Source: Myxococcota bacterium (GTDB lineage: Bacteria; Myxococcota_A; Polyangia; Polyangiales; Houyiibacteriaceae). From it: 47,636 bases of DNA. The notes beneath the pieces are model-generated. The model did not search any database, was not told the origin of the DNA, and saw nothing but the letters and a program-made list of their open reading frames with translations. This document shows positions 1 through 47,636 of this stretch, one piece after another (within the stretch, counting starts at the first letter, position 1; the number at the start of each line of letters is the position of its first letter). The stretch is from positions 1 to 47,636 of the forward strand of contig JANQQS010000221.1 of NCBI GenBank assembly GCA_028284955.1. The letters run 5' to 3'. A program made the translations under genes and the position numbers.

Positions 1-99
1 AGCGCCCCCACAGCGAACGACTGAGGAAGGCTCCGAGCCTTTCGCAGGGAGAGAGCGAGGAGGTAAGCCGCGCTCAGGCCAAAAGGCCACTGCTCTACA

Positions 100-1110
100 C
101 TAGCCACCGATTTGAGACATCGATCGACCTGGCTTCACAAACAACCCGTCGGTGATGTGATGCTTCTTCTCTTTGGTACGCACCGCGCCCACCAGGCACG
201 CGCGCAGTTCATCATCCGAACCCTGTCCTGATCCGTCGTTTGCGGGCGCGCGTAGTACCCGCCGCAAGTCGTGCTCTCGTTGAGAAAACAAACAGGTGCG
301 CAACTTGCCGTCAGCGGTCACTCGGATTCGATTGCATTGGGCGCAAAACGGCTCTGAAACGGAGTTGATAAACCCGACCGCGCCAGCCGATCCATCCGCA
401 AAACGCCAATCGCGGCTCGGGGCGTGCGGGTCGTCTCTTGGTGTCGGTAGGAGAGGAAAGCGTTCGTGGATACGCGCGTGAATCTCCGCTCCCGAAACCC
501 ACACATCGGGACCCCACTCGGTGCCGTGCTCGAGCGGCATAAACTCGATGAACCGCACCGTGACCCCGCGTTCGCGCGCGAACGAGGCAAAATCGATGAC
601 TTCGCGATCGTTGACCCCGCGCATCACCACGCAGTTGAGGTGAACTGGGCCGAGGCCTTCGCGAAGCGCCGCCTCGATACCTTGAAGCACCTCGCCAAGC
701 GCCTTCCGTCGAGTCATCGCGAAAAAAGTGTCTTCCTGGAGGCTGTCGAGGCTCACGTTCACTCGCGAAAGACCAGCCTCCGCAAGGGCCGCCGCGTACT
801 TTGTAAGACGGGTGCCATTGGTGGTCAGCGCCAAATCATCGAGGCCTTCGATCGCGCGCAACATCCGAACGAGTTTCGGCACGTCGCGCCGCAAAAGAGG
901 CTCGCCCCCCGTGATGCGGACTTTGCGAACCCCGAGGGATACCGCCACCCGCACCAGACGGGTCATCTCTTCGAACGACAGCAATGCCTCACGAGGCAGC
1001 CACGTGGGCGCTTCCTCCGGAATACAGTAACGACACCGCAAATCGCAGCGGTCGGTCACGGATACGCGCAAACTCGAAATCCGTCGCTGATGTCGGTCGG
1101 CCAGAGTCAA
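100..1110 (-). CDS. moaA: GTP 3',8-cyclase MoaA (molybdenum cofactor synthesis)
   Basis: Radical SAM enzyme that, with MoaC, converts GTP to cyclic pyranopterin monophosphate in the cytoplasm. The N-terminal [4Fe-4S]/SAM motif is C22-x3-C26-x2-C29 (CDLRCRYC). The second, GTP-binding cluster motif is C256-x2-C259-x13-C273. The GG C-terminus (SQIGG) typical of MoaA is present. At 336 aa it matches the family length. The start is a TTG that overlaps the moaE stop (TTGA), so it is translationally coupled as the last gene of moaD-moaE-moaA. No moaC or moaB/mog lies in the window. Identification is secure; only the TTG start is an inference, supported by the normal spacing to the first cysteine motif. 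Confidence 0.96.
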   Translation of the reverse strand: MTLADRHQRRISSLRVSVTDRCDLRCRYCIPEEAPTWLPREALLSFEEMTRLVRVAVSLGVRKVRITGGEPLLRRDVPKLVRMLRAIEGLDDLALTTNGTRLTKYAAALAEAGLSRVNVSLDSLQEDTFFAMTRRKALGEVLQGIEAALREGLGPVHLNCVVMRGVNDREVIDFASFARERGVTVRFIEFMPLEHGTEWGPDVWVSGAEIHARIHERFPLLPTPRDDPHAPSRDWRFADGSAGAVGFINSVSEPFCAQCNRIRVTADGKLRTCLFSQREHDLRRVLRAPANDGSGQGSDDELRACLVGAVRTKEKKHHITDGLFVKPGRSMSQIGG

Positions 1111-1655
1111 ACGACGTCACCCGGCACACGAACCCGAGAGCCAACACTAGCGCGCGCATCGGAAGCGGGCAGATGAGCGAACGACGCGCACGCGCCGCAG
1201 CGGGCCCACTCGGATGATCCATCTTCGTAGAATTCGTGTTTCCAAATCGGAACCTGAGCCTTCACGTGGTCGATGATGTAGCGGCATCCCGCAAATGCTT
1301 GCTCGCGATGTTGCGCGCACGCGCCAACCCACACGGCCAAATCCCCAACCTCGAGGGCTCCTACGCGATGCACGCACGCCGCGCCGACCAGCGCAAAACG
1401 TTGCGCTGCTTCTCGGACAACGCGCGCTCCTTCACTCACCGCCAGCTCGGAGTAGGCCTCATATTCGAGGCGCACCACCGTTCGCCCTTGGTTTTCGATC
1501 CGCACCCAACCCTCGAACGACGCATATCCACCAGCTCGACGATCGCGGAGGCCCTCTGCGTACCGGGTCGGCGACAGCGTATCCGCCGTTAGCGCAAACG
1601 GGCTCGGTCGCGACATCTCGTCTGGCGAACCGAATACGTTCATTTCACCGGTCAT
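1107..1655 (-). CDS. moaE: Molybdopterin synthase catalytic subunit MoaE
   Basis: Large subunit of molybdopterin synthase, which uses MoaD thiocarboxylate to put dithiolene sulfurs on the pterin precursor. The diagnostic C-terminal active-site block is seen (VKAQVPIWKHEFYEDG), along with the upstream AQHREQAF helix. The chosen ATG at 1655 overlaps the moaD stop (ATGA). A second ATG at 1643 is equally possible because GGGAGG lies about 12 nt before it. The protein carries about 30 residues after the usual end of the fold, including a Cys-Gly-Ala-Cys pair of unknown meaning, before overlapping moaA. It is the middle gene of the leftward moaDEA run. Confidence 0.93.
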   Translation of the reverse strand: MTGEMNVFGSPDEMSRPSPFALTADTLSPTRYAEGLRDRRAGGYASFEGWVRIENQGRTVVRLEYEAYSELAVSEGARVVREAAQRFALVGAACVHRVGALEVGDLAVWVGACAQHREQAFAGCRYIIDHVKAQVPIWKHEFYEDGSSEWARCGACASFAHLPASDARASVGSRVRVPGDVV

Positions 1656-1915
1656 CCTCCCGACACCGGTGGCAAAAACGCAATCGAATCTCGGTCCCGA
1701 AGCGCGTGGTCCCATGAAACCAACTCATCGTTGATCGCCACGCGAACCTGGTCGGCTTCGAGCGCAAACCCGTACCGGCGCTGAAGCTCGGCGTAGAGCT
1801 CGCGCAAATCGCTTGATGGAGCCTCGATCTCCTCCTCCGCAAGCCCACGCAGTTCGCGAAACACCGCGAAATATCGAATCCGCACCGACTTCACAAAAAC
1901 CTCATCGATGCACAC
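1652..1915 (-). CDS. moaD: Molybdopterin synthase sulfur carrier MoaD
   Basis: Ubiquitin-fold small subunit of molybdopterin synthase (87 aa). It ends in the obligatory double glycine (PPVSGG), which is adenylated and thiocarboxylated. The internal pattern fits the family: beta-strand VRIRYFAVFRELRG near residues 10-23 and the conserved FLPPVSGG end. It is the first gene of the moaDEA operon and overlaps moaE by 4 nt. The true start could be about 8 residues downstream, at a GTG just before the first strand. It diverges from nirBD across about 210 nt. Confidence 0.94.
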   Translation of the reverse strand: MCIDEVFVKSVRIRYFAVFRELRGLAEEEIEAPSSDLRELYAELQRRYGFALEADQVRVAINDELVSWDHALRDRDSIAFLPPVSGG

Positions 1916-2124
1916 GCTATCGCGCCATCCTCCGCGCCGCGCAAGGCAAACCGATCGGCTTCATGCACGACACCTGCAGAGCGCAAAACCGCCCGATTGT
2001 TTCGGGCAGCCCCCTCGCACATTTCGAGCATGTTTCTGAACGCAAACAAATTGCGCACCCCTGCTCGGATCGCTTGAGGCGCTCTTCGTGCCTCGCCATA
2101 ACGGAATGGATTTGCATACGGGGT
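1916..2124. promoter_or_regulatory. Divergent promoter region between moaDEA and the nitrate operon
   Basis: A 209-nt intergenic stretch separates the leftward Mo-cofactor genes from the rightward nitrite/nitrate genes, so it should hold both promoters. Two small hairpins are visible: GCCCGA/TCGGGC with a 5-nt loop at 1991-2007, and GAGGC/GCCTC at 2076-2094. I could not pick a convincing -10/-35 or sigma-54 site. The hairpin loops do not show the spacing or hexaloop pattern expected for ANTAR/NasT antitermination. An open frame runs through the region into nirBD, but its content is unlike the family. Confidence 0.4.
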
Positions 2125-5100
2125 ATGGACTTGGAACAACGGAACACGAGCAAGAAACTCGTGGTGGTCGGCAACGGCATGGTGAGCTACCGGCTCTGCC
2201 AGCGGCTGGTCGAAGGCGCGCCGCAGCCTTACGCCATCACGGTCATCGGCGAAGAACCTATACCGGCGTACGATCGCGTCGGTCTCACCAACTACTTCGC
2301 CTCAAAAAGCGCGGACAGCCTGATATTGGCGGGTCGCGACTGGTATTCCGACCACGGCATTGAGCTTGTCACGGGCAAGCGCGTCGCGCGTATCGACCGG
2401 GCGAACAAGACGGTGCAGTGCGTCTCGGTGCCAGCACGCGGAGCCGTCGACTCGTCCGCGGGCACCAGTCAGGCGGGAGGCCAAGAAACCAACAGCACTC
2501 TAGCCTACGAAACCCTGGCCTACGACATCCTAGTGCTCTGCACTGGCTCGGCCCCCTTCGTCCCGCCGATTCCGGGTCGCGAGCGGCCTGGTGTATTTGT
2601 GTATCGGACCATCGACGACCTCGATGCGATTATTCAGTACTCGGTGAGCACAGAAAGCGCCGTCGTACTGGGAGGCGGCTTGCTCGGTTTGGAGGCAGCC
2701 CGCGCGGTTCAAGAATGTGGACTGCGCACCCACGTGGTGGAGCTTGCTCCTCGATTGATGCCGCGACAGCTCGACGACTCGGGAGCGCGTTTACTGACCC
2801 GCAGCGTGGAGGAACTCGGCGTAGAGGTTCATGTCGGAGCCGCCACCAAAGCGATCGTCGGCCGTTCAACTTCTGAACACGACGATCGAAACACTGCCCC
2901 CCCAACAACCCCGGTGGCGGGAATCGAACTCGACGGCGGGTCGTTTATCGACGCTGGCATGGTGGTGATCTCGGCAGGCATTCGGCCACGAGACGAGCTC
3001 GCGCGAGATGCCGGCCTCGATGTCGGCCCGCGTGGAGGCATCGCCGTCGACGACGGTATGGCCACCTCCGACCCATCAATTTTCGCGATCGGCGAGTGCG
3101 CGCTCCACCGCAACACAATCTACGGACTGGTTGCCCCGTGCTACGAGATGGCTGACGTGCTCGCACGGAAGCTGACCGGTCAGGACGATGCGTTCGAGGG
3201 CGCCGATTGTTCCTCCAAGCTCAAACTGCTCGGAACCGACGTGGCAAGCTTTGGCGACCCCTTTGCCGATGGCGAGGACATCCGCACCATCGTCTACCAA
3301 GACTTGGTCAAAGGTATCTACAAGAAACTCGTGCTCTCTCACAAAGGGACCCGACTCGCGGGCGGTGTGCTCGTTGGCGACTCCACCGAATACGCGACCC
3401 TCGTTCACGCTGCGCGCACTCAAACAGAGCTCCCGGAGCATCCTGAAGAGCTGATTCTGGGCGCCAAAAGCGCAAGCGCCCCCGGCGCGCTCCCCGATGA
3501 AGTCCAAATCTGCTCCTGCAACGCGGTCAGCAAGGCGGATATTTGCCAGGCGTTGCGCGAGCAAGAGCTGTCCACGGTCGGAGAAGTCAAATCGTGTACC
3601 AAAGCCGGCACCGGTTGCGGCGGATGCCTGCCGCTGGTGACCGACATCGTCAACGCCGAGCTCAAAGCGCTCGGCAAAGCGAAAAAGCCCCGACTCTGCG
3701 AACATTTCGCCCATACACGCCAAGAGCTCTTCGAAATCATCTCGGTGACCGGAATCTCTTCGTTCGAGGAACTCATCGAGCGCTACGGCAACGGAGCAGG
3801 CTGCGAAATCTGCAAGCCCACGGTGGCGTCGATCTTTGCGTCGACCCACAACGACATGATTCTCAACCACGCCACCCTGCAGGACACCAACGACCGCTTC
3901 CTCGCCAACATCCAGCGGCAAGGCCTCTACTCCGTCGTACCGCGGGTTCCGGGGGGCGAAATCACGCCCGAGAAGCTCATCGTATTGGGCCAGGTAGCCA
4001 AGAAATACGGCCTCTACACCAAGATCACAGGCGGCCAGCGCATTGACCTCTTCGGCGCCCGACTCAACCAGCTCCCCGATATTTGGGAAGAGTTGATCGA
4101 TGCGGGCTTTGAGAGTGGTCACGCCTACGGCAAAGCGCTGCGTACGGTCAAGAGCTGCGTGGGCACATCGTGGTGTCGCTACGGTGTACAAGACTCCACG
4201 GCGTTCGCGATTCGCGTAGAGAACCGCTACAAAGGTTTGCGCGCGCCCCACAAACTCAAAGGCGCAGCAAGCGGCTGCATTCGAGAATGCGCCGAAGCGC
4301 AGAGCAAAGACTTCGGGCTTATCGCCACCGAAAAAGGCTGGAACCTCTACGTCTGCGGCAATGGCGGCGCCAAACCGCGACACGCCGACCTGCTCGCCGC
4401 CGACGTCGACGAGGAGACCTGCGTCAAATACCTCGACCGATTCTTGATGTTCTACATCAGCACCGCGGACAAGCTCACGCGAACCGCCGCGTGGCTCGAA
4501 AAACTCGAAGGCGGCATCGAACATCTGCGCGACGTCGTGGTCCACGACAGCTTGGGCATCGCCGACGAGCTCGAGCAAAAGATGCAGCGCTTGGTTGACA
4601 CCTACGCCTGCGAATGGACGGCGGTGGTACGAAACCCGGAACGCCGCGCTCAGTTTCGCCACTTCGCCAACAGCAGCGCCCACGATACAACCGTCCAGCT
4701 GGTTGAAGAACGCGGGCAAACTCGACCCAGCCCCTGGGATCAGGATTCAGAAGCGCAAAACCAGGTTCAAGACAGCTCTCGCGAAAAACGGAAGCTCCCG
4801 GTCGTGGACCTCGCGGCAGACACCGAGTGGGTCCCTTGCGCGCGAGTCGAAGACGTTCCCGAGAACGGCGGCATCAGCGTGCAATACGGCGACACCCAAA
4901 TCGCGGTGTACAACTTCAACTCGCGGGGCAGCTGGTACGCCACGCAAAACAGCTGCCCACATCGCCACGATATGGTGCTTGCGCGCGGCATCTTAGGAAC
5001 CCACAACGACACCCCTAAGGTCGCGTGCCCGCTTCACAAGAAGACGTTTAGTTTGGAGTCGGGCGAATGCCTTTCGGGCGAGGAGTACGAAATCTCGACG

Positions 5101-5232
5101 TTCCCCGTCAAGGTAGAAAACGGGCGAGTCTACGTGCAGCTCCCGCCGCCGAGCGCGCTCGCGGACATGGATCGCGATGCGTTCGGCTCGCGATGCGATG
5201 TGTCGGCTTTGCAACAAACCGCGGCGGAATAA
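2125..5232 (+). CDS. nirB: Fused assimilatory nitrite reductase NirB-NirD
   Basis: Reduces nitrite to ammonium in the cytoplasm, using NAD(P)H through FAD, iron-sulfur clusters and siroheme. Domain order in the 1035-aa product: FAD/NAD-dependent oxidoreductase (residues ~10-400, VVVGNGMVSYR at the start); BFD-type [2Fe-2S] domain with CSC...CGGC (~463-505); ferredoxin-like half domain (~590-660); siroheme/[4Fe-4S] domain with paired cysteines near CVGTSWC (~678) and GCIREC (~719); then a C-terminal Rieske domain with CPH (~942) and CPLH (~967) ligands that corresponds to NirD. NirB and NirD are usually separate in bacteria, so this is a fusion. The start at 2125 was chosen because family homology begins just after it; the open frame upstream to 1813 has no family content. 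First gene of the nitrate operon, 3 nt before the next gene. Confidence 0.95.
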   Translation: MDLEQRNTSKKLVVVGNGMVSYRLCQRLVEGAPQPYAITVIGEEPIPAYDRVGLTNYFASKSADSLILAGRDWYSDHGIELVTGKRVARIDRANKTVQCVSVPARGAVDSSAGTSQAGGQETNSTLAYETLAYDILVLCTGSAPFVPPIPGRERPGVFVYRTIDDLDAIIQYSVSTESAVVLGGGLLGLEAARAVQECGLRTHVVELAPRLMPRQLDDSGARLLTRSVEELGVEVHVGAATKAIVGRSTSEHDDRNTAPPTTPVAGIELDGGSFIDAGMVVISAGIRPRDELARDAGLDVGPRGGIAVDDGMATSDPSIFAIGECALHRNTIYGLVAPCYEMADVLARKLTGQDDAFEGADCSSKLKLLGTDVASFGDPFADGEDIRTIVYQDLVKGIYKKLVLSHKGTRLAGGVLVGDSTEYATLVHAARTQTELPEHPEELILGAKSASAPGALPDEVQICSCNAVSKADICQALREQELSTVGEVKSCTKAGTGCGGCLPLVTDIVNAELKALGKAKKPRLCEHFAHTRQELFEIISVTGISSFEELIERYGNGAGCEICKPTVASIFASTHNDMILNHATLQDTNDRFLANIQRQGLYSVVPRVPGGEITPEKLIVLGQVAKKYGLYTKITGGQRIDLFGARLNQLPDIWEELIDAGFESGHAYGKALRTVKSCVGTSWCRYGVQDSTAFAIRVENRYKGLRAPHKLKGAASGCIRECAEAQSKDFGLIATEKGWNLYVCGNGGAKPRHADLLAADVDEETCVKYLDRFLMFYISTADKLTRTAAWLEKLEGGIEHLRDVVVHDSLGIADELEQKMQRLVDTYACEWTAVVRNPERRAQFRHFANSSAHDTTVQLVEERGQTRPSPWDQDSEAQNQVQDSSREKRKLPVVDLAADTEWVPCARVEDVPENGGISVQYGDTQIAVYNFNSRGSWYATQNSCPHRHDMVLARGILGTHNDTPKVACPLHKKTFSLESGECLSGEEYEISTFPVKVENGRVYVQLPPPSALADMDRDAFGSRCDVSALQQTAAE

Positions 5233-5235
5233 ACG

Positions 5236-6981
5236 ATGGAATCTGTTGTCGATGGGTCCGTCTTCACTGGCGCCCAGGAAACCGAAAAAAAGAACAAAGT
5301 CGCTCTGCCTTTGCTCGGCAAAATCCAGCAGGCGCAGCGCTCCCAAGCCGACCTCACCGCGGTCGAACGCTTCGCGCGGGTTCACGAGCAGCAAAGCAAG
5401 AGCAGCGGGTCACCCGCTTCGTCGACGCAGCAACCGCCCGCCCAGGCTCGCTACTACCGCAACCTAATTCCGCTCACTAAACCCGGAGCAGGCGAGCAGT
5501 ATGCATTCGAGGTCGACTTGGATGTCTGCACGGGATGCAAAGCGTGCGTCACCGCCTGCCATCGCATGAACGGCCTCGAAGACGGTGAAGCATGGCGTTC
5601 GGTCGGACTGTTGCACGGCGGCACGTCATCTGAGCCAGTTCAACAAACGGTTACCACGGCGTGCCATCACTGCCTCGACCCCGCGTGCATGAACGGCTGC
5701 CCGGTCGGCGCGTATGAAAAAAGCTCCGAAACAGGCATCGTCAAACATTTGGACGACCAATGCATCGGTTGCCAGTACTGCATGTTGACCTGCCCGTACG
5801 AAGTTCCTCAGTTCAGTGAACGAAAAGGCATCGTGCGCAAGTGCGACATGTGCAGCGACCGGCTTGCCGAAGGCGAAGCTCCCGCGTGCGTGCAAGCGTG
5901 CCCGAACGAAGCCATTTCGATTCGCGTCGTGAGCACACAATCGGTTCTCGAGGACGCACAGGGTGATTCATTTCTCCCCGGGGCGCCCTCGCCCGGCATC
6001 ACCGCACCCACGACGACCTACAAAACCAACAAGCCTCAGCCCAAAAACCTTCTCCCGGCTGACTTTTTCAGCGTTCGCCCCGCGCATACCCACCGCCCCT
6101 TGGTCATCATGCTGGTGCTTACTCAGCTGTCGGTGGGTGCGTTCTGCGTGCAATCGCTGTCGGCCGCATTCGGTCCGCTGCACGCCTGGGTTGCGCTGGG
6201 AACCGGTTTGCTCGCGCTTGCGGCGAGTGTGCTCCATCTAGGTCGCCCCCAATATGCCTTCCGAGCATTCATTGGATTGCGTACTTCGTGGCTGAGCCGA
6301 GAGATCATCGCGTTCGGCATGTTCGCTCCGCTCGCCGCAGCCTACGCGCTCACCCTATGGAAACCGGAATGGTTCGGCGACATACCTTTCGCCGCCGCCC
6401 TGCTCGGCCCGGAGCTCGGGTTCGCGGTCGCCGGAGTGGGTCTGCTCGGCGTATTTTGCTCCGTGATGCTCTACCACGTGACCCGCCGCGTATTCTGGAG
6501 CGCCGGGCGGACGGCGTTCCGGTTTTATATGACCGCGGCCGTGCTCGGAATTGCCACCACCGTATGCACTACCGCGATCACCGCGGCATGGACTTCCTCC
6601 GAGGCATCCGCCGCTGCGCTGATTCGTCAGCTCGGCGCCGCGCTGATGCTCGCCACGGCAATCAAACTCGCCGGCGACGCGACACTCTTTCTCCACCTTC
6701 GCGACAAACAATTCGGCGACTTAAAACGCAGCGCCGTGCTTATGACGGGCGAACTTTGGCGCTGGACCTTTTTTCGTTTCGCCGCGGGAGCCATCGGGGG
6801 CGTGCTCGTTCCCGGCGCCCTGCTGCTGAGCGCGACGCCGACGCAGTGGCCCCCGGTCGTCGCTGCGAGCGCCGCGAGCCTCGTTTTTTGTTTGATTGGG
6901 GAAATCTTTGAGCGAAGCTTGTTCTTCGCCGCGGTCAGCGCTCCGCGAATGCCGGGCACGATCGGCTCCGCTGCGCGCTGA
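5236..6981 (+). CDS. Fusion of four-cluster ferredoxin (DmsB-like) and DmsC-type membrane anchor
   Basis: A 581-aa protein combining the electron-transfer and membrane subunits of DMSO-reductase-family enzymes. After a ~90-residue polar N-terminus come four cysteine clusters: CTGCKAC...C from residue 98, CHHC...C (~143), CIGCQYC...C (~177) and CDMC...C (~203). From ~275 to the end there are about eight hydrophobic segments, as in DmsC/YnfH quinol-binding anchors. It sits between nirBD and the nitrate reductase with 3-nt and 58-nt gaps. The inference is that it passes electrons from membrane quinol to the adjacent molybdopterin nitrate reductase. Neither part has a Tat signal, so the clusters should face the cytoplasm. 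It could alternatively serve another molybdoenzyme, but none is near. Confidence 0.85.
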   Translation: MESVVDGSVFTGAQETEKKNKVALPLLGKIQQAQRSQADLTAVERFARVHEQQSKSSGSPASSTQQPPAQARYYRNLIPLTKPGAGEQYAFEVDLDVCTGCKACVTACHRMNGLEDGEAWRSVGLLHGGTSSEPVQQTVTTACHHCLDPACMNGCPVGAYEKSSETGIVKHLDDQCIGCQYCMLTCPYEVPQFSERKGIVRKCDMCSDRLAEGEAPACVQACPNEAISIRVVSTQSVLEDAQGDSFLPGAPSPGITAPTTTYKTNKPQPKNLLPADFFSVRPAHTHRPLVIMLVLTQLSVGAFCVQSLSAAFGPLHAWVALGTGLLALAASVLHLGRPQYAFRAFIGLRTSWLSREIIAFGMFAPLAAAYALTLWKPEWFGDIPFAAALLGPELGFAVAGVGLLGVFCSVMLYHVTRRVFWSAGRTAFRFYMTAAVLGIATTVCTTAITAAWTSSEASAAALIRQLGAALMLATAIKLAGDATLFLHLRDKQFGDLKRSAVLMTGELWRWTFFRFAAGAIGGVLVPGALLLSATPTQWPPVVAASAASLVFCLIGEIFERSLFFAAVSAPRMPGTIGSAAR

Positions 6982-7039
6982 TCGCCGAAGCACGCTCGTT
7001 ACTCACGCAGTTCGCTAGCATGAAGGATGCAATTTTAGC

Positions 7040-9256
7040 ATGAGCAGCTCAATTTTAGAACGAGCAAAAACCTTGCTCCGCGACCCATCCGGCGTTCTCA
7101 CCCAAGATTTGGTGCGGAGCCCGGGTGGATTCGGCCTCGGCCAAGTGCCCACCAAGCTCAAACCCGATGCCGTGACGACGTCGGTCTGCGGATTTTGCTC
7201 CACTGGCTGCGGGCTCGATATTCACCTTCGAGAAGGTCGCGCGATCAGCCTGTCGCCCGCGACCGACTACCCTGTCAACCTTGGCATCGCATGCCCCAAA
7301 GGTTGGGAAGCGCTTACCCCGCTCGAATCGGAAGACCGCGCGACAGCTCCGCTGATGCGCGATGCGCGCGGAAAGCTCGCGGAAACCGATTGGGAAACCG
7401 CCATTCAGACATTCGTCGATCGCATGAAGGCGATCCAGAGCGAACACGGCAAAGACTCGGTCGCTTTCATCAGCACCGGCCAAATCCCCAGCGAAGAGAT
7501 GGCGCTGCTCGGTGCGCTGGCCAAGTTTGGCATGGGTATGGTCCATGGCGACGGGAATACCCGGCAGTGCATGGCCACCGCGGTGGTCGCCTACAAACAA
7601 GCGTTCGGGTTTGATGCGCCTCCTTATACCTACAAAGATTTTGAAGAGTCGGATGTCTTGGTGTTCGTGGGAGCAAACCCGTGCATCGCCCATCCCATCA
7701 TGTGGGAACGCGTTTGCAAGAACCAACGCAATCCAAAGATCATTGTCATCGATCCGCGTCGCACAGAGACGGCGATGGCGGCGGCGCTCCACGTGCCGCT
7801 CCGACCCAAGAGCGACCTGCGCTTGTTCTACGGCCTCGCGAATCTATTGATCGAGCGAGAATGGATCGACCGAGAGTTCATCGAAGCGCACACCCTAGGC
7901 TTTGAGGAATTTCGCCGACACGTGGCTCGCTTCACCCTCGAAACTACCGCGCAAGATACCGGCATCGCGGCAGAGCAGCTCGAGCAGCTGGCCTCAGCCA
8001 TTCATCAAGGCCAGCGCGTCTCTTTCTGGTGGACCATGGGCGTCAACCAAAGCCACGAAGGGGTTCGGGTTGCCCAATCGATCATCAATCTCGCGCTCAT
8101 CACGGGAAACATCGGCAAGCCAGGGACCGGCGCCAACTCGATCACCGGGCAATGCAACGCCATGGGCTCGCGGCTGTTCAGCAACACCACGAATCTCCTC
8201 GGCGGCCACGATTTCACGAACGTGGCCCATCGAAACAAAATAGCCGACGTACTGGGCATCGACGCGACGGTCATACCCGACCGCAACAGCTGGGCCTACG
8301 ACCAAATCATGGAAGGAGTCCACCGCGGAACCATCAAAGGGCTTTGGATCATCGCCACCAACACCGCGCATTCTTGGATTAATCAGGCCGACGTTCCTGA
8401 CCTCCTGGGCAAGCTCGATTTTCTCGTGGTGCAAGACATGTATCGCAACACCGAGACCGCGGAGCACGCTGATCTTGTATTGCCAGCCGCGGGCTGGGCC
8501 GAAAAAGACGGCACCTTCATCAACTCGGAGCGCCGGATCGGACTGATCAAAAAGGTCGCGCGAGCCCCTGGAGACGCGCTGGCCGATTTCCACATTTTTA
8601 AACTCATCGCTGAAGCATGGGGCTGCGGGGCCATGTTCGAGCGCTGGGAATCTCCCGAGGCGGTGTTCGAGATTCTCAAATCAGTCTCCGCGGGACAGCC
8701 CTGCGACATCACGGGCATCGAAGGCTACGAAATGCTCGAAAGCCATCGAGGCATTCAATGGCCCTTGCCCAAAGGACAGCCAGTAAAGCCACGGAGCGAG
8801 CGCCGACTATTCGCGAACGGTCGGTTTTTCCACGCCGACGGCAAAGCGCGTTTTCTTTTCGAAGAACCGCAAGCACTGCCGGAGCCCACAAGCCGTCGCT
8901 ACCCGTTCTTGCTGCTCACCGGCCGGGGAAGCTCGAGTCAATGGCATACGCAAACCCGAACCAGCAAATCCGCGGTGCTGCGCAAGCTCTACGCGGAAGA
9001 GCCCTACGTCGAAATCAGCCCCGACGATGCGGATCGACTGGGCATCCAGCCACACTCGTGGGTCACCGTTCGTTCCCCGCGGGGATCGCTCAAAGCCCGC
9101 GCGTTTGTGACTCGCGTCGTGCGGCCAGGTCAAGTGTTCGTTCCGATGCACTACGCCAAAACAAACCAGCTGACGTTTCCCGCCTTTGATCCGTATTCGC
9201 GACAGCCCGCGTATAAAGCAGCTTCGGTATCGGTAGAGCCGCTCGGGAGAGCCTGA
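7040..9256 (+). CDS. Molybdopterin-dependent assimilatory nitrate reductase catalytic subunit
   Basis: Reduces nitrate to nitrite on a bis-MGD molybdenum centre. N-terminal [4Fe-4S] motif CGFCSTGC (~residues 51-58) with the fourth cysteine in IACPKGW (~86). The molybdopterin oxidoreductase domain and a C-terminal molydopterin-dinucleotide-binding domain follow ([17 protein letters not shown], then [10 protein letters not shown]). At 738 aa it has the size of NarB/NasA/NasC-type enzymes and lacks the extra C-terminal [2Fe-2S] domain of Klebsiella NasA. No Tat or Sec signal is present, so it is cytoplasmic. Context (nirBD before, NarK transporter after) makes nitrate rather than formate the likely substrate. 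An ATG at 7020 in another frame was not used; AAGGA lies ~12 nt before the chosen ATG. Confidence 0.9.
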
Positions 9257-9419
9257 AAGCCATTGCCGGCATTTGGTTTCAACATTTCATGTCTTCGAAA
9301 AGCTACCGAAACATTCGCGCCCTAGCGTACCGATGAACAGTCGCCGTTACGGCCGCGGAAGCGCTTGTCGTAACTTGCGACGCTCAGCAGTCTGAAACTT
9401 CAAACCGGGGTACATCATC
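9257..9419. other. Intergenic gap before the nitrate transporter
   Basis: 163 nt without an open frame of note. It probably holds leader or promoter sequence for the transporter, but no confident -35/-10 pair, operator or terminator hairpin was found. Confidence 0.4.
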
Positions 9420-10748
9420 ATGACGAACGAACGCGGCCAAGCCGTTCGGATCCAGCTTAGTGACTTCAAGACGCCGCAGATGCGCGCCTTTCATCTTTCG
9501 TGGTTTGCGTTCTTTCTCTGCTTCTTTGGATGGTTCGGCATCGCCCCACTCATGGCAGTGGTTCGAGAAGAGCTCAACCTGACCAAAGAGCAAATCGGCA
9601 ACACCATCATCGCTTCGGTCGCGATTACGGTCATCGCTCGACTCGGCATTGGCTGGCTGAGCGACCGTATTGGGCCACGCAGGGCATATTCGGCTCTATT
9701 GGTCCTCGGTTCGTTCCCGGTCATGGGCATCGGGCTCGCCAACACCTACGAATCGTTCTTGCTGTTTCGCCTGGCCATCGGCGTCATCGGCGCTTCGTTC
9801 GTGCTTACCCAGCACCATACTTCGCTGATGTTCGCGCCCAACTGCGTCGGCACCGCCAACGCGACCACGGCCGGCTGGGGAAATCTCGGCGGCGGAGTCA
9901 CGCAAATGGTCATGCCGCTTATTCTTGCTGCGTTTCTTGGCCTCGGAGTCGGCGAGTATTGGGGTTGGCGACTGGCGATGATCGTGCCCGGAATCGCGCT
10001 GATGATCACCGGGTTTGCGTACTACAGGTTGACGCAGGATTCGCCTGAAGGAAACTTCAGCGACCGAAGCAAAACGTCACGCGAAAGCGCAAAGGGCACG
10101 TTTGTCACCGCTGCCAAAGACTATCGCGTGTGGGCGCTCTTCGTGGTGTATGGAGCGTGTTTCGGAGTCGAGCTCACCATCAACAACATCGCCGCGCTCT
10201 ACTTCCATGATCGCTTTGGGCTCGGCGTGGCGACGGCCGGTATCGTGGCAGGTCTATTTGGTTTGATGAACCTATTTGCTCGGACCATGGGTGGCTACTT
10301 CAGCGACAAAGTAGGCATTCGCTGGGGCCTCCGCGGGCGCGTTGCATTCTTGGGGTTTGTGCTGCTCGCCGAAGGCATGGCCTTGATGGTGTTTTCTCAA
10401 ATCGCAGTGCTGCCGCTCGCGATCGTGTCGCTCATCGTATTCAGCCTCTTCGTGCAAAGCTCGGAAGGCGCGACGTATTCAGTGGTGCCCATGTTGAACA
10501 AGAAAGCGCTCGGCTCCATTTCGGGCATCGTCGGCGCGGGCGGCAACGCGGGCGCAGTCGCGGCAGGCTTTTTGTTCCGATCGGAGGCGCTCGATACATC
10601 TACCGCGCTACTCTATCTTGGTGTCGCGGTGGCTGCGATCTCGGCGCTGACGCTGGTGATTCGTTTCTCCCCCGCACAAGAAGACGCAGCCCGTCAGGAA
10701 ATGCGCGAGAGTTTGCGGGCGCGGTCGTCGGCACTGCAAAGCGCCTAG
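9420..10748 (+). CDS. NarK/NasA-type nitrate/nitrite MFS transporter
   Basis: Twelve-segment major facilitator protein of 442 aa for nitrate uptake (or nitrate/nitrite exchange) across the inner membrane. Both glycine-rich nitrate signatures are recognisable: AGWGNLGGGVTQ in the middle of the N-half and GIVGAGGNAGA in the C-half. The loop-2 MFS motif is GWLSDRIGPRRA. It follows the nitrate reductase after 163 nt that hold no gene; a separate promoter there is possible, but I see no clear site. Just after the stop is a two-hairpin repeat that may end or process the transcript. Confidence 0.94.
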   Translation: MTNERGQAVRIQLSDFKTPQMRAFHLSWFAFFLCFFGWFGIAPLMAVVREELNLTKEQIGNTIIASVAITVIARLGIGWLSDRIGPRRAYSALLVLGSFPVMGIGLANTYESFLLFRLAIGVIGASFVLTQHHTSLMFAPNCVGTANATTAGWGNLGGGVTQMVMPLILAAFLGLGVGEYWGWRLAMIVPGIALMITGFAYYRLTQDSPEGNFSDRSKTSRESAKGTFVTAAKDYRVWALFVVYGACFGVELTINNIAALYFHDRFGLGVATAGIVAGLFGLMNLFARTMGGYFSDKVGIRWGLRGRVAFLGFVLLAEGMALMVFSQIAVLPLAIVSLIVFSLFVQSSEGATYSVVPMLNKKALGSISGIVGAGGNAGAVAAGFLFRSEALDTSTALLYLGVAVAAISALTLVIRFSPAQEDAARQEMRESLRARSSALQSA

Positions 10749-10752
10749 CTAC

Positions 10753-10823
10753 CTGAGGGTCTGGCACCCAGACCCTCTCGTCGGGGTACGACCCCGCCGA
10801 TTCACCCAAACTCCCCCGCCAGG
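10753..10823 (+). repeat. 71-nt two-hairpin dispersed repeat (copy 1)
   Basis: Begins 5 nt after the nitrate transporter stop. Hairpin 1 is GAGGGTCTGG/CCAGACCCTC at 10755-10777. Hairpin 2 is CGGGGT-ACG-ACCCCG at 10782-10796. A 27-nt tail follows. By eye it matches 32193-32263 (reverse strand) at 70 of 71 positions. Related copies occur at 31868, 31936, 32273 and 47518. REP-like in character; it may also act as a terminator. Confidence 0.85.
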
Positions 10824-11000
10824 ACGCATGCGCGATGGTGACCGTGGAGTTCGCCAATCAGGTCATTGCCGAGTGTAGTGCACGAGACTGTGCTGCTTGA
10901 TTGGGCACGGCTTGCTGTTGACCTGCTGAGCTGATCGCTGCGATACACCTTCACTGCTTTGGAACCGCGGTACACGTCACTGCTTTAAAGGAGCTGGTTT

Positions 11001-12725
11001 ATGAGATTGCTTAGGATGGAGTGGTCCCAGGTTGGGATCGCGATGGCGGCTTGCGCCGTGTGGACCGCGACTGCGGTCGCCCAAACGGATGCGCCAACGC
11101 AGACCGACACGCCGGCACGCGAGCAGAGTCGCGTTCAGCCGGAGAGCGAACCGGCAGACTCGGGAACCGATCGCGCGAGCGACGAAGCGGAAGGTGCAAC
11201 GCCGCAGGCAGAGGAACCGCCCACCGATCCTGCGAGCGCTCCGGTGGAATCGAATGGTGCAGATTCTGAGACGGGAGGTTCCCAAGCTGCAGACACACAG
11301 ACGGGCGATTCTACCACCACCACCGACACGAGCGCGGCGGAGAGCAGTGTCGATGTAAGCACTGGGAACTTGAGCACCACCAACTTGAATGCAGCGGGCC
11401 CTCAAGCCACCACAGAGCAAACTTCGGAGGACGGCAAGGACTCCAGCAAAAACGCAGAACCCGCGACCAAAGATGGCCCATGGACGTTCTTGGGAGCGGA
11501 GTGGAAACCGCATGCGCAGGTTCGTGAGCGACTCGAGATTCGCATCAACAACTACGCTCCCGGACCGAACGATTCCTCGGAAGTGCACTTTGTAACCTCG
11601 CGTGCCCGGGTGGGCCTGGAGGTAAACTGGAGCGCGGTGCGGCTGTTCACCCAGCTGCAAGACGCACGCAATCTCGGCGCCGCGCCGCCCGCCGACAATT
11701 CGAACGCGAGTACCGGCATGCACCAGGGATACGTGGAACTCCGAAGCCCTTGCAAATGCGGCTGGCTTCGGCTCGGTCGCCAAGAAATCAACTACGGCGA
11801 TGAACGACTGATCGGCGCGCTTGATTGGACGCAGCCAGCACGCTCTTTTGACGCGCTCCGGGTTCATCTCGGAAACGCCGATTCGCCCGCCGAACTCGAC
11901 ATGTTCGGATCCATCTTGCGCGACCAGCAACGGTTCGAAATCGTCACCATGGCGCCAGACGGAACAGAAACGACCTCCATGGGTGATTCAAACGGCGACT
12001 ACCTCGCGGGCATGGAGTTTTCGTGGAGGCCCGTCGATTTTCTCACCATTCAGCCCTATCTCATTTACCGACACGACGGCCCCATCGCGGACAACCCTAC
12101 CCGGGACCGAGATATCGCGTCCCCCGGCTTGCGCATTACCTCACCCGGCATCGGGGGCTTTTTCTATACCCTCGACGGCACGCTCCAGTTCGGCAAGGTG
12201 GGCACCAACAACCATTTCGCGTACGGGTTTGCCGGCGATGTCGGTTACAAGATCGACTCTCCAGCCCGGCCCGCGATCAGCGCCGGGGTCGCGCTGGCCT
12301 CGGGCGGAAGCTCGGCTGGCGAAGATGCCGACCAGTTCGAAAACTTTTTTCCCACCAACCACAAGTTCTACGGTTACGTCGACTTGTTTGGGTGGCGCAA
12401 TATCATCGAAGAGCACATCAAGGTTGCTCTAAAACCAAAATCGCTTCCCTTCACGGCCACGTTCTTCATCTTCAACTTCGGTCTGCAGGATGGCGACGCG
12501 CCTTGGACCAACGCGGGCGGCGCGGTGCTGGGCCAGTCGGATGAGTCGGGCAGCAATCAGCTCGGCCAGGAAATTGATTTCGTGCTCAGTTGGAAGCCCC
12601 TCCCCGGAGTTGGCCTCAGCGGTGGCTATGGCCTCTTCATTCCCAACAAGGGATCGAAACGCCTCGGCAACGAGGATCCCACGCATTGGATGTACCTGAT
12701 GTTCGGCGGCAAAATGGGCTCCTAG
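11001..12725 (+). CDS. Alginate-export-type outer-membrane porin, putative nitrate porin
   Basis: A 574-aa exported beta-barrel. A Sec signal peptide (residues ~1-27, ending AVAQ) is followed by a ~120-residue Thr/Ser/Glu/Ala-rich low-complexity segment. A barrel of the alginate_exp type starts near WTFLGAEWKPHAQVRERLE (~155) and contains the family pattern RLGRQEINYGDERLIG. Barrels of this family often form small anion or solute channels. Lying directly behind the nitrate transporter on the same strand, it may admit nitrate through the outer membrane (inference from context only). AAAGGAG lies 7 nt before the ATG. The long linker before the barrel is unusual and could sit in the periplasm. 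Confidence 0.82.
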   Translation: MRLLRMEWSQVGIAMAACAVWTATAVAQTDAPTQTDTPAREQSRVQPESEPADSGTDRASDEAEGATPQAEEPPTDPASAPVESNGADSETGGSQAADTQTGDSTTTTDTSAAESSVDVSTGNLSTTNLNAAGPQATTEQTSEDGKDSSKNAEPATKDGPWTFLGAEWKPHAQVRERLEIRINNYAPGPNDSSEVHFVTSRARVGLEVNWSAVRLFTQLQDARNLGAAPPADNSNASTGMHQGYVELRSPCKCGWLRLGRQEINYGDERLIGALDWTQPARSFDALRVHLGNADSPAELDMFGSILRDQQRFEIVTMAPDGTETTSMGDSNGDYLAGMEFSWRPVDFLTIQPYLIYRHDGPIADNPTRDRDIASPGLRITSPGIGGFFYTLDGTLQFGKVGTNNHFAYGFAGDVGYKIDSPARPAISAGVALASGGSSAGEDADQFENFFPTNHKFYGYVDLFGWRNIIEEHIKVALKPKSLPFTATFFIFNFGLQDGDAPWTNAGGAVLGQSDESGSNQLGQEIDFVLSWKPLPGVGLSGGYGLFIPNKGSKRLGNEDPTHWMYLMFGGKMGS

Positions 12726-12727
12726 CT

Positions 12728-12749
12728 CTTCTAGCTCCGCAACTAGAAG
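12728..12749 (+). terminator. Possible terminator hairpin after the porin gene
   Basis: CTTCTAG/CTAGAAG stem (7 bp) with an 8-nt loop, starting 3 nt after the porin stop. There is no T tract, so intrinsic termination is uncertain. Confidence 0.35.
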
Positions 12750-12750
12750 C

Positions 12751-12932
12751 TAAGCCCATATGTCCTCGGCGGACCGCCCGGTGTCTCGTCCTCGGAGGGA
12801 CGGGTCCCCCTGAACTCGGGCGCGAGAAGGAAGGGCAACGACTCGTTCGAGTCGTCACCCTTCCTTGCCTAGATGCCCTCAGACACGGGGCCGCCCTATC
12901 CCTCCTGTGGGCGAGACACCGGGCGGTCCGCC
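12751..12932 (-). ncRNA. Structured element A, candidate ncRNA (read leftwards)
   Basis: A ~180-nt self-complementary unit, given on the minus strand because its mismatches are G-U pairs only on that strand. Outer stem P1 pairs 12912-12932 with 12768-12788 (21 bp, perfect). Inner stem P2 pairs GGAGGGAU (12905-12898) with GUCCCUCC (12801-12794). The apical hairpin P3 spans 12827-12866 (19 bp, with two tandem G-U pairs). The last ~15 nt (12767-12751) lie outside P1 yet resemble the matching tail of element B. Loop sequences are conserved with B while the stems differ with compensation. I do not recognise the family; the long rod shape recalls 6S RNA, but no 6S features were verified. It could instead act as DNA cruciforms or a MITE. 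Confidence 0.6.
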
Positions 12933-13014
12933 TCCATAGAGAACTCATTGAGCAGTTGATTGTTTGCCACCTGAGCTGTTGTGGCGTGCCAAGATCAATC
13001 TGTTTATCCAAGAA

Positions 13015-13195
13015 GGCGGACCACTGAGGGTCGCGCCCGCAGGAGGGATGGGTGGGTCCCGTGTCTGAGGGTATCTCCATAGGCCACGGTCGCGACTCGA
13101 ATGAGTCGTGGCCGTGGCTTCCTGAGCCCGAGTTCGGGGGACCCGTCCCTCCGAGGACGCGACCCTTAGTGGTCCGCCGAGGACGAATAGGCTAG
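13015..13195 (+). ncRNA. Structured element B, inverted partner of element A
   Basis: Same architecture as A in opposite orientation. P1 pairs 13015-13035 with 13158-13178 (21 bp, one G-U). P2 pairs GGAGGGAUGGGU (13042-13053) with 13141-13152 (12 bp, one U-G). P3 is 13083-13098 with 13103-13118 (16 bp, loop GAAU, two wobbles). Beyond the shared GGCGGACC foot, the P1 sequence differs from A in both arms but stays paired; the lower half of P3 does the same. Shared unpaired or inner blocks include GTGTCTGAGGG and CCCGAGTTC. A ~15-nt tail GAGGACGAATAGGCT after P1 is also shared with A. An 82-nt spacer (12933-13014) separates the two divergent elements. Confidence 0.6.
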
Positions 13196-13206
13196 TTCCC
13201 CAACGC

Positions 13207-13680
13207 GTGCGGGGGAATGAGAAACAACGAGCCTCGGACACGGCGCTTCGACGCGGCGCCGCGAAGGTATTCTTCGTGTTCGTTGTGAGTGCTCAGTTCT
13301 ATTTTGTGGTCGCAGCCTACGACAACCCACACAAGCATTTTGGCTATCAGCCATTTAGCCAATCGAGCACGTGGGAAAGCTCTATCGTCCGGGTGCTGCA
13401 TTCGGGAGAGAGAATCGATATTCGCGACGGCTGGGAAGGCTACCGATGGTCTGAGCTGGTGCGCGAACGAGGGCTCGATGCGCCGTGGGTCCGCCGCAGC
13501 GCGCCTTCAGGCGTCGAATCCACGCTCGATTTTTTTCAGCAGGCGCTCAATTGGGTGGCCACCCATACGCCCCGCGATAGAGAGACGCGCTATTTCGAAG
13601 CCCATGTTCGGTACATCAAGAATCGCGGCGCGCCTCAAACCGTGGTGATGCGAAGCGTGGAGCGACCGGCGGCCCCGTGA
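13207..13680 (+). CDS. Small membrane-anchored protein preceding an HTTM protein
   Basis: 157 aa, function not recognised. One hydrophobic segment near residues 20-40 (VFFVFVVSAQFYFVVAAY) suggests an N-terminal signal anchor with the rest outside the cytoplasm. The remaining part is Trp/Arg-rich and contains no cysteine. The start is GTG; an ATG 11 nt later is out of frame, so it is not an alternative. Its stop overlaps the GTG start of the HTTM gene by 4 nt, so the two are coupled and probably work together. It follows structured element B closely, so its promoter may lie within or beside that element. Confidence 0.72.
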   Translation: MRGNEKQRASDTALRRGAAKVFFVFVVSAQFYFVVAAYDNPHKHFGYQPFSQSSTWESSIVRVLHSGERIDIRDGWEGYRWSELVRERGLDAPWVRRSAPSGVESTLDFFQQALNWVATHTPRDRETRYFEAHVRYIKNRGAPQTVVMRSVERPAAP

Positions 13681-14873
13681 GTTCTGGTGCCCAGCCCGCG
13701 CCCTGCTCTCTGTGGAGCGCCTGGAACGACCTGTTCGAACGCACGGGAAGCACCCGCGCCATCGCGGTGTTGCGCATTCTTGTCGGCCCCATCGTCATCG
13801 TGCACCTCTGGCCGTTTCTAGAGCAGGCGCAGTCCGGCCTCTACTTTGCCGACGCGTTCTTCGTGCCCTTCTTCGACTGGTGGCCCGTGCTGAACGTAGG
13901 TGTCTATCGGGCGCTGATTTGGCTCGCGATCGCCAGTTCGGTGGCGATGTCACTAGGTCTCGGGACACGGCTTGCGTGCGCCTACACGTTTTTCTTCGTG
14001 TCGTTCAACGTATTGAGCAACCAGCTCTTTTTTCACCACAATCGCGCGTTCCTGATGTCGATTCTCTTTGGGCTGGCGCTCATTCCCTGCGGCGCCACCC
14101 TGAGCATCGACGCGTGGCTTGCCGCGCGACGAGGACGCCCCCTAGCCGACGCCATGCCACTCTGGCGTCTCTACCTTGTTCGATGCCTCGCCTGCACGCC
14201 CTACCTCGCCTCCGGCGCCAGCAAGCTGATCGACCCCGCCTGGTGGGGCGGCGTGGTGATGTACGACCGCTTGCTTCGATTTCGCCACATCGCGGAGCAA
14301 AAAGGCGTCCCTTCAGAGCTCATCGACATCATCGCTGTACCGGAGTTTCACGCCGTCTTCTGGAAGTTTGTCGTGCTCACCGAGCTCTTCATCGGCATCG
14401 GTTATTGGTTTGGGCGAACCCGGGTCGGCGCCATGTACATGGCGCTAGGATTCCACGTCCTCATCGAAATCACGTCACGAGTCAGCGTGTTCAGCTATCT
14501 CGGCATCTGCGCCACCCTCATCTGGGTGGTCCCTCAAACCCGCGACCGGATCGTCTACCTGCGCCTCGATACGCCAGGCGGCCGTCGCTGGGTGCGCGTG
14601 ATCCAGGCGCTCGACTGGCTCGCGCGCTTCGACATCCGCCCTCAACAGGCCCCCGCATCAGCAAACGAAAAGCGCAAAAAGATCGAATGGGTGGTCGACG
14701 ATCGCAGTGGCCGCATAGAAGGCGCAGCCGCGAGACGGGTTCTCCTTAGCCGCTTGCCTATCTTTATGCCGTTGGTCGCGCCGTGGCTGTTGCTCTCCGA
14801 GCACCGACGCTCGCGCCGAGCGTCTACGGACGCGCCCCTTGCAGATACAACCGCGCGAATTTCGCAGCGTTGA
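13677..14873 (+). CDS. HTTM-domain membrane protein (vitamin-K-dependent carboxylase-like)
   Basis: 398 aa with about eight to nine hydrophobic segments. Features of the HTTM family: an ARG/Leu-rich first segment (RAIAVLRILVGPIVIVHLW), the paired aromatic region FFDWWPVL and the SGASKLIDPAWW motif after YLASG. The family includes eukaryotic gamma-glutamyl carboxylase; most bacterial members are uncharacterised. The C-terminal ~70 residues are soluble and charged. GTG start overlaps the preceding small gene (GTGA). The 3' end overlaps the oppositely oriented M23 gene by 50 nt. The family call is fairly firm, but the function is unknown. Confidence 0.82.
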   Translation: MSSGAQPAPCSLWSAWNDLFERTGSTRAIAVLRILVGPIVIVHLWPFLEQAQSGLYFADAFFVPFFDWWPVLNVGVYRALIWLAIASSVAMSLGLGTRLACAYTFFFVSFNVLSNQLFFHHNRAFLMSILFGLALIPCGATLSIDAWLAARRGRPLADAMPLWRLYLVRCLACTPYLASGASKLIDPAWWGGVVMYDRLLRFRHIAEQKGVPSELIDIIAVPEFHAVFWKFVVLTELFIGIGYWFGRTRVGAMYMALGFHVLIEITSRVSVFSYLGICATLIWVVPQTRDRIVYLRLDTPGGRRWVRVIQALDWLARFDIRPQQAPASANEKRKKIEWVVDDRSGRIEGAAARRVLLSRLPIFMPLVAPWLLLSEHRRSRRASTDAPLADTTARISQR

Positions 14874-15848
14874 CGAAGCACGAACCTGCATACGGCGCCC
14901 CCGCGGCGATCATTAGGCGACCCTCCGAACCGTCCGACATATGTTTCGAAAGCCACTGAACGGTCACGCGGAAGGTTCCATGTTCAACTCTAACGCACCG
15001 CTCTAGTTCACTGCCTTCGACAACTTCTTGTTCGCGAGTCACGACTTCTTGCTTGACCAAGACGTGGTGAAAATCCGGAATGAGAATGCGCCCTTCGATC
15101 TCATAGGTCTCGTCCACGTGGGCAGCGGTGCATGAAAAATTGTTGGTGATGTCCACACCAAGGTCTCTGAACGCATTTCCGCAGGATGAGTACGAGACGT
15201 TGCGACTGCAGGGCGATCTCGTATCCGACGATACGACGACCATTCCGGGAACGGGAATTCCGCCTTCGAGCGAGCTGGCGTGGGCTGCCGCGGGTAACTC
15301 GTAGAAACGCAGTGGCACAGTGCTCCCGCCAACGTCCGCAACGTGAAAATGAAGATGAGGTCCCGTGGTCCACCCAGTCATTCCAGCTTTCCCGAGCAAC
15401 TCACCCTGACACACTTGCTGCCCGGCTTTGACAACGACGCTACCGGTGTCGAGATGAGTATAGGTCGAGACGTTCCCGTTGCCGTCGTCTATTCGAACCT
15501 GGTTGGCCTCGTGCGCGCATTCGCTGGTCCCGCAGGTCGTTTTTGAATCGCTCCGCGTTTGAACGACAACGCCGTTGTGCGCCGCCACCACTGGCGTCCC
15601 AACCTCCGCCGCGAAATCCACCGCGAACTGCTGTGTCCCGGTATGTGAAAAGCGCCCGTGAGCGCTTTGCACGATACTAAATCGCGCGTTTTTTTGTTCT
15701 CGCCCTGCAATGGCAAATGCACCCATCTCCGACGAGGCGCGGCAAACTTCTCCGTTTCGCGCACCGCAGGCGCCTCGCTAGACGCCACGCACCCGATTAC
15801 GAGCAAGCACGCGCACGCCACGCTGCGCGATTCCAAACGGCGATTCAA
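14824..15848 (-). pseudogene. M23-family peptidase lipoprotein, frameshifted at an A7 tract
   Basis: Tandem paralogue of the gene at 15934-16959. The N-terminal part (lipoprotein signal with VIGCVAS, then EKFAAP...HLPLQGENKK) is in one frame. The peptidase part (ARFSIVQSAHGRFSH...) is in another. The break falls at seven As on the coding strand (15689-15695). An eighth A would restore ENKKNARFSIVQ, matching the paralogue, and give 341 aa, the same length as the paralogue. M23 metal-site motifs are intact: FSH...VDF and GPHLHFHV. A conserved Cys-containing C-terminal region follows. A downstream ATG at 15726 could make a 300-aa product without a signal. This could be a pseudogene, a phase-variable gene, slippage-dependent expression or a sequencing error. 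Confidence 0.75.
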
Positions 15849-15933
15849 AACAGCACCGAGCTAACTCCGACTACACCGGACCAAGTATCACGCTGCACAA
15901 CCGAGCTGCTATCTGAACAACAACCCATCTCGT

Positions 15934-16959
15934 CTAGCGATCCGGTTTCTGGAGATGCAACCACGCGTGCTTGTCTACGTTCGCGACACAACGGTCGGCG
16001 GACAGCACTGTGGTGACGAACATGCCACCGGAAACCCCGAGTGCTTTGGGAAGAAACGGCCAGTGGATGGTGGCTCTAAAGGTGCCGTCTTTCTCAGTTC
16101 GAACGCATGTCTTGTCTACTCCCGCGGCAATCGGAATCCGCTCGCGTGAAAGCATCTTCTGAGAAATCATCACAGCTTCGAATCGGGTATCGATGACCCG
16201 ACCCACTATCGTGTAGTCCCGCCCAAGCTCTGCCGTCGTGCAAGAAATATTGTTCGTGATCAAGACGCCAAACTCATCGAAAGCCTGCCCGCACGCCGAG
16301 TACGCCACGTTTTTCAAACAGTGTTCTTTGGTGACGGCGGGCGAGACCTTCATGCCCACGATGGGTACTCCGCTGCCGACGTCGTCAATGTTCAGGTTTG
16401 AAGCCTTCGCGATTTCATAGAATCTCAATGGCAACGTCGATTGGGAAACGTCGGAAATATCAAAATGCAGGTGCGGCCCTTTCGTCCATCCAGTATTGCC
16501 GCTCGACCCCAACCGGTCTCCTTGGCAAACCTGGTCGCCAACCTTGACCTTAAGCGAGCCAGCCTTCAGGTGAAGATAAGTCGCAACGGTGCCATCTCCA
16601 TGGTCGACGTACACATAGTTCGCGTGGACGGCACACTCCTCTGAATCGCATCCTGTAGTGGAATCGCCGCGGGCCGCAACCACGATGCCCGCGCGCGCAG
16701 CGACTACCGGAGTCCCAATCCGCGCTTTGAAGTCTACCGAGTATTTCGCCTTACCCTTGTGCGAAAATGGCCCGTGCGCGCTCTGGACGATTTCAAATTT
16801 CGCGTTCTTATTGCCACCCAGCGGCATATGCACAAGCTGGGCAGGCGGCCGAATGAATTTCTCCGTTTCGTGCGTCGTTGGTAGGTCTCCCGTGGCAACG
16901 CAGCCTAAGAAAAGCAAACAGGCACCGACCGCGCTGTGCGATTGAAAACGCGAAATCAA
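15934..16959 (-). CDS. M23-family peptidase lipoprotein
   Basis: 341 aa. Lipoprotein signal peptide with lipobox LFLGC (Cys ~20), then a LytM/M23 domain: FSHKGKAKYSVDF supplies the first metal ligands and GPHLHFDI the HxH motif (~residues 70-175). M23 enzymes cut peptide crosslinks in peptidoglycan, or act as cofactors for amidases when degenerate; here the motif looks complete. The ~150-residue C-terminal part is not assigned and is shared with the frameshifted paralogue downstream. It contains several cysteines (HCLKN, SACGQ, NISC, KTC, DRC) that may form disulfides. It diverges from the lipoprotein gene at 17059. Confidence 0.87.
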   Translation of the reverse strand: MISRFQSHSAVGACLLFLGCVATGDLPTTHETEKFIRPPAQLVHMPLGGNKNAKFEIVQSAHGPFSHKGKAKYSVDFKARIGTPVVAARAGIVVAARGDSTTGCDSEECAVHANYVYVDHGDGTVATYLHLKAGSLKVKVGDQVCQGDRLGSSGNTGWTKGPHLHFDISDVSQSTLPLRFYEIAKASNLNIDDVGSGVPIVGMKVSPAVTKEHCLKNVAYSACGQAFDEFGVLITNNISCTTAELGRDYTIVGRVIDTRFEAVMISQKMLSRERIPIAAGVDKTCVRTEKDGTFRATIHWPFLPKALGVSGGMFVTTVLSADRCVANVDKHAWLHLQKPDR

Positions 16960-17058
16960 AACGGCTCCGATGCGCTAACGAAGCAAGGGCTATGCCATAC
17001 GAACTTTTTTCGGAGCGATTTGGTTGAGGTTGGATCGGATATTGCTTTTGAAGCCGCC

Positions 17059-17550
17059 ATGGCCAAGACGTACCAAGTTTGCAAAACCAAACCTCTCCCG
17101 CTCGCCAGCGTATTGGCGCTCGCCAGCGTATTGGCGTTGATGATGGCGGGATGCGCAGCTCAGACAAACGATGCTGAATCTGAGTTCAGCAAAAAGCAAT
17201 CGTCAGAGACGTGCATGAGCGGCGCGCGTTTTCCTCGTCGGGCGAACAAGGACAGGATCGCAAATCGCGATCTGGTCAAGTTCGACTTCGCCTATCCGGG
17301 CCAAGATACGTCGCTGGCGATTCCGTTCCCGATCGATCCCAACGATCCCGTGGTCATTCGGCGATCCGGAAATGAAAACAGGGCCGCATTCATTGCGCCA
17401 GGCATATGGTGCATCGACTTGAGGACGTCACCCCACAAACTGAAGTTCATCGACAGGGTGCCTTACCCCTTCGGTTTCGAGAAAAACAAAACACGCTTGG
17501 TTTTGGAGCACTACGAGACGACGCTAGCCAGCGGTGGAACTTCCGACTGA
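17059..17550 (+). CDS. Orphan lipoprotein with duplicated signal-peptide segment
   Basis: 163 aa, function unknown. Lipoprotein signal with lipobox LMMAGC. The hydrophobic core contains a perfect 18-nt tandem duplication (from ~17100), giving LASVLA twice. Mature part ~130 residues, with two cysteines (SETC, IWC) and an aromatic-rich middle. The ATG at 17059 was chosen because it directly precedes a lysine-containing n-region; the frame is open further upstream to 16936. It is convergent with the lipoprotein gene on the other side, with a 5-nt gap between stops. Confidence 0.72.
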   Translation: MAKTYQVCKTKPLPLASVLALASVLALMMAGCAAQTNDAESEFSKKQSSETCMSGARFPRRANKDRIANRDLVKFDFAYPGQDTSLAIPFPIDPNDPVVIRRSGNENRAAFIAPGIWCIDLRTSPHKLKFIDRVPYPFGFEKNKTRLVLEHYETTLASGGTSD

Positions 17551-17555
17551 CCTGG

Positions 17556-18821
17556 TTAGTCACACCGTAGCAAGGAAGCTTTTGCTTCCGAAACTGGGGT
17601 ACGTTGGCTCCATACTGCGAACCAGCCAGCGTCGAGCCGCTCGAGTTGGACATGGGTGGCCTGCGATCCGGGTTCCGAAACGGCGATTTGAGAGACGTTG
17701 CCCGCCGCGTCGATAAACGCAAAGCGGAGGACGCGCTCGGGGTCGATCCAAGCTACCCCCGTGCCGATCGGCGTGGGGGCCACGGCGAGGGTTCGGGCAT
17801 CGGCGTCGGCGAGGAGATCGGCTTCCCAGCCGGCTACGCTTCGGAGTTCTCCTTGTTCGTCGACGGTCGCGAGCCGTAGTTCATCGTCTTGAATCCACAC
17901 CGTTGCCGCGACCGATCCGCCATGGGTGGCTATGCCCGAACCTCCGGATGGTCCAGCTCCCCCAAACAAACCAACGCTCGGCAGTTCGGCTCCCGGGCCG
18001 ATATGCGCAAGCGCTTCGCTGAACCGCTCGAGCGCAACCGTTCCATCGCTCAAACCGAGCCAGACGCCAATCCCCGATCCTAGCCGGACGACGCCAAGAG
18101 CCTCCGGCGCGGAATCCGAGGTAGGCAACGCGGCGCGGCGTACGAGGTTTCCCTCGGTGTCGATTCGAGCCACCACCAGCTCGGTCACCTCGATCCACGC
18201 CGCCAAGTACCCGTCGCCTGCTGCAATCAGATGCGGCGAATGTGCGTCGCGACCAGGGCTCGATATGCGATCCACCGCCGAGGTTCGCACTCGGCCATGA
18301 ACATCGACGTCGAAGAAAAAAATACGCGGCGCATCTTCGAAGGAGAAATTTTCAAACAGCACTAGCTGGTCGCCGTCAGACGTCGCGAGCACGGGCGCTC
18401 GGATCGAATCCACACTGCTGAACCGAGGCTCGGCGTCGGTCGCTTGCCCCAGGGAATCGAAACGCGTGAGCACACGCTGGTCCTCCGTAGCCCACAGCGC
18501 GAGGATTTCTCCGTTGTCGACCGCAATCGCGTCGGCGCGCGCTGCATCTCCCGAGCCGAGCGTGCTGGTTTCCGCGACCTGACAGGTCACCGTCACGCCC
18601 GACGCATCGCCTGCTCCCGAGGCATCGGCGCCGCGTTCGGCGAGGAGCGATTCTTTCGCTCCACACCCAAGTAGCATCAACCCGCACGCCAGCATTCTCA
18701 GGCGCGCCAATCCTCTCAAACACGCCGGTCCTCTCGAATGCGCCGATCCTCTCGAATGCCCCGGTCGCTCCGAGCGAACCGCAGCTCGATGCGTCGCGCC
18801 GAATGGGTCGTGAAACATCAT
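17556..18821 (-). CDS. Lipoprotein of unknown function, last gene of the DUF1592/sigma operon
   Basis: 422 aa from the ATG at 18821, which overlaps the preceding stop (ATGA). An in-frame ATG follows immediately at 18818. The lipobox is MLLGCGAKES about 50 residues in, so the n-region is unusually long. Its DNA consists of imperfect 18-nt tandem units (18694-18765), giving a Ser/Arg/Gly-rich hexapeptide pattern; a later start nearer the lipobox is possible. The mature protein has repeated short blades such as GEILALWATED, GYLAAWIEV, GGSVAATVWIQDDE and GWFAVWSQ, which suggest a beta-propeller. No enzyme motif was seen. Its place behind the barrel gene suggests a cell-surface partner. Confidence 0.75.
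   Translation of the reverse strand: MMFHDPFGATHRAAVRSERPGHSRGSAHSRGPACLRGLARLRMLACGLMLLGCGAKESLLAERGADASGAGDASGVTVTCQVAETSTLGSGDAARADAIAVDNGEILALWATEDQRVLTRFDSLGQATDAEPRFSSVDSIRAPVLATSDGDQLVLFENFSFEDAPRIFFFDVDVHGRVRTSAVDRISSPGRDAHSPHLIAAGDGYLAAWIEVTELVVARIDTEGNLVRRAALPTSDSAPEALGVVRLGSGIGVWLGLSDGTVALERFSEALAHIGPGAELPSVGLFGGAGPSGGSGIATHGGSVAATVWIQDDELRLATVDEQGELRSVAGWEADLLADADARTLAVAPTPIGTGVAWIDPERVLRFAFIDAAGNVSQIAVSEPGSQATHVQLERLDAGWFAVWSQRTPVSEAKASLLRCD
18694..18765. repeat. Four imperfect 18-nt tandem repeats
   Basis: Units start at about 18694, 18712, 18730 and 18748; the last two read CCTCTCGAATGCGCCGAT and CCTCTCGAATGCCCCGGT. They fall in the region coding the N-terminus of the lipoprotein, before its lipobox. 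Copy changes would add or remove six residues without a frameshift. Confidence 0.75.
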
Positions 18822-19987
18822 GGAAAGCCCAGCCCTAGATACGCGCGCGGACGAAATCGCGCGGGTTCGAATACTGACTGGTCGATACCCTGGTCCCGCC
18901 AAATATACCGCACCCCCCGGCTCGCCTGTGCGCCAAGACCGAACACGAGCGTAAACCAGCGCGCGATACGAACGCGCGCTTCGGCGGCGAAGATCATCGC
19001 TCCCGCCCCTTCCACGCGAGACGTTCGAAGCCCCGTGGCGTCTCCCTGCGCCCGCGGGCGTACGCGGGTGAGCTCCGCTGCCGCGCCTGCTTTGCCACCC
19101 ACCCACCAGCGCGAACCAAAGCGCGCTCCAGCGCGAAACGCGAGCGAGACCACAGCCGCCTGGAGGTGCACGCCGATTTGCCCGTCATCCACGCTTTGCG
19201 GCGTGTAGTACGTCAAGCCAATTTCCGGCCCGAGTTCGAGACGGCCTATTCTCCAGGCGACGGACGCCGCCCCATACGGCCCGTGACGAAGCGGAGCGCC
19301 TCCTCCAAATACAGGCTGGCCGTACGACTGAAGCGCCCATCCGAGGCTTGCGCTCCAGTTGAGCGCGCTGGGTTCATCGCGTGCGTGTGCTTGTTCGCTA
19401 GAACCTTCGCCGCTCGCGTTTTCACTGGTGTCATTCTTGCTGGTGTCGCCCTTGCTCGCGTCTTCTTTGCCAGCAGTACCTTCCGCAGTCTTTTCCCACC
19501 CGAGTTCCTTTCGCGCTTGCTCTGTGGTCACACCGATGACCGTACCTTGCCGCAAGAGCTCCACCGATGCGCCAATGATTTGCACAATCTGCTCGCGTGC
19601 CGCTTCCTGATGCTCTCGCGCATCGTAGGCGCGGCGCACCAACACGCGCCCTCGATGCGATAAGTACAACACTACGCAGTCACATTTCCGCTGTTGAGCC
19701 TCGCGAACATCAATCCATACGTGCACCTCATGCGCGTCGCGTTCATCCAGCGAACTCCGGAGTACCCGCTCACGCTCTACGCGCGGTCGGCGCCAAAATG
19801 ACAGCGCGACATCCTGCCCACCGAGCACCGCGCGCACGCTTTGCTGGACAGGCGCAACCTGATCCGGAGCGCCCACCAAGAACACCACAATGTGGCGCTC
19901 GTTGACCTGTGCTTGCACCTCTGGAGCCAATGCCAGAACCCATCCGCAAAGCAAACATCCCATCCCGGGAACGCGTCTCATGAACAA
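18818..19987 (-). CDS. Exported protein with C-terminal beta-barrel-like domain
   Basis: 389 aa. Signal peptide (~1-26, ending EVQAQ), an N-terminal ~150-residue domain with alternating strands (HIVVFLVGAP, DCVVLYLSHRGRVLVRR), a polar linker rich in Lys/Asp/Ser/Glu (~165-205), then ~180 residues of amphipathic strands ending in YLGLGFP, as expected for a small outer-membrane barrel. The same layout is common among uncharacterised myxobacterial proteins. It directly abuts the anti-sigma gene with no gap and overlaps the next lipoprotein by 4 nt, so it is part of the operon. Function unknown. Confidence 0.75.
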   Translation of the reverse strand: MFMRRVPGMGCLLCGWVLALAPEVQAQVNERHIVVFLVGAPDQVAPVQQSVRAVLGGQDVALSFWRRPRVERERVLRSSLDERDAHEVHVWIDVREAQQRKCDCVVLYLSHRGRVLVRRAYDAREHQEAAREQIVQIIGASVELLRQGTVIGVTTEQARKELGWEKTAEGTAGKEDASKGDTSKNDTSENASGEGSSEQAHARDEPSALNWSASLGWALQSYGQPVFGGGAPLRHGPYGAASVAWRIGRLELGPEIGLTYYTPQSVDDGQIGVHLQAAVVSLAFRAGARFGSRWWVGGKAGAAAELTRVRPRAQGDATGLRTSRVEGAGAMIFAAEARVRIARWFTLVFGLGAQASRGVRYIWRDQGIDQSVFEPARFRPRAYLGLGFP

Positions 19988-21004
19988 TCAATGCACCGGT
20001 TCGCGCGCGGCCTGCTGGATCTCGGCCATCCGGGATCGAGCGCGCTTCGCATAGAGGGTCGAAGGATACCGCGCGACGAGCGTCGACCACGTGCGCAGCT
20101 CGTCCTGCGTGCGACCAATCCGCCGGAGCGCCGTCGCGCGCCCGATGAGCGCTTCTTTTTCTAGGGCGCCTCCGCGATGACGCGACAGATATCCGTCGAA
20201 CGCTCGAAGCGCTTGCCGCGGTTGATGACTTTGATCCAGCAAGAGACGACCCAGGCTCACGCGAGCGACTGCGCCTTCAGGCGCACTTGGAAATCGGCGA
20301 AGAAGTTGTCGATAGAGGCGCGTAGCGCTGCGGATGCGGCCATTTCGCCGCGCTTGGGCCGCGCGCTCGAGAAGGCGAGCTGGGGTGTTCAGGATTTTGT
20401 CGCGTCGACCGCCTCTGCGGCCCTGGACGCGAGACTCTTGATGCGACGGCGCAACGGGTTCTTCGAGCGACTCGTGGTGTACAGGAGGCTCTTGCGGTGC
20501 GATATGTTCTTGGCGAGAGCTCACGGGCGCGCGGCGGGTTACGGGGGTCGATTTCGCGGGGGTCGATTTCGCGCGCTGCGACTTCGCACCCTGCGGGCCT
20601 GTGCGTCGCGATTGCGTGCCCACCAAACCATCGAACATCCACGGAAACGCGAATGCAGAACCTATCCCCGATACAAACACCAGCACCGCCGCAGCCGCCA
20701 GAACGCCAATGCGTCGCCGTTTGCGTGCTTCCGGTTCTGTTCCGTGGAGATGCAGCCCGCGTTCACCATGGTCGCTCGCCGAACCGTGAGAGAGCAACCG
20801 CGCAACGGTCGCTTGGGCGAGGCGCGCATGATGTTCTTCGTCCCCCGGTTGCGGCTCCGCTTGGCGCGCGAGCTCGCGTTCGAACGAGCATGCCGAGCAA
20901 CGGTCCACGTGCCATTCGAGCTGGGCGCGCTCCTCCGCTGTGGCAATCCCTTGGCGAACTCGTTCGGCCAGTGCTTCAAGATGAAAATCTGCGGTTTCGC
21001 TCAT
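19988..21004 (-). CDS. Zinc-finger anti-sigma factor with C-terminal TPR-like domain
   Basis: 338 aa. N-terminal anti-sigma zinc finger with H-x3-C-x2-C (WHVDRCSAC, ~residues 28-38) that would hold the neighbouring ECF sigma factor. One membrane segment (~100-122, LAAAAVLVFVSGIGSAFAF) and a long Arg/Pro/Glu-rich extracytoplasmic linker follow. The last ~130 residues have tetratricopeptide-like helices (ARLLERAAQARRNGRIRSA, YRQLLRRFPSAPEG). It overlaps the sigma gene by 4 nt. The outer TPR part may sense a periplasmic or envelope partner, perhaps one of the operon's own exported products (inference). Confidence 0.88.
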   Translation of the reverse strand: MSETADFHLEALAERVRQGIATAEERAQLEWHVDRCSACSFERELARQAEPQPGDEEHHARLAQATVARLLSHGSASDHGERGLHLHGTEPEARKRRRIGVLAAAAVLVFVSGIGSAFAFPWMFDGLVGTQSRRTGPQGAKSQRAKSTPAKSTPVTRRAPVSSRQEHIAPQEPPVHHESLEEPVAPSHQESRVQGRRGGRRDKILNTPARLLERAAQARRNGRIRSATRLYRQLLRRFPSAPEGAVARVSLGRLLLDQSHQPRQALRAFDGYLSRHRGGALEKEALIGRATALRRIGRTQDELRTWSTLVARYPSTLYAKRARSRMAEIQQAAREPVH

Positions 21005-21645
21005 CGCGCGGTCCTCCGCAGCTCTGCCATGTTCGGATCTCGCCGAATTCTTCGCTGGATGGCCTCTTTGGCGAGCCGCAACCGGCTACGCACCGTATTC
21101 AACGGCGTTCCTGTACACTCTGCGATCTCCCCGATGCTGTAGCCTTCGACGGCGCGCAATAGAAGCGTTTCGGCTTGTACCTCGCTGAGCTCCTCGAGCA
21201 GAATCTGCAGCCGCTTGCAGGTGTCGCGCCGATCATCTGGTTCCGCGCCGAGCTCCCTCCACTCGTCTCTTCTCCAGTCTTCACCGCGCGCCTCAAGTCG
21301 CGCGACGCGATTTCGTTTTCGCGCAAAGTCGATACCCACGCGAACGGCAATGCGATGAGCAAAGTGGCGCAGCTGTCCCTCTCCTCGAAAATCACCTAGC
21401 GCATGGTGCAACCGAATCATGGATTCTTGCACAACGTCATCAATGTCAGGATGATGAGCGCCGAGGACGCCCCGAGCAATCCGCGTCAGCGAAGGCGCAA
21501 GAGATTCGAAGAGGTGACCGATCGCAACGGGATCTCCGAGCCGCGCCCGTCGGGCGGTCTCGCGCAGCGGGTCCTCATGACGACCCGGAGGGACGGTTCC
21601 GATTTCGGTCGATCGTTCTTTCCCGTCTGCGATGGGCCGCACCAC
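21001..21645 (-). CDS. ECF-family RNA polymerase sigma factor
   Basis: 214 aa with sigma region 2 (DIDDVVQESMIRLHHALGDF, ~residues 67-86) and region 4 (the helix-turn-helix YSIGEIAECTGTPLNTVRSR, ~169-188). GTG start; a second GTG follows at once. It lies 6 nt after the DUF1552 stop and overlaps the anti-sigma gene by 4 nt. Being inside, rather than at the head of, a six-gene run suggests autoregulation of the operon. No promoter consensus for this group was identified. Confidence 0.93.
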   Translation of the reverse strand: MVRPIADGKERSTEIGTVPPGRHEDPLRETARRARLGDPVAIGHLFESLAPSLTRIARGVLGAHHPDIDDVVQESMIRLHHALGDFRGEGQLRHFAHRIAVRVGIDFARKRNRVARLEARGEDWRRDEWRELGAEPDDRRDTCKRLQILLEELSEVQAETLLLRAVEGYSIGEIAECTGTPLNTVRSRLRLAKEAIQRRIRRDPNMAELRRTAR

Positions 21646-21651
21646 AGTTGA

Positions 21652-23127
21652 TTATCGCACGATTCCGAAGAGCGCGTCCCCCTGGCGGCCGGAATCTGTG
21701 AACTCGCGGGAATCGCCAAATGTTTCGCCAAGGTTCATCGCTCGTGCAACCGCATTGTAGAACTCGGTATCGGTGTTTCCAGCGAACCGATGCACCCCAG
21801 ACTGAATACGCCCGCCACCGCCGGCGAGGAAAAAAGTCATGTAGTCACCGTTGTGCTGGCCGTTGCCGGGCGTGCCCATTTCGGTACCGATCATCACCAA
21901 CGTGTTGTCGAGGACAGTGCCGCCGTTTGGGTCGGGCCATGCTGAATCGTCGAGCAGCTGCAAGAAATAGGCGATCTTCTCCATGATCCATTCAACACAA
22001 AGAGCGAACTTCTGTGCATTGTCGTTGTTCCAATCCGCGCGAAAGTCGTGGGCGTATTCATGTGGGCTCTTGTTCACGCCGCGCGAACCGAGTTCTGGAA
22101 TGGCGTAGCGGTCCCCGCCTCCTGTGCAGCCGAGCGTGCCGTAGTGAACGCGCCCCATGCGCAGCGCCATAGCGTAGAGCTCTGCGTTCAATCGCCATAC
22201 TTCGTTCCAGTTCGCGTCGGTATTCGCGCGGATGTATTGCGACTGGTCGGTGCTGCACAACGACGGTGTGCACGCTTGCTCGGGGACGATGTTGAGAGCT
22301 GGCGAAGGCGCTCCTTCACAGGTTCCGCTTCCCATCGGAGTTTCGCTGCCGCCGCTCTCCAGACGGGCCGTCATATCGGCGACTTTCTTTTCGAGCTCAC
22401 GAACGAGCTCAAGGTGGTCCGAGACCAAGCCGCGAATGCCCGCGCTATACCCAGAACGAGAGCTGACGATCTCTTCGTATTGGCCTTTCACCGCATCGAG
22501 TACGCTGTGCCGGTAGCGGGAACGGCGAACCGCTTCGGGGTCTGGCGCGGTGCCCGATCCATTCATCGGATCGCCGCTCTGTCCCATGCAATCCGAAAAC
22601 ACCACGTTCCAGACGTCGCGCGGGTTCTGAACTTCCCGGTTCCATGTTCCGGCGCGCTTCCAGCTGTGGTAGTGCCGCGTGCGCGGGTCACCGCCGAGAT
22701 TGTCCGCCTCGCGGGTAAGATTGACCGGCAACAAGATGCTCCCCGGCGGCGCAAACTTCCGATGGAGCGCGTTGTCGAGCGATTCGCCTCCTGCTCCTAC
22801 GGTTTGGCCCGCCATGCGGTGCCCCACGCCGAATCGAGAGGTTCCGGTCCAGTGGATCGATGAGCTGTTGGCTTCGTTCATATTCAGCCCCGTCACCATC
22901 GCCAACTTGGATTGGAACGGGCTCAGCGGGCCCAGCGGCCCTCGGTATCCGTTGTCTGCAAAGAGCCGAGGCAACCCGTTTCCAAAATAGAGCGATACGT
23001 AGCGCGGCGGGGCTTGCCCCGGGGCTGCACGCACGAGATTGGGAATCGACGCCGCAACCGGAAGCCCGATCGTCACGCCGCCCAAACCATAGAGAAACCT
23101 TCTTCGGCCATATGCTGATCGACTCAC
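21652..23127 (-). CDS. DUF1552 protein with Tat signal
   Basis: 491 aa from a GTG that overlaps the DUF1592 stop (GTGA). Twin-arginine signal GRRRFLYGLGG (~residues 7-17) sends it folded across the inner membrane. DUF1552 hallmarks: RYVSLYFGNGLP, then TGLNMNEANSSSIHWTG and the C-terminal VMIGTEMGTPGNGQHNGD. The family is abundant in Planctomycetes and Myxococcota, is usually paired with DUF1592 proteins, and has an alkaline-phosphatase/sulfatase-like look, but its substrate is unknown. Start choice rests on the overlap and the immediate Tat motif; the open frame extends upstream without family content. Confidence 0.92.
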   Translation of the reverse strand: MSRSAYGRRRFLYGLGGVTIGLPVAASIPNLVRAAPGQAPPRYVSLYFGNGLPRLFADNGYRGPLGPLSPFQSKLAMVTGLNMNEANSSSIHWTGTSRFGVGHRMAGQTVGAGGESLDNALHRKFAPPGSILLPVNLTREADNLGGDPRTRHYHSWKRAGTWNREVQNPRDVWNVVFSDCMGQSGDPMNGSGTAPDPEAVRRSRYRHSVLDAVKGQYEEIVSSRSGYSAGIRGLVSDHLELVRELEKKVADMTARLESGGSETPMGSGTCEGAPSPALNIVPEQACTPSLCSTDQSQYIRANTDANWNEVWRLNAELYAMALRMGRVHYGTLGCTGGGDRYAIPELGSRGVNKSPHEYAHDFRADWNNDNAQKFALCVEWIMEKIAYFLQLLDDSAWPDPNGGTVLDNTLVMIGTEMGTPGNGQHNGDYMTFFLAGGGGRIQSGVHRFAGNTDTEFYNAVARAMNLGETFGDSREFTDSGRQGDALFGIVR

Positions 23128-24764
23128 TTTGCTACCTCGGCGCTCTTCACATCGCCCGCGACTTCGACCAGCGCAAACTCGGGATGCATCGCGATCGTTC
23201 GGAGCAAGTTCTTCCAATTAAGTTCGCCCTTCGCGCCTGAGAACACCTCCGCAATCAAATCGCGATCCTGTCCGAGCAATCGCCTACCAAACCCGTGCTG
23301 CAGACTTTTTTCGGCGATGCACTCCGCCACTTCGGGGCGCGCGGCGATATTCTGCGCGAACTCTTCAACGTTCGCGTACGAAAACTGAACGTCGCCGAAC
23401 GAGACCTCTCCCTGACTGCGCAGCGCGTTCCCAAATTCATCTTCCGTCCGATACCCTCCGGCCGAATCGTAAGGGTCGAAAGCGAATCCTAGAGGGTCAA
23501 ACTGACCATGGCACGACGCGCACAGCTCGTTCTCTCGTTGCCGAGCGAGGCGCTCGCGCTGGCTCAATCTCGAATCCGGAGGCACGGTTTGCTCTTCGAT
23601 CAGCGCCACCGTGGCATCGTCTTCGGGAATCGAAATGAACCGACAGAAGAGACTCGAATATACGAATAGCCCTCGATCGATAATCGACGTGGGAGCAAAG
23701 TTTGTGTTGCCGGCGATCACCGCGGCATGGGTCAGAAAACCTATGCGTTCAGGCTGGTCAGCGAGATCGTAGACGTCGAACTCAGCGCCTTGCGAAGCGA
23801 TCCCGTAGAACTCGGCGAGCCGTCCGCTGAGCTCCGTGCGCTTCGCGGTGAGCGCTTCGAGCACCCCTTGGTTTTGGTCCCATTCCAACCGCTCGAAAAG
23901 TCGATAAGTCTCTTCCCGCATATCGTCGTTGAGCGCGCCCGCTCCCCCGGCATCGAGACGCAGCCACTGCTCGATATATTGGCGCAGCGCCCGCCGAGAA
24001 CGCCGCCCGTCGGACCACAATCGCTCGAACTGGTCTTCGAGTTTGGACCGCAGATCACCCTGCGTCGCTACTTGAATGAGCTCGGCGTCGGGCACCGCGT
24101 TCCACACCAAAAACGCCAAACGCGTAGCGAGCTCATAGTCGTCGATTTCGCGAGTTTTCGCGGAGCCTTGTTGCAGCTCAAGCCGATAGATAAATCGTGG
24201 CGATTGAAGCATGGCTTCAAGCACCAATCGAGCTCCTGTCTCGAACGGGCCGCCTTCGCCTCTCACTACATCGAAAATCCGTTCGAACAAACCGCGTTCG
24301 GCGTCCACAACCGGAGCACGCATGATGAGCCGCCCAAGACTATCGATGAACGATCGATAACATTCGGGGCGATGGTCTTGGCAGGAGGCATGCGTACGGA
24401 CGAGCGAATCAATAGACACTTGCTCCGCTGCGCTGCGAGCAATCGCTTCGTAGGCCTCGGCTTGGTCCGATCGGAACGCTACGCTTTCGGCGTCGTTTCG
24501 AAAAAAGCCACGACTATTGGTCTCGCGCTGCAGCTCAAATGCACTGGGGTCGAGCTCGACGCCAAGTAGAACTTCGAGGGAGTTGAAGTATTCGTCGTGG
24601 GTCAGTCGTCGCCCAACTGCCGGGCCCACGCTGACCCGCCGCGCCGCAGGGTCGTTTACTAGACCCCCGGATGGTTCCCCCGAGCCATCGTCCGAATCGC
24701 GGCCCCGAATCAAACCGCTGCAGGAGCTCAACGCAACGGCCACGCTAAGCGCCGCGATTCGCAA
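23124..24764 (-). CDS. DUF1592/DUF1588-type c-heme lipoprotein (planctomycete PSD family)
   Basis: About 546 aa from the chosen TTG; a GTG at 24809 or starts up to 24863 are alternatives. Lipoprotein signal RIAALSVAVALSSC. Domain order: RRLTHDEYFNSLEVLLG (DUF1587-like start), DUF1595, DUF1592 (YELATRLAFLVWNAVPD), DUF1588 with a c-type heme motif CASCH followed by DPLGFAFDPYD, and DUF1585 at the end (FGRRLLGQDRDLI). These proteins are secreted and paired with DUF1552; roles in polymer degradation or redox are suspected but unproven. First gene of a six-gene coupled operon that also encodes an ECF sigma/anti-sigma pair. A ~180-nt upstream gap shared with the divergent gene at 24947 should hold the promoter. 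Confidence 0.9.
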   Translation of the reverse strand: MRIAALSVAVALSSCSGLIRGRDSDDGSGEPSGGLVNDPAARRVSVGPAVGRRLTHDEYFNSLEVLLGVELDPSAFELQRETNSRGFFRNDAESVAFRSDQAEAYEAIARSAAEQVSIDSLVRTHASCQDHRPECYRSFIDSLGRLIMRAPVVDAERGLFERIFDVVRGEGGPFETGARLVLEAMLQSPRFIYRLELQQGSAKTREIDDYELATRLAFLVWNAVPDAELIQVATQGDLRSKLEDQFERLWSDGRRSRRALRQYIEQWLRLDAGGAGALNDDMREETYRLFERLEWDQNQGVLEALTAKRTELSGRLAEFYGIASQGAEFDVYDLADQPERIGFLTHAAVIAGNTNFAPTSIIDRGLFVYSSLFCRFISIPEDDATVALIEEQTVPPDSRLSQRERLARQRENELCASCHGQFDPLGFAFDPYDSAGGYRTEDEFGNALRSQGEVSFGDVQFSYANVEEFAQNIAARPEVAECIAEKSLQHGFGRRLLGQDRDLIAEVFSGAKGELNWKNLLRTIAMHPEFALVEVAGDVKSAEVAK

Positions 24765-24946
24765 AACCCACGTGTAGGGTTCTATCCTACACTGTATGCC
24801 TCCGCACACGAGGGTCTGACGTAAATTCGTCACGCTATCTGATGACGAACGCCAACCCTCCAAACGATCAATCGATCTAATTTTTTGTTTCGTGGGGATG
24901 GAATCTCTGATTTCCGTTCGCGACGGGAGCGGTTAGACTCCGCGCC

Positions 24947-25714
24947 GTGTCGAACCCCGTGCGTCAGTGTCTCGGGCGCGTGCTCACGGACGCCATTGCC
25001 GAGCCAGCCCTAAGCGCCGCCCTCGATCGCACCGCCATGAGCGAGCTGCCGACCGAACCCGAGGCGCTATGTGACTTTCTGTTCGGTGCGTTTCAGGACG
25101 TGATGGCGGAGCGTTTCGGGGCCAAGCCAACTCGGCTTGCATTGCGAGAAATCGTGCGGGCCTTGGCAGACCAGCTGCCAAAGAACGCAAGCGATCGCCT
25201 CTCGGACCCTCGACCCACGACGGGCGGTGCAACCACCAATACCACCGTCAGCGACAGCGACGCGAAAAGTGCGGCAGCAGGAAGCACGCAAGACCTCAAT
25301 CCGTTTGAACGCAGCGTCTTCGAAGAAGACACCCGCAAGGTCACCAAAGCGCCCCTCACCAGTATTTTGTTTGTCTCGTCGGACGAACTCGCTGCGGAAC
25401 GATTGACCCATGCCTTTCGTCCCATTCCGGTAGAAACCGCAGACAGCATGGAGGCGATTCAGCCGGCCCTCATCCGCGACGTCGACGACGATTTGGTCGT
25501 GATCATTGATGTGACAAGCCGCGCTGCAAAACGCTTGAAGCTTGCGGCATGGAAAGAGGTGCTGGGCCCCTCGCGAAGCGTCGTGGTGTGGAGCGACCGC
25601 TGGACTACGAACGCGCTCGTCGGTGGGGATCGCTCCGGCAAGTGGAGCGAGTGCAGTCGAGAGATGGAACCCGAAGATTTAGCCTTATGGGTTATGGCCT
25701 TTCGACTCGTCTAA
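24947..25714 (+). CDS. Protein with degenerate receiver-like C-terminal domain
   Basis: 255 aa, function unknown; GTG start. The N-terminal ~85 residues are helical. A Thr/Ser/Ala-rich linker (~85-115) follows. The C-terminal ~120 residues look like a response-regulator receiver: ILFVSSDELAAERL replaces the acidic pocket, and VVIIDVTSR could hold the phosphoacceptor Asp, but the usual Asp pair and Lys are not clear. It precedes a Ser/Thr kinase gene on the same strand by 133 nt, so a shared signalling role is possible. The receiver assignment is tentative. Confidence 0.6.
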   Translation: MSNPVRQCLGRVLTDAIAEPALSAALDRTAMSELPTEPEALCDFLFGAFQDVMAERFGAKPTRLALREIVRALADQLPKNASDRLSDPRPTTGGATTNTTVSDSDAKSAAAGSTQDLNPFERSVFEEDTRKVTKAPLTSILFVSSDELAAERLTHAFRPIPVETADSMEAIQPALIRDVDDDLVVIIDVTSRAAKRLKLAAWKEVLGPSRSVVVWSDRWTTNALVGGDRSGKWSECSREMEPEDLALWVMAFRLV

Positions 25715-25847
25715 TCGTCGATTGCGTTCGCGTATAAAACGCTCGCGCGTGGACATCGAAAATGAGAGACTCGCAGCGTTGTTGTTGAGAGAATCTCACT
25801 GAGTCGTACGAATCTGTATCGGTGGGCTAGCCCAGGTACTTCGCGCG

Positions 25848-28010
25848 ATGTCAACGGCCGACCTGACACGAAAACCAGCTCCGAACTCCGCCGGTAGAAC
25901 ATACAAACTCGGCGAACGAATCGGAATCGGGAACACAGGGTCGGTCTATCGCGCGACCATGAACGGACGCACGGTCGCGGTAAAGGTATTGCACGAAGCG
26001 CTCGAGCAGGACGCGAGGTACCGAGAACGATTCGTTCGAGAAGCACAGGCCATGCGCCGCGTGCGCCACCCCAACATCGTGGGGTTGCTCGACAGCGGCG
26101 CCGACGAAGACCAGCTCTACATGATCATGGAATATGTCGAAGGGGTTGGTCTCGACCAACTCGTTCCACCCGGCGGGATTCCACTCGAGCGTGCGGTTCG
26201 TCTGATGTCACAAATCCTCGATGGAGTAGGCGCAGCGCATTCTGTGGGCGTCATTCATCGCGACCTCAAACCGCACAACGTCGTTGTCGTACGCCGGAAC
26301 GTGGACAAGGCCATCGCCGAAAAGGCAAAGATCCTGGACTTCGGTCTAGCCAAACTTCACACCGCGTCCGACGCGGGCGCCAAAACCATGGATCTTGTCT
26401 CGGGCACGCCCGAGTTTATGTCGCCCGAGCAATGCCAAGCAAAACCGATCGACACGCGCACCGATATCTATTCATGCGGTTGTCTTTTTTACTTCATGCT
26501 GACCGGGGAGCCACCGTTTCGCGCCGATTCATTCGTCGCCGTTGTGCTCAAGCAAGTTAGCGAAGCAGCGACCGTTCCCTCGAGCCGCGTGCCATCGTTG
26601 AGCCACGAAGTTGATGCAATCTGTCTCAAGGCCATGGCGAAGTCGGTCGACGATCGATACTCGAGCGCGGCTGAGTTTCGGCAGGCTCTCGAGCGACTGG
26701 TCGGCATGCCTCTCATGGGCGTGCGCTCTTCAGCTCCTCCGCCGCTCAGCCCCGCCATTCAACAGCTCAAGCGACCAGACACGAGGGAATCGGGCATGCG
26801 GCTGTCCGCGCAATCGCCGTCCGCCGCTTCCTCTGCCGCCACTGCGCCAAGTTCCAAGCCTCCACCGATTGTCGATCGCGCCGCGAGCTCGACCCTCGCG
26901 CCGGACGCCACTTCGGGCCTTGCGGTCCCTATTGTCGGCTTGGAGACTCACCTTGATGCGCCTGAACCCGCTCCATTCAGCAGCGTTCAAGAGGCCCCAC
27001 TTGATGGTGCCCAATTTGACGAGACGCAGTTGGAAGCAGCTCCACCGGGTCGCACGCACGCCGGGATAGCAGGGAACATTTCCGCGCCTCCGCAACGGAA
27101 ACGCCGCGCTCTCATTTGGCCATTCGCCCTCGCGACGATTGCGCTGAGCCTGGCGGTTTTCGCCTATCGCCAGATTCGCACGCCAGATGAAACAGCTTCC
27201 CTTTCCACCACCATCGACGCGACCGATCTGGGTAATGCTCAAGGCATCGCGAACCGCTCGGGAACGAACCAGATCGCAAGCAAGACTCTACCTGGCCGGG
27301 AATCTCAGCATCGAAAAGATCCAAGCAAGACTCTACCTATTGACGTCGACAACGAAGAGGAGCGCGCTGCCAGACCGTCCACCCGCGACCGATCGCGGCG
27401 GACAGCCAGCCGCAAAGCGCGAAAACGCCGTTGGAGTCGCGCACGCGAGGAAACTGAGATCTTCTCCGGCTCCCCGACCGATCAACACTCCAATTCGGAC
27501 CCCAAACGCGTCGCCTCGACAACCACCATGCTTCCCTCCCCAGAGTCGACGCGACCGCTACCAACCCCCGAGCCAGCGCCAACACCAACGGCAAACGAGA
27601 AGCCCAAAGCAAGCGCGAAACCGAAGAGGCCAGCCACCTCCCGCGCTTCGACGAAAGCACCTTCACGCGCGCCGATTCTTCGTGCACGCGCGACGCTAGG
27701 CTCGGTTCGCGTTCAAGGCACTGCATCGAAGACGGCGCTCCGTGCAGCGCTTTCCTCAACGCTCCCTCGACTGGAGGCGTGTTATCGAACCGCCGCGCAA
27801 CGATCAAGAAAGGATGGTTTTGGTAGTGTTCAAGTTTCGTTTCGTGTAGACGAAACGGGAGGGGTTCGCCGAGTGCGAACCCGCGGCGCACGGCTTCCAG
27901 GCCTCAACGCCTGCGTCGCGCAGAAATTCAATCGAATCGTTGTTCGACCAGCGCCGCTCGGTATGGCAACCGCATCGGTCGTGGTTCGGTATCAAAGCCC
28001 GGGGCGTTAG
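25848..28010 (+). CDS. Membrane Ser/Thr protein kinase with AgmX-type C-terminal domain
   Basis: 720 aa. Kinase domain ~18-290: glycine loop IGIGNTGSVY, catalytic Lys in VAVKVL, HRDLKPHN, DFGLAK and the activation segment SGTPEFMSPEQ; all catalytic residues are present. A Pro/Ser/Ala-rich linker leads to a membrane segment (~425-445, WPFALATIALSLAVFAY). A Lys/Arg/Ser-rich low-complexity extracytoplasmic region follows, including two imperfect SKTLP repeats. The final ~95 residues match the AgmX/PglI C-terminal fold (LPRLEACYRTAA, GLNACVAQKF), with the paired cysteines. That fold resembles TonB-like C-termini. It probably links an envelope signal to phosphorylation. The neighbouring barrel gene starts 75 nt later. 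Confidence 0.92.
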   Translation: MSTADLTRKPAPNSAGRTYKLGERIGIGNTGSVYRATMNGRTVAVKVLHEALEQDARYRERFVREAQAMRRVRHPNIVGLLDSGADEDQLYMIMEYVEGVGLDQLVPPGGIPLERAVRLMSQILDGVGAAHSVGVIHRDLKPHNVVVVRRNVDKAIAEKAKILDFGLAKLHTASDAGAKTMDLVSGTPEFMSPEQCQAKPIDTRTDIYSCGCLFYFMLTGEPPFRADSFVAVVLKQVSEAATVPSSRVPSLSHEVDAICLKAMAKSVDDRYSSAAEFRQALERLVGMPLMGVRSSAPPPLSPAIQQLKRPDTRESGMRLSAQSPSAASSAATAPSSKPPPIVDRAASSTLAPDATSGLAVPIVGLETHLDAPEPAPFSSVQEAPLDGAQFDETQLEAAPPGRTHAGIAGNISAPPQRKRRALIWPFALATIALSLAVFAYRQIRTPDETASLSTTIDATDLGNAQGIANRSGTNQIASKTLPGRESQHRKDPSKTLPIDVDNEEERAARPSTRDRSRRTASRKARKRRWSRAREETEIFSGSPTDQHSNSDPKRVASTTTMLPSPESTRPLPTPEPAPTPTANEKPKASAKPKRPATSRASTKAPSRAPILRARATLGSVRVQGTASKTALRAALSSTLPRLEACYRTAAQRSRKDGFGSVQVSFRVDETGGVRRVRTRGARLPGLNACVAQKFNRIVVRPAPLGMATASVVVRYQSPGR

Positions 28011-28085
28011 AACCGCAACGCTCCATCTAGTCGTCGGTTTATTCACCGCAAACACTCGCTTATTTCAGTCCGAGATGAGGGGAGT

Positions 28086-29636
28086 ATGGGAAGAATCTGT
28101 CAGCAGATCGAACGCTCTTGGATTGTTTTTGGGCTGCTTGTCGTCGTTGGGTTGGCGCGTCCCACCCAGATTGCCGCGCAAAACGATCCGGCCGACGCCG
28201 GCCCGGCAGTTCCGGCCGAACTACCAAACGACGCATTCGACTCCGAGGTCGATCAACCAACACCTCCGGACAGCGTAGAAACACCAGCTCAGCCACTTCC
28301 CGATCGGTCGAACCCAGAAGGAGATTCAGAAATTGAACCGGCACCACCGGATGAGACAGAGCTCGACCAAGACGAACTCGATGAAGAATTCGTCGATGAA
28401 GAGTTTGTCGACGAAGATACACCGTTCGGAGTGTTTGAAGGCGAGGACAGCGATCGCTTGTTCCAAACTCGGCTCTATGGGTACATCGATTCATTCTGGG
28501 AGAAGGTCGGGTCGACACCCGCAGGGGTGGATGAGAACGGCGAGACGCTCACCGAATCGAACCCTCACGAATTCGACGTTCTAAACTTCAACATCATGGT
28601 GCAAGGGGTGGTCGCCGACCGGTTCCGCTACTTTCTCAATCTTGCTGCGCCGAGCGCGGGTAGCGCGACCGTCGACCAGACCGTCGCAGTCCGCAATGCC
28701 TGGGTTGAAGCACGCATCTGGGAAAACTACATCAACGTGCGGTTCGGAAAAACCTATCGGCGCTTCGGTTTGTACAACGAAATTCTCGATGCCGTGCCGA
28801 CCTTTATCGGCATTGAACCCCCAGAACTCTTCGACTCCGACCATCTGATCGTAACCCGTACCACGAATCTGATGCTGCACGGGTTGATCCCGTTCGGCGA
28901 CAACGCGTTCAGCTACGCGGTGAGCACGGGAAACGACGAACGTTCGTCGGACCAAATCCCCATCGGTTTGGACCTTCGTTTCGACATCAGTACGATGCTG
29001 CGCGTCGGCACGTCGTTCTATACGACCAGCGGCAACGCGGCGCCTTCGAGGGCCGTGGGAGACGGCTCCCCAGCCGGGGGCGTGATCAACTGGATGGATC
29101 GCGACCGCTACACGGTATTCGGAGGATATCTCCAGCTCACCATCCGAGGTCTGCTCGCCCAGGTGGCCTATTGGCAGGCAGAACACGACGCGCGCCGCAA
29201 TCCCGACGCGATCGCTCAAGTCGCCGCACAATCTGACCTCAACCCTCGCCAGCTCGCGAGATTTTTTACCGACCCGACCTCGCCGACCGCGGCCAATGCG
29301 ATTCGCAACGCGGACTACCGCGTGCAAACCTTCTACATCCGTTCGGGGTATGAGTTCAGTCTCACCGACACCATGACGCTCACCCCCTACGTTCAGCTCG
29401 ACTGGTATCGAAACCCGGAAACGGTCGCCGCGAAGGACGTGGGCGGCGACAACGAAGCGGGCCTCAGCGACGACGGCGAGTTCTACAAAGGCACGGTGGG
29501 CGTAGTGTTTCGACCGATTCCATCGGTTGCGTTGAAGGTCGATGGAAGCGGACACCTGCAGCAGTTCAATGGCGAAACGAATTTCTACCCAGAAATTCGC
29601 GTCTCCCTCTCCTATCTCTGGGAACTGGAGTTTTAG
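28086..29636 (+). CDS. Outer-membrane beta-barrel protein, porin-like
   Basis: 516 aa. Signal peptide (~1-32, ending IAAQ), a strongly acidic linker (~35-110, many Asp/Glu, including EEFVDEEFVDED) and then a barrel of ~16 strands ending in a terminal aromatic (WELEF). The region RNAWVEARIWENYINVRFGK..RFGLYNE resembles the OprP/OprO-like layout of phosphate-type porins, but the match was not verified. GAGGGGAG lies just before the ATG. The next gene, a phosphate-binding-like protein, starts 3 nt after the stop, so the two are coupled. Confidence 0.78.
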   Translation: MGRICQQIERSWIVFGLLVVVGLARPTQIAAQNDPADAGPAVPAELPNDAFDSEVDQPTPPDSVETPAQPLPDRSNPEGDSEIEPAPPDETELDQDELDEEFVDEEFVDEDTPFGVFEGEDSDRLFQTRLYGYIDSFWEKVGSTPAGVDENGETLTESNPHEFDVLNFNIMVQGVVADRFRYFLNLAAPSAGSATVDQTVAVRNAWVEARIWENYINVRFGKTYRRFGLYNEILDAVPTFIGIEPPELFDSDHLIVTRTTNLMLHGLIPFGDNAFSYAVSTGNDERSSDQIPIGLDLRFDISTMLRVGTSFYTTSGNAAPSRAVGDGSPAGGVINWMDRDRYTVFGGYLQLTIRGLLAQVAYWQAEHDARRNPDAIAQVAAQSDLNPRQLARFFTDPTSPTAANAIRNADYRVQTFYIRSGYEFSLTDTMTLTPYVQLDWYRNPETVAAKDVGGDNEAGLSDDGEFYKGTVGVVFRPIPSVALKVDGSGHLQQFNGETNFYPEIRVSLSYLWELEF

Positions 29637-29639
29637 CCA

Positions 29640-30104
29640 ATGCCTCGATGGTTGATTGCGCTCGTGTTTATCGGAATCGTGAGCGGCTCGTTGGCCCTTC
29701 CGCTCGAAATCTCTGAATCTCAGTCGCGGCCGACAATCTACGTCGTGGTAAACGCGCGCACCCGCGTTCGATCGATGAGCAAGCCGCTGATCCGAAGCAT
29801 GTATTTGGGACGCCGACTTCGTTGGAAAGATGGCCGACCCGTACGTGCATTCTTGAGATCCGTGCGTGACCCAGCAACACGAATGTTTATGGACCGGGTC
29901 ATGGGCATGACCTATGCTCGCTACCGTCGGAGCTGGACGAGCCGCCAGCTATCCGGACAAGGAATGGCACCCTCGCGCGTGTCGTCTGTGCGCAGCCTAG
30001 CGCAACGGGTAGCCACTACGCCGGGTGCTCTGGGCTACATGACTGGCAAAGAGATTCGTAGATTTCGAAGTAAGCGGATTCGTCCGGTACCCATTCGGAG
30101 ATAG
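29640..30104 (+). CDS. Small periplasmic phosphate-binding-like (PBP) protein
   Basis: 154 aa. Signal peptide (~1-19) then a short domain of the PBP-like type found in stand-alone 'phosphate ABC transporter substrate-binding' proteins: IYVVVNARTRV, a LIRSMYLGRRLRWKDG strand-turn, and VATTPGALGYM near the end. No ABC permease or ATPase gene is nearby. It sits between a porin-like barrel and moeA, with 3-nt and 1-nt gaps, so it is co-transcribed with molybdenum cofactor genes. Whether it binds phosphate, molybdate or acts as a porin partner cannot be told from sequence. Confidence 0.72.
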   Translation: MPRWLIALVFIGIVSGSLALPLEISESQSRPTIYVVVNARTRVRSMSKPLIRSMYLGRRLRWKDGRPVRAFLRSVRDPATRMFMDRVMGMTYARYRRSWTSRQLSGQGMAPSRVSSVRSLAQRVATTPGALGYMTGKEIRRFRSKRIRPVPIRR

Positions 30105-30105
30105 C

Positions 30106-31320
30106 ATGATTGACCCCGATCGGGCGCTTGAGTTGGTTCTAGAGCACGCCCGACCGCTGGATCCCGCACGCGTGTCGATTTCCAGCGCCGCTCAGCGAAT
30201 CCTCGCCGAACCCATCCTCGCCGATCGCGATCAACCGCCATTTGATCGAGCCATGATGGATGGGTTCGCGGTACGCACCGAAGACGCGGGCAAAAAGGTC
30301 AAGGTCGTCGATGAGGTTGCAGCCGGCGGAGTGCCTCGCCAGGCAGTCCAGACAGGTCACGCGATCGCGGTGCTCACGGGAGCTCCGTGCCCTGATGGCA
30401 CCGAAACCGTCGTACCGATCGAGGACGCGCGAATCGAGGATACAGAGGCCAACGGCCCCTGCGTGCACCTGCCATCCCATCTGAAGGCGGGCCGGCATGT
30501 CGCCGCGCAAGGTTCTGAGTGCGCGCAACACTCCACCGTCGTACCCCCTGGAACGTCGGTCACACCGATCGTAGCTTCGGTCATGGCATCGTTCGGCCGA
30601 ACAGACGTGCTCGTCGTGCCGCGAGCAAGAGCTTCCGTCATCATCACCGGAAACGAAACCATCGCTCCCGAAGAAGTCCCGCAAGGGGGACAAATACGCG
30701 ATTCGAACGGAACAATGCTGGGTGGTTTTTTGTCGCAAGCAGGCGCCGACGTCGTGTCGACGACCCGAGCCCCCGATCAACTCCAAGACATCGTCCGCGC
30801 ACTGCAAGAAGCGGAGCGCGCTCGCGGCGATATTGTCGTGCTTACCGGCGGGGTCTCTGTGGGAACCTACGACCTGGTTCCCAACGCGCTCGAACAGTGG
30901 GGCGCGACCATCGTATTGCACAAGGTAAAGCAAAAGCCGGGAAAGCCATTCTTGTTCGCGACATTCGGACGTCGTTTGGTTTTTGCCCTCCCGGGAAACC
31001 CGCTGTCGGCGCACCTTGGGGTTCATCGATATATTTCCCCGGCGCTACGGGTGATGACCGGCCGCCAGGCGCAGGCCTCCATCGACCGCGGCCATCTCAC
31101 CGCGCCCATCCCTGCTACAGGAGGACGCACACGCTTTCTACTCGCCCGAGCAAAGATTCTCGCCAGCGGAAGGCGTTCGATCACGATGCTTCCGAGTCGC
31201 GGTTCGGCAGACATTTTCGGCGCCGCCTCTGCCAACGCGTATATTCGCGTGGACCCAGGCGCAACACTTGGGTTAGAAGAGGAAATATCGTTCGAGTGGA
31301 TCGACTCTTCCGATGCGTGA
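30106..31320 (+). CDS. moeA: Molybdopterin molybdenumtransferase MoeA
   Basis: Inserts molybdate into adenylylated molybdopterin. 404 aa, a normal length. Motifs: FDRAMMDGFAVR near residues 45-56, PCPDGTETVVPIED, TGNE in place of the usual TGDE, LTGGVSVGTYDLV, KPGKPFLFA and ALPGNPLSAHL. Starts 1 nt after the PBP gene and overlaps mobA by 8 nt. Together with mobA and the distant moaDEA it supports the molybdopterin nitrate reductase in the window. Confidence 0.95.
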   Translation: MIDPDRALELVLEHARPLDPARVSISSAAQRILAEPILADRDQPPFDRAMMDGFAVRTEDAGKKVKVVDEVAAGGVPRQAVQTGHAIAVLTGAPCPDGTETVVPIEDARIEDTEANGPCVHLPSHLKAGRHVAAQGSECAQHSTVVPPGTSVTPIVASVMASFGRTDVLVVPRARASVIITGNETIAPEEVPQGGQIRDSNGTMLGGFLSQAGADVVSTTRAPDQLQDIVRALQEAERARGDIVVLTGGVSVGTYDLVPNALEQWGATIVLHKVKQKPGKPFLFATFGRRLVFALPGNPLSAHLGVHRYISPALRVMTGRQAQASIDRGHLTAPIPATGGRTRFLLARAKILASGRRSITMLPSRGSADIFGAASANAYIRVDPGATLGLEEEISFEWIDSSDA

Positions 31321-31879
31321 CGCGCCCTCAGCCTATATTCTCGCCGGAGGCCGAAGCAGACGCTTTGGTTCCAACAAGGCGCGTGCGCTGCTCGACGGCA
31401 CGCCGCTCATCCTCCACGTCGCGCAAGCCCTCGAACCCATCGTGCAAGACGTGACCGTCATCAGCACCATGAATGGCGCCTACGGCGACTTGCGGCTTCG
31501 CACGATCGCAGATCGACGACCGGACCAAGGCCCGCTCGCAGGGCTTGAACGAGCGCTGCTCGATCGCGAAGAGCCGAGTTGGGTTTTGCTGGTCGCGTGC
31601 GACTGGGTGGGTTTGCGCGCGAGCTGGCTGGATACGCTATGGCGCGCCAGAAAACCCGATCACGATGCGGTCGCGTTTCGCGGCAACCATTGGGAACCGC
31701 TCTTTGCGCTGTACCACACCAACATCTTGCCCCAAGTACAGCATTCACTCACCGCGGGCCGGCGCGCGATGCAAACGCTCCTCGATGAAGCGATCTCAGT
31801 AGCACTTCCATTGCCCAATGACTGGCTCAAAGCTCGCCAAGTCAACACGCCAGGCGACCTTGTTTCTGGGAGGGTCTGA
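31313..31879 (+). CDS. mobA: Molybdenum cofactor guanylyltransferase MobA
   Basis: Adds GMP to Mo-molybdopterin to make the MGD form used by the nitrate reductase. 188 aa. Nucleotide-binding start ILAGGRSRRFGSNKA (~residues 9-23), DQGPLAGLERAL (~71-82) and the metal-binding region VACDWVGL (~94-101, with CDW where CDMP is usual). Overlaps moeA by 8 nt. Its last few residues and stop codon (31877-31879) lie inside a dispersed two-hairpin repeat, so the 3' end may have been reshaped by insertion of that repeat. Confidence 0.92.
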   Translation: MRDAPSAYILAGGRSRRFGSNKARALLDGTPLILHVAQALEPIVQDVTVISTMNGAYGDLRLRTIADRRPDQGPLAGLERALLDREEPSWVLLVACDWVGLRASWLDTLWRARKPDHDAVAFRGNHWEPLFALYHTNILPQVQHSLTAGRRAMQTLLDEAISVALPLPNDWLKARQVNTPGDLVSGRV

Positions 31880-31913
31880 CCCCGCTGACCCTCCCCCGTG
31901 CGGGTACGACCCG
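31868..31913 (+). repeat. Two-hairpin repeat (copy 2), containing the mobA stop
   Basis: Hairpin 1: GGGAGGGTC (31868-31876) with GACCCTCCC (31887-31895). Hairpin 2: CGGG-TACGA-CCCG at 31901-31913. The mobA stop codon is in the loop of hairpin 1. Confidence 0.8.
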
Positions 31914-31935
31914 AGCGGGGCCCCGCTGTTTCTTC

Positions 31936-31983
31936 GGAGGGGCTGGCCGCAGCCCCTCCCCCGTGCGGGTACGACCCGCACGG
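31936..31983 (+). repeat. Two-hairpin repeat (copy 3) with compensatory change
   Basis: Hairpin 1: GGAGGGGCTG/CAGCCCCTCC (31936-31959), where a T-A pair of other copies is G-C. Hairpin 2: CCGTGCGGG-TACGA-CCCGCACGG (31961-31983), the longest second stem of the family, with the same TACGA loop. Confidence 0.8.
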
Positions 31984-32192
31984 GGCCCCCTCCCAACGCC
32001 GCTTCGCGCTGCGCGGGGGCCCCTACGCCCCCTTGCTTTCTTCGTGCGGTGTTCGCGGTGAACTGCGTTCGTTCGTGCGGTGTGCGCCGTGAGCTTCTGT
32101 GTTGTGAGCTGTTCCAACTACGTCTTCTGGAAGAGTAGCTTCGTTCTCTATCCGGACGCAGTAAACCCCTTACGCAACCAGGTCACGTGGTT
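31984..32192. other. Gene-free stretch between repeat copies
   Basis: GC-rich start, then a degenerate direct repeat (TTCGTGCGGTG twice, ~32040-32095). No credible gene, promoter or terminator was found. Together with the flanking repeats it makes a 440-nt gene-free zone downstream of mobA. Confidence 0.4.
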
Positions 32193-32263
32193 CCTGGCGG
32201 GGGAGCTTGGGTGAATCGGCGGGGTCGTACCCCGACGAGAGGGTCTGGGTGCCAGACCCTCAG
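32193..32263 (-). repeat. 71-nt two-hairpin repeat (copy 4), reverse orientation
   Basis: Hairpins at 32220-32234 (CGGGG..CCCCG) and 32239-32261 (GAGGGTCTGG/CCAGACCCTC). As the reverse complement it matches 10753-10823 at 70 of 71 positions by eye, 21 kb away. Confidence 0.85.
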
Positions 32264-32272
32264 AAAACACAG

Positions 32273-32315
32273 CCTGGCGGGGGAGCTTGGGTGAATCGGC
32301 GGGGTGGTACCCCCC
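32273..32315 (-). repeat. Partial two-hairpin repeat (copy 5), reverse orientation
   Basis: Tandem with copy 4: the shared tail CCTGGCGGGGGAGCTTGGG and the second hairpin (GGGGT-GGT-ACCCC, loop changed by one base) are present, but the first hairpin is missing. It stops just before the glycine-rich gene. Confidence 0.75.
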
Positions 32316-32319
32316 TCTA

Positions 32320-33759
32320 CTAGAGCTGATCGGCGGTGGTTTGGGGAACCCCGAGCGAGACCATGTCGGTGGTCAGCGCAGGCACCACGTGCAACTCGAA
32401 ACGCGACGGATCGGGGTCGCCGGTGTTGATCCGAATGCGACCTGCTCCTCCCCCGCCGCCGCCAGCATCACGTGCATCTTTTCCAGCTCGAGGTTCGCCT
32501 TCCGAATCGCTCCCCGCGCCGCCGCCGCCGCTGCACACCATCGTACTCGTGCCCGGCGCAGGCGTGCGTTCGGCGCGGCCGTCGGCGCCATCTTCGCTTT
32601 CTTCTTGAGAAACCCCGCAGTCGTCCGGAGTAATGCCGCGAGCTCCTGCGCCGCCGCTTACGCCGAGAAGCGCGCCAACCTCCACATCGACGGTCGGCGC
32701 TTCGAGCAAAATCGCGCCGCCGCTGCCGCCGCCGCTACCGCCGCCGCGTCCCCTCAAACCTCCGCCACCGGACGCATCCACTCGCCCCTGACTGCCGAGA
32801 AGAATGCGGGTTTGCGAAACAAGCTGCAGCGCACCGCCACCGTTTCCGCCAATGCTCCCCTCCGACGTGAACGAAGCGCCCGCGCCTCCCGCGGAGCCCC
32901 CAATCAGCGGAATCAGCGTCGGTTCACCATAGGTCGCCCCACCTTCGCCAGGTAGCCCCGTGCCATCGAAGTTACCGGTACCTCCTGGCGCGCCAGCGCT
33001 GCCGTAGCTGCCGCCGCCGCCGCCACCAAATGTAAACGGTTGGCCAGTCTGGCCCTCCAAACCTCCCCCGGGACCTCGTCCATCGTTGCGTCGCGAACCT
33101 TGAAAACCTCCCGCACCGGGGCCACCCGGAGCCGGCAACCGAAATGCAGCAACGCTCAACCTACCGCGAACTACAATGTCGCCCTCTGAAACGATGATGA
33201 GCACGTTGTCGCCCTTAGCCTGAAGCGTCGCGCCTTCTTCAATGGTGAGCGATGCCACCCGAACCACCCCCATGTCACGCAACCCGTCGGCCACCATTAG
33301 CTCGTCGAACACGATTCCGGTGGTGTCTCCGTCGGCGAGCACGCCGCGTACAAGTCGTTCAGGATCTCCTTCAGGCGACCCTCGCCACGCATCAATCCGG
33401 CCTTCGACGCTATCGAGCACCCAGGTTTCTCCGTCAGGAACCACAACGTTGGCCGTACCCGCGGGAATTGCGAGAGGCTGAGGTAGGTTCGATGGGATCA
33501 CTTGGTGGCAGCGACCCGACGGATCACAGCCAAGGGCGCAGGTCCGTTGTTCCGCACCGTCCACACACCAGACATCGTCGACGCAGCCCGGCGTGCATCC
33601 AGCGGCGTCGCCAGCGTCGGCGGAGCCACCGTCGCTTCCCGGCGCCACGATGGTCTGAAAACCCGACCGACATCCTCCGAGAATCATCAACGACGAAACT
33701 AACGAAACACTCCACAATGCGGGCACGATTACAACATATACCAAATAATCCAGTATCAA
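32320..33759 (-). CDS. Glycine-rich surface lipoprotein
   Basis: 479 aa from a TTG; a GTG at 33726 is an alternative start. Lipobox LMILGGC (~residue 30). A short Asp/Gly/Ala spacer is followed by a Cys-rich stretch (CTPGCVDDVWC, RTCALGCDPSGRC), like the cysteine-rich segments of myxobacterial surface proteins. Then comes a beta-helix-like region (LTIEEGATLQAKGDNVLIIV). Four or more glycine-rich blocks, ending GGGGGGAGRIRINTG, make up most of the rest. This layout recurs in myxobacterial exported proteins of unknown role, perhaps adhesion. It is divergent from the lipoprotein at 33803 across 43 nt. Confidence 0.82.
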   Translation of the reverse strand: MILDYLVYVVIVPALWSVSLVSSLMILGGCRSGFQTIVAPGSDGGSADAGDAAGCTPGCVDDVWCVDGAEQRTCALGCDPSGRCHQVIPSNLPQPLAIPAGTANVVVPDGETWVLDSVEGRIDAWRGSPEGDPERLVRGVLADGDTTGIVFDELMVADGLRDMGVVRVASLTIEEGATLQAKGDNVLIIVSEGDIVVRGRLSVAAFRLPAPGGPGAGGFQGSRRNDGRGPGGGLEGQTGQPFTFGGGGGGSYGSAGAPGGTGNFDGTGLPGEGGATYGEPTLIPLIGGSAGGAGASFTSEGSIGGNGGGALQLVSQTRILLGSQGRVDASGGGGLRGRGGGSGGGSGGAILLEAPTVDVEVGALLGVSGGAGARGITPDDCGVSQEESEDGADGRAERTPAPGTSTMVCSGGGGAGSDSEGEPRAGKDARDAGGGGGGAGRIRINTGDPDPSRFELHVVPALTTDMVSLGVPQTTADQL

Positions 33760-33802
33760 AACAAACTATCCTGAATCAGCATCTTTCGATAGGTTCACGC
33801 GA

Positions 33803-34465
33803 ATGAAGAAATACATCGCTCTTGGGCTCTTTTTCCTCGGATGCGGAGGCTCCGAGGAACCTCCTCGCGACGGGTCCGTGGCGCTCGACGCGGCATCAGA
33901 CGCTACGATGGCCAACGACGGAGCGATGCGCGACGGTTCGAGCGGCGCTCCGTGCTCCACACAGCCCTCCACTCTGCCGGACCTGGAACCGCGCAATGCC
34001 GACGACTTGCAGATTCGCGAAATCTCGCTCGGAAACTATATCGAATTGTTCAATCCGACCGATACCGCGATCGATTTGGGCAACAAGGAATATCGGCTCT
34101 GCGTGCCGTTTCTATACATTTCGCTCGCCACGACCAACTCCACCACCATGGTTCCCGCCGGCGGCTCTGCCGTGATCGAATGGCCATACGACGAATCGGT
34201 CGGAGACGACCCATCGGGCGACGAAGTCATCTTGTTTGCCGACAACGATTTTGAGAACCCAGACAAAATCATCGACTTTGTGTGCTGGGGGTCCGGCCGA
34301 CGCAGCAGCCGGAAAACCCAAGCCGAAACGGGGAACAAGTGGTCCGGCCCTTGCGCCGCGGAAGTGACCACGGGCGCCATTCAGCGAACGCCGTCCACCG
34401 ATGGAACAGCCGCCAACGCCTACGAAACAGATGCGCCTCCAGGCCGCGGAAACTGCACGTTTTAG
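33803..34465 (+). CDS. Lipoprotein with lamin-tail-like domain
   Basis: 220 aa. Signal MKKYIALGLFFLGC with the lipobox Cys at 14, then an Asp/Ala/Gly-rich spacer (~15-50). The core (~65-210) starts LQIREISLGNYIELFNPT, the opening strand of lamin-tail (LTD) domains, with VPAGGSAVIEWPY as a later strand. Such domains occur on surface proteins and nucleases; no nuclease motif is seen here. Four cysteines in the mature part may pair. Convergent with the TPR gene, 8 nt apart. Confidence 0.78.
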   Translation: MKKYIALGLFFLGCGGSEEPPRDGSVALDAASDATMANDGAMRDGSSGAPCSTQPSTLPDLEPRNADDLQIREISLGNYIELFNPTDTAIDLGNKEYRLCVPFLYISLATTNSTTMVPAGGSAVIEWPYDESVGDDPSGDEVILFADNDFENPDKIIDFVCWGSGRRSSRKTQAETGNKWSGPCAAEVTTGAIQRTPSTDGTAANAYETDAPPGRGNCTF

Positions 34466-34473
34466 AGCTGCGC

Positions 34474-35868
34474 CTACAAGTCAAAAATATCGGGCCGAAT
34501 CGCGATTGCGAGGGCGCGCTGGTGATCGGCTTGCGACTGGTCGCCAGCGAGGGAGTAAATGCGCGCCGCAGTGGCGTGGAGCTCTGCCGATCGATAGCCA
34601 GAGCTGAGAACCTGTTCGATGACCTCGGTCGCCCGGAGTAGCTCGCCCACATCCGCTTCCGCTGTTGCAAGCTGGACGAGCGCCTCCCCGCTGGGCCGGA
34701 GTGCGGCGTTTCGCCGTGCGAGTTCGGCCGCGCGAGACGGCGGACCGTGGGACAGAAAATGGTCCAAGGCGTGGCCATAGGTCGCTTCCGGCAGCTTCGC
34801 GAGCCGCCGCTCGTACTCTTCGCGTGCGCGAGTGGTCCATGTGTCCGCTTCGTTGCGGCTGGCTTCATCTGCTTGCGTGCGAAGCGCGTCGGCGAGTGCA
34901 TCCATAAACTCTGGGTCTTCAGTGTCGCGGACGAGGCGTCGATAGGTGCGTATCGCGTTCTCTAGATTCCCTTCGATCGCGTCGATTTCCGCGATGTGCT
35001 CCTCGATCAACCACCACCCCGAAAACGCGGCATCGGCGCGTTGATAGTGACGGCGTGCGCTGGCGTAGCGCCCCCGCGCCAAATCGAAAAGGCCGCGGTG
35101 CAGCGCGAAGAACGCTCGGTTCTGCTTGTTCTCGCCGACGATCCTTTGCTCACCATCGTCCATCCATTGCTCTGCCGTCGCCCAGTCGCCAGTCGCGGCA
35201 TGCGCCTGCGCCAACTGAAACGCGACCGTCGCGCTCGGCAATACCGCAAACGAAGCTTCGTACGCAGTCACTGCCTCTTCGTAGCGCCCGGTCTGAAGAA
35301 ACACGTCACCTCGAATGGAGTCTGCAGTAGGTTCGCGAAAGTTGAGGTCCACGGGTTGTCTAGGTAGCGCTCCGAGTACCCGTTCGGCTTCGAACACTCG
35401 ATGAAGCGTCACCAGAACTCGCGCTCGGGTTAGCTGAATGGTTGAACCCACGTTCGCAGCGTCCGGATTTGTCGCGTCGGACAGTGCGCGGTCCAGGGTT
35501 TCTTCTGCCGCGATATAGTCATCCAAGCTGCCGGACAGACGAGCGCGCGCGAGGTAGAGCTGGGTCAGACGATCGAGCGGAGTCGTCTGCGACGTCATCG
35601 ATTCTGCACGTGCGCGCGCGGCATCGATCTGCGCAGATAGCGTCCGCAGTGCGTTCTCATAGTCCGAAACCGCCGAGGTGGTTTCGCCTACACCGGTCCC
35701 GGTGTTTGCCGATGACACCTCAGGTTCGCGAGGCTGGGCTGTCGAATCGACACGCGCCGACTGAGGCCCATCGCAACCTGAAAGCCCTCCTGCACTCACA
35801 AGCCCTACTGCGGTCATCAACGCGGCCATGGAGTTCGAGGCCACCCGAGACTTACAAACTCCGAACAT
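34474..35868 (-). CDS. TPR-repeat lipoprotein
   Basis: 464 aa from the ATG at 35868, preceded by AAAGGG at 6 nt; the frame is open further upstream but through a terminator. Signal peptide with lipobox GGLSGC (~residue 32). The mature part is helical throughout, with several tetratricopeptide units (YLARARLSGSLDDYIAAEETL, DVFLQTGRYEEAVTAYEASF, AFFALHRGLFDLARGRYASA, ARIYSLAGDQSQADHQRALA). It lies downstream of two DUF4331 genes but is separated from them by a strong terminator. It probably serves as an envelope scaffold; partner unknown. Confidence 0.83.
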   Translation of the reverse strand: MFGVCKSRVASNSMAALMTAVGLVSAGGLSGCDGPQSARVDSTAQPREPEVSSANTGTGVGETTSAVSDYENALRTLSAQIDAARARAESMTSQTTPLDRLTQLYLARARLSGSLDDYIAAEETLDRALSDATNPDAANVGSTIQLTRARVLVTLHRVFEAERVLGALPRQPVDLNFREPTADSIRGDVFLQTGRYEEAVTAYEASFAVLPSATVAFQLAQAHAATGDWATAEQWMDDGEQRIVGENKQNRAFFALHRGLFDLARGRYASARRHYQRADAAFSGWWLIEEHIAEIDAIEGNLENAIRTYRRLVRDTEDPEFMDALADALRTQADEASRNEADTWTTRAREEYERRLAKLPEATYGHALDHFLSHGPPSRAAELARRNAALRPSGEALVQLATAEADVGELLRATEVIEQVLSSGYRSAELHATAARIYSLAGDQSQADHQRALAIAIRPDIFDL

Positions 35869-35899
35869 CAGAACCCTTTCTCCTGCGCGGCAAGCAAGC

Positions 35900-35937
35900 A
35901 TAGAAAACAGTGCCCCAGCTGCGCGCGCAGCTGGGGC
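35900..35937 (-). terminator. Intrinsic terminator after the DUF4331 genes
   Basis: Perfect palindromic stem GCCCCAGCTGCG/CGCAGCTGGGGC (35912-35937), followed on the minus strand by a T-rich tail (TGTTTTCTAT). It lies 25 nt after the C-terminal DUF4331 gene and before the TPR gene start. Confidence 0.85.
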
Positions 35938-35961
35938 TTGCGGTCTCAACCCTCGAGAGAG

Positions 35962-36714
35962 TCAGCTCCCGCCTGGGGCGTGGGGATCGGCGACGTAAGG
36001 AAACGCCGTCTTGAATGGAATGTCGTTGGCATCAGGGTTGAGCGGCTGATCGCCGTCCATGTCCGGATCGAGGTCAAGGAACGTACCCGCGCCTTGGTTA
36101 TCCACCGACAAATCCAGCAGCAAAATAGCGAGCGTAATGTCCATAACGGGGTCGCTCAACCGTCGACCGTTGGGAAACCCTGCGTCGGCACCCGTGTCGA
36201 TGGTGATGACGTCAGGAACCACCAATCGCGCCACCATGAGGTCCGTGGCCACTTCCTGAGCCACGCACGCAAGCGCGCTGCCACCATCTTCGTTCGAGTT
36301 GCCACACGCGGTAAGACCAAGCGATTCAAGCTGATCGTCGAGCGGAACTCCACCGTTTGGAGTGAGCTGATGAATCCCGGTGAGGCTGTTGACAAACTCG
36401 CCTGCCCAAGTGCACGTCGTGACATCGTTCGCGCAATCGGTGCCCATCACGTCGTTGGCCGGCGAGCCGGCGTTGTAGGCGTTTTTCATGGGGGCAGACA
36501 CGAGCGCCGTCGACACCGCGGGCATGCCGCTGCGGTCAACCTGAGTATAGGCCGAAGGCGCGTCGGTTCGGAAGTTGAACCCTTCGCTTCCGCCGTCGGT
36601 TGTCGTGCCCGAGTCGGTGGTGCTCCCGCCGTCTCGCGTGGTGGTGGAGCTGTCGTCGTCACCGCATCCGAACGCGACGAGTGAGAGCACGCACAATAGA
36701 CTAAGTTTCTTCAT
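35962..36714 (-). CDS. DUF4331 C-terminal half, as a separate lipoprotein
   Basis: 250 aa. Own signal with lipobox VAFGC (Cys 17) and an Asp/Ser/Thr-rich spacer (~18-45). From ~60 it matches the C-terminal half of DUF4331 proteins: DRSGMPAVSTALV, PNDVITID-like VVPDVITIDTGADAG and GRRLSDPVMDITLAILLLDL, then PNDIPF..FPYVADPH. It starts 2 nt after the gene for the N-terminal half. Full DUF4331 proteins usually carry both halves in one chain of ~450-500 aa. Role unknown. Confidence 0.85.
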   Translation of the reverse strand: MKKLSLLCVLSLVAFGCGDDDSSTTTRDGGSTTDSGTTTDGGSEGFNFRTDAPSAYTQVDRSGMPAVSTALVSAPMKNAYNAGSPANDVMGTDCANDVTTCTWAGEFVNSLTGIHQLTPNGGVPLDDQLESLGLTACGNSNEDGGSALACVAQEVATDLMVARLVVPDVITIDTGADAGFPNGRRLSDPVMDITLAILLLDLSVDNQGAGTFLDLDPDMDGDQPLNPDANDIPFKTAFPYVADPHAPGGS

Positions 36715-36716
36715 GG

Positions 36717-37394
36717 TCAGCTCCCGCTCGCGATGCGGCTGGTGGTGGCCCAGGTGTGGATGACGCCGTCCGAATTCGCGACTTCATCAGCCGGGAATTC
36801 GAGCACGATGACGGAGGCGTTTTGGCCCATCAACGTGTCTCGCGGGGTCCCTGTGTCCAAACTCGCAAACGACGTCGCGGCGCCCGTGCTCACCAAGTTG
36901 TTGAAGCCCTCAAGGTCGAAAAAGAACGGATCGTCCGCAAGGCCCGCCCAGGCTTGACCACCGCTCGAAACATTGATGGTAGACCCCACTGCACCTTCCA
37001 CGGCGGCATCGGCACCCGGAAAATTCGTGATTTGCATCCCAACATTGCCGTCGCTGTCTTCGCCAAACCGCACCCATATGTCGGCGGTTGCGCTGAACGA
37101 CGGAGACGCGTCCGCGCCTTCGCTGAAGTGAATCCCGTACAGGACATCGCGATCGAAATCCGGCTGCTGACCAGCCACAGGATCGGCGTTGCCCGCTACG
37201 GTGAGGACTACGATGAGATTATCGCCGTCATGCCAGGCGTAGTAGTCGCCGATGTCGGCCGCGGTATCCGACGATAGATCCGGCGGATCGGTATGGTCGG
37301 CCGCATCTACCGAAGCTGCCTCCCATTGCCACATGAGGGTAAGCGACGCGAGCACTATGCCCGCTCGCACACCCATCGATACACTCCTACTCAC
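36717..37394 (-). CDS. DUF4331 N-terminal half, as a separate exported protein
   Basis: 225 aa. GTG start with AAGGAGG 6 nt before it; an ATG at 37376 has its own AGGAG, so two starts are plausible. Sec signal (~1-32), then the DUF4331 opening ADHTDPPDLSSDTAADIGDYYAWH and GNADPVAGQQPDFDRDVLYGIHF. It ends at the strand VIHTWATTSR, where intact DUF4331 proteins continue. The downstream gene supplies the rest. The two products would have to meet in the envelope: this one is soluble or cleaved, the other lipidated. Confidence 0.84.
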   Translation of the reverse strand: MSRSVSMGVRAGIVLASLTLMWQWEAASVDAADHTDPPDLSSDTAADIGDYYAWHDGDNLIVVLTVAGNADPVAGQQPDFDRDVLYGIHFSEGADASPSFSATADIWVRFGEDSDGNVGMQITNFPGADAAVEGAVGSTINVSSGGQAWAGLADDPFFFDLEGFNNLVSTGAATSFASLDTGTPRDTLMGQNASVIVLEFPADEVANSDGVIHTWATTSRIASGS

Positions 37395-37657
37395 AAGTCA
37401 CCTCCTTCAAGTCACCGCAGCGCTTCAAACGCGCCGCACAATCCAACGACGTACGGGCCAACCACGTACGGCGCTCAAGATGAGCGCGCACCAGCTGACT
37501 GGAACATACGCCGACGCGCAACAGGCTCGAGCCTGCAGACGGCTGCCCCGGCGTTCCCTCCGCGCGCACCCTAACGCTGGTTCCATTGATGAATCAACAC
37601 TTGTTTTTGCGTACGCGGCAGTCCGCGATTCGGATCAAAAAAAACTGGCCCCCTCTC
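37395..37657. promoter_or_regulatory. Gene-free region upstream of the DUF4331 pair
   Basis: About 260 nt without a credible gene. It contains short direct repeats CAAGTCACC (~37393-37415) and ACGTACGG (~37450-37470) that could be operator sites, plus the ribosome-binding sequence of the DUF4331 gene. No firm -10/-35 was found. Confidence 0.35.
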
Positions 37658-37700
37658 AAAAAAAAAAACGGGCGCACCGCCAACCCGGCGATGCGCCCGT
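37658..37700 (-). terminator. Strong intrinsic terminator for the gene at 37792-38790
   Basis: On the minus strand, a 13-bp stem CGGGCGCATCGCC/GGCGGTGCGCCCG (one wobble) is followed by a run of 11 Ts. It is 91 nt beyond the stop codon of the leftward exported-protein gene. Confidence 0.92.
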
Positions 37701-37791
37701 CACGAGGAGGAGACCCCCGCTCAACTACCCTCCCCTATCCGTCGCGGGGAAAACGAACCGGCGTACACACCGGCTCGGGCAGTCGAACGAC

Positions 37792-38790
37792 TTACCAGCG
37801 CCCTTCTGGAGGAGGCGCAAAACGATTGGTCGCGGGAAACGGACGGGGGTTATCCCAATGGCCGTAGCGGTGCGGATGCACCCAGATGCCGCGAGCTCGC
37901 AGCCCATCCGCATCGTCGTAGCGGAGTTCGACTAGGCGAGCGGGTCGAGAGCGGTGCGCGCGCCGAAACGAGGTCTCGCGAACCGCGCTGTAGCGATCCT
38001 CGCCATACCGCGTGCCGAGACGATTCTTGCGCGGTGCCCGCATGTCCATGTCATCCATCGGGGCGCCAGATTCAGATTCAGCCAGCGCTCCACCGGCGCC
38101 TCGACCCGTGCTTCCGAGGCTTCGCGAGCTCGGTGCGCCTTTGGGCGCTGGCGCAGCCTCTGCTGCGGGGGCTTGCGAACGGCTGGGGCGACCTCGTCGC
38201 GAACGAGCATGTCGACGGCCTGAATCTGCGCTGCTTTCTCCTCGGCGATATTCGTCGTCGTAGCGCGGGTAATGTCTTGGAATCATCGGACGCGGACGCG
38301 CCGGGCGTCGTCGTTCGGGAAAGATGGCCACGCCGATCACGCCGACATGCTGAGGCGTCCCGCGGCGCGAGGAGTAGCTATCGCCGGGATCGGTAAACCG
38401 AAACGTAGCCACGTGGCTGAGGCTGCGACGAAATCCATCGATCGCCACCGAACCATACGCGGGGACGATGTAGCCGCGGTGTCGTCGATAGTCGGCCACA
38501 TCGCCGCTCAGCACGTCGCGACCGTCGACGCTGACCACCGCTTCCACGCGACGCGAGGTCGGGTTGGATACCCGGATCTGGTAGCGGTTTCCGAAGTGGC
38601 CAAGTACGAACAGCTGACCGTTCTTGTGGTAGCTGGGCAGCTGGTTGCCGCTCGCATCTTCAAGCCAGATGCGATAGGGCGACGCGTCGCTCCGCGCGTG
38701 TGCCTGCGCGGGGGCGGGGGCGCTTGACGACTGAATCAAAACGGCAAGCAAGCTTACGGGAATCGCGCGAATCAAATAATGCGAAAACAT
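37792..38790 (-). CDS. Conserved exported protein of unknown function
   Basis: 332 aa. Signal peptide (~1-31). A ~130-residue conserved-looking domain follows: PYRIWLEDASGNQLPSYHKN, YQIRVSNPTSRRVEAVVSVD, GYIVPAYGSVAIDGFRRS, VGVIGVAIF. I recall this pattern from uncharacterised proteins of Deltaproteobacteria/Myxococcota. The rest is an Arg/Ser/Ala/Pro-rich linker and a short aromatic C-terminus (WVHPHRYGHWDNPRP). AGGAGAAGGAGA lies before the ATG. It is a single-gene unit, as a strong terminator follows. Confidence 0.75.
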   Translation of the reverse strand: MFSHYLIRAIPVSLLAVLIQSSSAPAPAQAHARSDASPYRIWLEDASGNQLPSYHKNGQLFVLGHFGNRYQIRVSNPTSRRVEAVVSVDGRDVLSGDVADYRRHRGYIVPAYGSVAIDGFRRSLSHVATFRFTDPGDSYSSRRGTPQHVGVIGVAIFPERRRPARPRPMIPRHYPRYDDEYRRGESSADSGRRHARSRRGRPSRSQAPAAEAAPAPKGAPSSRSLGSTGRGAGGALAESESGAPMDDMDMRAPRKNRLGTRYGEDRYSAVRETSFRRAHRSRPARLVELRYDDADGLRARGIWVHPHRYGHWDNPRPFPATNRFAPPPEGRW

Positions 38791-38880
38791 CTGAGGGGTC
38801 TCCTTCTCCTACGGTTCGAAAAGGAGTGTCCGCGACGCGCGCTTTCGTGACCGGATTTTTTTTGTGGACGGATGATTATT

Positions 38881-38903
38881 GCCTAGCGCTGCTCAGCGCA
38901 GGC
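38881..38903 (-). terminator. Possible terminator hairpin after the ABM gene
   Basis: GCCT-a-GCGCTG / CAGCGC-AGGC, 10 bp with one bulge and a tiny CT loop, 43 nt beyond the ABM stop. The sequence that follows is AT-rich (AATAATCATC) but is not a pure T tract. Confidence 0.45.
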
Positions 38904-38945
38904 TGAATGACCGGACTGGGTGACAGAGCCACGCTGTAAGGAAGC

Positions 38946-39302
38946 TCACGTATCCGCATCGGTACTGAGAAAGACCTCGTGCACGAGGAGCTTACTCGGC
39001 CCTGCAAACATTTCCTTCGGCGGGCGATTGCTGTGCGCTTTGGCAAACGATTCACTTTGCGTCCACGCCACAAAATCCTCCATCGATCGCCACCACGTTT
39101 TGACTTCGTAGTAGCCTTGAGCGTCTGGGTCTTCGATCCAGCCCCCGGTCTCGTGATCGAATTTCACGGATTTGGGCCGATGGACTTCGTTGCGGATGAA
39201 CCCGGGAGATTGATCCACCAAGTGGACTCGATTGCGAAATCGGTCTTCGAAGTCAATCTCGTAGCCTTCCGCCACGGGAATCCGGTTGGTCACAACGATC
39301 AT
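38946..39302 (-). CDS. Antibiotic-biosynthesis-monooxygenase (IsdG/HmoB-like) protein
   Basis: 118 aa, the size of single-domain ABM proteins. Family pattern: VVTNRIPVAEGYEIDFEDRF, then LVDQSPGFIRNEVHRP, a YYEVKTWWRSMEDFVAWTQS core and AHSNRPPKEMFAGP. The family includes heme-degrading monooxygenases and many of unknown substrate; the catalytic His of heme-degraders cannot be confirmed by eye. GAGGAG lies 4 nt before the ATG. Stand-alone gene, divergent from the next by ~115 nt. Confidence 0.83.
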   Translation of the reverse strand: MIVVTNRIPVAEGYEIDFEDRFRNRVHLVDQSPGFIRNEVHRPKSVKFDHETGGWIEDPDAQGYYEVKTWWRSMEDFVAWTQSESFAKAHSNRPPKEMFAGPSKLLVHEVFLSTDADT

Positions 39303-39418
39303 AACGCTCCTCGAGTAGTTGCTTTCGTTTGAGTGCTTGCCGTGAATTCGGTTTTGCGTTGGAGGGCCGAAAGATGGGAAGATTTCGTCTGAGCAATGAT
39401 GCTCGGGGGGATTTACGC

Positions 39419-40153
39419 ATGATCATGGTCCTAACGCCAGCTCGCCTTGGCCTCGCAAGCTCGATCGTCGTCGCGCTGGCAGCGACGCCATCGCACCTGC
39501 ACGCACAAGATACGCCCAGCGAGCAACCGGATGATCCAAGTACGCAGCCGGGGACTACAGAACAAAAAAAAGTATTCATCGAGTCTCCGTCGAACGGCGT
39601 ACCGGTAACCCAGCAGCCAACGACGCAGCCGACCCAAGTCCACGTGCACGTGACGCAGCCAACGACCCCGTACCCCGGACGCTCTCCTTACCCCGCCAAC
39701 CCTCCTGTGCAACGACGGCCTCGTCGAGTTCCGTACGACGGTGGCCCCATTCCACCAGGCGCGATCGTGCAAAAGAAGCGACGTCTAGGGCTGTTGATTC
39801 CCGGCGCGGTCATGTTCGCGGTTCCCTACTTCATCGGCGTGTTCACGTATTCACTCGTCGAAGACCTCGGCGGTGATATTTCGGCGTCGCTGCTGATCCC
39901 CGGCATCGGCCCGTTTATCACCATCAAAGACGCTGAAACGTCGAGCGGACGCTCGCTCCTCGCGCTCGATGGGCTCTTGCAGGTTGCCGGGTTGACAATG
40001 TTTGTCGCCGGGCTCGTCCCTCGAAAGTACCTGCTTTATACGCGCAATCGCCGAAATCGACACGTCGCCAGCGCTCGCGAAGTCAGATCGGTCGCGTGGC
40101 TGCCATGGGCCGGCCGGGGCGCAGCGGGGTTGACCGTTTCGATGGTCCGTTAG
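39419..40153 (+). CDS. Exported protein with Gln/Pro/Thr linker and membrane segments
   Basis: 244 aa from the ATG at 39419, chosen for the G-rich site 8 nt before it and the signal peptide it begins (~1-27, ending LHAQ). An earlier in-frame ATG at 39374 would only lengthen the n-region. Next comes a Pro/Gln/Thr-rich linker with TQPT-type repeats and a His-Val-His-Val run (~50-105). After it are two to three hydrophobic segments (LLIPGAVMFAVPYFIGVFTY, ASLLIPGIGPFITI, LLQVAGLTMFVAGLV). No function recognised; the layout is common in Myxococcota. Convergent with the TonB receptor gene, 15 nt apart. Confidence 0.7.
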   Translation: MIMVLTPARLGLASSIVVALAATPSHLHAQDTPSEQPDDPSTQPGTTEQKKVFIESPSNGVPVTQQPTTQPTQVHVHVTQPTTPYPGRSPYPANPPVQRRPRRVPYDGGPIPPGAIVQKKRRLGLLIPGAVMFAVPYFIGVFTYSLVEDLGGDISASLLIPGIGPFITIKDAETSSGRSLLALDGLLQVAGLTMFVAGLVPRKYLLYTRNRRNRHVASAREVRSVAWLPWAGRGAAGLTVSMVR

Positions 40154-40168
40154 GGCTACTCGAGCTCG

Positions 40169-42460
40169 CTACATTCGAAATTCGGCCTCGGCAATCAATC
40201 CGCGCCCAGGTCCGTTGATCGACGAACCGTGTACGCGGTAGGCCGCGTCGAATACGTTTTCGAACACCAAACTTAGTCGCAGCCAATCCTCGTAACGCCA
40301 CCCGGCGCGGAGATCCAGCGTTGCGTATCCCGGCGTTCCCCCGATGGGAATGCGTGCATCGGCCAAGTCACTCGGAGCAAGCCTCCGTTGAGCCCGCGCC
40401 AAACGCACCGCCCCGGCGGCATACACGCCAGTAGCAAGATGGCGATAGAGCAACTCCACGGTTCCACTAAGCGGCGGAACTCTCGACAGCGGTACCCGGC
40501 CTCGCTCCGAAGTGCCGAGCGCCGCAGGCGATGTCGTGTCGGGCCCTTCACCCCAGGCGTACGAATAGGTCGCGCGCAACGAAAAACCAAGCGGAAGATA
40601 CGCGGTCGCGCCTCCATCGGTGCCCAAGATGATGGAACGCCCGTCCACATTGATGAGCTGAAACTGAGTTCGCGACGCGCCACACGAAGGGGTTTCGGGG
40701 GGACAATCATCCGAGGTCCGCACGGCGCGCTGAATGCCATCCCGCAGCAGCGTGGCAAAAGCCCACCCTTCGATCTTCAACCATTCGTACTCGAGCCGGC
40801 CGCCGAGCTCGTAGGTTGTCGTTCGCTCGGGTTTGAGGTTGGCATTCTCAAACTGAAAACCCGGCCCGACTTGCTGACGGGACGTCAAATCATCGAGGTT
40901 GGGCGCGCGAAATCCTTGGTCGACGTTTGCATAGAGCGTCAACGGCTCTGCGATTTGGCTTTCCAACCCTATCCGTCCCACGGCAGCGAACCATTCTTGC
41001 TGCACCGAAGTGGAACTCGATTCCGGGTCTGGGGCGGCACGTGCGCCAACCGCTGACACGCGACCGCCACCACGAATGGTGAGATACGGGAGCACAAACT
41101 CAGCCTCCGAAAACCCGCCCAGAGATACATAGCTCGAATCATCGATGTATTGACCGCGGCTTTCCGCAAAGGTTCGATCAATATCGGTGAATCGCTGCGA
41201 GGCGGAAGATTCGACCCCATCTCGATACGCCTGCGCGCCATAACGCAGCGTTACGTGGCCCGAGCGGGGAAAATCAAACGCGCGCGTCGCGGCTCGAAAC
41301 GAAAGCCCCAGGGTATCGATATGGTTATCGAATCCGAGCTCGACAAAGGAACGCGGCCGCTGACGGGTGCGTTGCTCGTTGTGTCGCTGCCACGAAGCGA
41401 TCAGCTCGATATCGCGCATCGCTGGGCCTGCATCGCCCCGCAAGCCGACATACGTGAGCGTGCGAAACTGTTGGTCGATATTGAGACATTCGCTGACCGG
41501 CGCCTCGGGCGGGGGGCACTGATCAGTGCGCGGCGCATCAAACTGACGAAACCCGTAGGCCGCAGCCACCAGGTGCAAATCGTCGTCGAGCTCATGACGC
41601 ACGCGGAGGTCGAAGGTGGCTTCGCGAAATCCGGTACCTAGTTGAGTTCGGCCATCGTCTTCAAACCTCGGTACCAGCGCAGGATTGCCGTCTGAGCCGC
41701 GAACCACGCCCCCTGACCGCAAAAGCCCTGCTCGACGGTATCCACCGCCGACGATCGCGGCTGTGCGCAACCCGACGCTGGCTCCGACCTCGCCGCGCCC
41801 TCCATATTCGAGATCCGCCGATGCGAAACGGCCAATAACGCGGGGATGCAGACGGAACTCGCCGCGCTCGGTTTCGACCCAAGGCTCGACGGGGCGCGCC
41901 AAAATCGCGCCCCCAAGCGCATCGGAACCGTAACGCGTCGACGCGCTGCCTCGAATCACTTCGAGTCGGTCAAGCGTTCGAGAGTCGATGGTGAAAAAGT
42001 ATTGATTGGGGCCCTGGCGAAAAATGCCGTTGTTTAGACGTACGCCGTCGAAAAGGTGCACCACCTGCTGCCCCGTTAGCCCCCGCACGTAAGGGCTCGC
42101 TTGGCCGTGCGCCGTCTGCTGAATGGATACTCCGGGCTCGAACCGCAGCGCGTCCGGGGCCGACCGAGGCAAACGCTCGTCGAGCTGCCGGCGCGACACG
42201 ACCGACCGACTCAAGCTCGATTTCGGTTCTCCATGAGAAGCGGTTCGCACATTGGCCGTGGCACCGAACGAGGCTTCGCCATCAAGCTGGGAAAGGGCTT
42301 CCGCCTCGATCTCGGCGAGCGTCGACGAGTTCGGCTGCTGGGTTGCCTGCGCACGAACCAGACCGAACGGCAGAGCGAGCAAGACGGATAGGGTGTAGAC
42401 GCTGGTTCGGATGATCAACGCGCCGGCTTGGATCAAAGCGGATCGTCGAACTTTACGCAA
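40169..42460 (-). CDS. TonB-dependent outer-membrane receptor
   Basis: 763 aa. TTG start and signal peptide (~1-37, ending VRAQ). Plug domain: RLPRSAPDALRFEPGVSIQ, then PYVRGLTGQQVVHLFDGVRL and DRLEVIRGSASTRYGSDALGG (~85-190). The 22-strand barrel follows, with FRAPNLDDL and ENANLKPE (~530-565), the FRAP/NxNL pattern also found in heme and hemoglobin receptors but not exclusive to them. It ends with a barrel-closing aromatic signal (EAEFRM). It lies 60 nt after the response regulator on the same strand, so expression is probably under the SBP-kinase-regulator system. The substrate is not determined. Confidence 0.9.
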   Translation of the reverse strand: MRKVRRSALIQAGALIIRTSVYTLSVLLALPFGLVRAQATQQPNSSTLAEIEAEALSQLDGEASFGATANVRTASHGEPKSSLSRSVVSRRQLDERLPRSAPDALRFEPGVSIQQTAHGQASPYVRGLTGQQVVHLFDGVRLNNGIFRQGPNQYFFTIDSRTLDRLEVIRGSASTRYGSDALGGAILARPVEPWVETERGEFRLHPRVIGRFASADLEYGGRGEVGASVGLRTAAIVGGGYRRAGLLRSGGVVRGSDGNPALVPRFEDDGRTQLGTGFREATFDLRVRHELDDDLHLVAAAYGFRQFDAPRTDQCPPPEAPVSECLNIDQQFRTLTYVGLRGDAGPAMRDIELIASWQRHNEQRTRQRPRSFVELGFDNHIDTLGLSFRAATRAFDFPRSGHVTLRYGAQAYRDGVESSASQRFTDIDRTFAESRGQYIDDSSYVSLGGFSEAEFVLPYLTIRGGGRVSAVGARAAPDPESSSTSVQQEWFAAVGRIGLESQIAEPLTLYANVDQGFRAPNLDDLTSRQQVGPGFQFENANLKPERTTTYELGGRLEYEWLKIEGWAFATLLRDGIQRAVRTSDDCPPETPSCGASRTQFQLINVDGRSIILGTDGGATAYLPLGFSLRATYSYAWGEGPDTTSPAALGTSERGRVPLSRVPPLSGTVELLYRHLATGVYAAGAVRLARAQRRLAPSDLADARIPIGGTPGYATLDLRAGWRYEDWLRLSLVFENVFDAAYRVHGSSINGPGRGLIAEAEFRM

Positions 42461-42520
42461 TCGATGGATTTACCTTCACTCCGAGTGGATCCACCTACGC
42501 CTGCCTCCTTGAGATCGAGC

Positions 42521-43168
42521 CTATTCTACGTTGATCAAGCCCAGTCGGATCGCATGATGCACCAGACCCACCACGTTCGCGGCGCCGAGCTTGCTCATGA
42601 TGCGGTGACGATGTCCTTCTACGGTTTTCACGCTGATGCCGAGCGCCGATGAAATCTCCGGGCTCGAGTTGCCTTCGGCCACCAAACGCAAAATCTCCCG
42701 TTCACGCCCTGAAAGCGCCTCCTGTGCTTTTTTTGCGCCGTTTGTGCCGAGCAGCACACCCGCCACAGTGGGGCTAAAAAACGCGTCCCCGACCGCCACC
42801 GCGCGAATCGCGGTGGTCAAATCGGACAGCCCGGAACCTTTGACAAGATATCCGCGGGCTCCCGCCCGCACCGCGGGGCGAACGTACTCTTCTCCGGAAT
42901 GCATCGAAAGCATCACCACGCGCACCCCCGGGTATCGCTGCGTCACTTGTTGGGTCACGTCGATGCCGTTGAGGCGGGGCAACGAGATGTCCATCACCAC
43001 CACGTGGGGGTTCGTCTGGGCGATTTGTTCGAGCGCTTCGGTTCCGTCGCTGGCTTCGCCAACGATTCGAATGTCGCTGCATCCGGCCAGCAGTGCGACG
43101 AGGCCCTGGCGTACGATGGTGTGATCGTCGACGAGCACGACTCGAATATCGGTCGAACCATCAGCCAT
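42521..43168 (-). CDS. NarL/FixJ-family response regulator
   Basis: 215 aa from the ATG at 43168 (overlaps the kinase stop by 8 nt). Receiver domain: acidic pair in VVLVDDHT, phosphoacceptor Asp in HVVVMDISLPR, Lys in GYLVKGSG. C-terminal LuxR-type helix-turn-helix: LSGREREILRLVAEG through ISVKTVEGHRHRIMSKL. DNA-binding partner of the histidine kinase upstream; the downstream TonB receptor is the obvious target (inference). The upstream in-frame extension to 43186 is short and not needed. Confidence 0.94.
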   Translation of the reverse strand: MADGSTDIRVVLVDDHTIVRQGLVALLAGCSDIRIVGEASDGTEALEQIAQTNPHVVVMDISLPRLNGIDVTQQVTQRYPGVRVVMLSMHSGEEYVRPAVRAGARGYLVKGSGLSDLTTAIRAVAVGDAFFSPTVAGVLLGTNGAKKAQEALSGREREILRLVAEGNSSPEISSALGISVKTVEGHRHRIMSKLGAANVVGLVHHAIRLGLINVE

Positions 43169-44519
43169 GCTGCGCAAGTCCTTCACGATCGGAGGCCTCG
43201 GGGGTCGCGAGAGGAATGGAGACGCCGAGGCGCGTTCCTCCTCCGTCCGACGCTTCGATTGAAAAACGGCCTCCGAGCAGCTCTGCTCGCTCTCTCATCG
43301 ATCGCAGACCGTGGCGTTCCGAGGTGCCCGACGTTTGTTGAAACCCGACCCCATCGTCGATGATCGTGAGCTCTAGGATGGATGGATCGCAATGAACGGA
43401 GACGTTGGCGCGGGAGGCCTGGCTGTGTCGTACCACGTTGTTCAGCGCTTCTTGCACGATGCGATAACAAGCAGTTTCCACTGATGCGGCGAGCGCGTCC
43501 ACCTCACTGTTGATATGGCACGCGATTTCGATGCCGGACCGATCGGCAACATCAATGCAATGGCGTCTCAGCGCTTGCGCGAACCCGACCTCATCGACGA
43601 CGGTAGGTCCGAGCGCGGCCACCGCACCGCGTACCTCCTCCATCACTTTGTCGGTAAGCTGAAGCGACGCCGCAGAAAGCCGTTCGAGCTCTTCCAGTTG
43701 AGGATTGTCGACTCGGGTGGCGCGCTGCAGCAATTGGAGGTTGATGCGAATCGCGGTAAGCACCTGACCGGCGGCATCATGTAGCTCGCGCCCGATGGCC
43801 CGTCGCTCCGCCTCTTGGGACGCTACCGCGCGACTCGTCACCGCCTGCAAACGACGGTCGCGCTCTCGTAAGCCGTCGTTTGCCACGCGCAGTTCTAGGA
43901 GCCGCTCGGAGACTTGTCGCTCAAGATCTTCGTTCAGGGTAGACAGCGCGTCCTGAGATTTTTCTAAATCATCAATCAGAGCCGCAATGCGCCGCTCGGC
44001 GCCACGCAGCGCCTGTTGAGGAAACCAGAGCAACAGCATCGCAAGCGCGGCTCCCAGAACAAAAAACGGGAGAAGCAATATCATCGACGTGCGGCGGGCA
44101 TGCTCGATCGACATCGACACCCAAACCGCCCCTACGTTCCCATGCGGCGTTCGCACCAGGGCGCGGCTCCATATCCGCGGCGTAGTACGAGAAAGCCCAG
44201 GAGCTCGCTTCGATGCAATCGCACGTTTCGCTTGGTCCAGCACCCGAATCTCATGCAGGTCCCGCTCCCGACCAAACGCTCCCATATGCTCGATGAGCTT
44301 GGCCGAATCGTAGTGCCAGAGCCGTGGACGACGCACCGCTTCTTCACCCAGCTTCTGAGCCACCTGCTCCGCAATGTACGCGCCTTGGCTCTCGAGCTCC
44401 CCGATGCGCACAACGTAGTGTGCGGCTGGTGCGCTCACCGTGACCAGAACGAGCAGCGCAGCAAGAAGCGGCAAGGTCTTCCGCAGGAGCTCGTCGGCGA
44501 GAGCGAGTCGCACGCTCAC
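43161..44519 (-). CDS. NarX-type sensor histidine kinase (HisKA_3 family)
   Basis: 452 aa. TM1 ~15-35, periplasmic ~110-residue domain, TM2 ~145-165, then a coiled coil (EDLEKSQDALSTLNEDLERQ). HisKA_3 dimerisation helix with phospho-His in RAIGRELHDAAGQVL, then HATPase: N box QEALNNVVRHS, G box IDDGVGF and GGGTRLGVSIPL. GTG start overlaps the binding-protein stop (GTGA). The small periplasmic domain and the coupled solute-binding protein suggest that ligand-loaded SBP is the input. Confidence 0.93.
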   Translation of the reverse strand: MSVRLALADELLRKTLPLLAALLVLVTVSAPAAHYVVRIGELESQGAYIAEQVAQKLGEEAVRRPRLWHYDSAKLIEHMGAFGRERDLHEIRVLDQAKRAIASKRAPGLSRTTPRIWSRALVRTPHGNVGAVWVSMSIEHARRTSMILLLPFFVLGAALAMLLLWFPQQALRGAERRIAALIDDLEKSQDALSTLNEDLERQVSERLLELRVANDGLRERDRRLQAVTSRAVASQEAERRAIGRELHDAAGQVLTAIRINLQLLQRATRVDNPQLEELERLSAASLQLTDKVMEEVRGAVAALGPTVVDEVGFAQALRRHCIDVADRSGIEIACHINSEVDALAASVETACYRIVQEALNNVVRHSQASRANVSVHCDPSILELTIIDDGVGFQQTSGTSERHGLRSMRERAELLGGRFSIEASDGGGTRLGVSIPLATPEASDREGLAQHG

Positions 44520-45448
44520 GTTCCTGGCCGCCGTGGTCGATGAAGACGTACATACCCGCCGTCACGAATGAGTTGGGCACCATGGTCGCTCAACACGAAT
44601 TCGATGAACTTCTTCGCGTGCTCGGAGGACTCGTGTGGGGTCACCATAGCAAACTCACGTGCAAACGGATAGACGCCAGAGCGCACCGAATCGGCCGAAG
44701 GCCCGACCCCGCCAATGCTCATCACCCGAATGGGAAGCTGTCGTAGCCGAATGGTGCCCCAATCCATCAATCCCACCGAACCGCGAATCGTCATCAGCGC
44801 TTGCTCGACCGCCTGGTCGGTGTAGAGAACGGGCACACGACCTGTTCTTTTCGCCTTGCCGCGCGCCGCGCGAAACTTCGGCAAACGTCGATCCACCGCG
44901 CGGTACCCCGAATCGCCTCGTTCGCGGTAAAGGGGGACAATCCGCTGTCCATCGGACCAGGTTCGCTTCCGCCCGGAGAAAATATTGAGCAGATGCGAGG
45001 CACGCATGTTGGAGTCGGGCACCGAGACATGGGTGGCGATCGCGATGGGGGCACGTGCATAGGGGTGGACAACAATATTTCTCGCTTCATCAGGGCGAAG
45101 CGGTCGCGATACAAGGCCGATATCCACTGCGCCATCCCGTGTCGCCTGAACGCCGCCAGTGCTTCCTATACTTTCGTGCACCCGTACGTCCACGGCTGAC
45201 ACGCCTTGCTCAAATCTCTTGGCCAGAACGCGCATCAACGGCACGTTGCTGCCCGAACCCGCGACATGCACCGTCTGTACGGCGGAACGATCGGTCGTCG
45301 AGCGGCGTTGAACTCGCGTGGATGACTTCGTGGGCAAGGGCGGCACAGGCGAACGTTCCGCCGCAAACACCAACGCGAGCGCGCCTCCGACCACCACGAC
45401 AATCACGCCGAGCGAAAGCAGCCAAGGAGTGGTGCGTGCCAAGCTCAT
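44516..45448 (-). CDS. Membrane-anchored PstS-like substrate-binding protein
   Basis: 310 aa from the ATG at 45448, followed by a hydrophobic segment (LLSLGVIVVVVGGALALVF) that is not clearly cleaved, so a signal anchor is likely. Binding fold of the PstS/PBP-like type: VAGSGSN (~75), HESIGSTGG, DIGLVSRPLRPDE, IVPLYRERGDSGYR and GSVGLMDWG. PstS proteins bind phosphate through Ser/Thr/Gly-rich loops; similar oxyanions are possible. No ABC permease or ATPase is near. Coupled by overlap to the histidine kinase, which makes a sensory role more likely than transport. Confidence 0.82.
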   Translation of the reverse strand: MSLARTTPWLLSLGVIVVVVGGALALVFAAERSPVPPLPTKSSTRVQRRSTTDRSAVQTVHVAGSGSNVPLMRVLAKRFEQGVSAVDVRVHESIGSTGGVQATRDGAVDIGLVSRPLRPDEARNIVVHPYARAPIAIATHVSVPDSNMRASHLLNIFSGRKRTWSDGQRIVPLYRERGDSGYRAVDRRLPKFRAARGKAKRTGRVPVLYTDQAVEQALMTIRGSVGLMDWGTIRLRQLPIRVMSIGGVGPSADSVRSGVYPFAREFAMVTPHESSEHAKKFIEFVLSDHGAQLIRDGGYVRLHRPRRPGT

Positions 45449-45521
45449 GTGTTTATGATGGATACCTGCACACCCTTCGGGCAAGCCTCTTGCTCTGTCG
45501 CGGCTGGGCAGGGAATCTTCG

Positions 45522-46406
45522 GTGACAGGACTCCCAGCGACGGAACCACGCGAAAGCGCCCGCGGGCTCGGCGCCGTTGGACTCGCCTCCTTGGGCTTTT
45601 CGTTCGGCTTCATCGCCGTGAAGGCGGTAGGACTTCCCCCGCCGACGGTGGCCTTCTATCGAGTTCTCGTGGGGGCCGTGTTCTTGGCCGCGCTGTGGGC
45701 GATATTTCGGCTGCCTCGACCTGCTTCTTGGGGCTCGCTCGTATGGGCGGGCTTATGCTTCGGCGTTCATCAGTGCCTGTTCATCGCTGCAACGCAAGCC
45801 ACCAGCGTAGCGATCGTTACCCTCGTGGCCGCAATGCAGCCACTGCTGGTCGCCGTCGTCAGTCATCGATTGATCGGCGAGCATTCATCGACCGCGCTAC
45901 GCGGGTTCGCCGCGCTGGCTGCAGTCGGCGTCGGGCTCGTGGTGTGGGCAAACGTCGACGCGGAAAGTCGTTCGCTCTATGGCGACATTCTTTCGCTGCT
46001 CAATCTTTTTGCGTTCACCGGGTATTTCCTCTTCAGCAAGCGCGCACGACAGGAAGGCACACATACCGTAGTGCTTACCGCCACCGTTTTGTGCGTCGCG
46101 TTGACCGTGACAGCCCCGGCTCTTGCGCTCGCAGCGGCTCGCAACCCAAGTGTGCCGCTTGTTCCTTTCAGCGGGACGCAGTGGGGTTTGATCGCGTTTG
46201 TGTCTCTGGGATCGGGCAACGGCCACCTGCTGGTCAATTGGGCCCATAGCCGAGTAAGCGCGACACTGGCTTCGCTCACGTTGACCACCGTGCCGCTGTT
46301 CGCGAGCCTCTGGGCCCACCTCGTGTTCAACGAGCCATTCGGCGTGCCCCATGCCATCGGAATGCTGCTTGTCGCCATCGCGGTAGAAGGCGGACGGCGC
46401 GCTTAG
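45522..46406 (+). CDS. EamA/DMT-family transporter
   Basis: 294 aa with ten predicted membrane segments in two EamA repeats (~15-145 and ~155-290). Family traits: FYRVLVGAVFLAALW, QPLLVAVVSHRLIGE and LTTVPLFASLWAHLVFNEP. GTG start. Usually exporters of small metabolites; the substrate is unknown. Its stop lies in the stem of a hairpin shared with the convergent hydrolase gene. Divergent from the SBP gene by 73 nt. Confidence 0.9.
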   Translation: MTGLPATEPRESARGLGAVGLASLGFSFGFIAVKAVGLPPPTVAFYRVLVGAVFLAALWAIFRLPRPASWGSLVWAGLCFGVHQCLFIAATQATSVAIVTLVAAMQPLLVAVVSHRLIGEHSSTALRGFAALAAVGVGLVVWANVDAESRSLYGDILSLLNLFAFTGYFLFSKRARQEGTHTVVLTATVLCVALTVTAPALALAAARNPSVPLVPFSGTQWGLIAFVSLGSGNGHLLVNWAHSRVSATLASLTLTTVPLFASLWAHLVFNEPFGVPHAIGMLLVAIAVEGGRRA

Positions 46407-46440
46407 TGCTCAGTCCCAACTGCTTTGAGGCTGAGCACTA
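46404..46440. terminator. Bidirectional terminator-like hairpin covering both stop codons
   Basis: TAGTGCTCAG (46404-46413) pairs with CTGAGCACTA (46431-46440), 10 bp with a 17-nt loop. The left arm starts with the EamA stop TAG; the right arm ends with the complement of the hydrolase stop TAG. No T tract. Confidence 0.6.
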
Positions 46441-47451
46441 GCGCACGAGCCACCGTTCGATTTCAGGGAATACTTCGGCAGGAGCGTGTTTGCCGATGAG
46501 GAGATCGAGATGACCAAAATCGGCGGAGTAGCCCTGCGCGCGTGAAAACTCGACGACTTTGTTGTCCGGATGTCGCGCTCGGTCCGCGGTTTGCTGAACT
46601 CGATGAGGTGGAACCACCCGATCGCCTCCTCCAGACAAAAATAACGTGCGATGATGATAGTCTCGGGGCGGCGTCGAAGACTCTTGAGCGCGTTTGCGAA
46701 GCGCGCCGAGCGATCGCCATTTTTTGGAGGAAACACCGACTACCGAACGAGCCATGAAATGGACCAACGCATTCCGGTCTACGTTTTCTGGATTGAGCAT
46801 CGTGGCGTACCACTCGGGAGATAGCCCTTGCGGGCTGAGCGCGGCGAGCCGGGTCCCCCATTCGAGCGGCACGTACGGCGCAGACCGCGCAAGGGGAGCG
46901 AGCAATCGCCCGATATCCAGATGAGGCGGTTCGCCATCGGGCTGTGCTGCACGGTCAGGGGGAGAAAGAAGCGCCAGCGCATCACCACCGGCCACGCTGA
47001 CCACGCGCCGCACGCGCGCGTCTCGGTTCGACGAGAGCAACTCGAATGCGATCAATGCGCCCATGCTGTGGCCGATGTAGTCAAGAGCAGCCACGTCCGC
47101 GTGACGCAGCACAAACTCAAATGCGCGCGGCAGATCGCTGTCTATGAAATCGTGCACGGACCACCCGCGACGCATCAGTGCGTGGATCCGTCGCGCCATT
47201 CCGTCGGGTAGCGACCGTCCACGACCTCGAAGATCGATGGCAAATACGTGAATTCCGCGGCGCGCCAAATACGGCGCAAGCCCCCATCCGTCGCCCACAT
47301 CGAAGATGCGGTACCGGCAGTTTGTCCCGTGGCAAAGCAACACCGGAGTGGTCGACCTCGCCCCACCGCGCGGCTGGTATTCATAGATGGTGAGCGGCCA
47401 CCCGTCTCGGGCTTTCACACGATGGCGATTGTCGTACGAGGGCTTCATCAC
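46438..47451 (-). CDS. Alpha/beta-fold hydrolase
   Basis: 337 aa. Oxyanion region LLCHGTNCRYRIFD (~37-50), nucleophile elbow YIGHSMGALIAFE (~130), acid in FLSGGGDRVVPPH (~275) and the catalytic His in SADFGHLDLLIG (~312). No signal peptide, so cytoplasmic. The opening resembles lipases and polyhydroxyalkanoate-type depolymerases, but the substrate is unknown. Two starts, ATG-ATG, at 47451. Confidence 0.88.
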   Translation of the reverse strand: MMKPSYDNRHRVKARDGWPLTIYEYQPRGGARSTTPVLLCHGTNCRYRIFDVGDGWGLAPYLARRGIHVFAIDLRGRGRSLPDGMARRIHALMRRGWSVHDFIDSDLPRAFEFVLRHADVAALDYIGHSMGALIAFELLSSNRDARVRRVVSVAGGDALALLSPPDRAAQPDGEPPHLDIGRLLAPLARSAPYVPLEWGTRLAALSPQGLSPEWYATMLNPENVDRNALVHFMARSVVGVSSKKWRSLGALRKRAQESSTPPRDYHHRTLFLSGGGDRVVPPHRVQQTADRARHPDNKVVEFSRAQGYSADFGHLDLLIGKHAPAEVFPEIERWLVR

Positions 47452-47517
47452 TTCACGCCTTCACCCGCACAGATTTCTACACCATCGTCCAGGAATCAAC
47501 CGTATTCTAGTGCTAAA

Positions 47518-47563
47518 GGAGGGTCTGACCCCGCAGACCCTCCCCCCACGGAATACGATTCCG
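47518..47563 (+). repeat. Two-hairpin repeat (copy 6)
   Basis: Hairpin 1: GGAGGGTCTG/CAGACCCTCC (47518-47543, loop ACCCCG). Hairpin 2: CGGAA-TACGA-TTCCG (47549-47563), where the stem differs from the other copies in both arms but the TACGA loop is kept. Confidence 0.8.
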
Positions 47564-47570
47564 CTGTCAA

Positions 47571-47636
47571 ACCGGGACATGGGTAACACTTTAGACCGGG
47601 GACATGGGTAACACTTTGGTTCACTTTGGTTCTTAC
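47571..47636. mobile_element. Probable edge of an insertion sequence (partial)
   Basis: Direct repeats ACCGGGACATGGGTAACAC (47571) and ACCGGGGACATGGGTAACAC (47595), then a short TTTGGTTC repeat. I recall such repeats near the ends of DDE-integrase elements (IS481-like), but no transposase gene is in view. The window ends here. Confidence 0.45.

Follow-up and report, generated by a model that had tools for sequence, protein, structure and literature searches.

A dispersed family of long-hairpin elements in one bacterial order, with a fixed core and selection on one folded strand

In the window (the whole stretch of 47,636 nucleotides analysed here), two inverted structures of ~165 nt lie where the original prediction had placed an inverted pair of structured elements: element A on the minus strand (12768..12932, read 12932 to 12768) and element B on the plus strand (13015..13178), each measured from P1 foot to P1 foot. 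They are homologous long hairpins with their core and loops in common, and they score 193 and 179 bits, respectively, with R1, a covariance model built from A, B and a third copy, C. The co-directional genes at 7040-12725 encode a molybdopterin oxidoreductase, an MFS transporter and an Alginate_exp porin, possibly a nitrate-type operon, and two neighbouring, similar proteins with an M23 peptidase domain are encoded at 14824-16959 on the minus strand.

From the foot inward, both elements consist of the stem P1, a small conserved internal loop, the stem P2, a conserved asymmetric core and the terminal hairpin P3. In A (minus strand), the P1 5' arm (GGCGGACCGCCCGGTGTCTCGCCC) occupies 12909..12932 and the 3' arm 12768..12791, while P2 is formed by 12894..12905 (5' arm) and 12794..12804 (3' arm), with the conserved loops CGCCCACAG and CGAGGACG, respectively, adjoining these arms on the outer side. 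The core of A lies around CCCCGTGTCTGAGGGC on its 5' side (12875..12892) and around GCCCGAGTTCAGGGGGAC on its 3' side (12804..12821), and P3, the variable terminal stem, spans 12827..12866. The corresponding parts of B (plus strand) are the P1 arms at 13015..13038 (5') and 13155..13178 (3'), the P2 arms at 13042..13053 (5') and 13142..13152 (3'), the core around GGTCCCGTGTCTGAGGG (5' side, 13055..13072) and GCCCGAGTTCGGGGGAC (3' side, 13126..13142), and P3 at 13081..13120. P1 is 24 nt long in both elements, 96% paired in A and 92% paired in B, and its foot reads GGCGGACC/GGTCCGCC. As inverted repeats, the arms match at 84% (12753-12810 with 13136-13193) and 74% (12807-12943 with 13004-13140). 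The tail of ~15 nt beyond P1, described earlier as conserved, is indeed GAGGAC-N2-AT-N-GGCT in both elements (12753..12767, minus strand, in A; 13179..13193, plus strand, in B), and is hardly found in C.

The 82-nt spacer between A and B (12933..13014) is weakly palindromic and has no match to a sigma-70-like promoter, and neither it nor the surroundings of the two elements showed a promoter- or terminator-like site. In the family described below most copies are single, not paired, and the three close pairs (in the window, G106 and G047), all divergent, are separated by 82, 73 and about 210 nt, with no common sequence evident in these spacers. The idea of two dedicated RNAs transcribed divergently from the spacer is thus not borne out. 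When both strands were folded, as had been proposed, the element strands of A and B each had a z-score of about -10 and their complements -9.8 and -7.8. The opposite strands fold almost equally well because each element is a near-palindrome, so that folding energy alone is uninformative on the strand.

Copy C is located in the same genome (C30:38514-38681), and is 85% alike to A, compared with 74% between A and B. An apparent truncated 3' half on contig C156 (G000:C156:37673-37730) and another fragment (L007:1501-1538) retain just the core's 3' side and some of the 3' arm, and may be truncated relatives or chance matches. Comparison of the three full copies shows both sides changed and pairing intact in 13 of 64 pairs, a number that was reached in 0 of 500 shuffles (4.3 for shuffles) and by no slid structure (1-3), which agrees with the compensatory stem changes originally described. 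The same holds for one orthologous element, the copy in a topB-like gene: in five species, 100% of its cells are paired, four pairs are double-changed, all wobbles are G-U and the covariation score was equalled in 0 of 500 shuffles. An origin of the stems from inverted duplication of the target DNA was rejected, since orthologous copies change in both arms, indicating that the pairing is maintained and not freshly made.

For the count of wobble pairs, the 5' arm of each copy was aligned to its own 3' arm and G-U and A-C were scored alike, taking isolated mismatches with two Watson-Crick pairs flanking each side and leaving out the conserved internal loop. The original prediction had every imperfect pair that it checked in P1, P2 and P3 as G-U on one strand only. 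Outside the loop this is correct (3 G-U, 0 A-C in A, B and C), but inside it A and B have a C-A opposition at one fixed spot (CGCRCAG/CGAGNACG). In the whole family, 52 G-U stand against 4 A-C on the element strand (p about 1e-11, a nominal value with related copies treated as independent), and G-U is in excess in every carrier genome but one, which is tied 1:1. This bias shows that the folded form of one particular strand is under selection in the family. Moreover, the topB copy is antisense to its gene, and wobbles that are exclusively G-U are not expected there from symmetric hairpin repair or from mutation of the coding strand; the pattern fits selection on the folded element strand. DNA hairpins likewise tolerate G-T better than A-C. 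From the sequence pattern, action of the selected strand as RNA is therefore favoured over single-stranded DNA, but not proven, and of the RNA-level selection proposed earlier it is the selection on one folded strand that stands.

A search with R1 revealed relatives in the order but outside the host's own family, with wholly different stem sequences and equally good pairing. A second, core-centred covariance model (R2) showed 16 carriers among 184 genomes of the order and none outside it (scans of 318 genomes of the class and 379 of the phylum); these scans of >40 genomes used Infernal's stricter filters, which may miss weak members. About 60 relatives were found overall, with 1-13 copies per genome (13 in G082, 8 in G042, 3 in the window genome). 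One match, in G152 (L042), has no core and was dropped as false. Two metagenome-assembled genomes were identified as carriers by pattern search: JAAFHV01 (Myxococcales bacterium; matches G082) and JADGRE01 (matches G047). The homologues with further covariation for which the original prediction had called are thus present in other genomes.

Between genomes, the stems are unrelated in sequence with the pairing kept, P1 being the least conserved part, while the core is fixed as GGUCCYGU(N)GUYUGAG 5' of P3 and CGAGUYCGGGGGGACC 3' of P3. In nearly all copies a helix, P3a, starts at the G of UGAG and stops at the C of CGAG. The closing stem P1/P2 has roughly 35-45 pairs and P3 varies from 17 to about 75 nt; in genomes that we take to be Sorangium-like, the stems are very long and nearly perfect. 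No Rfam family, 6S RNA included, matched at the gathering score and the sub-threshold matches were chance only, in line with the earlier failure to recognise an RNA class. 6S RNA as the identity of A and B was rejected on this ground, and also as the canonical 6S RNA of the window genome is separate from them, at C187. A phage or plasmid origin was rejected as well, because an exact-pattern search of IMG/VR, a search of plasmids with A and B and a search of phages with the topB copy were all empty. We found no earlier description in myxobacteria in the open-licence literature. In summary, A, B and C are members of a previously undescribed long-hairpin family, so far seen in one bacterial order.

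The copies are dispersed. In the 12 aligned copies of G082, similarity covers the hairpin, a 5' lead rich in pyrimidines and, on the 3' side, the end GTGCGC-CGCGCACAAA (consensus GTGCGC(C/G)CCGCGCACAAA); the flanks beyond are unrelated. No synteny of copies was seen beyond a genus. In the genus of G154-G159, element G159_2 is present in G159 only and missing from five congeners, and element G154_119 was not found at the corresponding place in four congeners, G155-G158. No target-site duplication was recognised at these two polymorphic sites, where the intergenic flanks are hypervariable. In the same genus, the linker that joins the topoisomerase and helicase domains of the topB-like gene contains an element in all six species, in-frame and antisense; this linker is hypervariable in other genera. 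Contigs of G159 break at this element and the gene is split, while the frame is kept in congeners with the complete gene. Such a copy, stationary throughout a genus, means that at least some copies are immobile. A second gene contains an internal antisense in-frame copy in a lysine-rich stretch. Overall, the family is dispersed and apparently mobile.

Assembly problems were observed at several places. At G159:C5:354400-355600 (L189) the assembly has long G runs followed by C runs where congeners have an element, and contig ends coincide with elements in many other cases. The hairpins are probably an obstacle to sequencing and assembly, and as they appear to break assemblies, the elements are probably under-counted.

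Some pairs of copies bracket other genes. In G159 (G159:C1:1242619-1247049; L133, L253), a 4.3-kb cassette is enclosed by an inverted pair whose 5' ends point inward, like those of A and B. The cassette is missing from five congeners and encodes NsnA- and NsnB-like proteins (PADLOC), names which we take to belong to the Menshen defence system. In G158 (G158:C205:45977-48160; L127), 2.1 kb next to the candidate defence gene pair PDC-M56 lie between two copies in direct orientation. The 2.1 kb code for two proteins, one with an HNH-like C-terminus (our own reading, no Pfam hit) and the other unassigned, and the second copy there is hybrid-like, with a mismatched outer 5' arm. In G042, a DDE_5-type transposase gene lies within an inverted pair (L030:452-1741), with no IS ends recognised around it. 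The other copies have ordinary, diverse neighbours. A tie to one gene family was rejected for this diversity, and defence as a general partner was rejected because the link is seen at some loci of one genus only.

With genes called by a simple ORF script, stop codons make up 27 of the 42 nearest facing gene ends (14 of 18 within 60 nt), the element is antisense to the gene of that stop in 19 cases and sense in 8, and both neighbours converge on the element in 11 of 28. No transposase or other enzyme was linked to the family, and no autonomous partner element sharing terminal inverted repeats was found. Y1 (HUH) transposase was not found in G042, G047, G082, G106, G155-157 and G169-172 (a diverged relative or an incomplete assembly is possible). 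An IS200/IS605-type Y1 transposase as the mobiliser was rejected, as it shows no correlation with the family and is missing from most carriers, G082 with its 13 copies among them. As a test for retron msr-msd, the genes beside A/B, C and other copies were scanned and no reverse transcriptase was among them.

By description (not by sequence), the family resembles Rickettsia palindromic elements (RPE), which are about 105-150 bp, form a long stem-loop and exist in many dispersed copies, both intergenic and in-frame within conserved protein genes (PMC2229807, PMC10969869). Size, long stem-loop, dispersal and in-frame copies within genes are common to both; here, however, the stems have diverged through compensatory changes around a conserved internal core, wobbles are strand-biased, in-gene copies are antisense and the host order is different. 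The resemblance is one of habitat and size, and we would not assign the elements to any known family. Like MITEs, NEMIS/Correia, ERIC and REP/BIME, the elements are short, multicopy, palindromic, dispersed, frequent at gene ends and without their own coding capacity, their transcripts would form stable hairpins and pairs can bracket cargo. They differ in their nearly free stem sequences, in the lack of conserved terminal inverted repeats in common with an autonomous element, and in having no matching transposase and no recognised target-site duplication.

With moderate confidence, we interpret A, B and C as a non-autonomous palindromic mobile element family with an unusually strong structural constraint on one strand. 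Each copy is one long hairpin with a closing stem nearly free in sequence and kept in pairing, a fixed asymmetric core and a variable P3. A trans-acting enzyme may carry the element to new positions, chiefly the 3' ends of genes and disordered linkers. We infer that recognition of the core, by this enzyme or by a host protein, requires one strand, most likely an RNA copy, to be folded. Such recognition would explain the fixed core, the paired stem changes and the G-U wobbles on that strand only. The inverted pair of the window may reflect two insertions side by side or an ancient inverted duplication, and similar pairs elsewhere can bracket cargo. Against mobility, the ends are without the conservation typical of MITE terminal inverted repeats, no enzyme was linked and no target-site duplication was recognised, and the presence/absence differences could come partly from loss or homologous recombination of flanking islands. 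In a bolder version, which we think unlikely, the replicating form would be a folded, SINE-like RNA copied back into DNA by a core-reading enzyme, so that stem pairing and not sequence would be selected, and inverted pairs could carry host cargo such as defence systems.

The strand-specific covariation and conserved internal loops might also come from a cellular structured RNA (protein-binding or a 6S-like regulator), with A and B as divergent small RNA genes and the paralogues under their own promoters. The elements have the size of 6S RNA (RF00013) and its outline, a long closing stem, a large central asymmetric loop and a terminal stem. We regard this as rather unlikely for a family that is sporadic (16 of 184 genomes), multicopy, not syntenic past a genus, polymorphic among congeners and inserted antisense within coding linkers, that has no Rfam score and no promoter-like site in the spacer, and whose host has its own 6S RNA elsewhere. 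The frequent position at stop codons and between converging neighbours would suit a REP/BIME-like 3'-end element protecting or terminating the mRNAs of adjacent genes, but the antisense excess (19 versus 8) means that the constrained strand is usually not the mRNA strand, the intrinsic-terminator signature (a hairpin followed by a U-run) is absent at A and B, and some copies lie within genes; this role is quite doubtful.

One-strand tolerance of G-T is also compatible with a hairpin site in single-stranded DNA, the folded DNA strand being the substrate of attC-like recombination, for example, or of an HUH/IS605 enzyme. As in integron attC sites, one folded strand would be the functional form, the stem is paired and variable, the terminal structure varies, and elements bracket cassettes in G158 and G159. 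Yet the foot is without the R'/R'' core motifs (RYYYAAC/GTTRRRY), the copies are single or paired and not in cassette arrays, the conserved part is apical and not at the foot, and Y1 transposase does not track the family, so we consider such a site very unlikely. Finally, DNA-level template-switch (quasipalindrome) correction could keep stems paired without any selection acting on the fold of a single strand, and some stems, chiefly the Sorangium-like ones, are almost perfectly Watson-Crick over 40 pairs. This correction is strand-symmetric, yet the wobbles are 52:4 for G-U on the element strand, and the core and internal loops are conserved though imperfectly paired, which makes it highly improbable as the explanation.

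The original prediction had set selection at RNA level against a mobile MITE with no strand bias. This either/or fails: the family combines dispersed, mobile-like copies with the strand bias and with selection on structure. In bacteria, palindromic repeats are commonly regarded as MITEs at the DNA level whose ends are conserved. In contrast, free ends, a fixed core, paired changes and one-sided wobbles are found here in a dispersed family, some copies of which lie in protein linkers with the frame kept or enclose an inserted defence cassette. The family therefore offers a direct route to ask what such repeats do when single-stranded and what moves them.
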